This document shows, in pieces, positions 1 to 64,000 of a stretch of 64,000 bases of DNA. Source of the DNA: Phycisphaerae bacterium (GTDB lineage Bacteria; Planctomycetota; Phycisphaerae; Sedimentisphaerales; Anaerobacaceae). The stretch covers positions 132,019 through 196,018 of the forward strand of contig JAGOLX010000005.1 in NCBI GenBank assembly GCA_017993835.1, written 5' to 3'. The notes under the pieces were generated by a model that was given only the letters and a program-made list of their open reading frames with translations, had not been told where the DNA came from and made no database searches. Position 1 is the stretch's first letter; each line of letters starts with the position of its first letter. Position numbers and translations under genes: made by a program.

Positions 1-56
1 ACGCCATGGCCGGCGCCGGCGCAAGGGATGTCTCGGGTCGCGAAGTGGAGGAATCG

Positions 57-1448
57 ATGGGTCCAGGGAAGATCCGGATGGGCGTGGTCTTCGTCTGTTG
101 CGTTCTGTGCGTGTGTCCGGCGTCCGCGGAGGGCTCCGACCCGAAGCTCTTCACGCTGGACATCGGGCAGACCTGCACAGATGCCTTCGGAGGGGCCGTC
201 GCCCGGTCGGTGAAGCTTCTCGATGTCGTCGACAGCTACGAGATGGGCTACTGGCAGGGCGGGCTGCGGAAGATCTGCTACAAGTCCACGATCACGCTGG
301 CCGTGGATGGCGTCGAAGGCACCGTCGGCTGCGGGCCGTTCCATATGCCGGTCGTCATCAACGGTCTGCGAATATGCGGCGAGCTGACCAGGGCCTTCAC
401 AATCGACAGCACCGCCATCCCGGAGATATCCGAAGCGGTCCTGCTGAGCGCCAAGGACGCGTCGATGCCCTGGTACGAGCCGGGCCGGTTTGCGTTTCCC
501 ATCAAGGATTACCGATGGGGATGTGCCAACTTCCAGAACGCCTGGCTCGGGTTCCACGACATGTCCAACGGCAAGCTGTACTATCATTACGGCGTCGATC
601 TGGGCGGGATGTACCCGAAGCACCACAAGCTCGTGTCGATGATCCCGAATGCGGAGGTCCTCACCTACGGCGTCGGCACCTCGATCCGCAATTCCGAATT
701 CGAGATTCTCTACTACCACATGGTCGACAGTCACTTGAGACAGGACCTCCGCGCGGGCAGCGTTCTCGACCGGGGCCAGATGTTCGGATACCTCGGCAAC
801 TCCCAGTGCGGCAACGACGCCCACGTGCATATCGACATGCGCTACGTCTCAGACCCCAAGAGGAACATCAACTGCTTCCCGATCCTCGTTCAGGCGTACC
901 TTGAAGAGTGCGACGAACCGCTGTCGTTCCCGGGACATAAGAGGCATTGCTACGCAGGGGACACCATCGACCTCGAAGGGTCTCTGTCCGTGGCGCCCCT
1001 CGGCAGGAGCATCGCGTCCTACGAATGGACGTTCACGGATGGCTCGAAGGCGGCCGTCGCGAATGTCCGCCGAACCTACCCCACGCGAGGCGCTTATGCG
1101 GAAGAGCTGACGGTGACGGACAGCGCCGGCAAACGTGCGTCGAACTGCGTCATGGTGTTCGTCTACGACCGGGAGAACCCGACGGACGCTCCCTATGCCG
1201 ATTCGCTGAGCCATTTTCCGGTGAGGGGCATCGTGCCGGGGACGCCGGTCGCCATCTACTTCCACGGGCGGAACATGACCTCGAATTTCTCCCTCGATTA
1301 CGGCGACGGCACGGTCGAAACCGCCTCGGACCACGACACGAAAGTGCATTCCTACCTCCGTCCGGCCGAATACACGATCACCTACAGGGGCGACGGTCCC
1401 GGCGGCACAGGAATCTTCCGAAGAAAGATCATCGTGGGCGGCGAATAG
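57..1448 (+). CDS. Exported M23-like (LytM-fold) protein with PKD-type domains
   Basis: 463-residue exported protein pairing a LytM/M23-type metallopeptidase core with C-terminal immunoglobulin-like domains. The zinc-ligand signature is visible as H177-x-G-x-D181 (HYGVDLGG) and H256-V-H258 (HVHIDM). M23 enzymes cut peptidoglycan cross-links. Residues about 300-380 (YEWTFTDG) and 400-460 (FSLDYGDG) look like PKD folds, which usually bind sugars or proteins. The first 25 or so residues form a signal peptide. An in-frame ATG at 6 exists, but ATG 57 is preferred because GGAGG at 47-51 lies 5 nt upstream. The loop after the first ligand is unlike the usual GTPV stretch of the family, so peptidoglycan cleavage is inferred. 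The convergent DAHP synthase gene ends 84 bp away. Confidence 0.7.
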   Translation: MGPGKIRMGVVFVCCVLCVCPASAEGSDPKLFTLDIGQTCTDAFGGAVARSVKLLDVVDSYEMGYWQGGLRKICYKSTITLAVDGVEGTVGCGPFHMPVVINGLRICGELTRAFTIDSTAIPEISEAVLLSAKDASMPWYEPGRFAFPIKDYRWGCANFQNAWLGFHDMSNGKLYYHYGVDLGGMYPKHHKLVSMIPNAEVLTYGVGTSIRNSEFEILYYHMVDSHLRQDLRAGSVLDRGQMFGYLGNSQCGNDAHVHIDMRYVSDPKRNINCFPILVQAYLEECDEPLSFPGHKRHCYAGDTIDLEGSLSVAPLGRSIASYEWTFTDGSKAAVANVRRTYPTRGAYAEELTVTDSAGKRASNCVMVFVYDRENPTDAPYADSLSHFPVRGIVPGTPVAIYFHGRNMTSNFSLDYGDGTVETASDHDTKVHSYLRPAEYTITYRGDGPGGTGIFRRKIIVGGE

Positions 1449-1532
1449 GAGCAATCGTGGATTCCCTCACAGATGCACGACTTTCTCTCAGCCCTCGTTC
1501 GCGACCCGTGGCACGGGACCGGCGTCGCGCGT

Positions 1533-2633
1533 CTACGTCGAGTCCCGCAACTGGCGTTTGACCGCCTGGGCGTGGATCAGCTCGAAGAGGGCCTTGATGA
1601 ACTCGGGGTCCAGGCCGGCCTTCTGGGCGCGGGCGAGGTGCTCCTCGAGCAGATTATCCCAGCGGGTGATCTGCAGGACCGGGATGCTGTGCTCGTGCTT
1701 GAGCTGGCCGATCTCCTCGACCCACTTCATTCGCTCCGCGAGGTCCTGGATGATCCTGGCGTCCACCTGGCTGATCTCGGCGCGGAGCCGGCCGATCTGG
1801 CGTTTGACGTCGCGGTCGGTGATCGTGCTGTCGCGGACCCTGAGCCGGTCCAGGATTCGACACAGTTCCTCCGGCGTGACCTGCTGCTTCGCGTCGCTCA
1901 GGGCGCGGTCCGGATCGATGTGCGACTCGATGATCAGGCCCTGGATGCCGATATCCATCGCCATCTGCGAGAGCGGCTCGATGAACGCCCGACTGCCCGA
2001 GATGTGACTCGGGTCGCAGATCAGCGGCAGGTCCGGCAGCAGGCGCTTCAGCTCGATCGGGATCTGCCACTTCGGGTCGTTGCGGAACTGCATCTCGACG
2101 TAGGTGGAAAAGCCTCGATGGATCGCGCCGAGCTTGCGGATGCCCGCGTCGTAGAGACGCTCGATGGCGCCGAGCCACAGGCCCAGCTCGGGATTGATCG
2201 GGTTCTTTACGAAGACCGGGACATCGGTCCCGCGGAGGGCGTCCGCGATCTCCTGCACTGCGAACGGGCTGACCGTCGTCCTGGCGCCGACCCAGAGGAT
2301 GTCCACCCCGTGCTCGAGGCACAGCTCGACGTGGGTCTTGTTGGCCACCTCGGTGGCGGTGAGCAGGCCGGTTTCCGCCTTCACCCGACTGAGCCAGTCG
2401 AGACCCGCTTCGCCGATCCCCTCGAACGAGTTCGGACGGGTCCGCGGCTTCCAGATCCCCGCGCGGAAGGCCTTCACGTGCGGCGATTTCACCAGTCCGC
2501 GGGCCGTCGAGAGCATCTGCTCGGCCGACTCCGCACTGCACGGTCCTGCAATCACCCACGGCACCCGGTCGTGCGGCAGCCACCGGTCGATGGGCGTGAT
2601 GTCCTTGTTGAGCTTCTTCAGTTGTTCGGTCAT
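1533..2633 (-). CDS. Bifunctional DAHP synthase (type I-beta) / chorismate mutase
   Basis: Cytoplasmic shikimate-pathway enzyme of 366 residues. The N-terminal ~265 residues are a KDO8P/DAHP-synthase TIM barrel that condenses phosphoenolpyruvate with erythrose 4-phosphate. Seen motifs are AGPCSAES, the FRAGIWKPRT segment, KNPINPE, IHRGFSTY and CDPSHISG. Residues ~270-366 form an AroQ-type all-helical chorismate mutase (DSTITDRDVKRQI, then LRAEISQVDARII). This order, synthase first and mutase second, is known from Bacteroidetes-type enzymes, where the mutase domain lets chorismate or prephenate control the synthase. It is a single-gene unit; no other aromatic-pathway gene is nearby. No Shine-Dalgarno precedes the ATG, and a -10 box lies 6 nt upstream (see promoter entry). 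Confidence 0.93.
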   Translation of the reverse strand: MTEQLKKLNKDITPIDRWLPHDRVPWVIAGPCSAESAEQMLSTARGLVKSPHVKAFRAGIWKPRTRPNSFEGIGEAGLDWLSRVKAETGLLTATEVANKTHVELCLEHGVDILWVGARTTVSPFAVQEIADALRGTDVPVFVKNPINPELGLWLGAIERLYDAGIRKLGAIHRGFSTYVEMQFRNDPKWQIPIELKRLLPDLPLICDPSHISGSRAFIEPLSQMAMDIGIQGLIIESHIDPDRALSDAKQQVTPEELCRILDRLRVRDSTITDRDVKRQIGRLRAEISQVDARIIQDLAERMKWVEEIGQLKHEHSIPVLQITRWDNLLEEHLARAQKAGLDPEFIKALFELIHAQAVKRQLRDST

Positions 2634-2639
2634 AGGATC

Positions 2640-2668
2640 AGTCTATCCGCCGGTCCGGGAAAAGGCAA
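2640..2668 (-). promoter_or_regulatory. Promoter of the DAHP synthase gene, probably leaderless
   Basis: On the minus strand TTGCCT (2668-2663), a 17-bp spacer and TAGACT (2645-2640) form a sigma70-like promoter. The -10 box ends 6 nt before the ATG at 2633, so the expected start of transcription coincides with the start codon. No Shine-Dalgarno sequence is present in GATCCT-ATG. Confidence 0.55.
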
Positions 2669-2790
2669 GAGCGCCGGGGCCGCCCCTGCAGACGGTGCCC
2701 GCCAGACCTTCGGCTCCGGACATCCAGAAGGTCCAGGAACCCCTCGCGCCGTCGACAGACGAATGGTGACCGCTCGCTGGACGTGACAGG

Positions 2791-2880
2791 CAAGGGGGTC
2801 AAGGGGGTCAAATTCTAACTCTTGGCCCTCTTGACCCCCTTGACCTTCTTGACCCTCTTGAGCTTCCTGCGAACCCACCG
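2791..2880. repeat. Palindromic 9-bp-unit repeat, copy 1
   Basis: 90-bp element matching 3101-3190 with 10 mismatches and no gaps. The right half is built of degenerate 9-bp units (TTGACCCCC, TTGACCTTC, TTGACCCTC, TTGAGCTTC). 2797-2811 and 2831-2845 are perfect 15-bp inverted repeats, and the stem extends to 2791/2851 with two G-T pairs around a 19-nt loop. It could fold as a strong RNA hairpin. No insertion-sequence features are present. Confidence 0.85.
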
Positions 2881-2934
2881 GCGAGGGCAGTTCATCGACC
2901 AGTGCATTCATAAGCTACGCCATTTTCAGCCCTT

Positions 2935-3048
2935 ATGAGAATTCTCCGCATCCGTTATAGAACCCGTTTTCTTAGGAGCGCCAAGGCCATCGTCGCCCTC
3001 ACGGTGCGAGACATCCTCGAAGAGCAGGTCGCCCTCAAGCCGGCGTGA
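2935..3048 (+). CDS. Possible 37-residue small ORF or gene remnant
   Basis: Small open frame between the two palindromic repeat copies, starting at ATG 2935. It reads as a basic N-terminus followed by VALTVRDILEEQVALKPA. Its second half has the strong G/C third-position bias of genuine genes here, unlike the flanking repeats. No Shine-Dalgarno precedes it and I recognise no family. It may be the tail of a decayed gene or chance. Confidence 0.2.
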   Translation: MRILRIRYRTRFLRSAKAIVALTVRDILEEQVALKPA

Positions 3049-3100
3049 CCATCTCCACCAGGACGGGCCACCCAAGGGGGGGCAAGGGGACCAAGAGGGC

Positions 3101-3190
3101 CAAGGGGGTCAAGGGGGTCACATTCCAATTCTTGGCCCTCTTGACCCCCTTGAGCTTCTTGAGCCCCTTGGCCTTCCTGGGAACCCACCC
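3101..3190. repeat. Palindromic 9-bp-unit repeat, copy 2
   Basis: Second copy of the 90-bp element at 2791-2880, same orientation, 310 bp downstream. It is preceded by further degenerate units (3070-3100, GGCAAGGGG, ACCAAGAGG), so this copy is longer on its left side. It ends 22 bp before the -35 box of the DUF5107 operon promoter. Confidence 0.85.
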
Positions 3191-3211
3191 TGCACGGTAA
3201 CCGGGAGGAGC

Positions 3212-3240
3212 TTGTCCTGTCGCGGGGCGCGCGGTAGGAT
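3212..3240 (+). promoter_or_regulatory. Promoter of the DUF5107-DUF6057 operon
   Basis: TTGTCC (3212-3217), a 17-bp spacer and TAGGAT (3235-3240) fit the TTGNCN-17-TANNNT pattern seen elsewhere in the window. Transcription would begin near 3247, leaving a leader of about 58 nt before ATG 3305. Confidence 0.45.
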
Positions 3241-3304
3241 GGTCGGTCGTCCGGTCTTCGCGGTCGGACGTGCCGATCGATGTGCAGAAAGGAGTGGCTG
3301 TCTC

Positions 3305-6300
3305 ATGTCAAGGACGCGAACGATTTGCCTGTCTTGCCTGGTTTGTCTGTTTATCCTCCCGGCTCTCCCTGCGGCGGTGAAGGTGTGGGAGGAGCCGCTG
3401 ACGCTGCCGACGTACCGGCTCGATCCGCCGGACGTGAACCCGAGGTTCTATACCAACGAGTCGTACCAGGGCGCCCAGAAGCGGATCTATCCCTACCCCA
3501 TGCTCGACGGCGTCACGGACCTCCGCGAGGACAGGACCTACAAGGCCCTGTACCTGGAGAACGAGTACGTCAAGCTGTGCATCCTGCCGGAGATCGGCGG
3601 AAGGCTGCTTTACGCGACGGACAAGACCAACGGCTACGACATCTTCTACCGCCAGCACGTGGTCAAGCCCGCGCTGATCGGCATGCTCGGCGCCTGGGTT
3701 TCCGGCGGGATCGAGTGGTGTGTCTTCCACCACCATCGCAACACGACGCAGATGCCGGTCGATTACACGCTGGCCGCCAACGACGACGGCAGCAAGACCA
3801 TCTGGTTCGGAGAGACCGAGCGCCGCCACCGGATGAAGTGGCTCATCGGCGTCACGCTTTACCCGGGCAAGTCGTACATCGAGGCGACGGTCAAGCTGTT
3901 CAACCGCACGCCGTATCCCCACTCGATCCTCTACTGGGCGAACGTCGCGGTCCACGCGAACGACGAGTACCAGGTGCTCTTTCCGCCCAGCGTCACGACC
4001 GCGACGTACCACTCGAAGAACGCTTTCGCCCACTGGCCGATCGGGAACGAGACGTACTGCGGGATCGACTATCGCGGCGTGGATCTGTCCTGGTGGAAGA
4101 ACCATCCGTCGCCGATCTCCTTCTTCGCGTGGGACCTGAAGGAGGACTTCATGGGCGGCTACGATCACGGCAAGCAGGCGGGCGTCGTCCACGTCGGCGA
4201 CCATCACGTCGTCTGCGGCGCGAAGCTTTGGGAGTGGGGTCCCGGCTCCACCGGGCGAATGTGGGACAAGATCCTGACTGACGAGGACGGTCCCTACGCG
4301 GAGCTGATGGTGGGCGCGTGGTCGGACAACCAGCCGGACTACAGTTGGATCCAGCCGCACGAGGTCAAGGTCTTCCGCCAGTATTGGTACCCGATCCGCG
4401 AGATCGGCGGATTCAAGAACGCCAACACGCACGGCGCGGTGAACCTGGAACTGGGCGACGACGGCAAGGCGAAGCTCGGATTCAACGCCACCGCCCGCTA
4501 CGACAAGGCCAAGGTCCTGCTGAAGGCAGGCGACCAGACGCTGCTCGAACGGACGATCACGATCAGTCCGAGCAGGCCGTTCGTCGAGGAGGTCAACGTC
4601 CCTGCGGGAACCGCCAGGACCGATCTGGCCGCGACGCTGCTGTCCAAGGCGGGCCAGACGCTCGTCTCGTACCGGCCGGTCGAGATCGTGTCCGATCCGA
4701 ACCTGCCGCCGACGGTCAGGCCGCCCGCGTCGCCGAAGGATATCAACAGCGTCGAGGAGCTGTACCTGACAGGGTTGCGGGTCCAGCAGATCCACAATCC
4801 GCGGGTCAACCCGTTCGACTACTACGAGGAGGCCCTGCGTCGCGACCCGAACGACACGCGGACGAACACGATCGTCGGGATCGACTACGCCAGGCGGCTG
4901 ATGTACGACAAGGCCGAGGAGCACTTGCGTCGGGCGGTGACTCGCCTGTCCGCGGAGTACACCCGCCCGTCCAACACGGAGGCACTCTACCATCTGGGCG
5001 TCGTCCTGCGGGCCCAGGACAGGCTGGATGAAGCGTACGATGTGTTCTATCGGGCGTCGTGGGATTATGCCTTCCACTCCCCAGCCTACTACCAACTGGC
5101 GGAGCTGTCCTGCTGCAAAGGGCAGTTCGAGACCGCGCTCGACCAGATCGACCAGTCGCTGAGCGTGAATGTCATGGACAGCAAGGCGTTGAACCTCAAG
5201 GCCGCGATCCTCGCGCGTCTGGGCAGGTCGAAGCAGGCGACGGGCATCCTGGGCGGGGTGCTGGAGGCCGATCCGCTGGACTTCCTGGCGGCCAACGAGC
5301 TGCTGCGGGTCCGTAAGCGACCGGAGAAGATGCTGCGGGACCTGGAGACCGCTATGCGTCGCGATCCCCAGGCGTACCTGGAGCTGGCCTGCGACTACAT
5401 GAACTGGGGATTCTGGGATGACGCCATCGAAGTGCTGATCCGCGCTGCGAGGGACAAGACGGACCTGGCGGGTCGCTCGCCGCTCGTCTACTACTATCTG
5501 GGCCTCCTCCACGAGAAGAAGGGCGACGCCACGCTGGCGGGCGAGCTGTACGCCCAGGCTGCGGGTATGAGCAGCGACTACTGCTTCCCGTTCCGGGCGG
5601 AGTCGGCGGTCGCGCTCGAAGCTGCGATTGCCCGTACGTCGACGGATGCGAAGGCACACTACTACCTGGGCAACCTGCTCTACGAGCTTCAGCCCGAGAA
5701 GGCCATCGAGCACTGGGAGCGGTCGGTCGCCATCGACGGGACGTTCGCCCTGGCGCATCGCAACCTGGGCTGGGCCTGGTACCGCACGCAGAACGATGTC
5801 CCCAAGGCCATCGCCGGCTACGAGCGGGCGGTTTCCTGCAATGCCGGCGACGCACGCCTGTTCACCGAGCTGGATGAGCTGTACGAGCTGGGCAACGTGG
5901 CGCCCGAGACCCGCCTGGCCCTCATGGAGAAGCACCAGGCGACCGTGGTCAAGCGAAACGACAGCTATCTCCGCTGGATCATGGTGCAGGTCCTCGCGGG
6001 CCGATACGACGAAGCGGTCGATGCCCTCGCGAAACATCACTTCCACGTCCGCGAAGGCGGCGGCGAGATCCGCGACGTGTATGTGGACGCCCACCTGCTG
6101 CGAGGCATCCACCGTCTCAAGGCGGGCCATGCGAAGGAGGCGTTGGCCGACTTCCTCGCGGCGGCGGAATACCCGGAGAACCTGTCCGTCGGCAAGCCGA
6201 AAGAAGACCCTCGCGCCGCGCAGTTCGCCTATTATGCCGGCTGTGCCCACGAGGCGCTGGGCGACGCGGAGAAGGCCAGGCAGTGCTTCGCCGACGCGGC

Positions 6301-6634
6301 CCAACAGCAAGGCGGCTGGCGTTCGCCCGATGCGAGGTTCTGTCGGGCGATGGGCCTGAGGAAGCTGGGTCGGGAGGACGAAGCGGTCGCCCAGTTCGAC
6401 GAACTCATCAAGACTGGCACGGAGCGTCTCACGCACGACGAGAGCGTGGATTTCTTCGCCAAGTTCGGCGAACGGCAGAGCCGTCAGGTCCAGCAGGCGT
6501 CCGCCCAGTACACGCTCGGCTTGGGCCACCTGGGCAAGGGGGATCTCACGGCCGCACGCAGGGCGTTCGAGCAGGCCGCCAGGCTCAACGTCAGTCACGT
6601 CTGGGCCCGAGTCCAGGCGGCCGACCTGAAGTAA
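3305..6634 (+). CDS. Exported DUF5107 protein with TPR repeats
   Basis: 1109-residue exported protein. ATG 3305 is chosen over the ATG at 3212 frame position because AAAGGAG (3288-3294) lies 10 nt upstream and a signal peptide (MSRTRTICLSCLVCLFILP) follows at once. Residues ~30-420 are the DUF5107 region, a galactose-mutarotase-like beta-sandwich (PEIGGRLLYATDKTNGYD, GGIEWCVFHHH). Residues ~500-1109 are helical TPR-type repeats (for example ALYHLGVVLRAQDRLDEAYD and AHRNLGWAWYRTQNDVPKAI). Members of this family occur beside polysaccharide-utilisation genes, and a sugar-binding or scaffolding role is inferred; no catalytic residues are established. It heads an operon with the DUF6057 and CxxCH genes. 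Confidence 0.88.
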   Translation: MSRTRTICLSCLVCLFILPALPAAVKVWEEPLTLPTYRLDPPDVNPRFYTNESYQGAQKRIYPYPMLDGVTDLREDRTYKALYLENEYVKLCILPEIGGRLLYATDKTNGYDIFYRQHVVKPALIGMLGAWVSGGIEWCVFHHHRNTTQMPVDYTLAANDDGSKTIWFGETERRHRMKWLIGVTLYPGKSYIEATVKLFNRTPYPHSILYWANVAVHANDEYQVLFPPSVTTATYHSKNAFAHWPIGNETYCGIDYRGVDLSWWKNHPSPISFFAWDLKEDFMGGYDHGKQAGVVHVGDHHVVCGAKLWEWGPGSTGRMWDKILTDEDGPYAELMVGAWSDNQPDYSWIQPHEVKVFRQYWYPIREIGGFKNANTHGAVNLELGDDGKAKLGFNATARYDKAKVLLKAGDQTLLERTITISPSRPFVEEVNVPAGTARTDLAATLLSKAGQTLVSYRPVEIVSDPNLPPTVRPPASPKDINSVEELYLTGLRVQQIHNPRVNPFDYYEEALRRDPNDTRTNTIVGIDYARRLMYDKAEEHLRRAVTRLSAEYTRPSNTEALYHLGVVLRAQDRLDEAYDVFYRASWDYAFHSPAYYQLAELSCCKGQFETALDQIDQSLSVNVMDSKALNLKAAILARLGRSKQATGILGGVLEADPLDFLAANELLRVRKRPEKMLRDLETAMRRDPQAYLELACDYMNWGFWDDAIEVLIRAARDKTDLAGRSPLVYYYLGLLHEKKGDATLAGELYAQAAGMSSDYCFPFRAESAVALEAAIARTSTDAKAHYYLGNLLYELQPEKAIEHWERSVAIDGTFALAHRNLGWAWYRTQNDVPKAIAGYERAVSCNAGDARLFTELDELYELGNVAPETRLALMEKHQATVVKRNDSYLRWIMVQVLAGRYDEAVDALAKHHFHVREGGGEIRDVYVDAHLLRGIHRLKAGHAKEALADFLAAAEYPENLSVGKPKEDPRAAQFAYYAGCAHEALGDAEKARQCFADAAQQQGGWRSPDARFCRAMGLRKLGREDEAVAQFDELIKTGTERLTHDESVDFFAKFGERQSRQVQQASAQYTLGLGHLGKGDLTAARRAFEQAARLNVSHVWARVQAADLK

Positions 6635-6650
6635 AAGCTCTCTGCCACCC

Positions 6651-6727
6651 CGTTCGTAGTGTGCCCGTAAGGGCATCTCTTGATTCGCACCAGGAGAAGA
6701 GAACGCCTGACGGCGTCACTACGAACG
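6651..6727. repeat. Double-hairpin dispersed repeat (family with 32304-32377), copy A
   Basis: 77-bp element with perfect 11-bp inverted ends, CGTTCGTAGTG (6651-6661) and CACTACGAACG (6717-6727). Inside each arm is a small hairpin (TGCCC-gtaa-GGGCA type and ACGCC-tgac-GGCGT type). The reverse complement shares two identical 23-nt blocks with 32304-32377, separated by a variable middle. It sits between two genes of one operon, and the downstream membrane-protein gene begins after it. Confidence 0.85.
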
Positions 6728-6857
6728 AGTGGCGTCGCTTGACGGATTCACGCGGCGGCGGTACAAACCACCCATGCACAACGTCGGGCTCAGACCAGTG
6801 GCGACTGACGCGGACCGCTCCGTGCGCCAGGCGGTGCGGAGGCGGCGCGGAGGCGAT

Positions 6858-8660
6858 ATGGCTCGGTCCGCCGTGTTCTTCGTTGGCGCCTACCTGTACG
6901 TGTGGCTCTGGGTCCAGCCGTGCCTGATCTACAGTTGCGGTGCGATCACGAACTTCCCGCCGTTCTACAGGGGTTGGTCGTTCTTTCTGGCGAGTGTACA
7001 GTGTCCCGGCGGATTGGCGCAGTACGTTTCCGCCTTGCTCTCCCAATTGTTCGCGTACTCCTGGGCCGGAGCCATTGTGGTCGTCGCGCAGGCCTGGGCG
7101 ATCTGTGCCTGCACAGGGTATCTGCTGAAGGCGGCACGTCTGCCGGCGGGGCGCCTGCTGCGGTTCGTGCCTGCGATCCTGGTGCTCGTCGCCTATGCCC
7201 GGTACAGCTACCACCTGCCTCTGTTTGTGGGGGCCATTGCGTCGCTGGCGTTTGCGTGCCTGTACGTCCGACTCGCTCGCGGGAAGCGAGACCTTGGCGT
7301 CTGGCTCGTCCTGTCGGTGGTCCTGTACCTGGTCGCGGGAGGTACGTTGCTGCCGTTCGTCGGCTTGTGCGTCGCGTATGAGCTCGGGCGCGGGCGATGG
7401 ACGCGGATCGGGCTGTATCTGCTGGTCGGCCTGGCGTTGCCCTATGTCGTGGGCGTGCTCGTTTTGCGGGTCAGCGTGGTCAACGCTTATACCGATTTGC
7501 TGCCCCTGTCCTGGCGGGTCCGAGGCTGGGCCTCGCGAGAGCAGATGATCGTCGCGGTCTACGTCGCACACCTGTTTGCCCTCGTCGGCATGTTGATCGC
7601 GGGCCTGGGACGTCTGCTGTCCGCACGATGGCCCAGCCGCCAGGGGGGTGACAAGCCTCGCGCGGGTCGGCTCGCTCGCTGTGTCCACAAGCCGGCTGTT
7701 CAGTGGACGTTCGGGACGCTTGTGCTCTTTGCCGTCGGCGGTCCGGCCGTTGTGCTCTCGTTGGACGGAGGGCAGAAAGCCTCGTTGGCGGTGCATTACT
7801 ACGCGTGCCGGCGGATGTGGCCCGAGGTTCTCGAAGCCTCTCGCGACTGTCCCGACAACCTCCATGTTATCAACGCGGTCGATCAGGCCCTCTATCACAC
7901 CGGCCGACTCAGCCAGGACATGTTCTTGTACGTGCAACAACCCAACGGCCTGCTCCTGACGGGCGAGGACCACAATGTCTACTACTGGCACGCGTTCGAT
8001 ACGCTGATCGATCTGGGTCTGGCGAATCTGGCGGAGAAGAACCTGACCGAGTGCCTGGAGACCTTCGGTGAGCACCCTTGGATTCTGGAGCGTCTGGCGC
8101 TGGTCAACCTCGTCAAGGGCAAGACCGCCGCGGCCCGAATCTACCTGGGGACCCTCCGCAAGACCCTCTGGCAAGGCTCCTGGGCGGGCGATTGCCTCGC
8201 GCGTCTCGACGCCGACCCGAACTTCACAGGCGGCGCGAAGACCCATCGTCTGCGGACCGATTCCACCGCCCAGTTCTACGCCAAGGAGGCGATGCTCACC
8301 GCTCTGGTCGAGCAGGGCGACGGGAACCGCATGGCGTTCGAGTACCTGATGGCGTGGTACCTGCTGACCGGGCAACTGGCCAAGGTCGCGCAGCAGATCG
8401 AGCGACTGGATGCTCTCGGCTATGCGGAGATCCCGCCGCTCTGGCAGGAGGCGGTGCTCATCTACGCCTATGGCACCGGCAAGCCGGTCAACCTGCACGG
8501 CCGGGCAATCAATCCCGTGACGGAGCAGCGATTCAAGCACTTCAGCAGCGTCGCGAACCGGTATGGTCGGGACCGGGCCGCGGCGGCTGCGGAACTGGCG
8601 AAAGAGTATCGCGGGAGCTATTTCTTCTACTACTTCTGCACCGTGGTGGCGAAACGATAG
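6858..8660 (+). CDS. DUF6057-family polytopic membrane protein
   Basis: Integral membrane protein of about 600 residues. The first ~310 residues carry roughly eight hydrophobic segments (such as AVFFVGAYLYVWLWVQPCLI and LVLSVVLYLVAGGTLLPFVG). A long soluble region of TPR-like helices follows (LIDLGLANLAEKNLTECLE, MAFEYLMAWYLLTGQLAKV), probably outside the cytoplasm. I assign it to DUF6057 by overall organisation and by its neighbours; the molecular function is unknown. ATG 6858 follows GGAGG (6849-6853) closely and puts the first membrane segment at the N-terminus. ATG 6774 or 6729 would add a basic extension. Its stop codon overlaps the next start. Confidence 0.7.
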   Translation: MARSAVFFVGAYLYVWLWVQPCLIYSCGAITNFPPFYRGWSFFLASVQCPGGLAQYVSALLSQLFAYSWAGAIVVVAQAWAICACTGYLLKAARLPAGRLLRFVPAILVLVAYARYSYHLPLFVGAIASLAFACLYVRLARGKRDLGVWLVLSVVLYLVAGGTLLPFVGLCVAYELGRGRWTRIGLYLLVGLALPYVVGVLVLRVSVVNAYTDLLPLSWRVRGWASREQMIVAVYVAHLFALVGMLIAGLGRLLSARWPSRQGGDKPRAGRLARCVHKPAVQWTFGTLVLFAVGGPAVVLSLDGGQKASLAVHYYACRRMWPEVLEASRDCPDNLHVINAVDQALYHTGRLSQDMFLYVQQPNGLLLTGEDHNVYYWHAFDTLIDLGLANLAEKNLTECLETFGEHPWILERLALVNLVKGKTAAARIYLGTLRKTLWQGSWAGDCLARLDADPNFTGGAKTHRLRTDSTAQFYAKEAMLTALVEQGDGNRMAFEYLMAWYLLTGQLAKVAQQIERLDALGYAEIPPLWQEAVLIYAYGTGKPVNLHGRAINPVTEQRFKHFSSVANRYGRDRAAAAAELAKEYRGSYFFYYFCTVVAKR

Positions 8661-10318
8661 TGAATCGACGTCGCGTACATCTTGTTCTGGTCCTTGCTGC
8701 GGCGGGCGTCGTATGCTTGGCCGCATCCGGCCCTGCTGTGCCGGATCAGGCTTCACCGGCGGGGCGACCGCCACGGATCGAGCCGGACTACGGCGGAACG
8801 GTGATCCCGCCGAACATCACGCCGCTGAACTTCCTCGTCCGCGAGAGCGGGTCGCGATATCGGGTCCGGATCGCGGCGAGGCAGGGCAGTCCGATCCAGA
8901 TCGACAGTCGCTCGGCGAAGATTGCGATTTCCGAGAGACTGTGGCGCAAACTGCTCCTGGAGAGTCGCGGGCAGGACCTGGCGTTCGAGGTGCAGGTGCA
9001 GACTGCGGATGGATGGCGGAGCTTCGACGCGTTCTCTGTCCACGTGGCGAAGGAGGACATCGACGGTTATCTCGTCTACCGCCGAATCCACCCGGCCCAT
9101 TCCGCCTGGCGGGACATGGGGATCTACCAGCGCGACCTGCGGACGTTCGAGGAGTCCACCATCCTGACGAACGACTACTTCCGCGGCGGGTGCGTCAATT
9201 GCCACACGTTCTGCAACAATCGCACCGACACCATGCTGCTCAGCACGCGAAGCGGGGATTACGGCAACTCCGCCGTCATCCTCAAGGACGGCCTGACCGA
9301 GAAGGTCGGGTCCACCTTCGGCTATGCCTCCTGGCACCCGAACGGCAGAGTCCTCGCCTATACGAGCATGAAGGTGGCCATGTTCCTCCACGCGGCGGGC
9401 GAGGAGGTCCGCGACGTGATCGATCTCGATTCGCTGCTGGCGTACTACGATGCGGGATCGCAGACGGTCAAGACCGCCCCCGATCTGGCGAAGAAGGACC
9501 GGCTCGAGACGTACCCGACGTGGTCGCCCGACGGGCGGTTCCTGTACTTCTGCAGCGCACCGTTGACGTGGACGAGCCGCAACGCGATTCCCGAGAAGTA
9601 CAGCGAGATCAGGTACGATCTGATGCGGATTCCCTACGATCCGAACGCCGACACGTGGGGCCAGGCCGAGACGGTTCTGGCCGCACAGGAGACGGGCCGG
9701 AGCATTCTTCTGCCCCGGATCAGTCCGGACGGGCGATGGCTGCTCGTGTCCATGTGTGATTACGGCTGTTTCCCGGTCTACCGCAAGAGCAGCGATCTGT
9801 ACCTGATCGACCTCAAAGCCGCCCCGACGAGGGACGCGACTCTCGGCGCGCGACAGGGGTTTGAGGCGGAGAAGTCGAACGAGGAGATTCTTCCGCCTCA
9901 AAGCAGGTCCGACCTGCCTTTTTCCGAATGCCGGTACGAAGCTCGACGCCTCGAGATCAACAGCGACGAGAGCGAGAGCTGGCACAGTTGGTCCTCGAAC
10001 AGCCGGTGGATCGCGTTTAGCAGCAAGCGGGGCAACGGCACGTTCACCCGGACATACCTCAGCTACGTCGATCCCAATGGAGTGGCCCACAGACCGTTCG
10101 TCCTGCCCCAGAGGGACCCGACGCACTACGATTCGTGTCTATGGACATACAGCGTCCCGGAACTCGTGACGGAGCCTGTCCAGGTGACCAAGGAGTCGCT
10201 CGGTCGAGTGGTGCGGCGTGCTCGGAAGGTCTCCGTCGAAATGCCCATCACGACCGCGACGCCGAGACCCGAGAAGGCCCCCGAAGGCACGACGCCATAC
10301 CTGGCAGGCCGGGAGTAG
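8660..10318 (+). CDS. Exported PD40 beta-propeller protein with a CxxCH haem motif
   Basis: 552-residue exported protein starting at GTG 8660, whose G is the last base of the upstream TAG stop, so translation is coupled. An N-terminal signal peptide (VHLVLVLAAAGVVCLAA) is followed by a beta domain. A single c-type haem attachment motif, C178-V-N-C181-H182, comes next. WD40-like PD40/TolB propeller repeats then follow (YPTWSPDGRFLYF, RISPDGRWLLVSMCDYG, HSWSSNSRWIAFSSKRGNG). The motif predicts covalent haem after export, though a second axial ligand is not obvious. Proteins of this type accompany DUF6057 proteins in Bacteroidetes as far as I recall. Function is unknown; redox sensing or electron transfer is an inference. 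Confidence 0.78.
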   Translation: MNRRRVHLVLVLAAAGVVCLAASGPAVPDQASPAGRPPRIEPDYGGTVIPPNITPLNFLVRESGSRYRVRIAARQGSPIQIDSRSAKIAISERLWRKLLLESRGQDLAFEVQVQTADGWRSFDAFSVHVAKEDIDGYLVYRRIHPAHSAWRDMGIYQRDLRTFEESTILTNDYFRGGCVNCHTFCNNRTDTMLLSTRSGDYGNSAVILKDGLTEKVGSTFGYASWHPNGRVLAYTSMKVAMFLHAAGEEVRDVIDLDSLLAYYDAGSQTVKTAPDLAKKDRLETYPTWSPDGRFLYFCSAPLTWTSRNAIPEKYSEIRYDLMRIPYDPNADTWGQAETVLAAQETGRSILLPRISPDGRWLLVSMCDYGCFPVYRKSSDLYLIDLKAAPTRDATLGARQGFEAEKSNEEILPPQSRSDLPFSECRYEARRLEINSDESESWHSWSSNSRWIAFSSKRGNGTFTRTYLSYVDPNGVAHRPFVLPQRDPTHYDSCLWTYSVPELVTEPVQVTKESLGRVVRRARKVSVEMPITTATPRPEKAPEGTTPYLAGRE

Positions 10319-10354
10319 TACGGATGTGCGGAAGGTCTCGCGCGGCTGGCGCGT

Positions 10355-10456
10355 TGTCATCCTGAGGCGCAGCCGAAGGATCTGGGCACGGGACAAGAGG
10401 TTTCTCTCGATCGCGAGCCAGATCCTTCACTCCGCTGTGCTCCGTTCAGGATGACA
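10355..10456. repeat. Palindromic dispersed repeat with TGTCATCCTGA ends
   Basis: 102-bp nested palindrome. Outer arms TGTCATCCTGA (10355-10365) and TCAGGATGACA (10446-10456) are perfect inverted repeats. Inner arms GAAGGATCTGG (10375-10385) and CCAGATCCTTC (10418-10428) are also perfect. It follows the CxxCH gene by 37 bp and could end that operon's transcript. The pattern resembles palindromic repeats I have seen in many environmental bacterial genomes; there is no coding content. Confidence 0.85.
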
Positions 10457-10556
10457 GACGTAGCGCACGAGTCTGCCCGAATCCGCATGCGACGAACAAC
10501 TTGCCGACCCGTCCGGGCGCCCTGAAAAAAAACCACAGGAATTCCGAGATTCCCGC

Positions 10557-10603
10557 TTGACAGATTCGACACATGTCGAATATATTCTAGTCCAATAGAA
10601 TAT
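10557..10603 (+). promoter_or_regulatory. BlaI-type promoter and twin operator
   Basis: TTGACA (10557-10562) and TATATT (10581-10586), 18 bp apart, make a strong promoter. Two dyads overlap it: ATTCGAC-acat-GTCGAAT (10564-10581), covering the spacer, and ATATTCTA-gtccaa-TAGAATAT (10582-10603), covering the -10 and start region. BlaI/MecI-family repressors bind such dyads, so the downstream repressor most likely controls itself and the M56 gene here. Confidence 0.75.
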
Positions 10604-10616
10604 GGAGGTGAACGAC

Positions 10617-11042
10617 ATGGGATTGCCGAAGAAGGACAGACCTTCTCGCAAGGTGGACACGGCTATCGAGCTCACGGAAGGCGAGTGGGAGATCATGAGG
10701 GTCGTCTGGGAGAAAGAGCCCTGCGCTGCGGGGACCGTCCAGGAGGAACTGGCCCTCGCTCGGGACCGCGCCTACAGCACCGTCAAGACCACGATGGACC
10801 GCATGGTCGAGAAGGGCTTCCTGAGAATCGAGCGGATCCGCAACCTGCAACTGTTCAGGTCTTGCGTCAGCGAGGTCGAGGCCAAGCGAGGCGAGCTTCG
10901 GCGGATGCTCAAGCGGGCCTTCGACGGGGCGCTGACCCCGATGATGCAGTTCCTGATCGAGCACGAGGGGCTTTCAGCGGAGGAAGCCTCTCAACTGCGC
11001 AAGCTGGTGAACAGAGCGGATGATGCCAAGAGCGACACGTGA
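10617..11042 (+). CDS. BlaI/MecI/CopY-family repressor
   Basis: 141-residue cytoplasmic winged-helix repressor. The N-terminal ~80 residues show the family signature (LTEGEWEIMRVVWEKEP, then RAYSTVKTTMDRMVEKGFL), where the AYSTV segment is the recognition helix region. The C-terminal part is a helical dimer domain. ATG 10617 follows GGAGGTG (10604-10610); an ATG at 10602 lies inside the operator. In known systems the repressor is cleaved or released when a membrane M56 peptidase senses its signal, and the M56 gene lies 33 bp downstream. Two palindromes over the promoter support autoregulation. Nothing indicates a beta-lactamase target: the regulated genes are probably only these two or unlinked ones. 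Confidence 0.9.
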   Translation: MGLPKKDRPSRKVDTAIELTEGEWEIMRVVWEKEPCAAGTVQEELALARDRAYSTVKTTMDRMVEKGFLRIERIRNLQLFRSCVSEVEAKRGELRRMLKRAFDGALTPMMQFLIEHEGLSAEEASQLRKLVNRADDAKSDT

Positions 11043-11075
11043 GCGGGCTGTGCACAGCCTGGGGAGGTCGTGCAA

Positions 11076-14000
11076 ATGACCGAGATCATCAATGGCATGG
11101 GCCGGGGATTCTGCGACTGGGCGGCGACGCTGTTTGTCCAGGTGGGAGTGTTGGTGGTGGTTCTGCTGTGCGTTGATCTGTGCCTGCACAAGCGGGTCCG
11201 AGCGACGCTGCGGTACTGGATCTGGATGCTCGTGTTCGTCAAGCTCCTGTTGCCGCCGAGTCTCTCTGTCCCCACGGGAATTGGCTACTGGTTCGGTGGC
11301 CGCGTATCCCTGCCCTCAGTGGTTTCACCGCAAGCTGCAGACACGCCTGTGACACCGGTGCGGATGGAGCCGGATACTCCCGTCGAGATGCCGTCGGCGG
11401 GGGAGGTGTCGTCTCTGCCTGCACCTACTGCGCCGGTCGAGCCAGTCACAATCGGCGCCGAGCGTCTCACATGGCACGGGGGCGTCTTTCTGCTCTGGAG
11501 TGTCGGTGTGCTGGTCTTCGCGGCGATGGTTGTTCAGCGGTTGTTCTACGTGCGCAGGCTGATCACACACGCGGAGCCGACACAAGGGGATGTGCCCGAT
11601 GTGCTGGACGAATGCCGCCGACGGATGCACATACGCCGGAATGTGAGACTCAGGCTGTCGCCCATTGTGTTCAGTCCTGCGGTTTGCGGATTACTGCGCC
11701 CGACGATTCTCATGCCGACGGCGTTGCTGGAGAGACTGTCGCCGGAGAGTCTGAGAGCCGTTCTAATCCACGAACTGGCCCATGTGAAACGGGGGGACCT
11801 GTGGGTCAATTCGCTCCAGACGGTCCTTCAAGTCGTCTACTTCTACAATCCGCTGGTTTGGCTGGCGAATGCGATCGTACGGCGTGCTCGCGAGCAGGCG
11901 GTTGATGAAATGGTGCTGGTGGCTCTCGACGCCCAGGCCCAGAGCTACGGCAATACGTTGATCGACATTGCGGAAATGACATTCCTGCGAGCGAGCCCGG
12001 CCCTGCGCCTCATCGGCGTGGCCGAGTCCAGGAAGTCGTTAGAAGGGAGGATCAAACACATGATGACCAGACCGATACCGAAGAACGCAAGAGTAGGTGT
12101 GATCGGCGCGTTTGTTGTTATAGCGATCGGTGCGGTCCTGCTACCGATGGCAACGGCAAACACAGAGACGGCAGAACCAGAGTTCACGGGCGGTTTAGCC
12201 AATGACGCTGTTGTCGAGTTCGTGGGGATTTGCAGTTGGGCAACGGAAAAGCCGGTCTGCTGGAAACCTGATGGACTGCCGTTCGAGATGTCAGCGCGTC
12301 CGAAAGCGTGGGATCGCCAGCGGGCGGTGAACGGCCGCGGATTCATATTCCGTGTTGTCCCACGAAGTGGCGCCGATCTGACCTGGGTGATCGACGGAGC
12401 CCAGGGATCGAGTAGCGTGAACGATATCGTCGATGCTCGGGGGGATCGCCTGGAAGACTACTGGGCGATCACCGCGTCCATGGCAGAGGGTCTGAAACAA
12501 ACCACCGTGCGGGTAGGAGTCGCCAACGGCCCTTGGCGAACGGTGGGGAGCCATGATGGAAGGGGGGTACGTGCGGAAGGCGGGGACGCCGGCGGCACGC
12601 TGTGGTCCCAGGCGTTCGAGGATCCTGAGGGGATGCACGTCGTGGTATCGACACAGGGGGGTGCCGATTTCGCCAGGCGAGTAGTCGCCACCGACCGGAG
12701 CGGGATGATCTGTGTACCCTCCGGCACGCATTGCGTCTCTGTAACGAACGTCGTACAGTTGACGGCCACCTTCCGGAACATCAGACGCGGTGACATCAAG
12801 GAATTCCAGTACCAGGTCCGCCCGTACGAGTGGGTCCGGTTCGCAGACGTTTCGCTCACGCCAGGTGTGTCGAGCTCGGTTCGAGTCGAAGCGGAGACGA
12901 CCCCCTCGCAGGATGTCTCGCCCGGTAAGACCGATGCGTCGCAGTCTCCTCCTCTCATTGCCGCCCGCAGCGAGTCGGCCGAGCGACTCGCGGCTCTGGG
13001 CAAGGCGGCGCTGCTCTACACGATTGACCATGAGGACCGATTGCCGGACAGGATCGAGGATCTACCCGATGAGTCGGGACTGGCCAAGTCCTGGCTGATC
13101 GAGAACGTCACGTATCTCGGCAAGCACATGAGGACCTACAATGAGCCCGATACTCCGATCGCCTATGACAAGACGCTGCTCCTCGCAGGCCAGGGGACAA
13201 ACGTTCTGCACCTCGACACGCAGGTGGTCTTCGAGGGACCCGAACGGCTCAAGGAACTCGGCATCATTGGCGTGCCGCCGGAATCTCGCACGCAGTTGGA
13301 GCGACTCGGCAAATCGCTGTTGATATATGCAAGTCAGAACCAACACAAGTATCCCGATACGCTCCAAGACGCGCGGGACTACATCGACAAGAACTGCGAC
13401 TACTCCTGGGTGCTGGCGAATGTGACATACCTGGGCAAAGGGGGAACGCCGCGAGAAGAGCCCGGTCGCGTATTGGCCTATGACAAGTCCCTGTTGAAGG
13501 AGGGAAAGAGCACCAATGCCTTGTACCGCGATTGCCACGTGGCGTGGGTCCGAGTCGATCCGCGAGAGGCGACGACTGGCTCACAGAATGTCTCATGGGG
13601 CGAGCAAGAGGTGCCACCGTCTCCTCCTCTTGAGGCCGCCCGTGTCGAGTCGGCGGAGCAGCTTCGGGCTTTGGGCAAGGCGGCGATAGTCTACGCGGCG
13701 GGCCATGAAGACAGGCTGCCGGACCAGATCGAGGATCTGCCGGACGATCCCGGTCTGGCGAAACCCTGGTGGATCGAGAACGTCGTCTATCTGGGCAAGG
13801 GTGTGAAAACGCACGACGAGCCCGGCACTCCGATTGCCTTTGACAAGACGCTGCTCCTTACACAGCACCGCATGGGCGGCACCAATGTTCTGTACCTCGA
13901 TGCTCAGGTCGCTTTCGAGGATTCCTCGCGGATCGAGAGACTCGGCATTCTTCGCTCCCGGAAGGAATCGCAAATGCAGATGACCAGACTGGGCAAATCG

Positions 14001-14618
14001 TTGCACATCTATGCAAGTGACCACTACCCTCGGTATCCTGACACGCTCCAGGACGCGCAGGACTACATCATCCGCGAGGAGTGCGATCTCTCGTGGATCC
14101 TGGCGAACGCGGCCTATCTGGGAAGGGGCCAGACACTCGACGAAGGCGGTTTCGTGCTGGCCTATGATAAGACCTTGCTGAACGAAGGGGAGGGCACCAC
14201 CGTCTTGTACCGTGACGGCCGTGTGAAGTGGGCGCCGGCTCACTGGCTGCCGGTGATTGGCGTGCCGGCCTCGCGGCTGATCGAGCGAGCCGTGGCGATG
14301 CGTCGTCTCAGAGATGTGGCGGTGGCAGCCATCCAGTATGCTGACGAGCACGACGGCAGTTTCGCACGCGACATGGGCGAGCTGAAACCCTCTATTGCCA
14401 ATAGCGACGTGTCTGCCTGGATGATGGCCAACGTTGAGTACCTGGCGGCGGGAATCAAGGCGGATCAAATGGGTGCAACTGCAACAACCAGACCTCTGGC
14501 GTACTGGAAGACCGCGCCGCCCGCCTTCCAGGGCACCGCAGTTGCTTTCTTCGATACACACGTGGAGTTCATCGCGACCAACGTATTGGCGTCCCTGGGC
14601 ATTCGTCTGGAAGGGTGA
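11076..14618 (+). CDS. M56 (BlaR1-like) membrane peptidase with five pseudopilin-head-like modules
   Basis: 1180-residue receptor. The N-terminal ~365 residues match BlaR1/MecR1 M56 peptidases: four membrane segments (such as TLFVQVGVLVVVLLCVDLC and the last near VGVIGAFVVIAIGAVLL) and a zinc site H232-E-L-A-H236. Residues ~375-620 are a beta-rich region. Residues ~624-1180 hold five tandem modules with a helix like LGKSLLIYASDH, a conserved WxxANVxYLGKG and an ending like GTTVLYRDGRVKW. This end resembles the H-X9-DG region of type II pseudopilins. Modules 1-2 and 3-4 are a 225-residue duplication (nt 12945 and 13620 onward). ATG 11076 is preferred over GTG 11070 given GGGGAGG at 11061-11067. 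The sensed signal is unknown. Confidence 0.85.
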   Translation: MTEIINGMGRGFCDWAATLFVQVGVLVVVLLCVDLCLHKRVRATLRYWIWMLVFVKLLLPPSLSVPTGIGYWFGGRVSLPSVVSPQAADTPVTPVRMEPDTPVEMPSAGEVSSLPAPTAPVEPVTIGAERLTWHGGVFLLWSVGVLVFAAMVVQRLFYVRRLITHAEPTQGDVPDVLDECRRRMHIRRNVRLRLSPIVFSPAVCGLLRPTILMPTALLERLSPESLRAVLIHELAHVKRGDLWVNSLQTVLQVVYFYNPLVWLANAIVRRAREQAVDEMVLVALDAQAQSYGNTLIDIAEMTFLRASPALRLIGVAESRKSLEGRIKHMMTRPIPKNARVGVIGAFVVIAIGAVLLPMATANTETAEPEFTGGLANDAVVEFVGICSWATEKPVCWKPDGLPFEMSARPKAWDRQRAVNGRGFIFRVVPRSGADLTWVIDGAQGSSSVNDIVDARGDRLEDYWAITASMAEGLKQTTVRVGVANGPWRTVGSHDGRGVRAEGGDAGGTLWSQAFEDPEGMHVVVSTQGGADFARRVVATDRSGMICVPSGTHCVSVTNVVQLTATFRNIRRGDIKEFQYQVRPYEWVRFADVSLTPGVSSSVRVEAETTPSQDVSPGKTDASQSPPLIAARSESAERLAALGKAALLYTIDHEDRLPDRIEDLPDESGLAKSWLIENVTYLGKHMRTYNEPDTPIAYDKTLLLAGQGTNVLHLDTQVVFEGPERLKELGIIGVPPESRTQLERLGKSLLIYASQNQHKYPDTLQDARDYIDKNCDYSWVLANVTYLGKGGTPREEPGRVLAYDKSLLKEGKSTNALYRDCHVAWVRVDPREATTGSQNVSWGEQEVPPSPPLEAARVESAEQLRALGKAAIVYAAGHEDRLPDQIEDLPDDPGLAKPWWIENVVYLGKGVKTHDEPGTPIAFDKTLLLTQHRMGGTNVLYLDAQVAFEDSSRIERLGILRSRKESQMQMTRLGKSLHIYASDHYPRYPDTLQDAQDYIIREECDLSWILANAAYLGRGQTLDEGGFVLAYDKTLLNEGEGTTVLYRDGRVKWAPAHWLPVIGVPASRLIERAVAMRRLRDVAVAAIQYADEHDGSFARDMGELKPSIANSDVSAWMMANVEYLAAGIKADQMGATATTRPLAYWKTAPPAFQGTAVAFFDTHVEFIATNVLASLGIRLEG

Positions 14619-14649
14619 GCTGCCATTCACGCAAGACGGGAATCCGTTC

Positions 14650-15921
14650 TCAGTTCCCGATGCAATAGAGGGCCTTCTCCGTGCGGATGAACAGGTTGCC
14701 TTGGGAGATCGCGGGACTGGCGCAGCAGGTCTCGCCCAGATCGTTCTCCGCCAGGACCTTGAACTGTGACCCTTCCTCGACGACGGTGGCCTTGCCCTTC
14801 TCCGAGAGGAAGTAGACCTTGCCGTCGGCGCAGACCGGGGAAGCGGAGAACTTGCTGCCGATCCGCTCGCGCCAGAGGATCTTGCCAGTCGCACCCTCGA
14901 TGCAATTGACGATGCCTTCGTCGGTGATCGAGTACAGGCGAGGGGAGACGTACAACAGGGACGGGACGTGGGGGACCTCCTCGGTCACTCGCCAGGCGAC
15001 GTGGGTTTGCGTGATGTCGCCGGTGCCGCCTAGGCGGACCGCCAGGATGGTCTCCTCGCGGAATCCGGTCGTGCTGAACGACATGCCATCGCCGACGACG
15101 GGGGAGGGGACGACGCCTTCGCCCGGGCTGGAGACGGTCCAGATCCGCTCGCCGGTCTTGAGATCGAATCCCTGCACGACCCCGCCTGCGCTGGTGACGA
15201 GCTGGTCGCGCCCGTCCACGGTCGCGATCTGCGGCGTGGTGTGGGCGATCTGGGAACTGCCCCGGCTGCCTCGCCATCGCACCTTGCCGGTGCGCTTGTC
15301 TATCGCCAGGATGACCGCCTTGTCCCACGGGACCTCCCAGCCGATCCTCTTGTCCGGCCCGGGGCTGCTCCAGTCGAACACGACAATAACCAAGTCCTTG
15401 TAGAGGACGGGCGAGGTTGCCAGGCCGTGCTGGCTGTAGTAATTGAACTCGCTGTTCTTCCAGGCGACGGTCCCATCCATATCCGTCGCGAGGATTTGCC
15501 CGTCGCAGGCGACCATGTACACCCGCTGCCCGTCGGTGGCGGGGGTGGAAGTGGCGTAGGAGTTGGGCCGTTGTTTGTATTTGGGCGTCTGCTGCGTTAC
15601 CTCCTTGTCCCAGAGGATGCTGCCGCTGGTGCGGTCCAGGCGGACCAGACGGTACGACTTGCCGCCGTCGGTGGCGGTTGTCACGAAGACCGCGTCGCCG
15701 AAGATGATGGGGGACGACCAGCTCTCGCCGGGGAGGGGCGTCTTCCACTGGATGTTCGATGTCGGGCTCCACTGGGTGGGTATGCCCTTCTCCAGGGAGA
15801 CCCCTTGCCGTCCCGGCCCGCGAAAGCACGGCCAATCCTCCGCCAGCGTGGTGGACGCCGTGACAAAGGGAACGACCAGAATCGACAGGGTCAATCGTCT
15901 TCTCAAGGCAACCCACTTCAT
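14650..15921 (-). CDS. Exported PQQ-binding-like beta-propeller protein
   Basis: 423-residue exported beta-propeller of the PQQ-like repeat type common in planctomycetes. After a signal peptide (LTLSILVVPFVTASTTLAE) comes the hallmark DWPCFRGPGRQG, then blades such as GSILWDKEV, GTVAWKNSE, GKVRWRGSRG, GERIWTVSS and GKILWRERIG. No dehydrogenase catalytic or PQQ-chelating residues can be assigned, so the fold is used here as a label rather than evidence for PQQ. ATG 15921 has GGAGGTC about 8 nt upstream; a longer reading to 16152 would overlap the divergent esterase gene and bury the signal peptide. It converges on the M56 gene with 31 bp between. Confidence 0.85.
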   Translation of the reverse strand: MKWVALRRRLTLSILVVPFVTASTTLAEDWPCFRGPGRQGVSLEKGIPTQWSPTSNIQWKTPLPGESWSSPIIFGDAVFVTTATDGGKSYRLVRLDRTSGSILWDKEVTQQTPKYKQRPNSYATSTPATDGQRVYMVACDGQILATDMDGTVAWKNSEFNYYSQHGLATSPVLYKDLVIVVFDWSSPGPDKRIGWEVPWDKAVILAIDKRTGKVRWRGSRGSSQIAHTTPQIATVDGRDQLVTSAGGVVQGFDLKTGERIWTVSSPGEGVVPSPVVGDGMSFSTTGFREETILAVRLGGTGDITQTHVAWRVTEEVPHVPSLLYVSPRLYSITDEGIVNCIEGATGKILWRERIGSKFSASPVCADGKVYFLSEKGKATVVEEGSQFKVLAENDLGETCCASPAISQGNLFIRTEKALYCIGN

Positions 15922-16094
15922 AGATCCGACCTCCACGCGAGTATCATCGTCCAGTGTTCTGTCTTGCCTGTTCAAACGCGGCGTCCAGGATACCAGATTC
16001 TCAGTGAAACGCACTGTATTTCTGGGAGCCGAATCGTGGTAAGATCTCTCTCGCGTGCTCGCTGTCCATGAAACCGCTGGGAAAGGAGATGATG

Positions 16095-17201
16095 ATGTAC
16101 GCTCGCTGGTGTCCCCTCGTTGTGTCGGCTGTCCTTGTCGCCGTGCTCGCATTCGAGAGTCCCGTTGCCGCTCAACAACGGGCTCCCGTCCGGTCGCCTG
16201 AGGTCGCGGAGGACGGACGAGTGACCTTTCGGCTCCGTGCGCCCAAGGCTGCGGAGGTCGCGGTCGCCGGACAATGGGGCGGTGACTCCGCCGCGATGAC
16301 CAAGGGCGAAGGGGACGTCTGGAGCGTCACCGTCGGTCCCATCGCGCCGGGCGTCTGGGAGTACAGCTTCCGCGTGGACGGTCTCCAGATGATCGACCCA
16401 GGCAACCCCGCGATCAAGCCGATGCGCGAGCCGCGGACGAGCATCCTGCACATCGCCGGCCGGCCGCCGCTGCTGCACGACTTCCAGGATGTCCCGCATG
16501 GCGTCGTACACAGTCACAGCTACTTCTCGAAGTCCCTGGGCCGTCTGCGGGAACTGGCAGTATACACGCCGCCGGGCTACGAGCAGCAGGCGGATGCCCG
16601 CTTCCCGACGCTCTACCTCCAGCATGGCAGCGGCGACAACCAGGCGACCTGGGTCGTCCACGGCAAGGCCCACTGGATTCTCGACAACCTGATCGCCCAG
16701 GGCAAGGCCCGTCCGATGGTGGTCGTGATGATGGACGGCCACGCAGGCGACCGCTCGGCATCGGGACCGCAGGGCAACACACAGGCCTTCGAGCGGGACT
16801 TGCTCCAGGATGTCATGCCCTTCGTCGAGGCCAACTATCGGGTGAAGACCGACGCCGCGAGTCGCTGCATCGCCGGCCTGAGCATGGGAGGCGGCCAGTC
16901 GCTCAGCATCGGTCTGAATCACTTGGATCGTTTTGCCTGGGTGGCGGGCTTCAGCTCGTCCGCTCCCTCTCGCGAGACGGTCGCGGGAGCACTGGATGAT
17001 GCCGCCGCGACGAATGAGAAGCTCAAGTTGCTCTGGATCGCCTGCGGCAAAGACGATTTTCTGCTCAAACGCAACGAGGACTTCATCTCGCTGCTCAAGG
17101 ACAAGGGCATCGAGCACGAGTGGCACCTGACGGAAGGCAACCACAGTTGGCCTGTTTGGCGGATCTATCTGGCCGACCTGGCGCCGAAGCTGTTCCAGTA
17201 A
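16095..17201 (+). CDS. Exported esterase (feruloyl-esterase/esterase D type) with N-terminal E-set domain
   Basis: 368-residue exported alpha/beta hydrolase. A signal peptide is followed by a CBM48-like immunoglobulin domain (~35-120; VTFRLRAPKAAEVAVAG) and then the esterase domain. The nucleophile is S263 in GLSMGG. The expected acid is in ACGKDD and the histidine is in EGNHSWPVW near the C-terminus. This layout is typical of xylan-associated acetyl or feruloyl esterases (XynZ/Fae1A type). ATG 16095 is favoured because AAGGAG (16083-16088) gives normal spacing, but ATG 16089, 16092 and 16068 are in frame. Its stop lies 9 bp from the stop of the convergent metallo-beta-lactamase gene, with a 12-bp palindrome between them. 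Confidence 0.85.
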   Translation: MYARWCPLVVSAVLVAVLAFESPVAAQQRAPVRSPEVAEDGRVTFRLRAPKAAEVAVAGQWGGDSAAMTKGEGDVWSVTVGPIAPGVWEYSFRVDGLQMIDPGNPAIKPMREPRTSILHIAGRPPLLHDFQDVPHGVVHSHSYFSKSLGRLRELAVYTPPGYEQQADARFPTLYLQHGSGDNQATWVVHGKAHWILDNLIAQGKARPMVVVMMDGHAGDRSASGPQGNTQAFERDLLQDVMPFVEANYRVKTDAASRCIAGLSMGGGQSLSIGLNHLDRFAWVAGFSSSAPSRETVAGALDDAAATNEKLKLLWIACGKDDFLLKRNEDFISLLKDKGIEHEWHLTEGNHSWPVWRIYLADLAPKLFQ

Positions 17202-17210
17202 CCCGCGGGT

Positions 17211-19148
17211 TCAGGGCGCGACTTTCACGAGGGCCTCGCACCACTGGCGGAGGTCCCAGGGGCCGACCTGGACATCCGCAGTGACGACGCAGACCTCGCC
17301 GGGGGATCGATCGCCGACTCTCAGCTTGAACGAGATTTCGACCTGCTGCCCAGGCCGGGCGGTGACAGAGGTTTCGTTCGGCTCAATCCTGCACCCTTGC
17401 GGCGGATTCACCGCAACGGTGAACGTGTTCGCGGTGGGGGAGTGGTTGAGGATCTTCACCGCCAGATTCGTCCACCGGCCCGCCTGGACCTCTTGCCCAT
17501 AGGGGTGGATTCGGGCCCACTGCTCGTCGATGCCATAGTTGGGCTCGTCCCAGGGGAACAGCTCCCGCAGCAGCTCAGCTCGTCGTTTGAAGACGCTCTC
17601 CATGTGCTTCAACTGGCCGGCATCGAAGCGGAAGGGCTCCAGGACGTGCTCGTTGATGAGCAACGCGTCCGGCGGGATCGTGTGCTGCACAAGGTCCAGA
17701 CAGCGGAGATAGCCCTCGCCCGGATGGAGCAGGTTGCGGTTCTGCAGGCAGTAGTCGTCCAGTCCGGACGGCGTGAAGGAGTCACCGACGAAGAAGATTC
17801 GCTCGCCCGTGTCCCGCTCGACCAGCAGGGCATCGTGGTAGATCGTCTGGCCGGGGAAGTCATAGAAGGTCAGCGTGAACTCCTTCCATGACACGCGATG
17901 GCCATCCGGCACGACGGTGATCGCGTCGATGGCGTTGGCGGTCATCGCAGGCAGGCGGTAGTCTCCGGGCCGTCTGGTGGCATCCTCCATGACCGGCGTG
18001 ACATAGACCGGGCAGGGATTGTCCTTGAGGAAGTCGTTGATCCGGTCGGTATGGTCGTCGTGATAGTGCGTGATGAACAGGCCTTCGATTCTGGTCAGAC
18101 GCCCCTGGTCCTTGAGCTTGCGAAGTTCCTCGATGATGGCGGTGGACCCACAGTCGATCAGAAAGCCCGATTTGTCGCGGGCGAGGACCAGCCGGCTGTT
18201 GTGGATCGGCACGATCCAGTCCGGCGGGGCCTTCTCGATGGTCGCTGCGTAGAGCATCCAGGAGACCGTGCCGCCGGCGCCCAGGGCACGAGCCGCGAGA
18301 ACGTCGTACTGATCGTGGAAATACCATCGGCCCGCGCTGATGGACAGGTAGTTCTCATAGGCCGCCTCGAGCCTGCGAATCAGGCGTTCGATTGCGACGG
18401 CTGGCTCGCGGATAACCGGCCCGCGGGCCGGGACGAGCAGATCAGGCTTCTGTGCGGCCACTTTCCTCAGGCTGGCGATGAGGTCGCCGATTCTGCCTGC
18501 GTAGCCGTGATATCCCCCGATTTGGGCCTGTGCCACCGCGTCCTGGAGGCTGTAGAGGTCCATGATCCGCCCGTCGCCATAGATCAGATCGCCCACGAAG
18601 GCGTACCTGAGCCCGTCGATTTCGACGAGATAAGAGACCGACCCTCGCGTGTAGCCTGGTGTATCCAGCACGTGTACGGTCAGGTCCCTCCAGGAGATCC
18701 GGTCGCCCTCCCGGACCGTCCGGCCCACTCGTATGGGTGCGACCGGCACGCGGGTGCTCTGCTGGGCGTAGTCGTGGAACCGCTTGTCCCAGAAGGCAGA
18801 CCAGAACTCCTGGGCCTTCGAGAACTGATCGGCTTCGCTGGCGGGCACGACCGATTCGGCGCCGCCATCCACGAGGGCCCGGCCCGCCCAGGCGATGTCC
18901 CGCCGGGCGTGCGTGAACAGCACGATCTCGGCCGTCTTCCAGGATTGTTGCGGATCGCCGTAGACGACCAGCCTGCGGCCGTCGCGCTCGATGGCGACGC
19001 CATTGACCGGGCCGGGACGGATGCTCACGTGTGGGCTCAGCGCCTCTGTGACGCCTCCGAGACAAAGGTCGGGGATTGTCGTGACGAGAAACGAGCCTGC
19101 GATGGCAGTGGCCCAGTTTCGCAAGGAGGATACGCTGATCTTACACAT
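17211..19148 (-). CDS. Exported tandem metallo-beta-lactamase-fold protein, first domain degenerate
   Basis: 645-residue exported protein with two MBL folds and a C-terminal beta-sandwich (~540-645). The second domain has the full signature H361-x-H363-x-D365-H366 (HYHDDH), then FVGDSFTP and LLINEHV, so it can hold two metals. The first domain (~40-260) keeps the fold landmarks (VLDTPGYTRGSVSYLVE, FVGDLIYGDGR), but the HxHxDH motif reads HARRDI and the TPGH histidine is tyrosine, so it is probably catalytically dead. ATG 19148 follows AGGGAG at good spacing and starts a signal peptide; GTG 19175 is the alternative. It is the third gene of the CotH operon, 52 bp after the LTD gene. Substrate unknown. 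Confidence 0.8.
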   Translation of the reverse strand: MCKISVSSLRNWATAIAGSFLVTTIPDLCLGGVTEALSPHVSIRPGPVNGVAIERDGRRLVVYGDPQQSWKTAEIVLFTHARRDIAWAGRALVDGGAESVVPASEADQFSKAQEFWSAFWDKRFHDYAQQSTRVPVAPIRVGRTVREGDRISWRDLTVHVLDTPGYTRGSVSYLVEIDGLRYAFVGDLIYGDGRIMDLYSLQDAVAQAQIGGYHGYAGRIGDLIASLRKVAAQKPDLLVPARGPVIREPAVAIERLIRRLEAAYENYLSISAGRWYFHDQYDVLAARALGAGGTVSWMLYAATIEKAPPDWIVPIHNSRLVLARDKSGFLIDCGSTAIIEELRKLKDQGRLTRIEGLFITHYHDDHTDRINDFLKDNPCPVYVTPVMEDATRRPGDYRLPAMTANAIDAITVVPDGHRVSWKEFTLTFYDFPGQTIYHDALLVERDTGERIFFVGDSFTPSGLDDYCLQNRNLLHPGEGYLRCLDLVQHTIPPDALLINEHVLEPFRFDAGQLKHMESVFKRRAELLRELFPWDEPNYGIDEQWARIHPYGQEVQAGRWTNLAVKILNHSPTANTFTVAVNPPQGCRIEPNETSVTARPGQQVEISFKLRVGDRSPGEVCVVTADVQVGPWDLRQWCEALVKVAP

Positions 19149-19200
19149 TGTCCGTCTCCCTACTTCGAATGTCACGGATCAGACTCTGCACACCCGACAC

Positions 19201-20454
19201 TCAGTCGTTCACGGCTCCCGGTGTCGGAATGGTCGCCTGCCAGTTGTTCGGGTCGTTGCCATACCGCGACGGATAGGTGCGGTTCAGAGAGTGGCCTTGC
19301 CCATCCGCCTCGACGGGCCAGGGATCGATGTCGTCAGCGAAGTTCTCGCCGTGGGCGCCGTCGCTGTAGGCGACGCGGTCCACCTCGATCCAGTATCGCG
19401 TGCCAAGGTCGTCCACGTCTCCCGGCTTGAGCAACCGGAGTTCTTCCCCACTGTTGGCGAGCTTGCCGCTGACCCAGGACAAGATCTTCGCGCCCGTGGG
19501 GACAGGGTACTGCTGTTGCACGGCCGCCAGGTCCCTCGCCAGCAGGACGTGTTCCCCGGGATCGAGCGTGACGGGCTCGTCCGTCGGAAAAGAGAAGTTG
19601 ATCCCGGAGTCGTCCCTGAGCCGCCAGGGCAGCCCGCAGGTGTAGTCGTAGAGGGTGACGGACGCATTGCTGACGTTGAGCAGCTCGATGTACTCCGCGT
19701 CGTCATCGGAGGCCGGATGATACATGATCTCGTTGATCACGACCGGCCCGACGCGAGGATAGGCGTTGGCGGCGCCTGGCGTCACCTCGCTCATCGTGAC
19801 GAAATGGCACGTCCCATCGCTTTGGAGATGTCGGCCGAACGAGTAGCTCGTCTCCGACGCTTCGAACGACTCGATCACCAGGCAATCGGGGAAGTTGGGG
19901 TCGTCGCCGGAGGACAGGCAGGCGACCTCGCCGTTCTCGCTGAAGGCGAAGGCGGTCTGAACACCCGGATCGAATGGATTGGCGAAATGCGTCGCCTCAT
20001 AGAACGTGAGGTATCCGCAGGGATCGATGATCGTCCCGGGGGCGATCTCGTACCGCCGCAGGTCGCGCTCGTTGTCGCTGAGGAACCAGCCTCCGATGTC
20101 GACCGGGACGCTGCTGACGTTGTGCAGTTCGATCCAGTCCGAGGCTTCGTCGTGAGCATGGGCGAGCAGTTCGTTGATCACGATCGGACAACCGCGTTTC
20201 TGCCACTGATCTGAGAACAGGGCCAGATCCCGCCAGTCCACGACTCCGGTCCCGTCGAGGTCCGACGCGGTCGCGGATTCCGCCCGCCAGGTCCGGGCGA
20301 AGAGGGCCCAATCGAACCCATCGACCCGACAATCGCGATTCAGGTCGCCGAGCGGGCAGTCCGCATACGCGGCTGTCCAGAGGACCCATGGAATGACAAC
20401 TGAAACGAATGCGGTCTTCAACGTTGACACCTTCCGTATCTTCCTGTTCTGCAT
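19201..20454 (-). CDS. Exported lamin-tail-domain protein with dockerin-like N-terminus
   Basis: 417-residue exported protein. After the signal peptide (ending near AAYA-D), residues ~32-90 form a dockerin type I-like pair of calcium loops (GDLNRDCRVDGFDWALFA and SDLDGTGVVDWRDLALFS). Two lamin-tail domains follow (~92-230, IVINELLAHAHDEASDWIEL; ~240-400, VVINEIMYHPASDDDAEYIEL). LTDs are beta-sandwich modules of large bacterial surface proteins, thought to mediate binding. The two LTDs closely resemble the last two of the upstream CotH protein, suggesting a duplication with loss of the kinase part. The ATG lies 3 bp after the stop of that gene, so translation is probably coupled. Confidence 0.85.
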   Translation of the reverse strand: MQNRKIRKVSTLKTAFVSVVIPWVLWTAAYADCPLGDLNRDCRVDGFDWALFARTWRAESATASDLDGTGVVDWRDLALFSDQWQKRGCPIVINELLAHAHDEASDWIELHNVSSVPVDIGGWFLSDNERDLRRYEIAPGTIIDPCGYLTFYEATHFANPFDPGVQTAFAFSENGEVACLSSGDDPNFPDCLVIESFEASETSYSFGRHLQSDGTCHFVTMSEVTPGAANAYPRVGPVVINEIMYHPASDDDAEYIELLNVSNASVTLYDYTCGLPWRLRDDSGINFSFPTDEPVTLDPGEHVLLARDLAAVQQQYPVPTGAKILSWVSGKLANSGEELRLLKPGDVDDLGTRYWIEVDRVAYSDGAHGENFADDIDPWPVEADGQGHSLNRTYPSRYGNDPNNWQATIPTPGAVND

Positions 20455-20457
20455 CGG

Positions 20458-23400
20458 TTACTGACCTGGGGACGGCGCCGCCGCCTTCCAGTTCTCGGGG
20501 TGGTTGCCGTACGCCGCGGGATCGATCCGCGTCAGCGAGAGGCCTGTGCCGTCTGCTTCGACAGGCCAGGGATCGATGCCCTGGGCGAAATCCTCCGGAT
20601 GGGAGCCGTCGCTGTAGGCCACCCGGTCCACTCGAATCCACTCGAACTCGCCTTCTTCGTCCGGAGGGCCCGGCCGGCTCAGTTGGAGGGTCCCGGTCCC
20701 GTTGGCCAGGCTGCCCGTTCCCCAGGCGATGACTTTCACCCGGTTCGAGACCCCGTACTTGGATCGCACCGCGTCCGCGTTGTGGGCCAGCACGAGGTAT
20801 GCGCCTGCGACCACAGTCACGGACGAATCGCTCGGGAACAGCATCTCGATCCCCAGGTCATCCGCGCCGTTCGTGAATCGCCACGGACGTCCGCCGGCGG
20901 CGTCGTACAGGGTCACCGTCTGGTCGCTGATGTTGAGCAGCTCCACGTACTCGACGTCCTCGTCGTCCAGCGGGTGATACATGATCTCGGTGATCACGAT
21001 CGGCCCGACGGCTGGCGAGGCATTCGTCCGGCCCGGCGTCGGCTCGGTGAGAGCCACGAAGTCGTACTCGCCCTCGCCGACCTGCCAGCGGCCCAACGCG
21101 ACGCCGGCCTCGGAGGCGCCGAACTTCTGTCGCTCAAGGTAGCCGGTCAGGAGCCCGTCGGCGCCGGAAAGGAGATACAGGGTCTCGCCGTCCTTGCTCA
21201 GGCCGAAGGGCGTCGTGCAGCCGGGATCGTCCGGATTGCCGAAGTGCTCGTTCTCGGAGAACACCAGATATCCGCCCGCCGGCAGGCTCGTGCCGGAGGC
21301 AATCCGATATCTGGTCAAATCGTTGGCGTCGTCCGACAGATACCAGCCTCCGATGTCGATGGTCTCGGACGTCGTGTTGTGCAGTTCGATCCAGTCGGGC
21401 CCGACGCCGGACGAGTTGGCGAGCAGTTCGTTGATGACGACGGCGCCGGATTCGACGAGGGCCTTCGCGATGTCGCTTGTGCCCGGCGAGCCGCCGGGAT
21501 AGACGCTCGACCGCCAGGCGGCTGGCTCGTTCAGGTCTGCTGCAATCTGCGGGCTCGCGACCGTCAGGGAGAAGCCGTCGCCGTCGGTCAGGTCGTACCA
21601 GTCGTCCGCGTATTCGAATCGCTGAATGAGTTCGCCCGCCGCGTCCACCAGTTCGATGGTTTCACCCGCGTTGTCCAGACTGCCGGCGTACTGGCCCACA
21701 ACGGGCAGGCCGGCGCCATAGCGGGCCTCGAATGCGGCGATGTCCTTGACCAGCAGGCAATAGCCTCCCGCAGGCAGCTCGGAACTGGTGAACGTGTGGT
21801 CGATCCCCTTGGTGAATCGGACGAGGTTCAAGTTGATGGTCTCGTTGCCGATGTTGGTCAGCTCGATGAACTCCGCGTTCGGATCGTCGGGGTTGCCCGT
21901 GTCCGCGGGATGGTACATGATCTCGCTGATTCGCAGGCTTTCTGCGACGGGCCCAACCGCGAAGACCGCTTCGTTCAGGGCGCTCCAGACGCCGTTGCTC
22001 AAGGCTCGGGACTGGACGCACACGCTGGCGGACAGGGCAATCGGGTCCGTGTACCGAACGACGTTGGAGACTTCCGTGTCCTCGGGCTTCTTGCCTCCGA
22101 TGAGTTCGACCGAGATCAAGAAGTCCGAACCGGACGCGCCCTGGTTCAGGCCGTGGATGGCGAGCAGGTTCGCGCCGGCCTGAAGGCTGCCGATCCGACT
22201 GCTCAGATCGAACGACTCGAAGTTCATCGCGAGGGAGTCGGAATGGCTGGCGGAAGCCGCCGAGTTCCAGGCGGGAGTCCCGTTGAACAGGGCCCGCTGG
22301 AGCTCCGTGCCGTTGAGATAGGCGATGAATCCGTCGTCGTAGCGGACGTTCAGCGTGAGCGTGTCCAGGCCTTCCAGCATCGTCGGGGTGAGCGTGAACG
22401 GGATGCGGATGTAGCAGGTCGCATTTTTCGACGCCATCGAGGTTTCGACGTCGATGCTGAAGTAGGGCTCGTACCCGCTGTTCAGTTCGTAGCCGACGCC
22501 GCCGATGCCGGCCTGCCAGGCGGAGTCGTTGAAGGCGGGATCGGTCCGCCATGCGTTGTCGATTGGTCCGGCCGGCACGAGCACTCGCTTCGACGCCTTC
22601 TGGGCCACGAGCGTGACGGTCTCGATCTGCTGAGCGGGCGTCCCGGACTCTCGCGGATCGGTCCCGTCGAGCGTGTACCAGATATCCCCGGCGCCGGCGG
22701 TCATGGACAGCGCCGCGCCGGTCCCGGCGTATCCGCCGTGCTGCGCGACGCCATCGACGTAGAACTCCGGAGCGGCCACCGCCGGATACAGGTTGGCGCT
22801 CTTGAGCCAGCCCAGGACCTGGTTGGTCCTGGTGGGGAAGAAGCTCGCCAGCTTGTTGTTCTGGGTCTTGAGCCAGTCCTGGCGCGTGTAGGGCAGGGTG
22901 CGTCGGTTGTCGCCCCATCGGGCGGATTCGCCGACGATGGCGCGGTCGATCTGATCCATCCTGACCTGGTACAGCTCGGCTGTCGCCGGGTAGCTCAGCG
23001 GGCCGTTGTGGAAGAAGCAGCGGTGGACGATGTCTGCGAACTTCATGCGGTAGTCCGCGTTGGCCGCCAGCTTGGCATGGAGGTCATCCGGACTCTCGCC
23101 GATGTCGTTGCCGCCCTCGGTGGTATGCTCAGCGTCCCACGAGTGGAACCGCCACTTGCCGTCGGTTGTGTTGCGGTGCGTAGCGTACCAGTTCTTGTGG
23201 GGCCAATCGTGGTTGCCGGCGTACCAGTTTGCCAGCAGGTAGGCGATGTAGTCGTCCACGTCGAGCAGGTTGCAGAGGGCCTGGTACTTCGACGCATCGG
23301 TCGGACTGGCGGCCACCGCGTTGGCGGCGGCCAACAGAGCGTTGTAGTTGGTCCTGGCGTTGCCGCCTGTACCGCTATTGATGACGTTGCCGGCGTCGTG

Positions 23401-25008
23401 TTTGATCGCGTCGTACTCGTCCTCGTCGCCGCCGAAGATCTCCGCCGCCCAGGCGTGGTCCGGCCGCTCGTGGATGTAGTACATGCCCCAGTAGAGCCCG
23501 TTGAGGTAGATGTGGGCGAAGGCGCCGTGAGGGGAGTGGCCCCCGATCACGTTGTGCAGGTCGGCGACGTACTGATCCTGGATATACGTCGCGGTGTCAC
23601 GTTGGGGCGAATTGGTGGCATGGAGCCAGGAGTGGTTCAGAACCCCATCGAGCACGAGGGTGTTGCACTGCTGGACGGGAGAATCGGGAAAGAACGCGAA
23701 GTCGAGCTTGGAGGGTCCGCCCGTGGGGGTCCCGTCGTCGGTCTCCGTCTTGAAGCGGGGACGCATCGAAAGCTTGAAGGTCTTCCAGCGGTCCAGGCTG
23801 GTGCCGCCGCCGTCGTGGTTGACGCCACCCTGCATGGCGATGGCGCAGTTGGCCTGGATCGTCTCCCCGGTTGCCGGGTCGAAGTACTCCAGTGACGCGA
23901 CACGCTCGGTGCCGTCCTGAGACTGGTTGATGTAGATGCCCTTGGAACCGAACCAGTCGTCGATAGGCATCACCAGCGAGATCGTCGGGGTCGCTTTCAA
24001 GTCGTCGCGGATCGTGCTCGCATAGAGACCGCTGAAGAGATCCGTGCCGTTCTGGCCGATGACGTCGGGGTCCATCTGATAGTCGCCGGTCGCGCCTTTG
24101 CCCCACGATGTCGGGCAGCCATTGGGTGTGACCTGGGCCCTGGTCTGAGGGTTCGTCGCCTGGTTGATGACGTCGTCGAGGAAGATGTACGTGTGTGTGA
24201 CGATGTTCGTGGGCAGGTAACCGGGTTTGTACGCGACCGCCCGCAGGCACGTGGTCGTGCTGATGGGGATCGGGCCGGTGTAGAGCGCGCCGGTGGGGAC
24301 GCCGAGTTTCGGATCGAAGGGGGACGTGCCGTCGAGCGTGTAGTAGACGGCCGCGCCGGTGGTCGGCGTCGTCACCGTCACGGAAAACGGCTCCGTGCAG
24401 AAGCCTCGCTCATGGCTGAACGCGATGCCGGCGACGCGGCCGGAATAGGTGACGATGTTGCGTGCCCTCGGGGTCGGCAACCCCATGTACCGCCAGTCCT
24501 CAAGGTGGTCCGGGTTTCGACCGTACGAGACGTCCGGGACCTGCTCGTCGAACTCGACGCGGTCGATTGCGGTGGCGCCGTCGGCGTCGAACAGGGCGAT
24601 CCGATCCCCAGCGGCGCTGAGCTTGAATCCCGCGTGCAACCCGGAGTCGTCGATATCCCCGTCGAGCCAGATGAGCAGGAATCCGCCCGGCGCCACGGTG
24701 GTCTCGGCCAGCCGCCCGAGCGGGATCTGCCACTGGGTCGGGTCGTCGGGATCGTCCGTCAGGTACAGGCCCGCGGCGTCGACGGTACTCGTCCCGGCGT
24801 TGTAGAGTTCGACCCAGTCGTCATACTGCCCCTGGGGGTCCTTGGCGGTGGTGCTATTCGATGCCAGGACCTCATTGATGAGCAGGGCAGGCGAAGCGAG
24901 CATTTCGATGTTCGTCGGGCCGGCATCTTCTCCCCGTCCGATAACAGGGCGGGCGCAGGCGATCCACGCCAGAACGAAGAATGCCGCGACGAACAGCCTA
25001 ACCCTCAT
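20458..25008 (-). CDS. Giant exported CotH-kinase-like protein with lamin tail domains
   Basis: 1516-residue exported multidomain protein. In order: signal peptide; LTD (~40-185, LLINEVLASNSTTAKDP); chitobiase-C-terminal-like beta domain (~195-285, AVYYTLDGTSPFD); CotH-type kinase-like domain (~350-690, with GVNHDGGG, HIYLNGLYWGMYYIHERPD, YDAIKHDAG and RFHSWDAEHT); a second YTLDGTDP domain; a beta-sandwich (~790-960); and three further LTDs (~985-1130, 1165-1310, 1320-1500). CotH of Bacillus is a spore-coat protein kinase; the bacterial surface homologues are uncharacterised. GGCGGAG lies about 8 nt upstream of the ATG. It is the first gene of a three-gene unit read from the promoter at 25132. 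Confidence 0.88.
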   Translation of the reverse strand: MRVRLFVAAFFVLAWIACARPVIGRGEDAGPTNIEMLASPALLINEVLASNSTTAKDPQGQYDDWVELYNAGTSTVDAAGLYLTDDPDDPTQWQIPLGRLAETTVAPGGFLLIWLDGDIDDSGLHAGFKLSAAGDRIALFDADGATAIDRVEFDEQVPDVSYGRNPDHLEDWRYMGLPTPRARNIVTYSGRVAGIAFSHERGFCTEPFSVTVTTPTTGAAVYYTLDGTSPFDPKLGVPTGALYTGPIPISTTTCLRAVAYKPGYLPTNIVTHTYIFLDDVINQATNPQTRAQVTPNGCPTSWGKGATGDYQMDPDVIGQNGTDLFSGLYASTIRDDLKATPTISLVMPIDDWFGSKGIYINQSQDGTERVASLEYFDPATGETIQANCAIAMQGGVNHDGGGTSLDRWKTFKLSMRPRFKTETDDGTPTGGPSKLDFAFFPDSPVQQCNTLVLDGVLNHSWLHATNSPQRDTATYIQDQYVADLHNVIGGHSPHGAFAHIYLNGLYWGMYYIHERPDHAWAAEIFGGDEDEYDAIKHDAGNVINSGTGGNARTNYNALLAAANAVAASPTDASKYQALCNLLDVDDYIAYLLANWYAGNHDWPHKNWYATHRNTTDGKWRFHSWDAEHTTEGGNDIGESPDDLHAKLAANADYRMKFADIVHRCFFHNGPLSYPATAELYQVRMDQIDRAIVGESARWGDNRRTLPYTRQDWLKTQNNKLASFFPTRTNQVLGWLKSANLYPAVAAPEFYVDGVAQHGGYAGTGAALSMTAGAGDIWYTLDGTDPRESGTPAQQIETVTLVAQKASKRVLVPAGPIDNAWRTDPAFNDSAWQAGIGGVGYELNSGYEPYFSIDVETSMASKNATCYIRIPFTLTPTMLEGLDTLTLNVRYDDGFIAYLNGTELQRALFNGTPAWNSAASASHSDSLAMNFESFDLSSRIGSLQAGANLLAIHGLNQGASGSDFLISVELIGGKKPEDTEVSNVVRYTDPIALSASVCVQSRALSNGVWSALNEAVFAVGPVAESLRISEIMYHPADTGNPDDPNAEFIELTNIGNETINLNLVRFTKGIDHTFTSSELPAGGYCLLVKDIAAFEARYGAGLPVVGQYAGSLDNAGETIELVDAAGELIQRFEYADDWYDLTDGDGFSLTVASPQIAADLNEPAAWRSSVYPGGSPGTSDIAKALVESGAVVINELLANSSGVGPDWIELHNTTSETIDIGGWYLSDDANDLTRYRIASGTSLPAGGYLVFSENEHFGNPDDPGCTTPFGLSKDGETLYLLSGADGLLTGYLERQKFGASEAGVALGRWQVGEGEYDFVALTEPTPGRTNASPAVGPIVITEIMYHPLDDEDVEYVELLNISDQTVTLYDAAGGRPWRFTNGADDLGIEMLFPSDSSVTVVAGAYLVLAHNADAVRSKYGVSNRVKVIAWGTGSLANGTGTLQLSRPGPPDEEGEFEWIRVDRVAYSDGSHPEDFAQGIDPWPVEADGTGLSLTRIDPAAYGNHPENWKAAAPSPGQ

Positions 25009-25103
25009 TGCGTGCTCCGCCTTTCAGCTCCTGTGCAGCCCCAGACTGATGAACGCTTGTGCCCAGTTCCCACCCAGCCGAACAGGGCGGGTGGTACTAC
25101 CCT

Positions 25104-25132
25104 ATTTTAACAGATTCACGTCCCCAGGGCAA
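25104..25132 (-). promoter_or_regulatory. Promoter of the CotH-LTD-MBL operon
   Basis: On the minus strand, TTGCCC (25132-25127), a 17-bp spacer and TAAAAT (25109-25104) fit the local promoter consensus. The leader to ATG 25008 would be about 90 nt. No other strong signal was seen between the CotH start and the truD end (25009-25246). Confidence 0.55.
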
Positions 25133-25246
25133 CCTTTGATCGGTCCTGGGGGTAGAATGGGTCGTGCTCGTGGGCGGCGCGATGTTGTGTGCTTCAATCG
25201 ACGAAACGTTGATTCTGTCGCGATTCGCGGCTGTGTCGCGTCTGAT

Positions 25247-26509
25247 CTACTCTTGCGGTTCCGGATCGCCTGCCTCGGGGGCTCGGTCCTTCGTGATCTC
25301 GGAGATCAGAGTCGTCGCGTAGCAGCCGGCGTCGAGCTCGAATCGCAGTTCCAGGTACGGCCCGAGGTCGTCCAGGCCGGCGGTCAGGTCCGCGTTCTTT
25401 GGCTGGAACCGCAGGGGACGACGCCCGCCTCGGGCGCCGAGGCGGCTCATGTGGCCCGATTCGCTCTCGCCCAAAGCCTCGGCTTCGAGGAGGGGATTCT
25501 CGATCTCGCCCGCCGGACCGGTCAGGCGGGTCGTTCGCTGGCCCAGCAGGGGGCCGGTCGGACTGATCTCGAACCGCTCGCAGCGGGGTTGTTCCACCTC
25601 GACCTGCTCCACGCGGAAGCACGCGCCGTTGTCGTGCTTGTAGGCCATGTCGCCGACGAGCAACTTGTCGATATTCGGCATCCGCTCGGCCAGCACGCGA
25701 TTGAACAGGTCGGACTGGTAGGCGGAGACGAACAGGCCCTGGAGGTGCTTGTCCACGGTGAACAGGCCTCGCTTCTTCTTGCCCTTGCCCGTGATGATCG
25801 CCCGCAGGGCGCGACGGTGGTCGGCAAACTGGCCGGGCCAGGACTGGAGGGCCTCCTCGTAGCGTCCTTCCTCGTACAGGGTCCGGGCCTGCAGCACCGC
25901 GGCGGAGTCCGCATCGGGGTCCGGCCGGCCCAGGAACTGGTCCATGAACTCCTCCGCATCGTTGCGGGCGAGGGCCCTGCCCAGGAGGTGGTTGTTCCGA
26001 TGGTTGCCGAATCGCTGCGGGCCGAAGTAGTTGGGCACACCCCTTCGGATCAGGACGGCCAGACCCGACTCCGCGATCTTGTGGGCCTCTTCCAGTGGCA
26101 GCGCGAGCTGGCGAAGGCGGACCGCGAAACGATTGCCTCGCAGGTGGCCGGGTTTGAGCTTGTTCGTGTGCCGGCTGGTCTTCAGGACCTGCACCTGGGC
26201 CAGCGAGAGTTGCTCCAGAAGTTCGGGCTGGATGTGCTCGATGGAGATCCACTGGCGGGCGACCGCGTGGGCGTCCTTGAGGCCCGCGGTGCCGATGTCC
26301 CGGCGCTGGATGTTCAGAGCCCGGGCGATGCGGTCCAGGGCCTCGCGGGTCCCGAGTCCCTTCTTCTCGATCTGGGCGAAGACGTGCGTTCCCGACCCAC
26401 ACGGCTCGTACGCGGGCAGCTCCTCGACGAAGAAGTCCTCGGGACGGGTCTTGACGACCCCGCCCACTCCGGGCAGATCCTCGGTCAAAAACGGCAATGA
26501 AACAGGCAT
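25247..26509 (-). CDS. truD: tRNA pseudouridine synthase TruD
   Basis: 420-residue cytoplasmic enzyme that makes pseudouridine-13 in certain tRNAs. The catalytic aspartate is D79 in the TruD motif AGLKDAHA, next to D80 of the E. coli enzyme. Other TruD segments are KTRPEDFFVEEL, RGNRFAVRLR, the GVPNYFGPQRFGN motif II and LFVSAYQSDLFNRVL. A poorly conserved charged tail (after ~395) is extra. The ATG at 26509 has no Shine-Dalgarno. Its upstream DNA is the outward end of an AT-rich inverted repeat that also lies before the divergent peptidase gene. Confidence 0.93.
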   Translation of the reverse strand: MPVSLPFLTEDLPGVGGVVKTRPEDFFVEELPAYEPCGSGTHVFAQIEKKGLGTREALDRIARALNIQRRDIGTAGLKDAHAVARQWISIEHIQPELLEQLSLAQVQVLKTSRHTNKLKPGHLRGNRFAVRLRQLALPLEEAHKIAESGLAVLIRRGVPNYFGPQRFGNHRNNHLLGRALARNDAEEFMDQFLGRPDPDADSAAVLQARTLYEEGRYEEALQSWPGQFADHRRALRAIITGKGKKKRGLFTVDKHLQGLFVSAYQSDLFNRVLAERMPNIDKLLVGDMAYKHDNGACFRVEQVEVEQPRCERFEISPTGPLLGQRTTRLTGPAGEIENPLLEAEALGESESGHMSRLGARGGRRPLRFQPKNADLTAGLDDLGPYLELRFELDAGCYATTLISEITKDRAPEAGDPEPQE

Positions 26510-26514
26510 AGGAA

Positions 26515-26638
26515 TTTACTATTTGCGATTTACGATTTACTATTTGGACCAGCGCGCGTCCGGATGCTCATCGGACCTGTTTGCGCCGACGGTGCAGGTC
26601 AGTAGTCGAATCGTAAATGGTAAATCGCAAATAGTAAA
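26515..26638. repeat. AT-rich inverted repeat between divergent truD and mtfA-like genes
   Basis: A perfect 19-bp inverted repeat, TTTACTATTTGCGATTTAC at 26515-26533 and its complement at 26620-26638, with an 86-bp GC-rich loop. It is strikingly AT-rich for this DNA. Both outward ends carry AAATAGTAAA followed by an AT-rich -10-like hexamer 3-5 nt before each start codon (TAAATT for truD; TAAAAT at 26635-26640 for the peptidase). The element may therefore act as a two-way, nearly leaderless promoter; that is inference. Confidence 0.8.
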
Positions 26639-26645
26639 ATAGAAA

Positions 26646-27410
26646 ATGCTGTTCAAGCGAAGACGACGAAGGAAGCTGGCGGACGGGCCCTTCCCACCCG
26701 ATTGGCTGGCGATCCTGGAGGGAAAGGTACCCCTCTACGCGAGACTGTCGCAGCCCGACCGGGAGGAATTGAGGCGGCACATGCTCATCTTCCTGGCGGA
26801 AAAACGCTTCGAGGGCTGCGCCGGCCTGGAGATCACCGACGAAATGCGAGTCACGATTGCGGCCCACGCCTGTCTTCTCCTGCTGCATCGCAAGACCGAC
26901 TACTATCCCGGCTTGAAGACCATCCTGGTCTACCCGGATGCCTTCGTGGTCCCGGATGTTCACCATCACATCGGAGACCTAATCCTGGAGAGCGACGACG
27001 TCCGCCTGGGCGAGTCCTGGCCCGACGGCTCGGTGGTCCTGTCCTGGAACGATATAGTGGACGATGCCGGCGCCCGGGACGGGCAGAATCTGGCGTTGCA
27101 CGAGTTCGCCCACCAGCTCGACAGTTCCGGCGGGCGGGGCGACAGCACGCCGGTCCTGCGGGACCAAGCCAGTTTCGACGCCTGGGCCCGGGCCCTGGGG
27201 GAGGATTATGACCGATTCCGAAGGGCAGTCCGGCGACGCCGGCCGGACGTGCTCGACGACTACGGCGCGACGGACCCCGCGGAGTTCTTCGCCGTGGCCA
27301 CGGAGAGCTTCTTCGAGAATCCCGGCGGATTGCGCGAGAACTACCCCAGGCTCTACGACGAACTCCGCAAGTTCTACCAGCAGGACCCGGCTTCCTGGAC
27401 GCCCATCTGA
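26646..27410 (+). CDS. MtfA-like zinc peptidase (M90 family)
   Basis: 254-residue cytoplasmic zinc metallopeptidase-like protein. The motif H152-E-F-A-H156 (ALHEFAHQLD) and a downstream glutamate in EFFAVATESFFE match the MtfA/anthrax-lethal-factor-like gluzincin pattern. In E. coli MtfA binds the glucose repressor Mlc and has weak aminopeptidase activity, but no Mlc homologue is visible here. Length is normal for the family. The start is ATG 26646 with no Shine-Dalgarno; a TAAAAT hexamer ends 5 nt upstream. The gene is alone on its strand and a pseudopilin gene with its own promoter follows 197 bp later. Confidence 0.88.
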   Translation: MLFKRRRRRKLADGPFPPDWLAILEGKVPLYARLSQPDREELRRHMLIFLAEKRFEGCAGLEITDEMRVTIAAHACLLLLHRKTDYYPGLKTILVYPDAFVVPDVHHHIGDLILESDDVRLGESWPDGSVVLSWNDIVDDAGARDGQNLALHEFAHQLDSSGGRGDSTPVLRDQASFDAWARALGEDYDRFRRAVRRRRPDVLDDYGATDPAEFFAVATESFFENPGGLRENYPRLYDELRKFYQQDPASWTPI

Positions 27411-27506
27411 CGGGTGGGATGTATGACCGCAGTTGCGCGTGTAGCCCTCGTCTGAGACATCCATCGGGTGCGCCCGGCGTACCCTCTTCCGGATGGGCGG
27501 TTCCCG

Positions 27507-27535
27507 TTGCCTCTGGGCTGGCTTGCGTCTACAAT
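27507..27535 (+). promoter_or_regulatory. Promoter of the pseudopilin gene
   Basis: TTGCCT (27507-27512), a 17-bp spacer and TACAAT (27530-27535). Expected start near 27542; the leader to ATG 27608 is about 65 nt and contains AAGGAG at 27596-27601. Confidence 0.55.
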
Positions 27536-27607
27536 AACAGGGCAGTGGATTCGAAAGCTGTGGGCATGAAGAGAGTTTCCTGACCTCGCGTCACAAGGAG
27601 CTTCATC

Positions 27608-28519
27608 ATGAACGAGCGGAGACAGACGAGCCGGCCTGCAACGGAACGCGCGAAGAGTCTTCCTCCACGACCCGGCGGATCGCACAGGGCGTTCACGCTG
27701 ATCGAGCTGCTGGTGGTCATCGCCATCATCGCGATCCTGATGTCCGTTCTCATGCCCGCGCTGAGCCGAGCCCGGGAGCAGGGGCGTCGCGCGGTCTGCC
27801 TGAGCCATCTCAAGACGCTGACCCTGGGCTGGACGATGTACGCGGATGAGAACGACGACCGAATCGTCAACGGCGAGGCCTACTACTCCCCCACGACTGT
27901 CGCCAGCGCCCCGGTGCCCGCATCCGGCCCTCACGCGGGCGAGCGCTACTGGGTGGGCAATGACTGTGCCCAGGGCTACGCAACGGGCGAACAACGATCC
28001 CACGAGATCCAGATGGAGGCCATCCAGGTCGGCGCGATGTATCCGTACTGCAAGGCCGAGAAGGTCTATCGGTGCCCGACCGGGGTCCGCGGCGAGATGC
28101 GGACCTACTCGACGGGTTACGGCATGAACGGGTGCTTCGACGCGCCGGGGACCTACAGCGGCAACCGCGGGGTGCGGGTCGGCCAGACGGTGCTCATGGT
28201 CAAGAAACGGTCGGAGATCACGGTCCCCGCACCGGCCTATCGGCTCGTCTTCCTGGACGAGGGTCGGATCAGCCCGGACAGCTACGCGGCCTATTACCAG
28301 ACGGCCCGGTGGTGGGACCCGCCGTTCGTCCGCCATGGCGACGGGACGAACGTCGCATTCGCGGACGGACATAGCGACTACTGGAAGTATCGAGGCAAAG
28401 AGACGATTGCGGCCGGCAAGCAGGCCAACCCGCCGTATGGATACACGCCCACGACCGACGACGGCCGGGAGGACTTGCGGAAGATGCAGGAAGCCATCTG
28501 GGGGAGAATCGGATACTGA
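27608..28519 (+). CDS. Type II/IV-like pseudopilin with H-X9-DG motif
   Basis: 303-residue pseudopilin-like protein. A 28-residue basic leader precedes the prepilin peptidase site A-F-T-L-I-E and a long hydrophobic helix ([19 protein letters not shown]). The globular head ends with the planctomycete H-X9-DG signature, H243 followed by D253-G in [16 protein letters not shown]. Such proteins exist in many copies per planctomycete genome, are processed by PilD-type peptidases and probably assemble at, or are released from, the cell envelope; individual roles are unknown. AAGGAG lies 6 nt before the ATG. The same head motif recurs, without the helix, in the M56 receptor at 11076-14618. Confidence 0.88.
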
Positions 28520-28572
28520 ATCGGCCGTCGGGCGACCATCTGAAGCAAAGTTCTCTCTTGGGAGGACATGTC

Positions 28573-28854
28573 GTGAGAACGTTGGATCTCGGCGGAACCC
28601 GCGGGGTCGGGGTGCCCCCGATGCGGCGGGGACGGTGGTTCATGTGGGTCTGTCTGACGTGGCTGCTGGTTTGCGCCAACTTGTATGCGCGGGACCTGCC
28701 GGAGTTCCGCGAGCATATCGTCACCACAGGGTTGAAGTACGGTTATCAGCTCGTCGCGGCCGACCTGACCAGGGACGGCGAGCCGGACATTGCCTGCATC
28801 GGAGCCTCCACGCACGACGTGAAGGTCTACGAGAACATGGACGCGGGCAGTTGA
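28573..28854 (+). pseudogene. Truncated VCBS/FG-GAP repeat secreted protein
   Basis: 93-residue reading frame with an N-terminal membrane or signal segment (RGRWFMWVCLTWLLVCANLYA) and a single FG-GAP/VCBS-like start (GYQLVAADLTRDGEPDIACIG, ending VKVYEN). Family members continue for several hundred residues of repeats. Here the frame stops after about one half-blade, and the promoter of the next gene begins inside the stop codon region. GTG 28573 follows GGAGG (28561-28565); ATG 28621 is an alternative start. It is most simply a broken gene whose 3' part was lost, but a short exported protein cannot be excluded. Confidence 0.5.
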
Positions 28855-28879
28855 ATTGGACCAGTGATTCTGGTATGCT
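28851..28879 (+). promoter_or_regulatory. Promoter of the PEP/pyruvate-binding protein gene
   Basis: TTGAAT (28851-28856), a 17-bp spacer and TATGCT (28874-28879). The -35 box overlaps the TGA stop of the truncated VCBS frame. The leader to ATG 28942 is about 55 nt. Confidence 0.4.
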
Positions 28880-28941
28880 TTCCATAGTCGGTTGTTTGGA
28901 GAAGGACTCATGATATGTCCATTCCAGGGGAGGGCGTTACG

Positions 28942-31900
28942 ATGATGAGGTCGCCGATAGTCCTGCTGTGTGCGGTGGTGTGGGTGTCCGTATCGCTGTG
29001 CCCGATGGCACAGGGCCAGTCCGATTCGCCCTGTAAGAACCAGATCGCCTTCCCGGACGACGCGTTCCAGAGCTGGACGTCGCCGCCCTACATCAAGTTC
29101 ACGATCATCACGAAGGAGGGATACGACCCGAACGTGGTCTACTATCAGGACTGCACCCAGTACGACTATCACTATGACTTCGCCCTCAAGTGCCTCGAAC
29201 CGTTCGTGGGCATGACCATCGAGGAGTTTGACGCGGTCACGCTTCATGCGGCGGGCCAGCAGGCGATCCTGGGGGCGGTGATCCTGCCGCCGTGGCACGA
29301 TCCCGCCTTCAACGAGTACGGGATTCAGCTCACGCGCACCGATGCCCACACGCGCGAAGAGACCCTCGCGATCTTCAACCTCGTGAAGGCTTCCGTCATC
29401 GCCGATGCGAACGTGACTGCGTACTATTTCCCGACCTACGAGCAGTATTCCGTGGCCCAGGTGAACCGCGAATGGTTCGAGACGCGGGGCATCCCCATCG
29501 GCTCGACCGCCCAGTGGTCGGAGGGCGGCGCGATCTACTCCCCAGGCTGGACCCTGGGAACACTCAAGCAGGTCACGGGCTCCGACATCCAGCGGGCGTA
29601 CACCGCCAGCGAGTTGACGCCGGACGATGTCCTCCTCACGGACGGCGTGCCCGCGGAAATCCCCTCCGTCGCCGGGATCATCACGCTGATGGCCTCCACG
29701 CCCAACTCGCACGTCGCGATCCTGTCGCGGTCGCAGGGCGTCCCGTTCGTCTACCTGGTGGACGACGACGCTGCGCTCGCCCAGTCGCTCGTCGGGCACA
29801 GCGTCTATCTGGCAGCCACGCAGGCCCGCTATGATGAGACGGTCAAGGTCCTCGATGCCGCTGCTCTGAGCGAGGACGAGAAGTCCGCTCTGCTGGCGAT
29901 GAAGAAGTCTGCGCCGCTGGTGATCCAGCCCATGACCTCGCGAGGCGATCTCTGGGCGGACACGAGCGACCTGTCGCCCTCGGACATCCGTTTCTTCGGC
30001 GGCAAGGCGTCGAACTACGGTGTCCTCCGTCGGGCACTTCCCAACGATGTGCCTCGCGCGATGGCCTTCTCATTCGATCTGTGGAGTGCATTTCTCGACC
30101 AGTCGATTGCTCCGGTGCCCCCGCTCGTTATCGCTGCTGGCGGGCATCTTCTGCTCTGGGCCGACAGCGATCCCGCGCAGGGGGCTTGCCATCTCGGCTT
30201 CAGGCTCTCAAATTCAGGGGAGGCGATCGGCCTTTTCGACAGCGACGGCGCGACGTTCCTCGACTCGGTGACCTTCGGCTCGCAGGATCATGACATCTCG
30301 TACGGGCGGTCCACCGACGGCGGCCCCCAGTGGCAGTTCTTCGAGAATCCGACGCCGGGCCGGGCCAACGATGCAAACGCCGGTCACGCCGCCGGGCTTG
30401 TCATCAATGAGTTCATGGCCTGGAACAAAGCGACGATCCAGGACCCCGATGAGTCGGGCGAGTTCTCGGACTGGATCGAGTTGTACAACGGCAGCGACGA
30501 TCCTGTGATTTTGAGTGGGATGTTCCTGACGGACGACCTCAACGAGCCGACAAAGTGGCAGGTGCCGGTGGCGACGACCGGCCCGACGCTGCGTGACGAG
30601 ATCGTCTCCCGGCTGGCGAAATACACGACCTATCCGCCTGCCGATCTCAAGGCACTTGCGGCGGATCTCCTGGCGATTCGTGGGCTCTTCACTGACACGC
30701 GCGTCACCGGCTTCAGCAGCGGCTCGGAGTCGACCGTCATCGATGCCCTCAACGCGTTCGGCTTTGATCCCAACCAACCGATCCGATTCCGCAGCTCGAC
30801 CAATGTCGAAGACAGCGCCCAGTTCACGGGAGCGGGGTTGTACGAAAGCCACAGCGGTCGGTTACCCTACGAGCACACGATCTTCGACGCCATTCGCAAC
30901 GTGTTCGCGAGTTTCTACAACGACAACGCGTTCCTGGAGCGGCTCAAGCACGACGTGAACGAGGCCGAGGTGGGCATGGCCCTGCTCGTGCACCATTCGT
31001 TCCCCGACGAGATCGAGCTGGCCAACGGGGTCGCCACGCTGGAACGAGACTACAACGAGCGGTGGTCGGCCAGCATCGTCTCCCAGAAGGGCGCGGTCTC
31101 GGTGACCAATCCGCCGACGGATGCGGTGCCCGAAGAGGTCCGGATCGAGGTCTGGGGCTCCGATCCGTACGTGGAGGTCCGCCAGCGTTCCAGTCTCGTC
31201 TCGCTCCGCGAGAATACCGTCCTGGAATGGGAGAGCGAGTACGTCGAGCTGTACAATCTGCTCGTGACTGCGGCCGACCGGTACTGCAAGGAGACGGGCA
31301 AACAGGACATCGTCTTGGATTTCGAGTTCAAGAAGACCGCGCCGGACGACAAGCTGGTTGTCAAGCAGATTCGCGAGATTCCGCAGGCGGGCAATGCCGA
31401 GTACGAGACACCCTTCCTGTTGGGCCAGGCGAAGACCTACTGGACCCTCCAGGGTCGCGGCGGAAACGTCTTCACCAATCACCGGCTCAAGTCCCGCTGG
31501 ACGCTGGCGCCCAGGAGCGTCTGGCTCGACGACCGGAACCTGGAGCAAGGCCTGTACGATCAGGTGACGATCGAGTATGCCGCGGACGGTGAGATCCGAC
31601 AGGTCGCCGGGAGTTTGTCTTCGCTGCCCGATGCTTCGCACGTTTACACGCCTGCCCAGTCAGAGTGGGATTCCCCCGTCCTGACCGACAGTTGGCGGTT
31701 CGCCGACCAGAGCAACCCGCGGACGTACCGGCTCCAGACGATGGCGATGTTCGACGCGGTTGTGCCTGATCCCGTGGTGACGATCGGCGATTTCCGCATC
31801 GACATGGAGGTCGCATACGATCAGCCTGTCCCCGTCGATCTGAACGATGTCACGACCGACGAGGCCGCGAGCCTGATGCTCTATCAGCCGTGGGAGCCCA

Positions 31901-32295
31901 CAGCCGACGACGAAATTCTGGAGTGCTCCCTGGACGATCCCAACACCGGCGTGTCGATCTGCACGCGGTTCTATATGCGATGGAGCTGGAACTGGACCTC
32001 GCCCACGTCGGTCCAGTTCGAGAGCACGCGGATCGAGGGTCTGACGACCGAGCCGATCCTCCTGACCGGCTACTTCTCCCAGAGCATCGGCGGCGGGGCG
32101 CACCTGTGCCCGAAGAACTTCCTTTTCGAGCCCGGCCTGGAACCCGGCATTTCGCAGCAGACTCTCGACGAGCTGATCGCGAAGAACGTCCGGCTGATCT
32201 ACTATACGACTGGCGCCCGCGAGTGTCGTCCCACGGAACGCAAGGACACGCCGCCGTTCATCGGCTTCTACGGCTTCGACGAGCCCATCGAGTGA
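28942..32295 (+). CDS. Exported PEP-synthase-like protein with an inserted lamin tail domain
   Basis: 1117-residue exported protein. After a signal peptide, residues ~190-290 contain a PEP-utiliser mobile (swivelling) domain with the phospho-histidine region NSH257VAIL. Residues ~350-840 are a PPDK/PEP-synthase-type ATP-grasp domain (GGKASNYG, RFRSSTNVEDSAQFTGAG). The ATP-grasp domain is interrupted at ~391-543 by about 151 residues of LTD sequence, in the order C-terminal half then N-terminal half. The C-terminal ~270 residues are an unassigned beta-rich region. Cytosolic homologues transfer phosphate to pyruvate; an exported version would lack ATP, so its role is unknown. ATG 28942 (GGGGAGGG upstream) is preferred to 28915. 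Confidence 0.8.
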   Translation: MMRSPIVLLCAVVWVSVSLCPMAQGQSDSPCKNQIAFPDDAFQSWTSPPYIKFTIITKEGYDPNVVYYQDCTQYDYHYDFALKCLEPFVGMTIEEFDAVTLHAAGQQAILGAVILPPWHDPAFNEYGIQLTRTDAHTREETLAIFNLVKASVIADANVTAYYFPTYEQYSVAQVNREWFETRGIPIGSTAQWSEGGAIYSPGWTLGTLKQVTGSDIQRAYTASELTPDDVLLTDGVPAEIPSVAGIITLMASTPNSHVAILSRSQGVPFVYLVDDDAALAQSLVGHSVYLAATQARYDETVKVLDAAALSEDEKSALLAMKKSAPLVIQPMTSRGDLWADTSDLSPSDIRFFGGKASNYGVLRRALPNDVPRAMAFSFDLWSAFLDQSIAPVPPLVIAAGGHLLLWADSDPAQGACHLGFRLSNSGEAIGLFDSDGATFLDSVTFGSQDHDISYGRSTDGGPQWQFFENPTPGRANDANAGHAAGLVINEFMAWNKATIQDPDESGEFSDWIELYNGSDDPVILSGMFLTDDLNEPTKWQVPVATTGPTLRDEIVSRLAKYTTYPPADLKALAADLLAIRGLFTDTRVTGFSSGSESTVIDALNAFGFDPNQPIRFRSSTNVEDSAQFTGAGLYESHSGRLPYEHTIFDAIRNVFASFYNDNAFLERLKHDVNEAEVGMALLVHHSFPDEIELANGVATLERDYNERWSASIVSQKGAVSVTNPPTDAVPEEVRIEVWGSDPYVEVRQRSSLVSLRENTVLEWESEYVELYNLLVTAADRYCKETGKQDIVLDFEFKKTAPDDKLVVKQIREIPQAGNAEYETPFLLGQAKTYWTLQGRGGNVFTNHRLKSRWTLAPRSVWLDDRNLEQGLYDQVTIEYAADGEIRQVAGSLSSLPDASHVYTPAQSEWDSPVLTDSWRFADQSNPRTYRLQTMAMFDAVVPDPVVTIGDFRIDMEVAYDQPVPVDLNDVTTDEAASLMLYQPWEPTADDEILECSLDDPNTGVSICTRFYMRWSWNWTSPTSVQFESTRIEGLTTEPILLTGYFSQSIGGGAHLCPKNFLFEPGLEPGISQQTLDELIAKNVRLIYYTTGARECRPTERKDTPPFIGFYGFDEPIE

Positions 32296-32303
32296 GTGTC
32301 GCG

Positions 32304-32377
32304 GCTCGCAGTGACGCCGTCAGGCGTTCTCTCCTCTCGGGCAGGGAAGATATGCCCTTACGGGCACACTACGAGCA
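32304..32377. repeat. Double-hairpin dispersed repeat, copy B
   Basis: 74-bp element beginning 8 bp after the PEP-type gene, inverted relative to the copy at 6651-6727. Ends GCTCGCAGTG and CACTACGAGC are inverted repeats with one mismatch. The arms AGTGACGCCGTCAGGCGT and ATGCCCTTACGGGCACACT are identical in both copies, while the middle ~25 nt differ. It may serve as transcript end for the gene before it. Confidence 0.85.
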
Positions 32378-32436
32378 GGTCCCCTCGGGTGCATGACCGT
32401 GTTTGCGGCCACCCGGAGAGTGACGAGACGTTGCCC

Positions 32437-32528
32437 CGACTCTGTCATTCCTGCGCCAAGCAGGAATCCAGGAACCATGGTATGCAGGATGTCCCAGGAA
32501 GTGGATTCCCGCTTCCGCGGGAATGACA
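32437..32528. repeat. TGTCATTCCTGC palindromic repeat, copy 1
   Basis: Nested palindrome with outer arms TGTCATTCC and GGAATGACA and inner arms around GCAGGAATCCA and TGGATTCCCGC. The first 40 nt match 39697-39736 with one mismatch, and the second arm GTGGATTCCCGC falls at exactly the same distance in both copies. It lies in the 440-bp gap before the glycosidase gene, together with the double-hairpin repeat and a promoter; nothing else was seen in that gap. Confidence 0.85.
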
Positions 32529-32608
32529 ACCCACGGTCCCACCGGACCTCCATCGCATCCGCGTAAATACGGTCATACACACGGGTCCGTCGTTGCGGTC
32601 GGAAAATG

Positions 32609-32637
32609 TGGCCTGCGCATCGGCCTTGTGTTAGGAT
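32609..32637 (+). promoter_or_regulatory. Possible promoter of the glycosidase-lyase-anSME run
   Basis: TGGCCT (32609-32614), a 17-bp spacer and TAGGAT (32632-32637) resemble the local consensus with a weaker -35. It would give a leader of about 90 nt before ATG 32736. Confidence 0.35.
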
Positions 32638-32735
32638 GATGCCCCCGGCCTATGGCAGGCGTTTCCATAGGGTTGTTGGCTGTGACTGTGGACCCGGAAG
32701 ATGGTGGGGTTCCTGTGTACAAGGAGATGCTCGCG

Positions 32736-34109
32736 ATGCGAACGTGTCAATCGTTGCTGTGCTTGCTGGTGGTCTCCCTTCTTCCGTCCGTGGCCTGGTC
32801 GCAGGCCGATCCGTTCCTCGTGGGCGCCTGCACGCATTTCAGTCAGGGCAAGGGGGTGCTCGACCGGAACGTCGAGAGCATCAAGCAGGCGGGCATCGCC
32901 TCGATCCGCGACGAGGTGGGCTGGGGCTCCGTCGAGCGCCAGAAGGGCAAACTCGCCATGCCCGAGAGCTTCGATGCGTACGTCCGCAGGGCCGCGGGCG
33001 CAGGACTGCGCGTGCTGCTCATCCTCGACTACGCCAATCCCTTCTATGACGACGGCGACCGGCCTCGCTCGCCGGAGGCGATTGACGGGTTCTGTCGGTA
33101 CTGCGAGTTCGTCGTGAAACACTTCGGCGACGACGTCCGCCTGTATGAGATCTGGAACGAGTGGGACATCGGCATCGGCCTGCCCAAGCGATACGACAAG
33201 GGCGGCTCGCCCGAGGACTACGTCAAGCTGCTCAAGGCGGTCTATCCTCGCATCAAGGCGGCCGATCCCGGCGCGACCGTCGTCGCGGGGGCGTCCACGA
33301 GCGGCGCGGTCAAGAAGGGCTGGCTGGAGGAGATCGTCCAGCTCGGCGCCCTCGGCTTCTGCGACGCGATCTCGATCCACAGCTACAACTACAGCGACAA
33401 GTTCCCCGAGCGCGGTCCCGAGGCCTGTTCCGCCTGGATGGCGAGCGTGCAGGAAACGCTCCGCAAGTACAATGGGGGCAAGGACGTGCCGTTCCATGTC
33501 ACGGAGATGGGCTGGCCCACCCACGTCGCTAGGCATGGGACCGATCCGGAGCTGTCCGCATCCTATCTGGCGAGACTGTACCTGCTGGCCCGCACGTCGC
33601 CTTCCTTTGCAGGCATCTGGTGGTACGATTTCCAGGACGATGGGTGGAACCCGCAGTACAATGAGGACAACTTCGGCCTGGTCCGTCCCGATCTGACCCG
33701 CAAGCCTGCGTATTATGTGATGGCGGATATCTCGTCGCTTGTTGCGAAGGGACAGTTCGCGGATCGCCTGCCCACGAAGGACGAGAACCTCTGGGTCCTG
33801 CGGTTCAAGATGGGCCAGGATGATCGCTGGGCCCTCTGGTCCGCCGACGACCAGGACCGCCAGGTTGTTTTGCAGACGGAGTCCGCGGATCGTTCCGTGA
33901 CAGTTCAGCAGACCGGGCACGACGCCCGCCCGACGCAGTGGGGTTTCCGCGATTGGACGGCCGGGGGCAGCGAGTACGCAGCCAATCGGCTGTCGTTGGT
34001 TGTCGGGGATCGGCCGGTTCTGCTCGGCGAAGATCTTTCCGGCGTGTCTGTGGTGGAAGTCGTCCCTCGCGTGCGTTCCGACACGCCGCGGGGGGCGGAT
34101 GGTGCGTGA
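32736..34109 (+). CDS. Exported clan GH-A glycosidase (GH39/GH5-like)
   Basis: 457-residue exported glycosidase-like protein. The signal peptide (MRTCQSLLCLLVVSLLPSVA) is followed by a (beta/alpha)8 barrel. Clan GH-A catalytic glutamates are visible: acid/base E142 in YEIWNEWD and nucleophile E257 in HVTEMGW, with SIHSYNY between them. Residues ~370-457 form a beta domain. Clan members hydrolyse beta-linked glycans; the exact CAZy family (39, 5 or a related unclassified group) cannot be fixed by eye. ATG 32736 is chosen for AAGGAG (32721-32726) and signal fit; ATG 32727 is an alternative. Its TGA stop lies inside a 22-bp repeat half-copy. Confidence 0.82.
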   Translation: MRTCQSLLCLLVVSLLPSVAWSQADPFLVGACTHFSQGKGVLDRNVESIKQAGIASIRDEVGWGSVERQKGKLAMPESFDAYVRRAAGAGLRVLLILDYANPFYDDGDRPRSPEAIDGFCRYCEFVVKHFGDDVRLYEIWNEWDIGIGLPKRYDKGGSPEDYVKLLKAVYPRIKAADPGATVVAGASTSGAVKKGWLEEIVQLGALGFCDAISIHSYNYSDKFPERGPEACSAWMASVQETLRKYNGGKDVPFHVTEMGWPTHVARHGTDPELSASYLARLYLLARTSPSFAGIWWYDFQDDGWNPQYNEDNFGLVRPDLTRKPAYYVMADISSLVAKGQFADRLPTKDENLWVLRFKMGQDDRWALWSADDQDRQVVLQTESADRSVTVQQTGHDARPTQWGFRDWTAGGSEYAANRLSLVVGDRPVLLGEDLSGVSVVEVVPRVRSDTPRGADGA

Positions 34110-34122
34110 CACGCACCCTGCG
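34101..34122. repeat. Half copy of the GGTGCGTGATACGCACC repeat
   Basis: 22-bp block differing at two positions from each arm of the inverted repeat at 57053-57110. It is itself palindromic (GGTGCGT-ga/ca-ACGCACC core). The stop codon of the glycosidase gene (TGA, 34107-34109) lies inside it. Confidence 0.65.
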
Positions 34123-34146
34123 CAGCCCCACGATTTGGAGGTGCAC

Positions 34147-36129
34147 ATGACAATGCCTCGTCCTGTCATCCTATCGGAGTTGTTTGTCGTGATCCTGCTT
34201 GCGGGTCTGATGCCGCCGTTTCGGACAGCAGCGGGGCAGGAGCGATTCAAGCTCCGCGAGCTGTACCCACAGGAGAAGATCGAGAAGGTCCTGGTTCCGC
34301 GGGAGCAGTGGCGTCCGTGGCCCAAGGCCGGCGATCGCGCCTCCTGGGAGGGTCTGCCCGAATCGGTGCGGAAGGACCTGATCGCCAACGGCGAGCAGTA
34401 TCTCCGCTACGATTGGCCGGATTTGCCCGCGACGTTGTTCCTCGAATTCGCACGAGAGGGCAATCGCAGCCGCTACGAGCACGAGCACTTTGCCCGCCGG
34501 GGGGCGCTGACGAATCTGCTGATTGCCGAGTGCGTCGAGGGCCAGGGCCGCTTCCTCGACGACATCGCCAACGGCGTCTGGGCCATTTGCGAGGAGTCCT
34601 TCTGGGGCGTGCCCGCGCACGTCGGGGCGCAGAAGGCGGGTTCGGGTCTGCCCGATCCCGGAGAGCCGGTGGTGGACCTGTTCGCCGCGGAGACCGGGGA
34701 GAGTCTCGCCTGGACGTTCTACCTCCTGGGCGAGCAGCTCGACCGGGTCTCGCCGATGATCGGCAAACGAATCCAGCATGAGATGGACCGTCGGATCTTG
34801 ACCCCGTGCTTCGAGCGGGAGGATTTCGGATGGATGGGTTTCAAGGGCGGTCGGGTCAACAACTGGAATCCGTGGTGCAACGCGAGCTGGCTCACCTGCA
34901 CGCTGCTCGTCGAGCCCAACGAGGTCCGGCGTACCGCGTCGGTGGCGAAGATCGTTCGCAGCCTGGACCATTTCCTCGACGCCTACACCGACGACGGCGG
35001 CTGCGACGAGGGACCGGGGTACTGGAGCCGGGCGGGGGCCTCGCTGCTCGACTGCCTGGACCTGCTCCACAGCGCCACGAAGGGCGGGATCGACGTGTAC
35101 AACCAGCCTCTGGTCCAGGAGATCGGCCGCTATATCTACCGCGCCCACATCGCGGACGACTGCTTCGTGAACTTTGCGGACGCCTCCGCCAGGGCGCACC
35201 CGCCCGCGGAGCTGGTGTACCGCTATGGCAAGCGAATCGGGGACGACCGCCTGGCCGGTTTCGGCGCGTACCTCCACAGCCGGGAGGATAAAGGGTTCGC
35301 AGGCAAGGGGGGCTACACGGTCGGTCGATACCTGCCGGAGGTCTTCCATTTCGCAGAGATCGAGTCCGCACAGGCAGCAGCGCCGCTTCCGAGGGACGTC
35401 TGGTTCGACGGCATCCAGGTGATGGCGGCCCGAGACACGGCGGGGACCGCCCAAGGCTGTTTCGTCGCGGCCAAGGGCGGCCACAACGCCGAGAGCCACA
35501 ACCACAACGACGTCGGCAACTTCATCGTCTACATGGACGGGCGGCCGATCCTCATCGACATCGGAGTCGAGACCTACAGTCGCAAGACCTTCAGCTCGCA
35601 GCGGTACGAGATCTGGACGATGCAATCTGCCTGGCACAACCTGCCGACCCTCGACGGCGTGATGCAGAACCCCGGCCGACAATTCGCAGCGAAGGACGTC
35701 CGGTACGAGGCGGACGAAGACCACGCGCAGTTGCAGCTCGATATCGCAGGCGTCTACCCGGCCAAGGCGAACCTCAAGTCCTGGGTCCGCACGATCCGCC
35801 TGAACCGGGGAAAGGGCATCGCGATTACCGAGGCCTATGCCCTGGAGAAACCGGCGCAGGAGATCACGCTGAGCCTGGTGACGCCCTGCACGGTGACAGA
35901 GCAGGGAAGCGGCCGACTGAGGCTCCAGACCTTGGGTGAATCCCCTGTCGCAATGCAGATCGTGTATGACGGGGACAAGCTCGAACCGACAGTGGAGACG
36001 GTTACCGTCGAGGACGGTCGTCTCCGTTCGGTGTGGCCCGAGCAGCTCACACGCATTCTCCTGAAGGCCGAGAAGCCCGCGACGCAGGACACCTGGACCG
36101 TGCGAATCGAACGGGCGCAGGATAAGTGA
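34147..36129 (+). CDS. Exported heparinase II/III-family polysaccharide lyase
   Basis: 660-residue exported lyase-like protein. After the signal peptide, residues ~60-380 are an alpha/alpha-toroid (such as EGPGYWSRAGASLLDCLDLL). The C-terminal half is a beta-sandwich containing the heparinase II/III hallmark GGHNAESHNHNDVGNF followed by IDIGVETY. Known members cleave uronic-acid-containing chains (heparin, heparan, alginate and related) by beta-elimination; conserved histidines and tyrosines in these motifs fit that chemistry. The true substrate is unknown. GGAGG (34137-34141) lies 5 nt before ATG 34147. It follows the glycosidase by 37 bp and precedes the sulfatase maturase by 7 bp, suggesting one degradative operon for a sulfated uronan. 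Confidence 0.88.
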   Translation: MTMPRPVILSELFVVILLAGLMPPFRTAAGQERFKLRELYPQEKIEKVLVPREQWRPWPKAGDRASWEGLPESVRKDLIANGEQYLRYDWPDLPATLFLEFAREGNRSRYEHEHFARRGALTNLLIAECVEGQGRFLDDIANGVWAICEESFWGVPAHVGAQKAGSGLPDPGEPVVDLFAAETGESLAWTFYLLGEQLDRVSPMIGKRIQHEMDRRILTPCFEREDFGWMGFKGGRVNNWNPWCNASWLTCTLLVEPNEVRRTASVAKIVRSLDHFLDAYTDDGGCDEGPGYWSRAGASLLDCLDLLHSATKGGIDVYNQPLVQEIGRYIYRAHIADDCFVNFADASARAHPPAELVYRYGKRIGDDRLAGFGAYLHSREDKGFAGKGGYTVGRYLPEVFHFAEIESAQAAAPLPRDVWFDGIQVMAARDTAGTAQGCFVAAKGGHNAESHNHNDVGNFIVYMDGRPILIDIGVETYSRKTFSSQRYEIWTMQSAWHNLPTLDGVMQNPGRQFAAKDVRYEADEDHAQLQLDIAGVYPAKANLKSWVRTIRLNRGKGIAITEAYALEKPAQEITLSLVTPCTVTEQGSGRLRLQTLGESPVAMQIVYDGDKLEPTVETVTVEDGRLRSVWPEQLTRILLKAEKPATQDTWTVRIERAQDK

Positions 36130-36136
36130 CACTGAC

Positions 36137-37279
36137 ATGCAGCCATTCACGCTTCTGATCAAACCTTCCGGCTCCGACTGCAATGTCGATTGTGCGTACT
36201 GCTTCTACAAGTCCCGCGCGTCGGAGATCGGACACGGCCGGCAGCGGATGAGCGACGAGGTCCTCGAACGGCTCGTCAAGGACTACCTCGGTCTGCGGTT
36301 TCCCCTGTCGGGCTTCGCGTGGCAGGGGGGCGAGCCGACCCTGATGGGCCTGGGCTTCTTCCGGAAGGCGGTGGAACTCCAGAAGCGTTACGGCGTCGCG
36401 GGCCAGGAGGTCGGCAACTCGATCCAGACCAATGCGATCCTCCTGGACAACGCGGACTGGTGCCGGTTCCTGCACGAGAACAAGTTCCTCGTGGGCGTCA
36501 GCATTGACGGGCCGAAGGAACTGCACGATCACCACCGGCGCGACCTGGGCGGCCACGGGACATGGGATCGCGTCATGGCTGCGATCCGCCGGATGAAGGG
36601 CTCCGGCGTCGAGTACAACACGCTGACGCTCGTCAATCGCCTGACTGCGGACCACGCGGACGAGATCTTCGATTTTCTGGTTGGACTCGGCGTCCGGTAT
36701 CTGCAATTCATCCCCTGTGTCGAGGTGGACCCGCAGAGTGGCCAGGTTGCGGAGTTCTCCGTGACGCCCAAGCAGTATGGCGATTTCCTGTGCCGGGTCT
36801 TCGACCGCTGGATTGCGTTTGGGCCCGACAAGCTCAGCATCCGCGACTTCGATTCGGTCCTGTGCCACTGCATCGGCGGGCGACACACGATCTGCACCTT
36901 CGACCGGCAGTGCAGCCAGTACGTCGTCGTCGAGCACCAGGGGGATGTCTTTCCGTGCGATTTTTTCGTCGAGCCGAGGTGGCGCCTGGGCAACATCTTC
37001 GAGACGCCCATTGAGCAGCTCGCGAATTGTGTCCAGAAGAAGGCCTTTGCTCGGATGAAGGGGAACCTCGCGAACAAGTGCCTGGTCTGTCGACACCTGG
37101 CGATCTGCCGAGGCGGGTGCATGAAGGACCGCGCGCCGTTTGACCGGGACAACTACGGGCGGGAGAGCTGTTTCTGCGAGAGTTACCGTCGGTTCTTCGA
37201 CTATGCGATGCCTCGATTTCTGCAGGTGGCGGCGCAAATCCGCAGCGGCGCCCTTGTCAGGCCGGGGCAATTGACCTAA
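36137..37279 (+). CDS. Anaerobic sulfatase-maturating enzyme (radical SAM)
   Basis: 380-residue cytoplasmic radical-SAM/SPASM protein. The SAM cluster motif is C15-x3-C19-x2-C22 (CNVDCAYC), followed by the GG-E motif WQGGEPTLMG. The C-terminal SPASM region has CTFDRQCSQY, GDVFPCDFF and CLVCRHLAICRGGCMKD, supplying two further 4Fe-4S clusters. Such enzymes oxidise a Cys or Ser in sulfatases to formylglycine without oxygen. No sulfatase is encoded in this window, so its clients must lie elsewhere, perhaps just outside the operon. It follows the lyase gene by 7 bp. Related SPASM maturases of other peptides are a remote alternative; the full-length match to anSME is strong. Confidence 0.9.
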   Translation: MQPFTLLIKPSGSDCNVDCAYCFYKSRASEIGHGRQRMSDEVLERLVKDYLGLRFPLSGFAWQGGEPTLMGLGFFRKAVELQKRYGVAGQEVGNSIQTNAILLDNADWCRFLHENKFLVGVSIDGPKELHDHHRRDLGGHGTWDRVMAAIRRMKGSGVEYNTLTLVNRLTADHADEIFDFLVGLGVRYLQFIPCVEVDPQSGQVAEFSVTPKQYGDFLCRVFDRWIAFGPDKLSIRDFDSVLCHCIGGRHTICTFDRQCSQYVVVEHQGDVFPCDFFVEPRWRLGNIFETPIEQLANCVQKKAFARMKGNLANKCLVCRHLAICRGGCMKDRAPFDRDNYGRESCFCESYRRFFDYAMPRFLQVAAQIRSGALVRPGQLT

Positions 37280-37315
37280 CATGGTGTCGCCAACGAAATT
37301 GAAAGGACTATCCAT

Positions 37316-38269
37316 ATGGCACAGGTTGATCGCAGAGCGTTCATCGCGGGTTCCGTGGCGGCTCTGGCCGGCGTCGGTGCGGCCGGCTGCGCGACGCAGA
37401 AGGCGTCCGCGTCCGGGTCGAAGGCGCAGCGAGGCAATCGGATTGCCGTCGCGACGTATTCCTTCTGGCAGTTCAAAGACGACCGGAAGATGCCCATCGA
37501 GAAATGCATCGACGAGGCCGCTCGCATGGGGTTCGACGGCGTCGACATCCTGCTGCGACAGATCGACGGCGAGCCGAACGTGGACAATGCCTACTTGCAG
37601 AAGCTCAAGCGCCACGCGTTGATCAACGGCCTGGACCTGTGCAATCTGTCCACGCACCAGAGCTTCGTCTCGCCGGACGAGGCCAAACGACGGGAGAACA
37701 TCGATCTGACGATCAGGCAGATCGAAATCGCCTACCGGCTCGGCATCCCGATCATCCGTGTCAACACGGGACGCTGGGGCACCAGCGGCAGCTTCGACGA
37801 GCTCATGGCCAATCGCGGCATCGAGCCCGTCCTGCCCGGCTACACCGAGGAAGACGGTTTCAAGTGGGTAATCGACTCGCTGGAGAAGTGTCTGCCAAGG
37901 GCCGAGGAGTGCGGCGTCATTCTTGGTCTGGAGAACCACTGGGGACTCGCCCGGACCCCCGAGGGCCTGCTGCGGATCGTCAACGCGGTCAACTCACCCT
38001 GGTTGAGAGTCTTGCTCGACACCGGTAACTTCCTGGAAGACCCCTACGACAAGCTGGAAATGTGCGCGCCCCAGACCGTCTTCATGCAGGCCAAGACCTA
38101 CTACGGCGGCGGCCTGTGGTACACGCTCGACCTGGACTACGAGCGGATCGGCCGGATCATGAAGAAGCACAACTACCAAGGCTACGTCTCGCTCGAATTC
38201 GAGGGCAACGAGGACTGGCGGACGGCCATCCCGAAGGGCTTGGCTCTCCTGCGCAAAGCGTTTGGTTGA
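37316..38269 (+). CDS. Exported sugar-phosphate isomerase/epimerase-like TIM barrel
   Basis: 317-residue xylose-isomerase-like TIM barrel with an export signal. The N-terminus has a Tat-like DRRAFIAGS, a hydrophobic stretch and a lipobox-like GVGAAGC, so it is probably a Tat-exported lipoprotein. Barrel strands with metal-site residues are visible (GVDILLRQIDGE, IIRVNTGRWG, LGLENHWG, LLDTGNF, SLEFEGNEDW). Family members act as sugar isomerases, epimerases or endonuclease-IV-like hydrolases; exported copies are frequent in planctomycetes but uncharacterised. AAAGGA precedes the ATG. It follows the maturase by 36 bp. Confidence 0.85.
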   Translation: MAQVDRRAFIAGSVAALAGVGAAGCATQKASASGSKAQRGNRIAVATYSFWQFKDDRKMPIEKCIDEAARMGFDGVDILLRQIDGEPNVDNAYLQKLKRHALINGLDLCNLSTHQSFVSPDEAKRRENIDLTIRQIEIAYRLGIPIIRVNTGRWGTSGSFDELMANRGIEPVLPGYTEEDGFKWVIDSLEKCLPRAEECGVILGLENHWGLARTPEGLLRIVNAVNSPWLRVLLDTGNFLEDPYDKLEMCAPQTVFMQAKTYYGGGLWYTLDLDYERIGRIMKKHNYQGYVSLEFEGNEDWRTAIPKGLALLRKAFG

Positions 38270-38463
38270 CGGGAAGGGGACTCCTTCGACCGGAAGGGGC
38301 CTGATTGCCGCGCCAGACCATCAGACGGACAAACCGGCAGAGATCCGGTGCGTATACTCACAGACGGCTTGCCGGACGAGGTCTCGTCCGGAGAGGTTGT
38401 CCCGTTTGTGTAGATGAAGACGCCGTAGCCGGTATCGATTGTTCTTGTCGCAGGAGATGTCTG

Positions 38464-39603
38464 ATGTGCAGACCCATTCTTGTTTCAATCCTCGCTGTTG
38501 TCGCGATTTCGTCAGCAACTGCTGTTCGTGCAGTTGCCTCTGCGTCGGCTCCGGAACCGATCCAGACACTCGGAATCGGGGCTGCGGCGCCTGACTTTGC
38601 CCTGCCCGGCGTAGATGGCCGAACGCACAAGCTCTCCGAGTACAGCCGGGCCAAGGTTCTCGTCATCGTGTTCACCTGCAATCACTGCCCGACGGCCCAG
38701 GCCTACGAGGCCCGGATCGCGAAGCTGGCCGCCGACTACAGGAACCAGGGGGTCGCCCTGGTCGCGATCTCGCCGAACGACCCGTTGGCGGTCCGACTCG
38801 ACGAGCTGGGCTACACGGATGTGAGCGATTCGTTCGAGGACATGAAGATCCGGGCCAAGGATCGAGGCTTCAAGTTCCACTACCTCTACGATGGTGACAA
38901 GCAGGAAGTGTCCAAGGCATACGGTCCCGTCGCCACGCCGCACGTCTTCGTCTTCGACGCGGATCGCAAGCTTCGCTACGTCGGTCGCGTGGACGACAAC
39001 GAGCGCGACCCGAACGCGGTCAAGTCGCACGACGCCCGGAACGCCGTCGAGGCCCTGCTGGCCGGGAAGCCCGTGCCCGTCGAGACGACCAGGCCCGCCG
39101 GCTGCTCGATCAAGTGGTCGGACAAGCGGGCCTCGGTCAGGGAGGCGTTCGAGAAATGGGCCCAGGAAGACGTGGCCTGGAGCACGATCCGCCTGGAGGC
39201 GGCCAAGACGCTTCTCCAGAACGACACGAACAAGCTTCGGCTCATCAATCTGTGGTCTGTCGGGTGTCCGCCGTGCGTCCACGAATTCCCATCGCTGGTC
39301 GAAATCAATCGCATGTATCGCGGTCGCGACTTCGAGATGGTGAGCATCAACCTCGACGGCCTGGAGGGGCGAGGCAAGACGCACCAGTTCCTCACGGACA
39401 AACAGGCCTCATTCACGAACTACGTGTACGTTGGCGATGGGCGTGCTCTCATCAGCGCGGTGGACCCCAAATGGACCGGCGCCATCCCGTATACGCTCGT
39501 GATCAAGCCTGGCGGCGAGGTTCTCCACACCCGTCTAGGGATGATCGACCCGCTTGCAATGAAGAAAGTCATCGTGGGCCACCTCGGCCGCACATACAAG
39601 TAA
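38464..39603 (+). CDS. Exported double-thioredoxin-domain protein
   Basis: 379-residue exported protein with two thioredoxin folds. The first (~35-190) is AhpC/TSA-like with active-site C-N-H-C in VFTCNHCPTAQAYEARI and ATPHVFVFD. The second (~245-379) is TlpA/ResA-like with C-P-P-C in LWSVGCPPCVHEFPSLVEI. CPPC pairs usually reduce or isomerise disulfides outside the cytoplasm; the first domain could be a peroxidase or a thiol-disulfide exchanger, so the fusion may pass electrons between domains. Both redox cysteine pairs are intact. ATG 38464 follows AGGAG (38452-38456) and begins a signal peptide; upstream in-frame codons look non-coding. Confidence 0.85.
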   Translation: MCRPILVSILAVVAISSATAVRAVASASAPEPIQTLGIGAAAPDFALPGVDGRTHKLSEYSRAKVLVIVFTCNHCPTAQAYEARIAKLAADYRNQGVALVAISPNDPLAVRLDELGYTDVSDSFEDMKIRAKDRGFKFHYLYDGDKQEVSKAYGPVATPHVFVFDADRKLRYVGRVDDNERDPNAVKSHDARNAVEALLAGKPVPVETTRPAGCSIKWSDKRASVREAFEKWAQEDVAWSTIRLEAAKTLLQNDTNKLRLINLWSVGCPPCVHEFPSLVEINRMYRGRDFEMVSINLDGLEGRGKTHQFLTDKQASFTNYVYVGDGRALISAVDPKWTGAIPYTLVIKPGGEVLHTRLGMIDPLAMKKVIVGHLGRTYK

Positions 39604-40075
39604 CCGGTTGACCGCATTCCCCGGGCGAGTCGTGCAGACCCGTTTCCGCGGAGTGCGATTCGTGTTCTCAGGCAGGTTCCTCCAATCCCTGGGAATCGAC
39701 TCTGTCATTCCTGCACCAAGCAGGAATCCAGGAACCGCAGGACCCGGCGCGACCCAGAGAGTGGATTCCCGCGCCCGATCGGGTTGGGGGCAGGCTCCGC
39801 GCGGGAATGGTAAAGTCAACTCGAATGCCCCATTTCACAGCCAACCAGGAACTGCCCACAAGCGCAAACTGCACTCATTGCGCGGTCAAACCGCCTTTCC
39901 ATCTTGACATCCGGGCCCGTCGTTGGCATGGTGGGAGACAGGAGCGGTCGATTGAGGGGCTCGGACCGGATGTCCGCCGTTCCTTGTGGAGTTGTGCGAT
40001 AGGCAGGCAGATGGGCATATGGACCTCGGGGAAGAGGCTTGGTCCTCTCTTCCGCAATGGGAATTGAGGGGTGAT
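39604..40075. other. 472-bp intergenic region before the sensor kinase
   Basis: Contains the second copy of the TGTCATTCC repeat (39697-39809) and otherwise no open frame with coding character. A TTGACA at 39904-39909 followed after 17 bp by CATGGT (39927-39932) is the best, still weak, promoter candidate for the kinase gene. Confidence 0.5.
39697..39809. repeat. TGTCATTCCTGC palindromic repeat, copy 2
   Basis: The first 40 nt match 32437-32476 with one mismatch and GTGGATTCCCGC recurs at the same offset. The second half is expanded by a GC-rich insert (CGATCGGGTTGGGGGCAGG) before the closing GCGGGAATG. It lies between the thioredoxin and kinase genes. Confidence 0.8.
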
Positions 40076-43000
40076 ATGCAGGGACGTGGAACGACAGAGC
40101 GGCGACAGCCTGAGCCGCATCCTACAGCCACGCCGGAATCGAGTTTCCCCGAGCCTGTCGTCGACTTGCTGCCCTGTAGCTTCTTCATCACCGACCATGA
40201 GGGACAATTCCTCCGGTGGAACCGGGATTTCCGATGTCTGATCGAGTATTCCGATGGGGAACTCGGCTCGATGCACATCCTCGATGTCGTGGATAGCGAA
40301 TGCAGGGGGGCTCTGGCGGAGGCGATGAACCGGGCGTTCGAAGGCGACGCAATTCGAATGGATGTGGTCTGCCGAGCCCGGAGCGGGCGGGCCATTCCGC
40401 TATTCATCACGGCCCAACGTGCGACCATAGAGGCACGAACCTGTCTGATTATGGTTGGCACGGAAGAAGCCCGGCGGAGATCGGCCGTGCAGCAGTGGGC
40501 CGAGCAGAATGTGATGGATGAGCGAAACCTGCTGCGCACGTTGATCGACAATCTGCCGGACGCCATCTACGTCAAAGACCGTCAGAGCCGTTTTCTCCTG
40601 TGCAACAAGGAAGTGCTCCGGCGCAAGGGAGTGGCCTCTTTGGAGGAGATTGTGGGGCGGACGGATTTCGACTTCTATCCCCCGGATCTGGCGAAGAGCG
40701 TTTATGCCGATGAGCAGGAACTGATGCAGAGCGGTCGCCCCTTGATCAACAAGGAGCGCTGTGTGTTCGACAAGGGCACGGGCCAGCCCACGTGGAACCT
40801 GACGACGAAGGTGCCCCTCCGCAACGCAGCCAACGAGATCGTCGGGCTGGTGGGCATCGGGCGGGACATCACGGATCGCCGGCGGGCGGAAGATGCCTAT
40901 CACGCGATTGTTGATCACTCGCTCCAGGGCCTCATCGTCATCCAGGACGGCAGAATCGTCTTTGCCAACCGCGCGACGGAGGAGATCAGCGGCTACAGCA
41001 CTGAGGAGATAGAGACCTCGACCCCGGAATTGCTGCGGGATTTCATTCACCCACTGGATCGCGACAAGGTGTGGCGGTCCCACGAGGCGCGTCTACGTGG
41101 CGAGCGGCTGCCGGAACAATACGAGTTCCGCGTGATTCGTAAGGACGGCTCCATTCGGTGGCTGCAAATCCACACCAGTCGCGTGGAATATCGCGGGCGC
41201 CCGGCGGTCCAGGGTGCCTTCATCGACACGACGGAGCGTCGTCATGCCGAGGAGGCCCTGCGTCGGAGCGAGGCCCGCAACCAGGCCTTGTTGAACGCCA
41301 ATCCCGATCTCATGTTCCGGCTCAGCCGGGGCGGCATGTTCCTCGACTGCAAGCCTCCGAAAGACGACGCCTTGTCCGTATCCCCCGCGCAGTTCATCGG
41401 CAAGCACCTGGAGGATGTGTATCCGGCGGGGCTGACGCGAGCCCTGATGCACTGCATCGAGATGGCCGTCCAGACGGGTCGCGTGCAGACGCTGGAGTAC
41501 GCGCTGCCCGACGCAGACAGCGGAGCCGCGATGTTCGAGTGTCGGGTGGTCGCCTGCGCTGAACAGGAAGTCGTGGCGATTGTCCGGGACATCTCGGACC
41601 GCATACGGGCGGAGCATCTGGCGGAACTCCAGCGCGATCTGGCGATCCGGCTCAGCAGCCTGTCGGACCTGAAGGAGGGGCTCCAGCACTGTCTGGAGGC
41701 GGCGGTCAAGGCCTCGCAAATGGACTGTGGGGGGCTCTACACTGTGGACCCGCAGGGCGCCTGCTTCCGACTCGCCGCCCATGTCGGGCTGTCCGAGGAA
41801 TTCACGGAACGGGCAGCCTCCCATTCGATGGAATTCCAGGAGACCCACCGCACTCTGAATCGGGGGCCTGTCTACGGGACCTATGGCGCGCTGGGTTTGC
41901 TGGGGGGACCGGCCCTGCAGGCGGAGAGGTTGCGGGCGGCGGCGATCATCCCGATCCGGCACAACGACCGGGTCATCGCCTGTCTGAACGTGGCCTCGCA
42001 CACCACCGATGAGGTGCCGCCTTGGTCTCGTGTCATCCTGGAGACGATTGCCGCGCAGATCGGCAGCGCGCTCAGTCGCCTGAACATCCAGGAGTTGCTG
42101 CAACGGTCGGAACAGGAGAAGGCCGTCATTCTGAACACGCTGCCCCAGATTGTGATCTACCACGACCTTGCCCATCGGATGATCTGGGCCAATCGGACCG
42201 CGGTGGACGCGATAGGGAAGAGCGTCGAGGAGATCGTCGGGCGCCCGTGTTACGAAGTGTGGAGCGGTCGGACGGAGCCGTGTGCGGGTTGCCCCGCGGA
42301 CCTGGCGCTGCGAACGGGATGTTCTCAGGAGGCGGAGATCATCGGCTACGACGAGGGGAGCTGGCTCATGCGGGGCGAGCCGGTTCGCGACGAACACGGC
42401 CAACTGCTGGGGGTGGTCGAGCACGCCCTCAATATCACCAACCGCAAACGACACGAAGAGGAACTGCGCCGGCGACTGCAATTCGAAGGATTGGTCACGA
42501 GCATCTCTACGTATTTTGCCAGTCTGCAAGCGGACGAACTGGACGAGGGGATTCAGCGAGCCCTGGCTGATGTTGGACATTTCGTCGATGCAGATCACTG
42601 CAGCGTCTTGTTGCTCCAGGATGGCGGCACGCGAATGCACCAAGCCTATGAGTGGTTCTCCGAAGGGATTGATCCCAAACCAAGGTGGGTCCGGGATGTG
42701 GAGACCAGTCAACTCCCTTGGGGGATCGAGCAACTCCGGCAATCGCGTGTCTTGAACATCCCGTCCGTGCGAGAACTCCAAGGCCAGGCGGCGGATGCCA
42801 AGGGACTCCTGGAAACGATGGGAGTGAAGTCCCTGCTGTGCGCACCGATCGTGATTGGCGGGAAGTTCTTCGGTTTTTTCGATATCGCGGTCGTGCGGCG
42901 GGAGCGGACATGGCCGGACGATGCCGTGCAGTTGCTCAAGATCACCGCTGAGATTCTGGCGAACGCCCTGGAGCGAAAACGATCCGCCGAGCTGATGCAC

Positions 43001-45028
43001 GAAAGGCTTGCCTTCGAGACCCTTCTGTCGGATCTGTCGGCAGCCTTCATCAACCTGCCGGTCGACGAACTGGACCAGGAAATCGAGCGGTGGTTGGCGC
43101 GGATCGGGATATTCCTGGGGACTGACCGCGGCGGGATCGTCCATGTCTCCGGCAGGAAGGCGATGTTCAGTCACTCGTGGGTGGCCGAGGGTCGGACGCC
43201 CCCTGCGATGACGATGGACAACGTCAACTTGGAATGGAGCATGAATCAGTTGCGTCAAGGCGATATTCTCGCGTACGCCTGCATTGAAGACGCCCCGCCG
43301 GAGGCTCAGTGGGAGAAGGAGTACTGTCGCCGGAACGGCATCCAGTCGATTCTCATCATGCCGCTGGAGGCGGCTGGATTGATGCTGGGCATCCTGATGT
43401 TCTCCTCGATGCGGACGCGACGGGAGTGGCCCGATGAACTGACTCAGCGGCTGCGCCTGCTCGCCCAGGTTTTCGCCAACGCGATGCTGCGCCGCCGGGC
43501 GGAGGAGGCACTGCGGGCCAGTGAGAGCCGTCTGCGAAGCATCGTCCGGACGACGCCTGCGGGCATCGGGCTGGTCTCCAACCGGATCATGCTGGAAGTG
43601 AACGACCGGGTTTGCGAGATGGTGGGCTACCCGCGGGAGGAGCTCACGAACCAGGGCGCGAGAATGCTGTATCCGACGCAGGAGGAATACGAGCACGTCG
43701 GGCGCGAGAACATCCGCCAGATCGAGGAGCGCGGCGAGGGGATGATCGAGACTCGCTGGAAGCGACGGGATGGGAGCATTATCCACGTCCTGCTCCACTC
43801 GACCCCTCTCGATGCCGCCGACTTGTCCAAGGGAATCACCTATGCGGCGATGGATATCACCGAGCGAAAGCGCGCGGAGGCGGCGCTGCAGGAATCGGAG
43901 CAGAACTACCGCGAGGTGTTCAACGCCGCCAACGACGCGGTCTTGATCCACGACCCGGCTACCGGCGACATCCTCGACGTGAACAAGACGATGCTGGACG
44001 TCTACGGATTCAGCTACGAGGAGGCGCTGGGAGTCAACGTGGGGATGTTCAGTTCCGGCGAGCCCCCGTACACGCAGCAGGAGGCCTTGGAGTACATTCG
44101 CAAAGCGGTCGCGGAAGGGCCCCAGTTGTTCGAATGGCATGCCAGGAAGAAGAATGGGGAACTCTTCTGGCAGGAGGTGAACCTGCGGACCGCGACGATC
44201 GGTGGGAGGCTCCGAGTCCTGGCCGTAGTCCGCGACATCACGGATCGCAAGAAGGCCGAGACACAGGCGCAGCAGCATCTGGCCGAACTGACGCGCGCCT
44301 GGCACGCCAACATGCTCGGCGAAATGGCGTCCGGACTGGCGCATGAGTTGAACCAGCCGCTCTGTGCCATCGTCAACTACTCGAACGGCTGCCTGCGACT
44401 GACCCGTCGTCGCGACTACTCGATGGAGACCGTGGTGGCTTCGATCGAGCAGATCGCCGCTCAGGCACAGCGCGCCGCGGACATCGTCAAGCGGATTCGC
44501 GGCCTGATCGGCCGGCGCGATCCTCAGCGAATTCTGCTGGACCTCGGGGATGTGCTCGCGGATGCCGTCCACATGCTCCGCGACGAAGCGATGGCGCGCA
44601 ACGTGGCGATCATCACCAGGGTGCAGGCGGACCTGCCGAGGGTCAGGGGAGACGATGTCGAGATCGAACAGGTTGTCCTCAATCTCATGAGGAATGCCAT
44701 TGAAGCGATGAACGATCCGAAGATCACCCACAGGAACCTGACGGTTGCCAGTCGCCTGACAGAGAGTCACGAGATCGAGGTTTCCGTGACAGATACGGGT
44801 CGGGGGATTCCGCCGGGAGTCTCGGAGCGGATTTTCGAGTCGTTCTTCACGACCAAGCCGGGCGGGATGGGGATCGGCCTGTCCCTGAGCCGGCGGATCA
44901 TCGAGGCGCACGACGGTCGGCTCTGGGCCGAGTCGGACGGCGGGTCCGGCGCCACGTTCAGATTCACATTACCTGTTGAAGGGGACATTCATGGAGAAGG
45001 ACAGTCCGGTTGTGTTCATCGTGGATGA
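40076..45028 (+). CDS. Giant soluble PAS/GAF sensor histidine kinase (FixL-like)
   Basis: 1650-residue cytoplasmic kinase with no membrane segment. By eye the order is PAS1-PAS2-PAS3-PAS4-GAF1-PAS5-GAF2-GAF3-PAS6-PAS7-HisKA-HATPase. PAS ends are marked by GRDITDRRRAED, AFIDTTERRHAEEAL, VVRDISDRIRAEH, MDITERKRAEA and VVRDITDRKKAE. PAS5 contains a cysteine-rich stretch, CYEVWSGRTEPCAGCP, suggestive of redox or metal sensing. The phospho-histidine is H1423 in GLAHELNQPL; ATP-binding motifs include NLMRNAIEAMND, DTGRGIP and GGMGIGLSLSRRIIEAH. The kinase core is FixL/DctB-like. ATG 40076 follows GAGGGG. The 3' end overlaps the regulator gene by 38 nt, so the two are co-translated partners. Confidence 0.9.
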   Translation: MQGRGTTERRQPEPHPTATPESSFPEPVVDLLPCSFFITDHEGQFLRWNRDFRCLIEYSDGELGSMHILDVVDSECRGALAEAMNRAFEGDAIRMDVVCRARSGRAIPLFITAQRATIEARTCLIMVGTEEARRRSAVQQWAEQNVMDERNLLRTLIDNLPDAIYVKDRQSRFLLCNKEVLRRKGVASLEEIVGRTDFDFYPPDLAKSVYADEQELMQSGRPLINKERCVFDKGTGQPTWNLTTKVPLRNAANEIVGLVGIGRDITDRRRAEDAYHAIVDHSLQGLIVIQDGRIVFANRATEEISGYSTEEIETSTPELLRDFIHPLDRDKVWRSHEARLRGERLPEQYEFRVIRKDGSIRWLQIHTSRVEYRGRPAVQGAFIDTTERRHAEEALRRSEARNQALLNANPDLMFRLSRGGMFLDCKPPKDDALSVSPAQFIGKHLEDVYPAGLTRALMHCIEMAVQTGRVQTLEYALPDADSGAAMFECRVVACAEQEVVAIVRDISDRIRAEHLAELQRDLAIRLSSLSDLKEGLQHCLEAAVKASQMDCGGLYTVDPQGACFRLAAHVGLSEEFTERAASHSMEFQETHRTLNRGPVYGTYGALGLLGGPALQAERLRAAAIIPIRHNDRVIACLNVASHTTDEVPPWSRVILETIAAQIGSALSRLNIQELLQRSEQEKAVILNTLPQIVIYHDLAHRMIWANRTAVDAIGKSVEEIVGRPCYEVWSGRTEPCAGCPADLALRTGCSQEAEIIGYDEGSWLMRGEPVRDEHGQLLGVVEHALNITNRKRHEEELRRRLQFEGLVTSISTYFASLQADELDEGIQRALADVGHFVDADHCSVLLLQDGGTRMHQAYEWFSEGIDPKPRWVRDVETSQLPWGIEQLRQSRVLNIPSVRELQGQAADAKGLLETMGVKSLLCAPIVIGGKFFGFFDIAVVRRERTWPDDAVQLLKITAEILANALERKRSAELMHERLAFETLLSDLSAAFINLPVDELDQEIERWLARIGIFLGTDRGGIVHVSGRKAMFSHSWVAEGRTPPAMTMDNVNLEWSMNQLRQGDILAYACIEDAPPEAQWEKEYCRRNGIQSILIMPLEAAGLMLGILMFSSMRTRREWPDELTQRLRLLAQVFANAMLRRRAEEALRASESRLRSIVRTTPAGIGLVSNRIMLEVNDRVCEMVGYPREELTNQGARMLYPTQEEYEHVGRENIRQIEERGEGMIETRWKRRDGSIIHVLLHSTPLDAADLSKGITYAAMDITERKRAEAALQESEQNYREVFNAANDAVLIHDPATGDILDVNKTMLDVYGFSYEEALGVNVGMFSSGEPPYTQQEALEYIRKAVAEGPQLFEWHARKKNGELFWQEVNLRTATIGGRLRVLAVVRDITDRKKAETQAQQHLAELTRAWHANMLGEMASGLAHELNQPLCAIVNYSNGCLRLTRRRDYSMETVVASIEQIAAQAQRAADIVKRIRGLIGRRDPQRILLDLGDVLADAVHMLRDEAMARNVAIITRVQADLPRVRGDDVEIEQVVLNLMRNAIEAMNDPKITHRNLTVASRLTESHEIEVSVTDTGRGIPPGVSERIFESFFTTKPGGMGIGLSLSRRIIEAHDGRLWAESDGGSGATFRFTLPVEGDIHGEGQSGCVHRG

Positions 45029-45611
45029 CGATGAGGCCATCTGTGAATCTCTGCGCCTGCTGATCGGCGACATCGGCCTGGAGGTTCGGACGTTCACCAG
45101 CGCTCGCGAGTTCCTGGAGAAGTACGATTCCTCGCGTCTTGGATGTCTGGTGCTCGATGTGCGGATGTCGGGCATGAGCGGCCTGGAACTCCAGTCGAGA
45201 TTGCGGGAACTGGGTCACTCCATCCCGACGATCATCATCACCGGTCACGGCGACGTGCCGATGGCCGTGGAGGCGATGAAGGCCGGGGCCATGGACTTCA
45301 TCGAGAAACCGTTCCGCGACCAGGTCCTGCTCGACAGCATTCAGAAGGCCATCGATCTGGACCTGCGGATTCGCCGTCAGCACAAGGAACGCCAGGACGT
45401 CCAGGCAAGAATCCAGCATCTGACCCAGAGGGAGAGGGAGGTGATGGATCGTCTCATCGCAGGCAAGAGCAACAAGACCATTGCGTTCGATCTCGGCATC
45501 AGCCAGAAGACCGTCGACTTCCACCGGGCCAATATCCTGGAGAAGGTCGGCTGTGCCAGCGTCGTGGAACTCGTGCGACTGGCGCAGAAGGCTGCGGGCG
45601 GCCGTCTTTGA
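44991..45611 (+). CDS. FixJ/NarL-type response regulator
   Basis: 206-residue regulator with an N-terminal receiver and a C-terminal LuxR-type helix-turn-helix. The phospho-acceptor is D56 in LVLDVRMSGMSG, with acidic D12/D13, the T in IIITGHGD and K in IEKPF all present. The output domain shows LTQREREVMDRLIAGKSNK and ISQKTVDFHRANILEKVG. ATG 44991 with GAAGGGG upstream is preferred to TTG 44976, and both lie inside the 3' end of the kinase gene. By analogy with FixL-FixJ the kinase phosphorylates this protein, which then activates unknown promoters. Confidence 0.93.
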   Translation: MEKDSPVVFIVDDDEAICESLRLLIGDIGLEVRTFTSAREFLEKYDSSRLGCLVLDVRMSGMSGLELQSRLRELGHSIPTIIITGHGDVPMAVEAMKAGAMDFIEKPFRDQVLLDSIQKAIDLDLRIRRQHKERQDVQARIQHLTQREREVMDRLIAGKSNKTIAFDLGISQKTVDFHRANILEKVGCASVVELVRLAQKAAGGRL

Positions 45612-45813
45612 CTCGATCATAAGCAGTGTGCTTAGGTGGTTTGCTGGGTCACACCAGCGAACGGCTTGGATTGGCCGGTCTTTGGCTGGTGTCACGGTGT
45701 CTCCCGCAGGAAGAGTCCCCGTTTATCTCAGCCTGAACCCATTCGACTATAGGATTGAGTGCTCGCATTGTGCGGGCGCGGCTTCCGTGCGTTCGTCCGA
45801 GAATGTGTGGTGC

Positions 45814-46227
45814 ATGACAAGACCCAAGAGACCGATACTGTTGGTGGAGGATTCCACGGCCGACACGCCAGGGACGCGATGGGCGTTGACGGATCTGGAC
45901 GTTGCCGACCGCGTGGTCTCCAGCACGACGCCGGAGACGCTGACGTATCTCAAGACGCAGAGGGAGCAGAGACCGTGCGTCGTTCTCTTGGCTGTGGATG
46001 AAGACAGCGAGGATGGACTCGCGACGCTCCGGACCATCAAGCAGGACGAACAGTTGCGAAGCATCCCCGTGGTTGTGCTGGGGCCGTCAGGCAATCACGA
46101 CATGGTTGACAGGAGCTTCGGGTTGGGGGCCGCCGGGTACATGGCCAGGTCACAGGACGGCCGTGAGTTCTCCGCGACCATGCGTACTCTGTATCAGTAC
46201 TGGAGTCTGAGCGAATTGCCCAAGTAG
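45814..46227 (+). CDS. Receiver-domain protein lacking the phospho-acceptor aspartate
   Basis: 137-residue stand-alone receiver-like protein of the Rcp1/CheY type (ILLVEDSTADTPGTRWAL, then SIPVVVLGPSGNHDMVDRSFGLGAAGYM). At the usual LLD phosphorylation site the sequence is LLA60-V, and the conserved lysine near the end is arginine (YMARSQ). The acidic pair E12-D13 remains. It is therefore likely a pseudo-receiver that binds partners without phosphorylation; D62 as a shifted acceptor is possible but unlikely. ATG 45814 has only a weak Shine-Dalgarno. It lies 202 bp after the FixJ-like gene, and that gap holds no open frame or convincing promoter. Confidence 0.75.
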   Translation: MTRPKRPILLVEDSTADTPGTRWALTDLDVADRVVSSTTPETLTYLKTQREQRPCVVLLAVDEDSEDGLATLRTIKQDEQLRSIPVVVLGPSGNHDMVDRSFGLGAAGYMARSQDGREFSATMRTLYQYWSLSELPK

Positions 46228-46238
46228 CGCCTCTTGGT

Positions 46239-46306
46239 GCCGCCCGTCCTCGCGAGTCGCCTCCTTCCGACCCGCCGCTGGACTGGGGGGGCGGGCGGCT
46301 TTTATT
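46239..46306 (+). terminator. Probable rho-independent terminator
   Basis: GCCGCCCG (46239-46246) pairs with CGGGCGGC (46292-46299), followed by TTTTATT. A tighter alternative uses CCCGCC (46271-46276) and GGCGGG (46290-46295). It ends the receiver gene and lies just before the convergent 81-residue gene. Confidence 0.5.
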
Positions 46307-46547
46307 GCACCTTCTTGATCCAGCGAAACCGGAAGCGGTCGCGAATCCGCTCGGCGAAGCGCACTCCGATCCGTTGTGTGCTCCAACGAAAGTCGTGCCT
46401 TCTCAGATCATCGCGGGCGACTCGTGATTTCCGCCCGATCAGGAGTTGTGCCAGCAAGCCCGCCACGAACCCCAGGCCCGCAGACCTCATGCGTTCGGGC
46501 GTCGGTCGTGCTTGATTCCTCTGGAAGATCATTCGTCGGCGAGGCAT
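46302..46547 (-). CDS. Small basic protein of unknown function
   Basis: 81-residue arginine-rich protein that I do not recognise. The middle holds a short hydrophobic stretch (GLGFVAGLLAQLLIG) flanked by basic segments; the C-terminal half (VRFAERIRDRFRFRWIKK) could be an amphipathic helix. It may be a small membrane-associated protein. Its ATG lies 3 bp after the stop of the upstream gene with AGAGGT overlapping that stop, a typical translationally coupled layout, which is the main evidence that it is real. Confidence 0.5.
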   Translation of the reverse strand: MPRRRMIFQRNQARPTPERMRSAGLGFVAGLLAQLLIGRKSRVARDDLRRHDFRWSTQRIGVRFAERIRDRFRFRWIKKVQ

Positions 46548-46550
46548 GGC

Positions 46551-47132
46551 TTACCTCTGCACTGCCCGGGCCACGGACTCCAGCAGTGCCAGCCCGGTTC
46601 GGCTGACGGGCTCGCCCGCAGCGAAGAGCTGATGCCGGTCGAGGACCTCAGGCGCCTGCTGGTAATAGCGCTCGACGGCGCCCACACCGCCTTGGGCCGG
46701 TCCGGCGGTTCGGTAGCCGCCGTCCAGCAGCCAGGAGCTGATTTCCTCGTCGAGTTCCGCCGGGTAGATCAGAGCCACAACGCACTGCCCGTCCGCGTAG
46801 CGGGCCAGGTGTGCCTTCGCCTGGCACGGGGGAGCCGTTCGAACGGCCCAATCGATCAGACGCTTGAAGTCGCCGCGAGCGGTGTGCTCGTCTTCGGCGT
46901 GGAAGAACATGCCGGCCTCAAGCTGGAACCGCTCGGCGGGCACGCCCTTGAGCTCCAATCGGCCGTCCGGAAACGCCCGGTGGATCTTGTACGCCTTGCC
47001 CTCACGGTATCGTTCGCTCTCCAATAGCTCGGCCACCTCCGCGGCGGTGAATCCGACGCCGGCGTGGTCGCCGAAGTCGAAGACGTACAGCCCTTCGTAC
47101 CGATCTGGTTTTTCCAGTTTTGGCAGTTTCAT
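46551..47132 (-). CDS. Conserved-looking hypothetical protein
   Basis: 193-residue soluble protein without a signal peptide; I do not recognise the family. It begins MKLPKLEKPDRYEGLYVFDF and is acidic with mixed helices and strands (VGFTAAEVAELLESERY, LIYPAELDEEISSWLLDGG). Codon use is like the neighbours, and a coupled small gene follows. ATG 47132 is chosen although a longer frame extends to 47270: a perfect TATAAT lies exactly 6 nt before this ATG and there is no Shine-Dalgarno, consistent with a leaderless message. Confidence 0.65.
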   Translation of the reverse strand: MKLPKLEKPDRYEGLYVFDFGDHAGVGFTAAEVAELLESERYREGKAYKIHRAFPDGRLELKGVPAERFQLEAGMFFHAEDEHTARGDFKRLIDWAVRTAPPCQAKAHLARYADGQCVVALIYPAELDEEISSWLLDGGYRTAGPAQGGVGAVERYYQQAPEVLDRHQLFAAGEPVSRTGLALLESVARAVQR

Positions 47133-47138
47133 GCACGG

Positions 47139-47144
47139 ATTATA
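47139..47144 (-). promoter_or_regulatory. -10 box directly before the hypothetical gene (leaderless candidate)
   Basis: TATAAT on the minus strand (47144-47139) ends 6 nt before ATG 47132. The -35 region is weak (TGTACA at 18 bp spacing or TTGTGT at 21 bp). Confidence 0.5.
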
Positions 47145-47231
47145 AGCGGCGTTCGCCCAGGTTGTACACAATTTTTGCCTGGCCGACGGAGGAGGGCGGA
47201 AGCCATGAACCCGCGAACTCGCGCAAACACA

Positions 47232-47260
47232 TTGTCGCCTGCGACGTTTCATGGTACTCT
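47232..47260 (+). promoter_or_regulatory. Promoter of the DUF4056 lipoprotein gene
   Basis: TTGTCG (47232-47237), a 17-bp spacer and TACTCT (47255-47260). Leader about 46 nt to ATG 47313. Confidence 0.4.
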
Positions 47261-47312
47261 GTCCCGGCATAGTGATGCAGATGCCTCATTTCGGTGTGAG
47301 TCAGGACAGGGA

Positions 47313-48467
47313 ATGCGCTATTGTCGATGTGGTGGACTGGTCGTTCTGTTGTCGATGTTCCTGGGCGGGGCGTCCGGGTGTCGGTCGGGTCTCTTCCTGG
47401 CCACCGCGGCTATCTCTCAGAGAACGCCCTGGTTGCCGGGTCGGGGCGGGCCGGACGGACTGACCTTTGATGGGCTGGACCCCCGCGTGCCCCCGCGGAT
47501 CCGGCCGGGCTGCTACGCCAGCGCAACGCGGAGCGTCCATTTCGTGGATGCGGCAGACCTCGGGTCCCACGGCTATCGTTTCAGTTGGTCCGAGCACAAC
47601 GGCATTGCCTATGCGTGCCGCGGCGGACACATCGATATCGCCCACGTCCGCAAGGGGGCCGACTGCACCGGGTATCTGGCCGCCGTCACGCTCGATCATC
47701 TGAACCGGGGCGAGGCGTCCTTCCAGTGCAAGCTGATGGAGCCCTCCATCTACTTCGTGACGCTGACGTTTCCCCCCGGCTGGGATCGGCGGGACGAGGC
47801 CGAGCGACGACGGATCGCACGCGCCGTCGCGGTGCGAGTCGGACAGTATGTGGGTTACACGTCGCTGACCTGGCACGAGATCATCACGTGGTTCGGCTAC
47901 AGGCCCAGGCCGCACGTGTCGGAATTCCCTTCCGCCTTCTCCTGGGAAGACACCTACTCGAATTTGCTCGGGGCGCACATTGCCGGGACGGCCCTGGAGG
48001 ACGAGAGCCGGGACTTCGACGACGCCATGACATTCGCGATGCAGGAGAAGATGAAGGAACTCGGCGGGCAGTCCCTCGCGGTGGCGAAGCAGGCCTCCGA
48101 GGCCATGAAGGGCCAATGGTACTCCAGTAACTGGGTTTCGACCGCGATCCGAAGGAGAGACCTCGACGTCGGGTGGGACGATGGTTATGTCTCGCCTGTC
48201 CTGGTTCCTTCCGTGCCGGTCTGCGAGGGGACGAAACCCTGCTTGCTGGCGATGCCGACCGTGGATTCTGTCGCGGAGTATGGGTTCTCCCTGCACGTGG
48301 AGATGGCGCCGAAGGTGTGGGAGATGAAGAAGATTCGAAAGGTCCTGGCGGCTGCAGGGTGTCCGGACGTCAAGCATCTCGATCCCGCCGTCCATTTCCC
48401 GTTGATCGTGGCCTATATCGGGGCATGCATCGCCGACAGGGACGATCTGAGCCTGGGACCGCCGTGA
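47313..48467 (+). CDS. DUF4056-type lipoprotein
   Basis: 384-residue predicted lipoprotein: MRYCRCGGLVVLLSMFLGG is followed by the lipobox-like GASGC. The mature part contains AYACRGGHIDIAHVRKGADC and SLTWHEIITWFGYRP, which I associate with DUF4056, a family of envelope proteins of unknown function. The H-E in SLTWHEIITW and nearby histidines could bind metal, but no activity is established. ATG 47313 gives the lipoprotein signal and has a partial Shine-Dalgarno (AGGACAGGGA); upstream in-frame codons look non-coding. It diverges from the leaderless hypothetical gene. Confidence 0.62.
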   Translation: MRYCRCGGLVVLLSMFLGGASGCRSGLFLATAAISQRTPWLPGRGGPDGLTFDGLDPRVPPRIRPGCYASATRSVHFVDAADLGSHGYRFSWSEHNGIAYACRGGHIDIAHVRKGADCTGYLAAVTLDHLNRGEASFQCKLMEPSIYFVTLTFPPGWDRRDEAERRRIARAVAVRVGQYVGYTSLTWHEIITWFGYRPRPHVSEFPSAFSWEDTYSNLLGAHIAGTALEDESRDFDDAMTFAMQEKMKELGGQSLAVAKQASEAMKGQWYSSNWVSTAIRRRDLDVGWDDGYVSPVLVPSVPVCEGTKPCLLAMPTVDSVAEYGFSLHVEMAPKVWEMKKIRKVLAAAGCPDVKHLDPAVHFPLIVAYIGACIADRDDLSLGPP

Positions 48468-48567
48468 TTTCCCTCGCGTGACCGAGGAGGCGGACGCAGT
48501 CGGAGGATTCGACACGGGAGACCGCAGACGGCGAATCGTTCCAACAGGCTGCTCGACAAAAAGAGAA

Positions 48568-48595
48568 GGGGCCCGTTCCTATGGAGACGGGCCCC
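48568..48595 (-). terminator. Rho-independent terminator of the 1012-residue secreted protein gene
   Basis: Perfect 9-bp stem GGGGCCCGT (48568-48576) and ACGGGCCCC (48587-48595) with a 10-nt loop. On the minus strand it is followed by TTCTCTTTTT. It lies 20 bp after the stop of the minus-strand gene. Confidence 0.75.
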
Positions 48596-48615
48596 TGTGT
48601 TCCTGCGTCAGACCC

Positions 48616-51600
48616 CTACTGGGCCGGATGGCCGAAGCCGATGCCGTCGATGTAGAGGTGCCCGGCGCCGCCCTTGGTCGGATTCGCCCGGTTGCCCGTA
48701 CCGATGTACAGCTTCTGGACCTTGGTCAACTTGACCCCGGCGGCGGTGAACTCGCTCAGCGGGATCTCCCACTGCTGCCAGCTCGGCGTCACCGTCACCA
48801 TCGGATCGGGATGAGTGACCGCCTTGCTCTTGCCGGAACTGTCCTCGACCACGACATAGAGCGTGTCGGGCGTGCTCGTCGGCTGTGCGACCCCGATCTC
48901 CGCGGTCTGCCAGGCGCCGGTGGCGCCGGTCGCCGTGACGCTCGAGAACCGGGCGATGGTGGCGTCGGTCGTGCTGTGGCTCGTCACCGCCAGACCAATG
49001 CAGATCGTGCCGGTCAAGGTGATCGACTGCGGGTTCCAGACCATCGTCGTCCAAGCGACGCCGTCGGTGGAGTAGTAGGCATTGAAGTCGTTGCCGGAGC
49101 GCTCGATCTTCAACCAGACGGGGGCTCTCATAGCGATCTGCTCGGGTGTGGCCACCGCGCTGTCGCTGACTGCGGTGCCGGCATTGGTCAACCTCGCCTG
49201 ATAGCGAACGCCATAGTCCGGCGTGGCATAGACGGCAGCAAAGCGGGCCGCGGGGTCCACGCTCTCGCGGATCATCAGGCCGACCTTGGTCCATTCGTTG
49301 GCTCGGACCAGACTCTCGACCTTGGCGATGATCGAGCCGTTGCCGCTGAGCTGCTTGAAGGCGAAGTGGAACTCATCCGTCGCATTCCAGATGTCCGCGC
49401 CAATGCCGCCCATCACGATGCTGCCGTCGCCCAGCTCGGCGAACCCGGGGGTGTCGCCGCGGATGTTCACGAGGAGCGTATCCGCGCCGTCGGCGCTCCA
49501 GTCCTGCGTCGGCGAGAACTCGCGGTAGGCCTCGCTGAAGTACGGCGTGTCCACGTTGTTGTACTCGAACGGCATGGACTGCTTGCCCTCGTAGACAATC
49601 GTCCGCTCGCCGAACGTCCCAGCGATAGCATCCATGTACCCGACGAACGAATTGCTCAAGTGGTCGGTATACCCGTCGATCCAGGTGTCGTAGAGGCAGT
49701 TGTCGGTGTCGTTGTAGGCCTCGAAGTCGTCGATCGGCTCATATTCCTGGGTCGTGAAGCTCCAGATGGCCCCTTCATAAAGGCTCGGATCCATGGCCTC
49801 GTTGACCTCATTGACTCGCCAGTAGTAGGTCGTCCCGAGGTTTAGACGTCCCGGATCGAAGCTGTCGTCCGCTACGGTGGTCGCCGATGCGGTCCCGTCG
49901 GCCACGGCTTGCTGATCCTCGCTGAAGTAGACCTGGTGCGACGCGGCCTCGCGTCCGGCTCGCCAGGTCAGCAGGGCGTCCAGCGGCACTTCCGTGGCTC
50001 CGGACGCCGGCGCCGGTTCCCAGGGCCGGACCGGGAGGTAGAGGAACTGCACCTCGCTGAGGCTGTACTGAGCAGCGTAGCCGCCCCAGTTGCTGGTCAT
50101 CGTGAACTTGACGAACTTCGCGACGATGCCGTCGAGGTCGAATGCCTGAGCGGTGCAGGTGATGTCGCCGGGGGCCTGGGCGAACTCGAAGTTGCCCGCG
50201 GCGGCCCACTCAACGCCGTCCTGGGAGTACTCGATCGTCACGTCCTTGATGCCCAGACCGATGATCGACTCCAGCGACTGGTTGGAGTTCCAGACGAGCA
50301 ACTGCTCGAGCTTGTAGACCTGGTCGAATTCGAACTCAATCCATGCGGGCTCGGGTGCGTTCTTGGCACTGAACCACATCTGGAATTCCGTCGTGGAGTG
50401 TGTGCCGTTGATGAGGCCCGACCCGTTGACGGTGTTCTCCGGCCCCATGCCCGCCAGGGCACTCGATGCGGTGGCCGTGATGTTCTGGATCGGATACGAC
50501 ACCGGCTCAGCGGTGAACGACCAGACCTCGCCTTTGGCGACACCGGAATCGGAGGCCGTAGTGACCTCGTCCACGCGCCAGTAGTAGACCGTTGCGTACT
50601 GGAGGGGCTCGGCCGGCACATAGGTCGTCTCGGCCTGGGCCCGGCTGACCAGCACGCTTCTCGGATCGTCTCGACTGGCATCGGTGACGTCCGCGAGGGA
50701 GGTTCCGAAGTACACGTCATGCGCCGTAGCGGAATCGGCTGCCGTCCAGCTCAGAGCCGTGTCGCGAGGCACATCGACCGCCTCGTCCTGCGGATTGGGG
50801 TCGGCGGCTGTCTCACCGGATTCGCCGAGCATGTAGCGCACGGTGTTGATGAACATCTTCGCGCCGTCGGGGTACAAGTCATAGTAGCCGGCAGTCTCCG
50901 AGTTCACTCCGTCCGTTTCGCGGCTGCCTGTCAGGAACACCATGCGAGGACCGGCCAGCACATCGGTTCCGGCCCCCCCGGCGTGCGTCACCGTGACGCC
51001 GGCAGGCCATTCCGCGATGACCATCGCGCCGATGGCGGAATGAGCGCTGCCCGGGGCGACCGTAGCCAGGACCTTCCCGTTGGCATTCGGCGCCTCGGTG
51101 ACGATCGAGATGCCTCGCATCGTCGCGCCGCTGGAAGGGTGCTTCATGACGCCGGCATACGGATTCACCATGGCGCCCCCTGTCAAGTCGATTCCCCGAA
51201 AGACCTGATGCGCCGGATCGACGGCCGTCAGCTTGATGTCCCCGGTGGTGTCCGGAATCGTGTTCCCAGTGGAGAGGCCCAGCCGGTTCTGGCGGATGGC
51301 GTACCCTCCAAGGATCATCATGGGAGCGGTGATCGTGGTGTTCCACGTCGTGGCTGCCGCGTCCTGGTAGTTGCCGCTGCCGACCGAACGGCTGACGATC
51401 ACCAGATCCGCCGCGTTGAGGAGGGCGGCGTCGGGACTGGCTGTTGTGACATAGCGGGTCACGTTGTAGCCGTTAGTCTTCAGCAGATCCGTGTACCCTT
51501 TGTCGGTTGCCGTGGTGAAACCAGTGCCGGCGGCGCCCGAACTGGGCGTGTCGTCGGCCGCGTGAAAGGAAACCCAGACGATGTTGGCCGCTGAGGCGGG

Positions 51601-51654
51601 GAGGCTTAGGCAGAAGCCTAGCGCCAAGACGAGAAGAGCGAGTTGCCTGTACAT
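48616..51654 (-). CDS. Large exported protein with discoidin-like and carbohydrate-binding-like domains
   Basis: 1012-residue exported protein. After the signal peptide (LALLVLALGFCLSLPASA), residues ~25-285 look like a Rossmann-type ThuA/GATase-like domain (ADLVIVSRSVGSGNY, MILGGYAIRQNRLG). Then come a fibronectin-III-like segment (~290-390), an F5/8 type C discoidin-like domain (~395-555), a second fibronectin-like stretch with DVYFGTS/HQVYFSE motifs (~560-650) and a C-terminal ~360 residues combining an EPIDDFEAYND segment with a DUF1349/LamG-like sandwich (WTKVGLMIRESVDPAARFAAVYATP). No catalytic domain is recognised; a polysaccharide-binding role is inferred. GGAGGATC precedes the ATG, and a strong terminator follows. 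Confidence 0.8.
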   Translation of the reverse strand: MYRQLALLVLALGFCLSLPASAANIVWVSFHAADDTPSSGAAGTGFTTATDKGYTDLLKTNGYNVTRYVTTASPDAALLNAADLVIVSRSVGSGNYQDAAATTWNTTITAPMMILGGYAIRQNRLGLSTGNTIPDTTGDIKLTAVDPAHQVFRGIDLTGGAMVNPYAGVMKHPSSGATMRGISIVTEAPNANGKVLATVAPGSAHSAIGAMVIAEWPAGVTVTHAGGAGTDVLAGPRMVFLTGSRETDGVNSETAGYYDLYPDGAKMFINTVRYMLGESGETAADPNPQDEAVDVPRDTALSWTAADSATAHDVYFGTSLADVTDASRDDPRSVLVSRAQAETTYVPAEPLQYATVYYWRVDEVTTASDSGVAKGEVWSFTAEPVSYPIQNITATASSALAGMGPENTVNGSGLINGTHSTTEFQMWFSAKNAPEPAWIEFEFDQVYKLEQLLVWNSNQSLESIIGLGIKDVTIEYSQDGVEWAAAGNFEFAQAPGDITCTAQAFDLDGIVAKFVKFTMTSNWGGYAAQYSLSEVQFLYLPVRPWEPAPASGATEVPLDALLTWRAGREAASHQVYFSEDQQAVADGTASATTVADDSFDPGRLNLGTTYYWRVNEVNEAMDPSLYEGAIWSFTTQEYEPIDDFEAYNDTDNCLYDTWIDGYTDHLSNSFVGYMDAIAGTFGERTIVYEGKQSMPFEYNNVDTPYFSEAYREFSPTQDWSADGADTLLVNIRGDTPGFAELGDGSIVMGGIGADIWNATDEFHFAFKQLSGNGSIIAKVESLVRANEWTKVGLMIRESVDPAARFAAVYATPDYGVRYQARLTNAGTAVSDSAVATPEQIAMRAPVWLKIERSGNDFNAYYSTDGVAWTTMVWNPQSITLTGTICIGLAVTSHSTTDATIARFSSVTATGATGAWQTAEIGVAQPTSTPDTLYVVVEDSSGKSKAVTHPDPMVTVTPSWQQWEIPLSEFTAAGVKLTKVQKLYIGTGNRANPTKGGAGHLYIDGIGFGHPAQ

Positions 51655-51968
51655 GCCGATCCTCCTTCTACGAAGTCACTATGAACATGCTCGCTGCGAA
51701 GGCGAGTCTACGTCACTGCCAGGGATCATCGGAGAAATCCGTCGAGAAAAGGCTCAGCCGGTCCATCACACTCCAAATCCCTGCCAATACCCAAGAATAT
51801 CGGCTGTCTGCACGTCGTCATTAACGGCCGATCGCCAACGACGTCATGATCTCGCCTTCCATGGTCCTCCATATCGTGAGTGTAGTCGAATTACCGTCCA
51901 ATTGCAAGCAGAAAAACACGACTTCTGCCCACAGGACCGTCTTTTTTCGGACTCGGCGGTATGGGCTC
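51655..51968. other. 314-bp gap between two secreted-protein genes
   Basis: Leader and promoter region of the 1012-residue protein gene (minus strand). I see its Shine-Dalgarno (complement of 51659-51666) but no convincing -35/-10 pair, repeat or open frame. Confidence 0.4.
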
Positions 51969-54900
51969 TCAGCGTTCGGAGGCGGACTCCGACACTTTCA
52001 CAAGGCAGTCCTGCGTCACGGCCGCGACCTTCAGGCGGTTTAGGCCGCCGACCTGCTTGTCTCCGGCGCAGTAGCTCAGGATGGCTCGATTTTCCGTGAA
52101 GGTGATGGACGTGTAGCAGTACCATCCGTCGGGATTGGCCTCGATGATCTGCGACGGGCTCCAGGTCGCGCCTTCGTTCCTGCTGATTGCCATGCACAGA
52201 GGCGTTCGGCGGCCCTTGGGGAAGGGGTGCCGGCCGGTGTGGTCGTTCCAGACGCATAGCAGGTCGCCCGTCCAGGGGATTCTCGCGATGGTCGCAGGGC
52301 TCAGGGGCGATGCGAGGGGCGACGGGCCGGGATTGGACCACGTCTCGCCTTCATCGGACGAGTGGCAGACGTACTGGCTGCCGGCGTCGGTGCGGATGTA
52401 CATCATCAGTCGCCCGTCCTGGAGTTCGACCACTCCCGGCTCCTGGAAGGTGATTCGCCGGCCATCGGCGTTGTAGCCCTTGAACGGGTCCTTGCTGCGT
52501 CGCCAGGTCTTGCCGTTGTCGTCGGAGAGGTAACACAGGATCACGCCGGCAGAATCTCTGGGCTGGCCGGGACCCTGGTGCCAGGCCACCGGCAGGACGA
52601 GCCGGCCCGACCGGAGTTGGACCGCCCGATCGTTGTTCAGCACGTAGTAGCCGACCTCGTCGGTGATGCAACAGGCTGGCGAGCTCCAGGTGCGCCCCTC
52701 GTCCGTCGAGAGGCACATCATCGGCCGACAGTCCTCCTGCGACGTCTTGAGCAGGTAGAACAGGGCGATCTCGCCGCTCGCCAGGCGCAGCAGGGAGACG
52801 GACATAACGTTCAGGCCGCCGGTCCGCGGGACCAGGATCGCGTCGTCGCTCCAGGTTCGCCCGCCGTCCGACGAAGTCCGCAGGGCGAGGTCCGCCGCGG
52901 CATCGTCGTCGCCGCCGCCGGTGAAGCGGGTGTAGATCAGGCATAGACGCCCATCCTTCAACTCGACGATATCCCCCTCGGAATTCCGCGGATTGCCGGG
53001 ACTCGGATCGAGGACCAGCAGCGTCCGAACATCCGCCCGGGTTATGGAGAGGTCTCCATCGGCAGGGACCGTGAGCGTGTCCGCACCGCCGTCGCGTTGT
53101 ACAACGACGGTCAGTTTGCCGCCGGCCTGCGTGAGCTGAACGCGCGTGACCTGGGCCTGCCCACCCGCAGAAACCGGTTCCAGGACGGCCGCGAACGTGG
53201 CGTCCCGTCCCGTCCTGCCGATGATCGCCAGGGGCACCCGGTCGGTGATCGATCCGCCCACGCCGTCGCCAACGGTTATCGTCGTGTTCCGCTCGGGCGC
53301 CATCGTCAGATGGGTGGCGACTTTGGCGTCCTCGAACCGCACGCGGACCTCATCTGCCGTCGTACCTTGCTTGGCATTCCGGATGTACACGCCGCCCGGG
53401 TAGTTCGCGAAGTTCGCGTCGCTGGAGGCCGCGTCACACGCCGCCCGTTGGCCGCGATTGTGATAGAGCCATTCGAAGCGATGCTCGGCGTCCGATTGGA
53501 GATGATCCAGGACGAGCAGATAGGCGTCCGTCATGACGAGCCGACGGGTGTGCCGCACGCCGGGATAGGCGTCGTCGCATCGGGCCGCGACCGCAGTGAA
53601 GCCCTCGCCCTCTTGAAATCGCAGGAGCTTGCCCGCCGCGGGTTTCTGGCTTTGTCCGTCGACGAGGACCGTGTTGTGTGAGATCGTTGCCTTGTACCAG
53701 TTCGAGTGGATGGGCAGGCGATAGGCCTGGCTTCGGGCCCGACCGGGATCCACGCCCAGCTCCGTCCCGAATCCGTACAGTACGAAGCTGAGCTTGTCGT
53801 AATGGCCGTGGAAGCCGCCGTAGGGGCCGAACGTCATCGCGGCGGTCATTCCGGCTGGGCCACCTGCTCGCAGAATGGCGTGGCCCGCGTCGTCGAAGAC
53901 CATGCTCTTGAGGATGGGCGGGTCGGCCGTGACGTCGGTCGGTCGCCCGAGGAGGATGCTCTCGAAGGTCGGTTTGGTGGACAGCGGCGAGAGGATCTCC
54001 GGGGCCCTGTAAGCGTGGTACGCCGGCTCGAACGAGCGGCCGACGCCTTTGACGGAGGACCCGGTGTCGTCGCCGAATCGAGGCAACATGCCGTCGGCCA
54101 TCGTGTAATGGATGGGCAGCGTGAACATGCTCTTGAGTCGCTCGTCCGACCACAGATCGATCCCGAGACGTCGGGCAGTCTCCGCGGTGTTGATTAGCGC
54201 GTGCAGTGTGTAGAAGTGGTATCCCCAACTGTTCTCATACCACATCCCTTCCTTCGACACCGAAACGCCCATCTGGTAGCGGAACCCATTCTGCGGATCG
54301 TCGATCGCCTTCTGGACCCAGGAGGGGTCGCGAACCAGGGCGCCGCCCCAGATCATCGCAGCGTTGTGCCAGCTCTGCCAGTTGCCCTTGCCGGCCTTGT
54401 TCTTGTCGATGTTCTGGAGCATCGGCAGCAGGAGTCCCTCGCGGATCCTCTCGTGGTCGGCCGGCGTGAGGGTCTTGCTGTCGTGGATCAGGTCGTACGC
54501 CGGGCCGATCTCGGTCGCCATGCTGGCGGCTTCATTGAGCGTCTGCTCGAACAGGTGTCCACCCGAGCGGCTCGTCGTGTTCTGCGAGTTGCTGTGATAG
54601 GGGTACTGGCTGTACCGCTCGGCGTACCCGAGCAGGACGCTTGCGGCGTAGCGTGCGAATCTCTCGTCGCCCGAGATCGCATAGGCCCAGGCCGCGGTCG
54701 TCATCTGCTGGAGGTTCCGACCGTGCCGGCGAGCGAAGATCACGTCGTCGTAGGGGGGACCGCTGTAGACCGTCTGGCACTTCGGGCACTGGTGATGGGT
54801 GTCGTCGATCGTCTTGAGGGCGATCTCGCATTTGTCGCATTGGTACCACTGATTGTGCTGGCCGCCTCGTGGGGGGAATGTCACCGGTTCCTCGACGAAC

Positions 54901-55148
54901 CGTTCGGCCTCCCTGACACGAGCGGCCACGACATCTCGCTCCTGGCCTGCGCTCTGGCAAGCCTGGCGCAGTCTGGCGAGTTCCCCCGCGGTGCACGCCA
55001 GATGCGGATGTGACCCTCCAGGCAGGATCACCCTGGTTTCGGCCTGGGCCCAAGCGTGGTCCGCGGCAAAAAAAGTTGCAGAGAAAACCAACCCGGCGAT
55101 CAGAATTCGACTTCGGATTTGTGGGGTGCGTACGGCTGTGGGACTCAT
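51969..55148 (-). CDS. Exported heparinase-type lyase fused to a BNR sialidase-like domain
   Basis: 1059-residue exported fusion. After the signal peptide, a CxxC...CxxC zinc-ribbon-like insert (CDKCEIA, HHQCPKCQ, ~110-130) precedes an alpha/alpha-toroid. A heparinase II/III-type beta region follows (FGPYGGFHGHYDKLSFVLYG, LGVDPGRARSQAY, SHNTVLVDG). From ~residue 712 (SPGNPRNSEGDIVELKDG) a complete six-bladed sialidase-like propeller follows, with Asp-box motifs SSDGGRTWSD, STDEGRTWSS, SDDNGKTWRR, SSDEGETWSN and SRNEGATWSP. Both halves are usually separate proteins. The join has almost no linker. ATG 55148 with AGGAG upstream is preferred to 55220. Combined uronan lyase and exo-glycosidase activity is an inference. 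Confidence 0.83.
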   Translation of the reverse strand: MSPTAVRTPQIRSRILIAGLVFSATFFAADHAWAQAETRVILPGGSHPHLACTAGELARLRQACQSAGQERDVVAARVREAERFVEEPVTFPPRGGQHNQWYQCDKCEIALKTIDDTHHQCPKCQTVYSGPPYDDVIFARRHGRNLQQMTTAAWAYAISGDERFARYAASVLLGYAERYSQYPYHSNSQNTTSRSGGHLFEQTLNEAASMATEIGPAYDLIHDSKTLTPADHERIREGLLLPMLQNIDKNKAGKGNWQSWHNAAMIWGGALVRDPSWVQKAIDDPQNGFRYQMGVSVSKEGMWYENSWGYHFYTLHALINTAETARRLGIDLWSDERLKSMFTLPIHYTMADGMLPRFGDDTGSSVKGVGRSFEPAYHAYRAPEILSPLSTKPTFESILLGRPTDVTADPPILKSMVFDDAGHAILRAGGPAGMTAAMTFGPYGGFHGHYDKLSFVLYGFGTELGVDPGRARSQAYRLPIHSNWYKATISHNTVLVDGQSQKPAAGKLLRFQEGEGFTAVAARCDDAYPGVRHTRRLVMTDAYLLVLDHLQSDAEHRFEWLYHNRGQRAACDAASSDANFANYPGGVYIRNAKQGTTADEVRVRFEDAKVATHLTMAPERNTTITVGDGVGGSITDRVPLAIIGRTGRDATFAAVLEPVSAGGQAQVTRVQLTQAGGKLTVVVQRDGGADTLTVPADGDLSITRADVRTLLVLDPSPGNPRNSEGDIVELKDGRLCLIYTRFTGGGDDDAAADLALRTSSDGGRTWSDDAILVPRTGGLNVMSVSLLRLASGEIALFYLLKTSQEDCRPMMCLSTDEGRTWSSPACCITDEVGYYVLNNDRAVQLRSGRLVLPVAWHQGPGQPRDSAGVILCYLSDDNGKTWRRSKDPFKGYNADGRRITFQEPGVVELQDGRLMMYIRTDAGSQYVCHSSDEGETWSNPGPSPLASPLSPATIARIPWTGDLLCVWNDHTGRHPFPKGRRTPLCMAISRNEGATWSPSQIIEANPDGWYCYTSITFTENRAILSYCAGDKQVGGLNRLKVAAVTQDCLVKVSESASER

Positions 55149-55350
55149 CGTTTTCTCCTGCTTTCTTAAGGAATTACGCGTGTTGCGGCCCAGGATACCC
55201 GCGATGGGGCGCGGGTTCAAACCTAATGCTGTCGTACGAGGGGGGCTTTGCGCCTCGTGCCCTGAAATAGTGTATAATGGAAATACCGCAGGGCGCGAAC
55301 CATGCCGAGGGAATCAGGACGGTCGGCCGTGCCGTGCGGCGTGAGTCGCT

Positions 55351-55890
55351 ATGCGTATGCCCAAGACGATTCTGTACATCGCCAGCAGTCTCGACGGCTA
55401 CATCGCCCGAGCCGATGGCGGCATCGACTGGCTGTCCGTCGTGGACAGCGAGGGGACAGACTACGGCTACGCGGAGTTCTACTCCGGCGTAGACGCCATC
55501 GCCATGGGCAGTCACACGTACCAACAGGTCCTGGGCTTCGGGGAATGGCCGTACCCGGGTCGCCAAGTGTTCGTCTTCACCCACCGGTCGCTCGAACGGG
55601 TCACGCCGGATGTCCGTCTCACGGAGCAACGGCCCGCTGAATTCGTCTGCGGCCTGGACCAGGCGGGCGTCCACACCCTCTGGCTGGCAGGCGGCGGAGA
55701 CCTCGTCGCCAGCTTCATGCAGAACAAGCTGATCGACGAGTACATCATTTCCATCGTCCCGGCGGTCCTCGGCGACGGCATCCGCCTGTTCCGCGAGCCA
55801 TTGCCCCGGGATCACCTGGAACTGATCCGAAGCACGAACTACCCCAGCGGACTGGTGCAACTGCACTACCGAAGCACACAGGACCGATGA
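55351..55890 (+). CDS. Dihydrofolate reductase-fold (RibD C-terminal-like) protein
   Basis: 179-residue cytoplasmic protein of the RibD-C/YyaP-type dihydrofolate-reductase family (ILYIASSLDGYIARADGGIDWL, IAMGSHTYQQVLGFGEWPYPGR, LWLAGGGDLVASFMQNKLIDEY, IIPAVLG-like IVPAVLGDGIRLF). NADPH-dependent reduction is expected from the fold, but substrates of the stand-alone family are unknown. No Shine-Dalgarno is evident before ATG 55351 (ATG 55357 is also possible). A TATAAT at 55273-55278 lies about 70 bp upstream without a clear -35. Its end is 16 bp from the convergent rsmH gene. Confidence 0.85.
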   Translation: MRMPKTILYIASSLDGYIARADGGIDWLSVVDSEGTDYGYAEFYSGVDAIAMGSHTYQQVLGFGEWPYPGRQVFVFTHRSLERVTPDVRLTEQRPAEFVCGLDQAGVHTLWLAGGGDLVASFMQNKLIDEYIISIVPAVLGDGIRLFREPLPRDHLELIRSTNYPSGLVQLHYRSTQDR

Positions 55891-55906
55891 CGACGGTGCC
55901 CGATCT

Positions 55907-57004
55907 TCATGGGTTGCGAGCCGCAGGGGCGACCGCCCAGCGGAACTTGGCCGATCCGCTGCGGGGATTTTCCCGCCTCTCCCGGACCGTGGGGACGATG
56001 GGTTCCGTGGCCGTCGATTCGTAGATCCCGCTGCGGACCCCGTCGCGGAAGGCATGCTTGACGAGGCGGTCCTCGCCACTGTGAAAGGCGATGATTCCAA
56101 TCCGACCGCCGGCGCGGAGGCAGTACGGGGCGAGTCTCAGAAGCTCCTTGAGTGCCCCGAGTTCGTCGTTGACCAGGATTCGCAGGGCCTGGAAGGTCCG
56201 TGCCGCCGGGTGGAGGGAGCCGAGCTTCGCCCGCTGCCTGTGCCAGATCTCGGCGGTCAGGCCCTTGGCCTCGAAGACCGCCTGCACAAGCCGGGAGGTC
56301 GAGGTGATCGGCTGCACGCCGCGTTGTGCGACGATCCGTCGGGCGATCCTCTCGTGGTCCGGCTCGTCGGCCAGTTCCCACAGAGCCTTCGACAGATCGT
56401 CCTGCGAGAGCTTCTTCAGCAGGTCGGTGCCGGTCTGCGGGATGCGGTCGTCCATCCGCATATCGAGCGGGCCTTCGTGCTTGTAGCTCATCCCGCGGTC
56501 GGGATTGTCGATCTGCATGCTGGAGACGCCCAGGTCTGCGAAGATGATGTCGTAGCCGTCGAGGTTCTCCTGGCGGAGGACCTTGGCGATCCCGGCGAAG
56601 TTGCTGCGATGGAGGCTCACCCGCGCCTCCGAGCGACTCAACCGCCCTCGGGTCCGCTCCAGTTCGGCGGCATCGACATCCAACGCGATGAGCCTGCCGG
56701 ACGGCTCGATGCGCCGGAGGAACTCGCCGGCATGGCCGCCGTAGCCGACGGTGCAATCCACGACGACATCGCCCGGCGCGGGCCGGAGGCACTCCATGAC
56801 CTCCTCCACGAGAATGGGAACGTGGGTGCCGGCGGGCGTGTTGCCCTTGGCCTTCACGTGGGCCGCGATCTCCGGATAGGCCTGCGGATCGTGCTCCTTG
56901 TACTTCTGCGAGTAGTTCTTCGGGTGGGTCCCGCCATATCGCGGCCGACGCGCCCGCTTCGGCGCTGGGTGATTGCCCTGATCGGTTGGATTGCCTGTGC
57001 TCAT
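55907..57004 (-). CDS. rsmH: 16S rRNA (cytosine-1402-N4)-methyltransferase RsmH
   Basis: 365-residue SAM-dependent methyltransferase that modifies C1402 of 16S rRNA. Family motifs are HVPILVEEVMECL, VVDCTVGYGGHAGEFL (SAM loop), LIALDVDAAELERT, IIFADLGVSSMQID, PDRGMSY and IIAFHSGEDRLVKHAF. An N-terminal basic extension of about 60 residues precedes the canonical start. In many bacteria rsmH (mraW) heads the division and cell-wall cluster; here it stands alone, which fits planctomycetes lacking the usual dcw organisation. ATG 57004 has no Shine-Dalgarno but an ideal promoter whose -10 box ends 6 nt upstream. Confidence 0.93.
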   Translation of the reverse strand: MSTGNPTDQGNHPAPKRARRPRYGGTHPKNYSQKYKEHDPQAYPEIAAHVKAKGNTPAGTHVPILVEEVMECLRPAPGDVVVDCTVGYGGHAGEFLRRIEPSGRLIALDVDAAELERTRGRLSRSEARVSLHRSNFAGIAKVLRQENLDGYDIIFADLGVSSMQIDNPDRGMSYKHEGPLDMRMDDRIPQTGTDLLKKLSQDDLSKALWELADEPDHERIARRIVAQRGVQPITSTSRLVQAVFEAKGLTAEIWHRQRAKLGSLHPAARTFQALRILVNDELGALKELLRLAPYCLRAGGRIGIIAFHSGEDRLVKHAFRDGVRSGIYESTATEPIVPTVRERRENPRSGSAKFRWAVAPAARNP

Positions 57005-57010
57005 TCTGGC

Positions 57011-57039
57011 ATTGTCGCCGCCGGAGGGACGGAAGGCAA
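57011..57039 (-). promoter_or_regulatory. Promoter of rsmH, probably leaderless
   Basis: Minus strand: TTGCCT (57039-57034), a 17-bp spacer and GACAAT (57016-57011), ending 6 nt before ATG 57004. The geometry is identical to the DAHP synthase promoter at 2640-2668. Confidence 0.6.
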
Positions 57040-57052
57040 GAGAGTCGAAGAC

Positions 57053-57110
57053 GGTGCGTGATACGCACCCTACGCGCCCGTCGCCACTTGTAGGGTGCGT
57101 ATCACGCACC
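57053..57110. repeat. Perfect 21-bp inverted repeat between rsmH and xseA
   Basis: Arms at 57053-57073 and 57090-57110 are exact complements, with a 16-nt loop. Each arm is itself a palindrome around GGTGCGTGATACGCACC followed by CTAC. The repeat fills the space between the two outward promoters, and a related half copy lies at 34101-34122. Confidence 0.9.
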
Positions 57111-57118
57111 GCTCAATC

Positions 57119-57147
57119 TTGAGGTGCAGCAAGGCATGGCATATAAT
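57119..57147 (+). promoter_or_regulatory. Promoter of xseAB
   Basis: TTGAGG (57119-57124), a 17-bp spacer and TATAAT (57142-57147). Transcription would begin near 57154, only 2-3 nt before ATG 57157. Confidence 0.6.
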
Positions 57148-57156
57148 AGATCACCT

Positions 57157-58527
57157 ATGCAGTCGCAAACACAGACAAGGACGAAGGTGTACACGGTCAC
57201 CCAGGTGAACTCGCTGGTCCGGGACGTGCTGGCGGCCAACCTGCCATCCTGGCTGACCATCAAAGGCGAGATCACCGACTGGAAGCTGCACCAGAGCGGT
57301 CACTGCTACTTCAGTCTCAAGGACGAGGAGTCGGTGCTGCCCTGTGCGATGTGGCGAACGAGCTTCGCGAAGGTGAAATTCAAGCCGGCCAATGGTCTGG
57401 CCGTTCTGGTGAGCGGATCGATCGACCTGTACGTGCCGCAGGGTCGGTACAAACTGATCGTCGAGGAGATGATCCCGGCGGGTCTGGGCGCTCTGCAATT
57501 GGCGTTCGAGCAGATGGTCCGCAAGCTGGAAGCGGAAGGGCTCTTCGCGGAGTCGCACAAGAAGCCCATCCCCAGGTATCCCCAGCGGATCGGCGTCCTC
57601 ACGAGCGAGTCCGGCGCGGCGCTGCACGACATCGCGGACAGCGTTCACAATCGCTGGCCCTGCACCCGGCTGGTGCTGTATCCCGTCCCGGTCCAGGGGC
57701 CGGGGGCCGCGGAGGCGATTGCTGCCGCCATTGCGGACGTGAACCGGCGCAACGACCGGCTCCAGCTCGACGTCCTGATCGTCGGTCGCGGCGGCGGGTC
57801 GCTCGATGACCTCTGGGCCTTCAACGAGGAGGTGCTGGCCCGGGCCATCTTCGCGTCGCGAATCCCGATCATCAGCGCGGTCGGGCACGAGGTGGACGTG
57901 ACGGTCGCCGACCTAGTGGCGGACGCCCGGGCCTCGACGCCGACCAAGGCGGGCGTCGTCGCGGTGCCGGATCGCGAGGAGGTGCTGGCCGATCTGCTGA
58001 ACCAGCAGCGCCGCCTGACGGGGAGCATTCGTTCCCGGTTCGGCCTGTGCAGCGAGTACCTGAGCACCGTCCTTGCCAGCGCCGTGTTCCGCAACCCGCT
58101 GTTGCCGGTCTTGAACCGCGAGCAATGCGTGGACGATCTGGCGGGCGATCTGGGCGACGCCATGAGACAGGTCTTCTTCCAGGCCCAGAAGCAGGTTCAG
58201 GATTGCCACGAGCAGGTCGCGAGGATCGAGCCGCACCGCCTGCTCGGGCGGATGGCGGTGGAACTGAACGAACTGAAAGGGCGCGGTTTGGCCGCGGTCA
58301 CGCAGGCTCTCCATCGCAGGAATCTCCAGATCACCGCGCAGGAGAACCGTCTGGCCGGTCTGAACCCCCGCTCGGTTCTGAATCGCGGCTACAGCATCAC
58401 GCAGAACCTTCGCACCGGGCAGGTCGTGCGAACCGCTTGTGACGTGCAAATGGACGACCCGCTTGTGACCGAGCTGGCCCAGAACAATCGGATAGAGAGT
58501 CGGGTCACGAGAATTGATGAAGGATGA
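57157..58527 (+). CDS. xseA: Exodeoxyribonuclease VII large subunit
   Basis: 456-residue catalytic subunit of exonuclease VII, which degrades single-stranded DNA. An N-terminal OB fold (VYTVTQVNSLVRDVLAANL, LKDEESVLPCAMW) precedes the catalytic core (RIGVLTSESGAALHDI, DVLIVGRGGGSLDDLWAFN, PIISAVGHEVDVTVADLVAD, RASTPTKA) and a coiled-coil-rich tail ending NRGYSITQN. ATG 57157 is preferred because the promoter TATAAT lies between it and the alternative ATG 57136. If a longer transcript exists, ATG 57136 with GAGGT at 57121 is possible. xseB follows after 3 bp. Confidence 0.94.
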   Translation: MQSQTQTRTKVYTVTQVNSLVRDVLAANLPSWLTIKGEITDWKLHQSGHCYFSLKDEESVLPCAMWRTSFAKVKFKPANGLAVLVSGSIDLYVPQGRYKLIVEEMIPAGLGALQLAFEQMVRKLEAEGLFAESHKKPIPRYPQRIGVLTSESGAALHDIADSVHNRWPCTRLVLYPVPVQGPGAAEAIAAAIADVNRRNDRLQLDVLIVGRGGGSLDDLWAFNEEVLARAIFASRIPIISAVGHEVDVTVADLVADARASTPTKAGVVAVPDREEVLADLLNQQRRLTGSIRSRFGLCSEYLSTVLASAVFRNPLLPVLNREQCVDDLAGDLGDAMRQVFFQAQKQVQDCHEQVARIEPHRLLGRMAVELNELKGRGLAAVTQALHRRNLQITAQENRLAGLNPRSVLNRGYSITQNLRTGQVVRTACDVQMDDPLVTELAQNNRIESRVTRIDEG

Positions 58528-58530
58528 CGG

Positions 58531-58794
58531 ATGGCGGCTGAACGAAAATCCAAGGACGACTTGACCAAGCTGACGTTCGAGCAGGCGATTGGGCAGCTCA
58601 GGGAGATCGTGAACAAGATCGAGCAGGGTCAGATCCCGTTGCAGGACAGTCTCGATCAGTACGAGAAGGGGATGGCCCTCATCAAGCACTGCCGGGACAT
58701 TCTGCAGAAGGCCGAAAAGCGCATCGAGAAGATCTCCAAGGAAGAGCCGCCAGAGTCCCCGGAGGAGCAGGAGGAAGACGCCGAACCGTTTTGA
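58531..58794 (+). CDS. xseB: Exodeoxyribonuclease VII small subunit
   Basis: 87-residue helical subunit that assembles with XseA. The family core is clear (LTFEQAIGQLREIVNKIEQG, then SLDQYEKGMALIKHCRDIL), with an acidic tail (PPESPEEQEEDAEPF). The ATG lies 3 bp after the xseA stop, so the two are one translationally coupled unit. A stable hairpin (58817-58824 with 58844-58851) follows. Confidence 0.94.
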   Translation: MAAERKSKDDLTKLTFEQAIGQLREIVNKIEQGQIPLQDSLDQYEKGMALIKHCRDILQKAEKRIEKISKEEPPESPEEQEEDAEPF

Positions 58795-58830
58795 GAGGGT
58801 GAGCGTCCGGCTCTCTCGCGGGGTTTTCGG

Positions 58831-58859
58831 TTGATCTGGAGAGACCCCGCGGGGATAAT
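58831..58859 (+). promoter_or_regulatory. Promoter of tRNA-Leu, overlapped by a hairpin
   Basis: TTGATC (58831-58836), a 17-bp spacer and GATAAT (58854-58859), 26 bp before the tRNA. A perfect 8-bp inverted repeat, CGCGGGGT (58817-58824) and ACCCCGCG (58844-58851), spans the -35 and spacer and may also terminate xseAB transcripts, although no U-tract follows. Confidence 0.4.
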
Positions 58860-58885
58860 GGACCCGACGCCACAGACGTCGCCAT

Positions 58886-58969
58886 GCGAGCGTGGCGGAA
58901 CTGGCAGACGCGCAAGGTTTAGGTCCTTGTGTCCGGAAGGACGTGGAGGTTCGACCCCTCTCGCTCGCA
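58886..58969 (+). tRNA. tRNA-Leu (anticodon UAG)
   Basis: 84-nt class II tRNA. Acceptor arms GCGAGCG (58886-58892) and CGCTCGC (58962-58968) pair perfectly with discriminator A58969. The anticodon arm CAAGG-TTTAGGT-CCTTG gives anticodon UAG, reading CUA/CUN codons. A long variable arm (TGTCCGGAAGGACG) and a T loop TTCGACC support leucine identity. The 3' CCA is not encoded. Confidence 0.95.
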
Positions 58970-59011
58970 TTGGAACGCCAATGGATTGCACGGTTGGAGC
59001 AGGATGAAGTC

Positions 59012-59854
59012 ATGAAACGACGCCTTCTCGCTGTGGTTGCCTGTCTTACGCTCACAGTCTTGGCCTGTTCCTGCACTCCTGCGGCCAGGCGAGACGGTGC
59101 TCCCATCCGACTGGCGGTCCTGGGGGCGTTCGACCGCGAGGTGTCGTTGCTGGGCGAGATGCTGACCGATGCCCAGTCGCAGCGGATCGAAGGGATCGAG
59201 TTCCTTTCCGGCCGGGCGGGGGGGCAGCGAGTCGTGATCGCCTGGACCGGTGTCGGCAAGGTCAACGCCGCCATGGTCACGACCCTCCTGATCGAGCATT
59301 TCAAGCCGACGCAGGTTGTCTTTACCGGGATTGCCGGCGCGGTCGATCCGAACCTGGAGCCGGGCGACATCGTGATCGCACGGCAGACCGCCTACCATGA
59401 CATGGGCTCCTACTGGTCTGAAGGCATCGAGCCCGGCGGCGTGAAGAACCGCCTGACAGGGGACACGAACCCGGTCTTCTTCCCGGCCGACCCGAATCTG
59501 TTGGCCGCTGCCCGGCAGGCGGCCCCCAAGACGGCTTTCGACCTCATTGCCCACCGCAATGGCCAGCGAACGCCGCGGGTCGTCGTCGGGACCATCGTGA
59601 CGGGCGACACGTTCGTGTCCTCCAAGGAGAAATGTGCCGAGTTGGCTGAGAAGCTCGACGCCGACGCGGTCGAGATGGAGGGGGCTGCGGTGGCCCAGAT
59701 CTGCTACCAGCGGGGGATCGGATGCCTGGTCATTCGCAGCATCGCCGACAAGGCCGACGAGAGCGCGGTCGTGGATAAGCAGAAGTTCTATGCCTTGGCC
59801 GCGAGGAACTCGGCCACGCTCGTCGCGGTGATCCTGGAGGGCCTCAGACCATAG
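59012..59854 (+). CDS. Lipoprotein MTA/SAH nucleosidase (Pfs/MtnN-like)
   Basis: 280-residue nucleosidase with a lipoprotein signal (MKRRLLAVVACLTLTVLAC). The family hydrolyses methylthioadenosine and S-adenosylhomocysteine to adenine plus a thioribose. Alignment to E. coli MtnN by eye retains all catalytic residues: E43 (GAFDREV, E12 there), E223 (MEGAAVAQ, E174) and D246 (SIADKAD, D197), with the same 23-residue spacing. Other motifs are GVGKVNAAMVTTLLIEHF and FTGIAGAVDPNLEPGDIV. The usual enzyme is cytosolic, so export is the odd feature. A purine permease gene follows 13 bp later, suggesting that released adenine is taken up. ATG 59012 is preferred because the upstream frame lies in the tRNA gene. 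Confidence 0.85.
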   Translation: MKRRLLAVVACLTLTVLACSCTPAARRDGAPIRLAVLGAFDREVSLLGEMLTDAQSQRIEGIEFLSGRAGGQRVVIAWTGVGKVNAAMVTTLLIEHFKPTQVVFTGIAGAVDPNLEPGDIVIARQTAYHDMGSYWSEGIEPGGVKNRLTGDTNPVFFPADPNLLAAARQAAPKTAFDLIAHRNGQRTPRVVVGTIVTGDTFVSSKEKCAELAEKLDADAVEMEGAAVAQICYQRGIGCLVIRSIADKADESAVVDKQKFYALAARNSATLVAVILEGLRP

Positions 59855-59867
59855 GTGAGGGGACGGA

Positions 59868-61166
59868 ATGTTGAGGAAGTACTTCGAGCTTGAGAAGCAC
59901 CAAACGAGTCTGCGGGTCGAGGTGGTGGCCGGCGCCACGACCTTTCTGACCATGGCCTACATCATCTTCGTGAACCCGAACGTCCTGAGCGACGCAGGGA
60001 TGGACAAGAACGCCCTGATTGCGGTGACGTGCATCGTCAGCGCGATCTCGACGATTGCGGCGGGTGTCTTTGCCAACGCGCCCATCGCCATGGCGCCGGG
60101 CATGGGGCTCAACAGCTTCTTCGCCTACAGCCTCGTCGCCAAAGAGCAGGTCACCTGGCAGACGGCGCTGGGAGCGGTGTTCATCTCTGGCCTGTTCTTC
60201 CTGGTTCTCACGATGATCGGCCTGCGGAAGAAGCTCGTCGAAGCGATCCCGACGGGTCTGGTCTCGGCCATTGCGGTGGGCATTGGCCTGTTCATCGCGT
60301 TCATCGGGCTGGGCAACCTCGGGTTGGTCGTGCGGGACGAAAGGACGCTCTTCGCACTGGGCGACCTCACGAAGGCGACCGTCTGGATCGGCCTGCTGGG
60401 ACTCGTCGTGATGATCGTGCTGGGGGCCCTGCGGGTTACGGGTTCTCTGCTGATCGGGATCTTCTTCGCGACGATGGTGAGCGCCGTGTTCGGCTACGTG
60501 AGCAAGCCCACCGGCTGGGTTTCGGTGGATTGGCCTGTGGGTGAGCTGGCCATGAATCTGGACATCGTCGGCGCGCTGAAGATCAGCCTCTGGGGCAGCA
60601 TCTTCACGCTCATGTTCATTGATCTGTTCGACAGCATCGGCACGCTCGTCGCGTGTTGCGAAAAGGCGGGCATGCGGGATGAACGCGGCCAGATTCGGGC
60701 CCTTGACCGCCTGCTCGGGATCGATGCGGCGGCGACGATGGTCGGCGCCCTATTCGGGACCTCGACCACAACGTCGTATGTGGAGTCCGCCGCCGGGATC
60801 GAGCAGGGGGGACGGACGGGTCTGACTTCCGTAGTCACCGGGGTCCTGTTCTTCCTGGCGATGCTCTTCATGCCTGTGATTGCCGTCGTGCCAGGCTACG
60901 CAACGGCGCCGGCGCTGATTGTCGTCGGCTATTTTATGATGAAAGAAGCCCGCAAGATCAACTACCGCAGAGTCGATGAACTGATTCCCTCGCTCGTTAT
61001 CGTGGTCATGATCGCGGTGAGTTACCAGATCAGCATGGGCCTTGCGCTCGGGTTCGTTTCGTTCGTCGTTTTGAAAGCTGTGGTGGGTCGGCACAAGGAG
61101 ATTCACGGAGCGATGTGGATCATCGCCGGTTTGTCGGTCGTGTTTCTGACCATCCGAGTATTCTGA
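59868..61166 (+). CDS. NCS2-family purine permease (AzgA-like)
   Basis: 432-residue inner-membrane transporter with about 12 membrane segments. It belongs to the AzgA-like adenine/guanine/hypoxanthine branch of NCS2: FELEKHQTSLRVEVVAGATTF at the start, APGMGLNSFFAYSLV, FIDLFDSIGTLVACCEKAGM and FGTSTTTSYVESAAGI are branch signatures. Proton-coupled uptake of purine bases is expected. Starting 13 bp after the exported nucleosidase, it forms a plausible salvage pair for extracellular adenine. The isomerase-like gene begins 12 bp after its stop. Confidence 0.92.
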   Translation: MLRKYFELEKHQTSLRVEVVAGATTFLTMAYIIFVNPNVLSDAGMDKNALIAVTCIVSAISTIAAGVFANAPIAMAPGMGLNSFFAYSLVAKEQVTWQTALGAVFISGLFFLVLTMIGLRKKLVEAIPTGLVSAIAVGIGLFIAFIGLGNLGLVVRDERTLFALGDLTKATVWIGLLGLVVMIVLGALRVTGSLLIGIFFATMVSAVFGYVSKPTGWVSVDWPVGELAMNLDIVGALKISLWGSIFTLMFIDLFDSIGTLVACCEKAGMRDERGQIRALDRLLGIDAAATMVGALFGTSTTTSYVESAAGIEQGGRTGLTSVVTGVLFFLAMLFMPVIAVVPGYATAPALIVVGYFMMKEARKINYRRVDELIPSLVIVVMIAVSYQISMGLALGFVSFVVLKAVVGRHKEIHGAMWIIAGLSVVFLTIRVF

Positions 61167-61178
61167 AGGAGTAACGCA

Positions 61179-62003
61179 ATGGGCAAGATCGGGATTGGCG
61201 TGAATATGGAGTACGTGCGGCATGCGGACAAGAGCTTCGAGTGGGGCGTCGAGAAGGCCGCGGAACTGGGGTATGAGTTCATCGAGCCCTGGGTCCATCT
61301 GGGCCGGGAACTGATGAGCGAGGCCGGCTACTACATGACGATTTCCATGTACGAGGACCCGTGCCGCATCCGGAAGATCTGCGAGAAGGCAGGCGTGAAG
61401 CTCTCGGGCCTGTCGTCGCACACGGCGCTGTGCCGGCCGGATGTGAGCGGCAACTACCTCAAGCAGGCGATTCGTTTCGCCGCCGAGTGCGGCGCGCCGG
61501 TGGTCAATACGGACGAGGGCCCCAAACCCCGCTGGACCACGCGACAGGAGGATCATGTCCTGATGAAGTACACACTGACGGAAGCGGCCGCGTTTGCGGA
61601 GAACCGCGGCATTCTGATCGGGATCGAGCCCCATCAGCAGTACAGCAAGACGCCAGCCGGCCTGGACCGGATTGCCAGTCTCGTGGATTCGCCAGCCATT
61701 GGCATCAATTTCGACACGGGCAACTCGTACCTGAGCGGCCACGATCCGATCGAGTGGCTCGAACACGTGAGAAGCAGACTGGTCCACTTGCATGCCAAGG
61801 ACATCTCCATCCAACACTCCAAGGCCGAGCGTGGCAAGGTCACCGGCACGCCCTCCGGCTGTGCCTGCGGCGACGGCGTGATCGACTGGAAGAAGGTGAT
61901 CGCGGTCTGCCGGAAGGCCCCGCGTGACATCGTCCTGAGCGTCGAGTGCGGCACGATCGAGCAGGCCGAGCGGAGCATCAAGCATCTCAGACAGTTCGTC
62001 TGA
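61179..62003 (+). CDS. Sugar-phosphate isomerase/epimerase TIM barrel
   Basis: 274-residue xylose-isomerase-like TIM barrel without a signal peptide, so cytosolic. Metal-site strands are visible: EFIEPWVHLG, GLSSHTALCRPD, PVVNTDEGP, ILIGIEPHQQY, INFDTGNSYLSG, HLHAKDIS and LSVECGT. Members include hydroxypyruvate isomerases, tagatose epimerases and inosose dehydratases; the specific reaction cannot be told from sequence. AAGGAG precedes the ATG by about 8 nt. It may start a second functional group (TIM barrel, DUF6807, Gfo/Idh) that often co-occurs for processing oxidised sugars. Confidence 0.87.
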   Translation: MGKIGIGVNMEYVRHADKSFEWGVEKAAELGYEFIEPWVHLGRELMSEAGYYMTISMYEDPCRIRKICEKAGVKLSGLSSHTALCRPDVSGNYLKQAIRFAAECGAPVVNTDEGPKPRWTTRQEDHVLMKYTLTEAAAFAENRGILIGIEPHQQYSKTPAGLDRIASLVDSPAIGINFDTGNSYLSGHDPIEWLEHVRSRLVHLHAKDISIQHSKAERGKVTGTPSGCACGDGVIDWKKVIAVCRKAPRDIVLSVECGTIEQAERSIKHLRQFV

Positions 62004-62007
62004 CAGG

Positions 62008-62030
62008 AGCACGGGCATCCTGCCCATGCT
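62008..62030. repeat. Short GGGCA-TGCCC palindrome
   Basis: AGCACGGGCA (62008-62017) and TGCCCATGCT (62021-62030) form a 10-bp hairpin with one mismatch and a 3-nt loop, followed by ACGAAAG. The TGCCC/GGGCA core and the CTACGA tail recall the double-hairpin repeat at 6651-6727, so it may be a solo arm of that family. Confidence 0.45.
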
Positions 62031-62050
62031 ACGAAAGTGAAGGGAAACCT

Positions 62051-63016
62051 ATGAGCAGAATGAGTGTGCTACTCGTCGTAGCGGTGATCGTGTTCGTCTG
62101 CCTCCAGCCAGTCCAGGCACAGCAGCCGCTGCAATTGACGCTGGATGCCAATAGTGTCTGGATACGAGCCGGGCAATCGCCCATTCTCCAGTATCGCTAC
62201 GGCGATGTCCCGTTCAAGCCGTACGTCAAGGAACTCTACACTCCCGGCGGACTGAACGTCCTGCTCGACGCCCCCTCCGATCATCTGCACCACCACGCGT
62301 TGATGTTCGCAGTGGCTGTGGACGGTGTGAATTTCTGGGAGGAGACGCCGGCGGCCGGGCGACAGTCGCAGCAGGGGGATTCCACGAGCGTGGTGATAGC
62401 CGAGCATGGGGGTGGACCTAGCGCCGGTTTCCGCGTGACGCCGGCCTGGATAGACGCCGCCGGCCGCCGAGGCGAGTTGAGTGAGATACGCACGATCGAG
62501 GTCTGCCGGATCAACAAGCTGGCGGCTACCGTCGTGACCTGGCGCAGTGATCTGGCTGTTCCGAAGAACAAGCAGACGGTTACTCTGTCCGGGTCCCACT
62601 ACTTCGGGTTGGGCATGCGATTCGTTCGAGCCATGGACGCAGGCGACTTCTTCAACGCCGACGGCAACGAAGGAACGGTCTTTCGTGGCGAAGAGAAGCT
62701 GGTGCAGTCGGACTGGTGCGCGTACCGCGCGGCAATCGACGGCAAGCCGGTGACAGTCGCCATGCTGGGACACCCGGCCAATCCCCGCCATCCAACGACG
62801 TGGTTCACGATGGCCAGGCCTTTCGGGTACCTATCGGCGACGCTGAATCTCCATGAGAAGCCGCTGACCATGTCCTCGGGAGAGCAACTGGTCTTGCGGT
62901 ACGCGGTTGTGGCCTGGGACGGCAGCGTGGGAAAGGATCATATCGACGAGGCATATCGGTGGTTTGTGGGTGATTATGCACAGGCAGCAGAAGGAGTGAA
63001 ACAGAATGGCAAATAA
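62051..63016 (+). CDS. Exported DUF6807 (PmoA-like) protein
   Basis: 321-residue exported beta-sandwich protein. Signal peptide MSRMSVLLVVAVIVFVCLQP ends near VQA-Q. Family landmarks are YVKELYTPGGLNVLLDAPSDH, HLHHHALMFAVAVDGVNFWE, GLGMRFVRAMDAGDFFNADG, NPRHPTTWFTMARPFGYLSAT and YAVVAWDG. DUF6807 proteins accompany Gfo/Idh oxidoreductases and glycan-degradation genes in planctomycetes and Bacteroidetes; their activity is not established as far as I know. AAGGGA lies 5 nt upstream of the ATG. Its last 11 nt overlap the next gene. Confidence 0.8.
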   Translation: MSRMSVLLVVAVIVFVCLQPVQAQQPLQLTLDANSVWIRAGQSPILQYRYGDVPFKPYVKELYTPGGLNVLLDAPSDHLHHHALMFAVAVDGVNFWEETPAAGRQSQQGDSTSVVIAEHGGGPSAGFRVTPAWIDAAGRRGELSEIRTIEVCRINKLAATVVTWRSDLAVPKNKQTVTLSGSHYFGLGMRFVRAMDAGDFFNADGNEGTVFRGEEKLVQSDWCAYRAAIDGKPVTVAMLGHPANPRHPTTWFTMARPFGYLSATLNLHEKPLTMSSGEQLVLRYAVVAWDGSVGKDHIDEAYRWFVGDYAQAAEGVKQNGK

Positions 63017-64000
63017 GGGGAAGTCTGCAAGCAGGAATCAATTGAACCGTCGGCGGTTTCTGCGGGGAGCAGGCGGCGTCGCAGCGGCAGGGATGGTCCT
63101 TGCCTCATCGAGTCCATCGACGGTGAAGGGCGCCAACGACCGCCTGGGTATCGGCTTCATCGGCTGCGGCGGGCGGAGCGGGGCGCATTTCCAGGCTCTG
63201 CACTGGCTCATGACGCAGGCGAAGGAGCCCATTGAGATCGTCGCGGCCTGCGACGTGTATCGACCCCGGCTCAAACAGCGGGTCGACGGCTACGGCGGCA
63301 AGGCCTACATGGACCACCGTGAGCTACTGGCCGACCCCAACGTGGACGTGGTCTGCATCTCCACGCCGGACCACCTGCACGGCTATCAGGCTATCGACGC
63401 CCTCAAAGCGGGCAAGCACGTCTATTGCGAGAAGCCTGTCACCCACTGGCGGCAGTTCGAGCTGACCAAGGAACTGGCCCGCGTCGCCCGCGAGTCGAAG
63501 GGCGTCATGCAGGTCGGCACGCAGGGCATGGCGGACACCGCCTGGCGCCAGATCCGCAAGCTCATCGAAGACGGCCTGATCGGCAAGCCCATCCACGCGG
63601 AGTGTGGCTATTTCCGCGTCGGCGACTGGGGCGAGCGGGGCATGCCCGTCGACGACCCCAACGCCAAACCCGGTCCCGACCTGAACTGGGAAGCGTTCCT
63701 GGGCGATTCACCGAAGAGACCGTTTGACGTGAGCCGGTTCTTTCGCTGGCGGATGTATGAGGACTACGCGGGCGGGCCCTCGACGGACCTGTTCCCGCAC
63801 GGCCTGACGCCGATGCTGTATATGCTGGGCGTCAACATGCCCAGCACGGTCGTCGCCACCGGAGGCAAGTTCCGCTACTCGGAGCGTGAGATCCCCGACA
63901 CCTTCAACACGCTGATCGACTATCCCGAAGGGATCACCGTCGCGGTCCTCGGCACCCAGGGCAACGATTACCCCGGCACCGGCTTCCGTGGCGCCCCCGG
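63006..64000 (+). CDS. Tat-exported Gfo/Idh/MocA oxidoreductase (3' end outside window)
   Basis: At least 331 residues, cut by the window end. The N-terminus has a twin-arginine signal (NRRRFLRGAGGVAAAGM). The Rossmann domain begins GIGFIGCGGRSGAHFQAL and continues EIVAACDVYRPRL and VDVVCISTPDHLHGYQAIDAL. The catalytic family motif is AGKHVYCEKPVTHW. Members use tightly bound NAD(P) for sugar oxidoreduction or, in some cases, glycosidase-like chemistry. Its ATG lies within the last codons of the DUF6807 gene (11-nt overlap), indicating translational coupling and joint function. Confidence 0.9.
   Translation, partial: MANKGKSASRNQLNRRRFLRGAGGVAAAGMVLASSSPSTVKGANDRLGIGFIGCGGRSGAHFQALHWLMTQAKEPIEIVAACDVYRPRLKQRVDGYGGKAYMDHRELLADPNVDVVCISTPDHLHGYQAIDALKAGKHVYCEKPVTHWRQFELTKELARVARESKGVMQVGTQGMADTAWRQIRKLIEDGLIGKPIHAECGYFRVGDWGERGMPVDDPNAKPGPDLNWEAFLGDSPKRPFDVSRFFRWRMYEDYAGGPSTDLFPHGLTPMLYMLGVNMPSTVVATGGKFRYSEREIPDTFNTLIDYPEGITVAVLGTQGNDYPGTGFRGAP

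Follow-up and report, generated by a model that had tools for sequence, protein, structure and literature searches.

A conserved pair of genes for a predicted exported MtnN-type nucleosidase and an AzgA-type purine permease in a family of Planctomycetota

Why would a bacterium with a complete cytosolic route for the disposal of MTA and SAH also keep an MtnN-type nucleosidase behind an apparent export signal, directly in front of a gene for a purine permease? The question arises in the window, that is, the whole stretch of 64,000 nucleotides of DNA analysed here, with the following features around the two genes:

57139..58794, + strand: xseA (57139-58527) and xseB (58531-58794), conserved 5′ neighbours (PF02601, PF02609; xseAB-(mtnN)-azgA context in relatives)
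58885..58970, + strand: tRNA-Leu, between xseB and mtnN (ARAGORN; Rfam RF00005)
59012..59854, + strand: predicted exported MtnN-type nucleosidase, 280 aa (PF01048, NF004079 and TIGR01704 above cut-offs; E43/E223/D246; model Z ~30 against solved MTANs)
59012..59074, + strand: predicted signal peptide to the conserved Cys21 (Cys19 as alternative lipidation residue), with a linker to about residue 31 (sequence; relatives; AF2)
59868..61166, + strand: AzgA/COG2252-type purine permease, 432 aa, sole copy in the genome (PF00860; best PDB relatives AZG1/AZG2; single own-genome match; adjoining in 29/32 family genomes)
61179..62003, + strand: xylose isomerase-like TIM barrel, 12 bp 3′ of the permease (PF01261)
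62051..63016, + strand: DUF6807 protein with signal peptide (PF14100)
63006..63998, + strand: Gfo/Idh/MocA oxidoreductase with Tat-type signal, exceeding the window end (PF01408; PF10518 slightly below its cut-off)

The nucleosidase reads from an ATG at 59012 to a stop at 59854 and the permease from an ATG at 59868 to a stop at 61166, with 13 bases separating them, exactly as an earlier note on this DNA had placed them. In the region 5′ of mtnN, an Rfam search for riboswitches or other RNAs at the gathering threshold returned the tRNA-Leu alone. Further upstream, the minus strand (51969-55220) encodes a protein of 1083 aa with heparinase II/III-like and alginate lyase-like parts and a BNR (sialidase-like) domain, which may be a fusion.

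A nucleosidase with an export-type leader

The first gene product belongs to the PF01048 family (E 2e-54) and scores above the cut-offs of the curated models NF004079 (215 bits, cut-off 169) and TIGR01704 (145 bits, cut-off 73.8). Its AF2 model, built from seven sequences, has a pLDDT of 81.7 and superposes through VIA-align on the solved structures 3eei and 5b7q (Z 30.5, rmsd 2.6-2.7, 228-231 aligned residues). The catalytic residues E43, E223 and D246, which the earlier note had regarded as kept, do align with E12, E174 and D197 of the Salmonella/E. coli enzyme, and R242 with R193. Positions for catalysis and adenine contact are conserved: F151, M173, E174, R193 and D197 (E. coli numbering) are present in all 32 genomes of the family with a close homologue, and the E12 position is occupied by E in 28 of these predicted exported proteins and by D in the remaining 4. 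Those with Asp are four genus siblings (L003, L006, L008 and L009), the window copy having Glu. A second group of exported MtnN paralogues (L057 from genome G004, L059 from G031) lacks an adjoining AzgA and carries Asn at the D197 position; since the title of PDB entry 1z5o describes a crystallised E. coli D197N mutant with uncleaved MTA, these paralogues may be binders instead of enzymes. A role as aminodeoxyfutalosine nucleosidase of the menaquinone route was also considered and rejected, MqnA/MqnD being absent from the window's own genome and present in 3 of 9 genus genomes.

The leader of the nucleosidase, MKRRLLAVVACLTLTVLACSC, combines a positive n-region with an extended hydrophobic segment (2.8 as the highest Kyte-Doolittle mean over nine residues), and the AF2 model shows a helix at residues 2-19 followed by a segment with pLDDT < 50 at 19-29. 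Export was judged by comparison with the 32 family genomes mentioned above, whose homologues are 54-73% identical, the family being the window's group of uncultured Phycisphaerae/Sedimentisphaerales. All visible N-termini of the family have an in-frame ATG that lies about 30 to 50 residues ahead of the core, and contain basic residues and a hydrophobic stretch; a by-eye count finds a Cys at the C21 position in 26 of 31 proteins, with canonical lipoboxes such as LLSSC, LLGSC and LIASC at that position in relatives. Cytosolic MtnN proteins of the same order and phylum start at the catalytic core and have no leader. The five copies lacking C21 (L014, L016, L025, L031 and L061) include some with signal-peptidase-I-like endings (SYAEDP, LHAGEE), which also occur in the more distant L063, so that a few family copies seem to use signal peptidase I and not lipidation. 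Thus, from the earlier claim of a lipoprotein signal, the export-type leader stands and is kept in relatives, but the lipobox of the window copy itself is non-canonical (V-L-A-C19 or A-C-S-C21), and because of this weakness its lipidation is likely but not certain.

On the other hand, the protein could be cytosolic, if its start has been mis-called or if the leader is a signal-like helix without export function. A short form could begin at TTG codon 17, which together with GTG codon 8 makes up the only in-frame alternative starts between the ATG at 59012 and the core, and the non-canonical lipobox would also fit. Both codons, however, lie within the signal and are missing from most relatives, whereas the ATG, the charged n-region, the hydrophobic core and Cys21 are common to them; moreover, true cytosolic homologues have no such extension and MTAP is retained. 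A start downstream of the signal, the event that would have undone the original idea, is therefore not what the relatives indicate, and a cytosolic location appears very unlikely.

Export of an MTAN alone is not new, since several cases have been described. The earlier note had pointed to Borrelia Bgp, a valid precedent that turns out to be one of several. A periplasmic MTA/SAH nucleosidase of Aeromonas hydrophila has been solved (PDB 5b7g/n/p/q; Xu et al. 2017, as cited in PMC6302742), and its host, like the window's genome, combines an exported MTAN with cytosolic MTA handling. The fold is the same (Z ~30), but the window nucleosidase is distant from it (57 bits to 5b7g; the match to the cytosolic Bacillus anthracis enzyme 4qez reaches 132), and membership in the Aeromonas periplasmic subfamily was rejected on these scores. 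Borrelia has two exported MTANs, Bgp and a plasmid MtnN, which are signal-bearing like the window copy, active, and proposed suppliers of transportable adenine (PMC7557402), although Bgp also binds glycosaminoglycans and identity is low (25-32% for plasmid copies). In Acinetobacter, an MTAN is secreted by the type II system (PMC9245377); L084, which we infer to be its orthologue, has a lipobox-like LVGC signal as in the window's family, but is very divergent (end branch of 7.9 in the tree), and its next downstream gene is no same-strand permease. A signal-like leader is also found in an alphaproteobacterial homologue (L055). In the unrooted tree, the label 'exported' needs one change, with the Acinetobacter and Palleronia branches too long to place.

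Pairing with an AzgA-type permease

The assignment of the second gene to the AzgA-like permeases was well founded: it scores 138 bits against PF00860 (cut-off 27), and its best PDB relatives are the plant adenine/guanine permeases AZG1 (E 1e-64) and AZG2 (E 1e-52), members of the same AzgA/COG2252 sequence family. A literature search found no account of the binding residues of AZG1. The neighbourhood survey confirms conservation of the pair: in 29 of the 32 nucleosidase-bearing family genomes the next gene is the permease, on the same strand. In G059 one gene lies between, and no AzgA was found in G070 and G017. Neither the signal nor the pair is a product of chance, as both are found again in other members of the family. 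No report of a conserved pair of exported MTAN and purine permease was found in the open-access literature, and the pairing in Planctomycetota appears to be new.

How far the adjacency reflects function is a matter of its genomic context. In relatives, the nucleosidase is often preceded by xseA-xseB, and in relatives without mtnN (L087, L091 and L093) xseB adjoins azgA directly. Within L099 (2772-2894, genome G041), an mtnN remnant lies between xseB and azgA, an instance of gene decay in place. Many genomes of the order (96 of 161) also have AzgA but not the nucleosidase. Because of the mtnN-less arrangements and the remnant, mtnN is an optional gene of a wider xseAB-azgA context and its adjacency is partly an inherited position. 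Within one genus, AzgA types have been exchanged in place behind a near-constant nucleosidase, as seen on comparing L006 with L008, L009 and L010: the MtnN of L006 and L008 are 78% identical and their AzgA 64%, and AzgA of L008 and L009 are 89% identical. That the pair persists though the permease type switches counts against mere inheritance.

Beyond the permease, the TIM barrel, DUF6807 and Gfo/Idh/MocA genes (61179-63998) make up a module found after AzgA whether mtnN is present or not (L094 and L100), and conservation is higher for the TIM barrel (75-93%) than for the nucleosidase. This sugar-isomerase-like protein and the oxidoreductase would suit a device that mainly clears excreted MTA or 5′-deoxyadenosine, or uses their ribose part, with adenine uptake as a secondary benefit. 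However, MTR kinase is absent from the window's own genome, and these downstream genes follow AzgA in L094 and L100, which have no mtnN, and are absent from this place in several pair-bearing genomes. Such detoxification or carbon use is improbable as the main role; the TIM barrel probably has a loosely linked, separate function, and the DUF6807 gene is likewise only loosely linked to the pair.

Cytosolic enzymes and the substrate pocket

The own genome (99% complete) encodes only two PNP_UDP_1 proteins. One is the nucleosidase with its export-type leader, the other a cytosolic MTAP, which scores 276.9 bits (cut-off 274.85). SAH hydrolase (AhcY) occurs in all nine genus genomes and adenine phosphoribosyltransferase (Apt) in eight of them, the own genome included in both cases. 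The nucleosidase is thus spare in the cytosol, and a housekeeping role there was discarded, MTAP and AhcY being already at hand. Across the family, MTAP accompanies the exported MtnN in 27 of 32 genomes and the cytosolic MtnN in 0 of 4 (Fisher p 0.002, a value that ignores relatedness, the four cytosolic genomes G042, G044, G048 and G049 coming from two genera). Cytosolic MtnN seems to replace MTAP, and exported MtnN does not.

The fold, the catalytic residues and the matches to curated HMMs are shared with cytosolic MtnN/Pfs of E. coli, Salmonella and B. anthracis, which differ in the absence of a signal and in the aromatic F207 and the M9 of the 5′ pocket. In the window copy, these two positions clearly align with K256 and F40, respectively. 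Phe occupies the F207 position in 12 of the 14 cytosolic homologues; among the 32 exported ones it never does, and 24 of them have Lys there. At the M9 position, Met prevails in the cytosolic group (12 of 14) and Phe in the exported group (27 of 32). The E. coli loop 102-113, which together with F207 and M9 we take to surround the 5′ substituent, is rewritten and longer in the exported enzyme. These changes would fit a shift in specificity, the true substrate being adenosine or a different nucleoside whose 5′ group is polar or small, and the permease keeping its role. Against this, two alignments pair the loop residues differently, the model is least confident there (pLDDT < 50 at residues 131-137), the pocket roles are general background on the E. 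coli enzyme, and the scores still exceed the MTAN equivalog cut-offs. A shift of this kind is possible, at a fairly low probability. With the 5′ pocket differing from that of cytosolic MtnN, MTA and SAH are possible, not established, substrates and may not be the main ones.

A last proposal, made in the earlier note, concerns interference with AI-2 signalling of neighbours. MTAN contributes to AI-2 synthesis within cells, which gives the idea some basis, but SAH and SRH, the intermediates of this synthesis, are intracellular, LuxS is present in just one genus genome of nine, which is not the own one, and no signalling gene lies nearby. The proposal is unsupported and has hardly any probability.

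Probable extracellular cleavage and adenine import

The best explanation, and a reasonably probable one, starts with the export of the nucleosidase, which would be mostly lipid-anchored and would act outside the cytoplasmic membrane, splitting adenine nucleosides (MTA, 5′-deoxyadenosine, adenosine or relatives). The adjoining AzgA would then bring the freed adenine into the cell, where Apt would convert it to AMP, and the pair would probably act as a scavenging device. Family membership, catalytic residues, the conserved signal and pairing, and the spare cytosolic enzymes form its established basis, from which we infer activity, substrate, transport specificity, the direction of adenine flow and the topology (periplasmic face or cell surface). 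As to the original proposal of surface cleavage and adenine import, this remains the best reading and fits a genome with MTAP, AhcY and Apt in the cytosol, MTA and SAH being its uncertain part. Points against it are the inherited adjacency, AzgA without nucleosidase, the exceptions G070, G017 and G059, the D at E12 in four siblings and the altered 5′ pocket. A more specific version, in which the extracellular nucleosidase is particular to this lineage, has a rebuilt 5′ site and cleaves adenosine or some nucleoside other than MTA, forms a two-part surface unit of cleavage and import with AzgA, and arose separately from the exported MTANs of Aeromonas, Borrelia and Acinetobacter, is conceivable but rather doubtful.

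In any case, mtnN-azgA is a real, conserved two-gene unit of a planctomycete family, most likely with a role in extracellular nucleoside cleavage and adenine import. If so, external cleavage of nucleosides with import of the free base would be a settled strategy in this family, which would account for the retention of an MTAN alongside full MTA/SAH disposal in the cytosol, and would imply that MTA, 5′-deoxyadenosine or adenosine are available in the communities hosting these bacteria.
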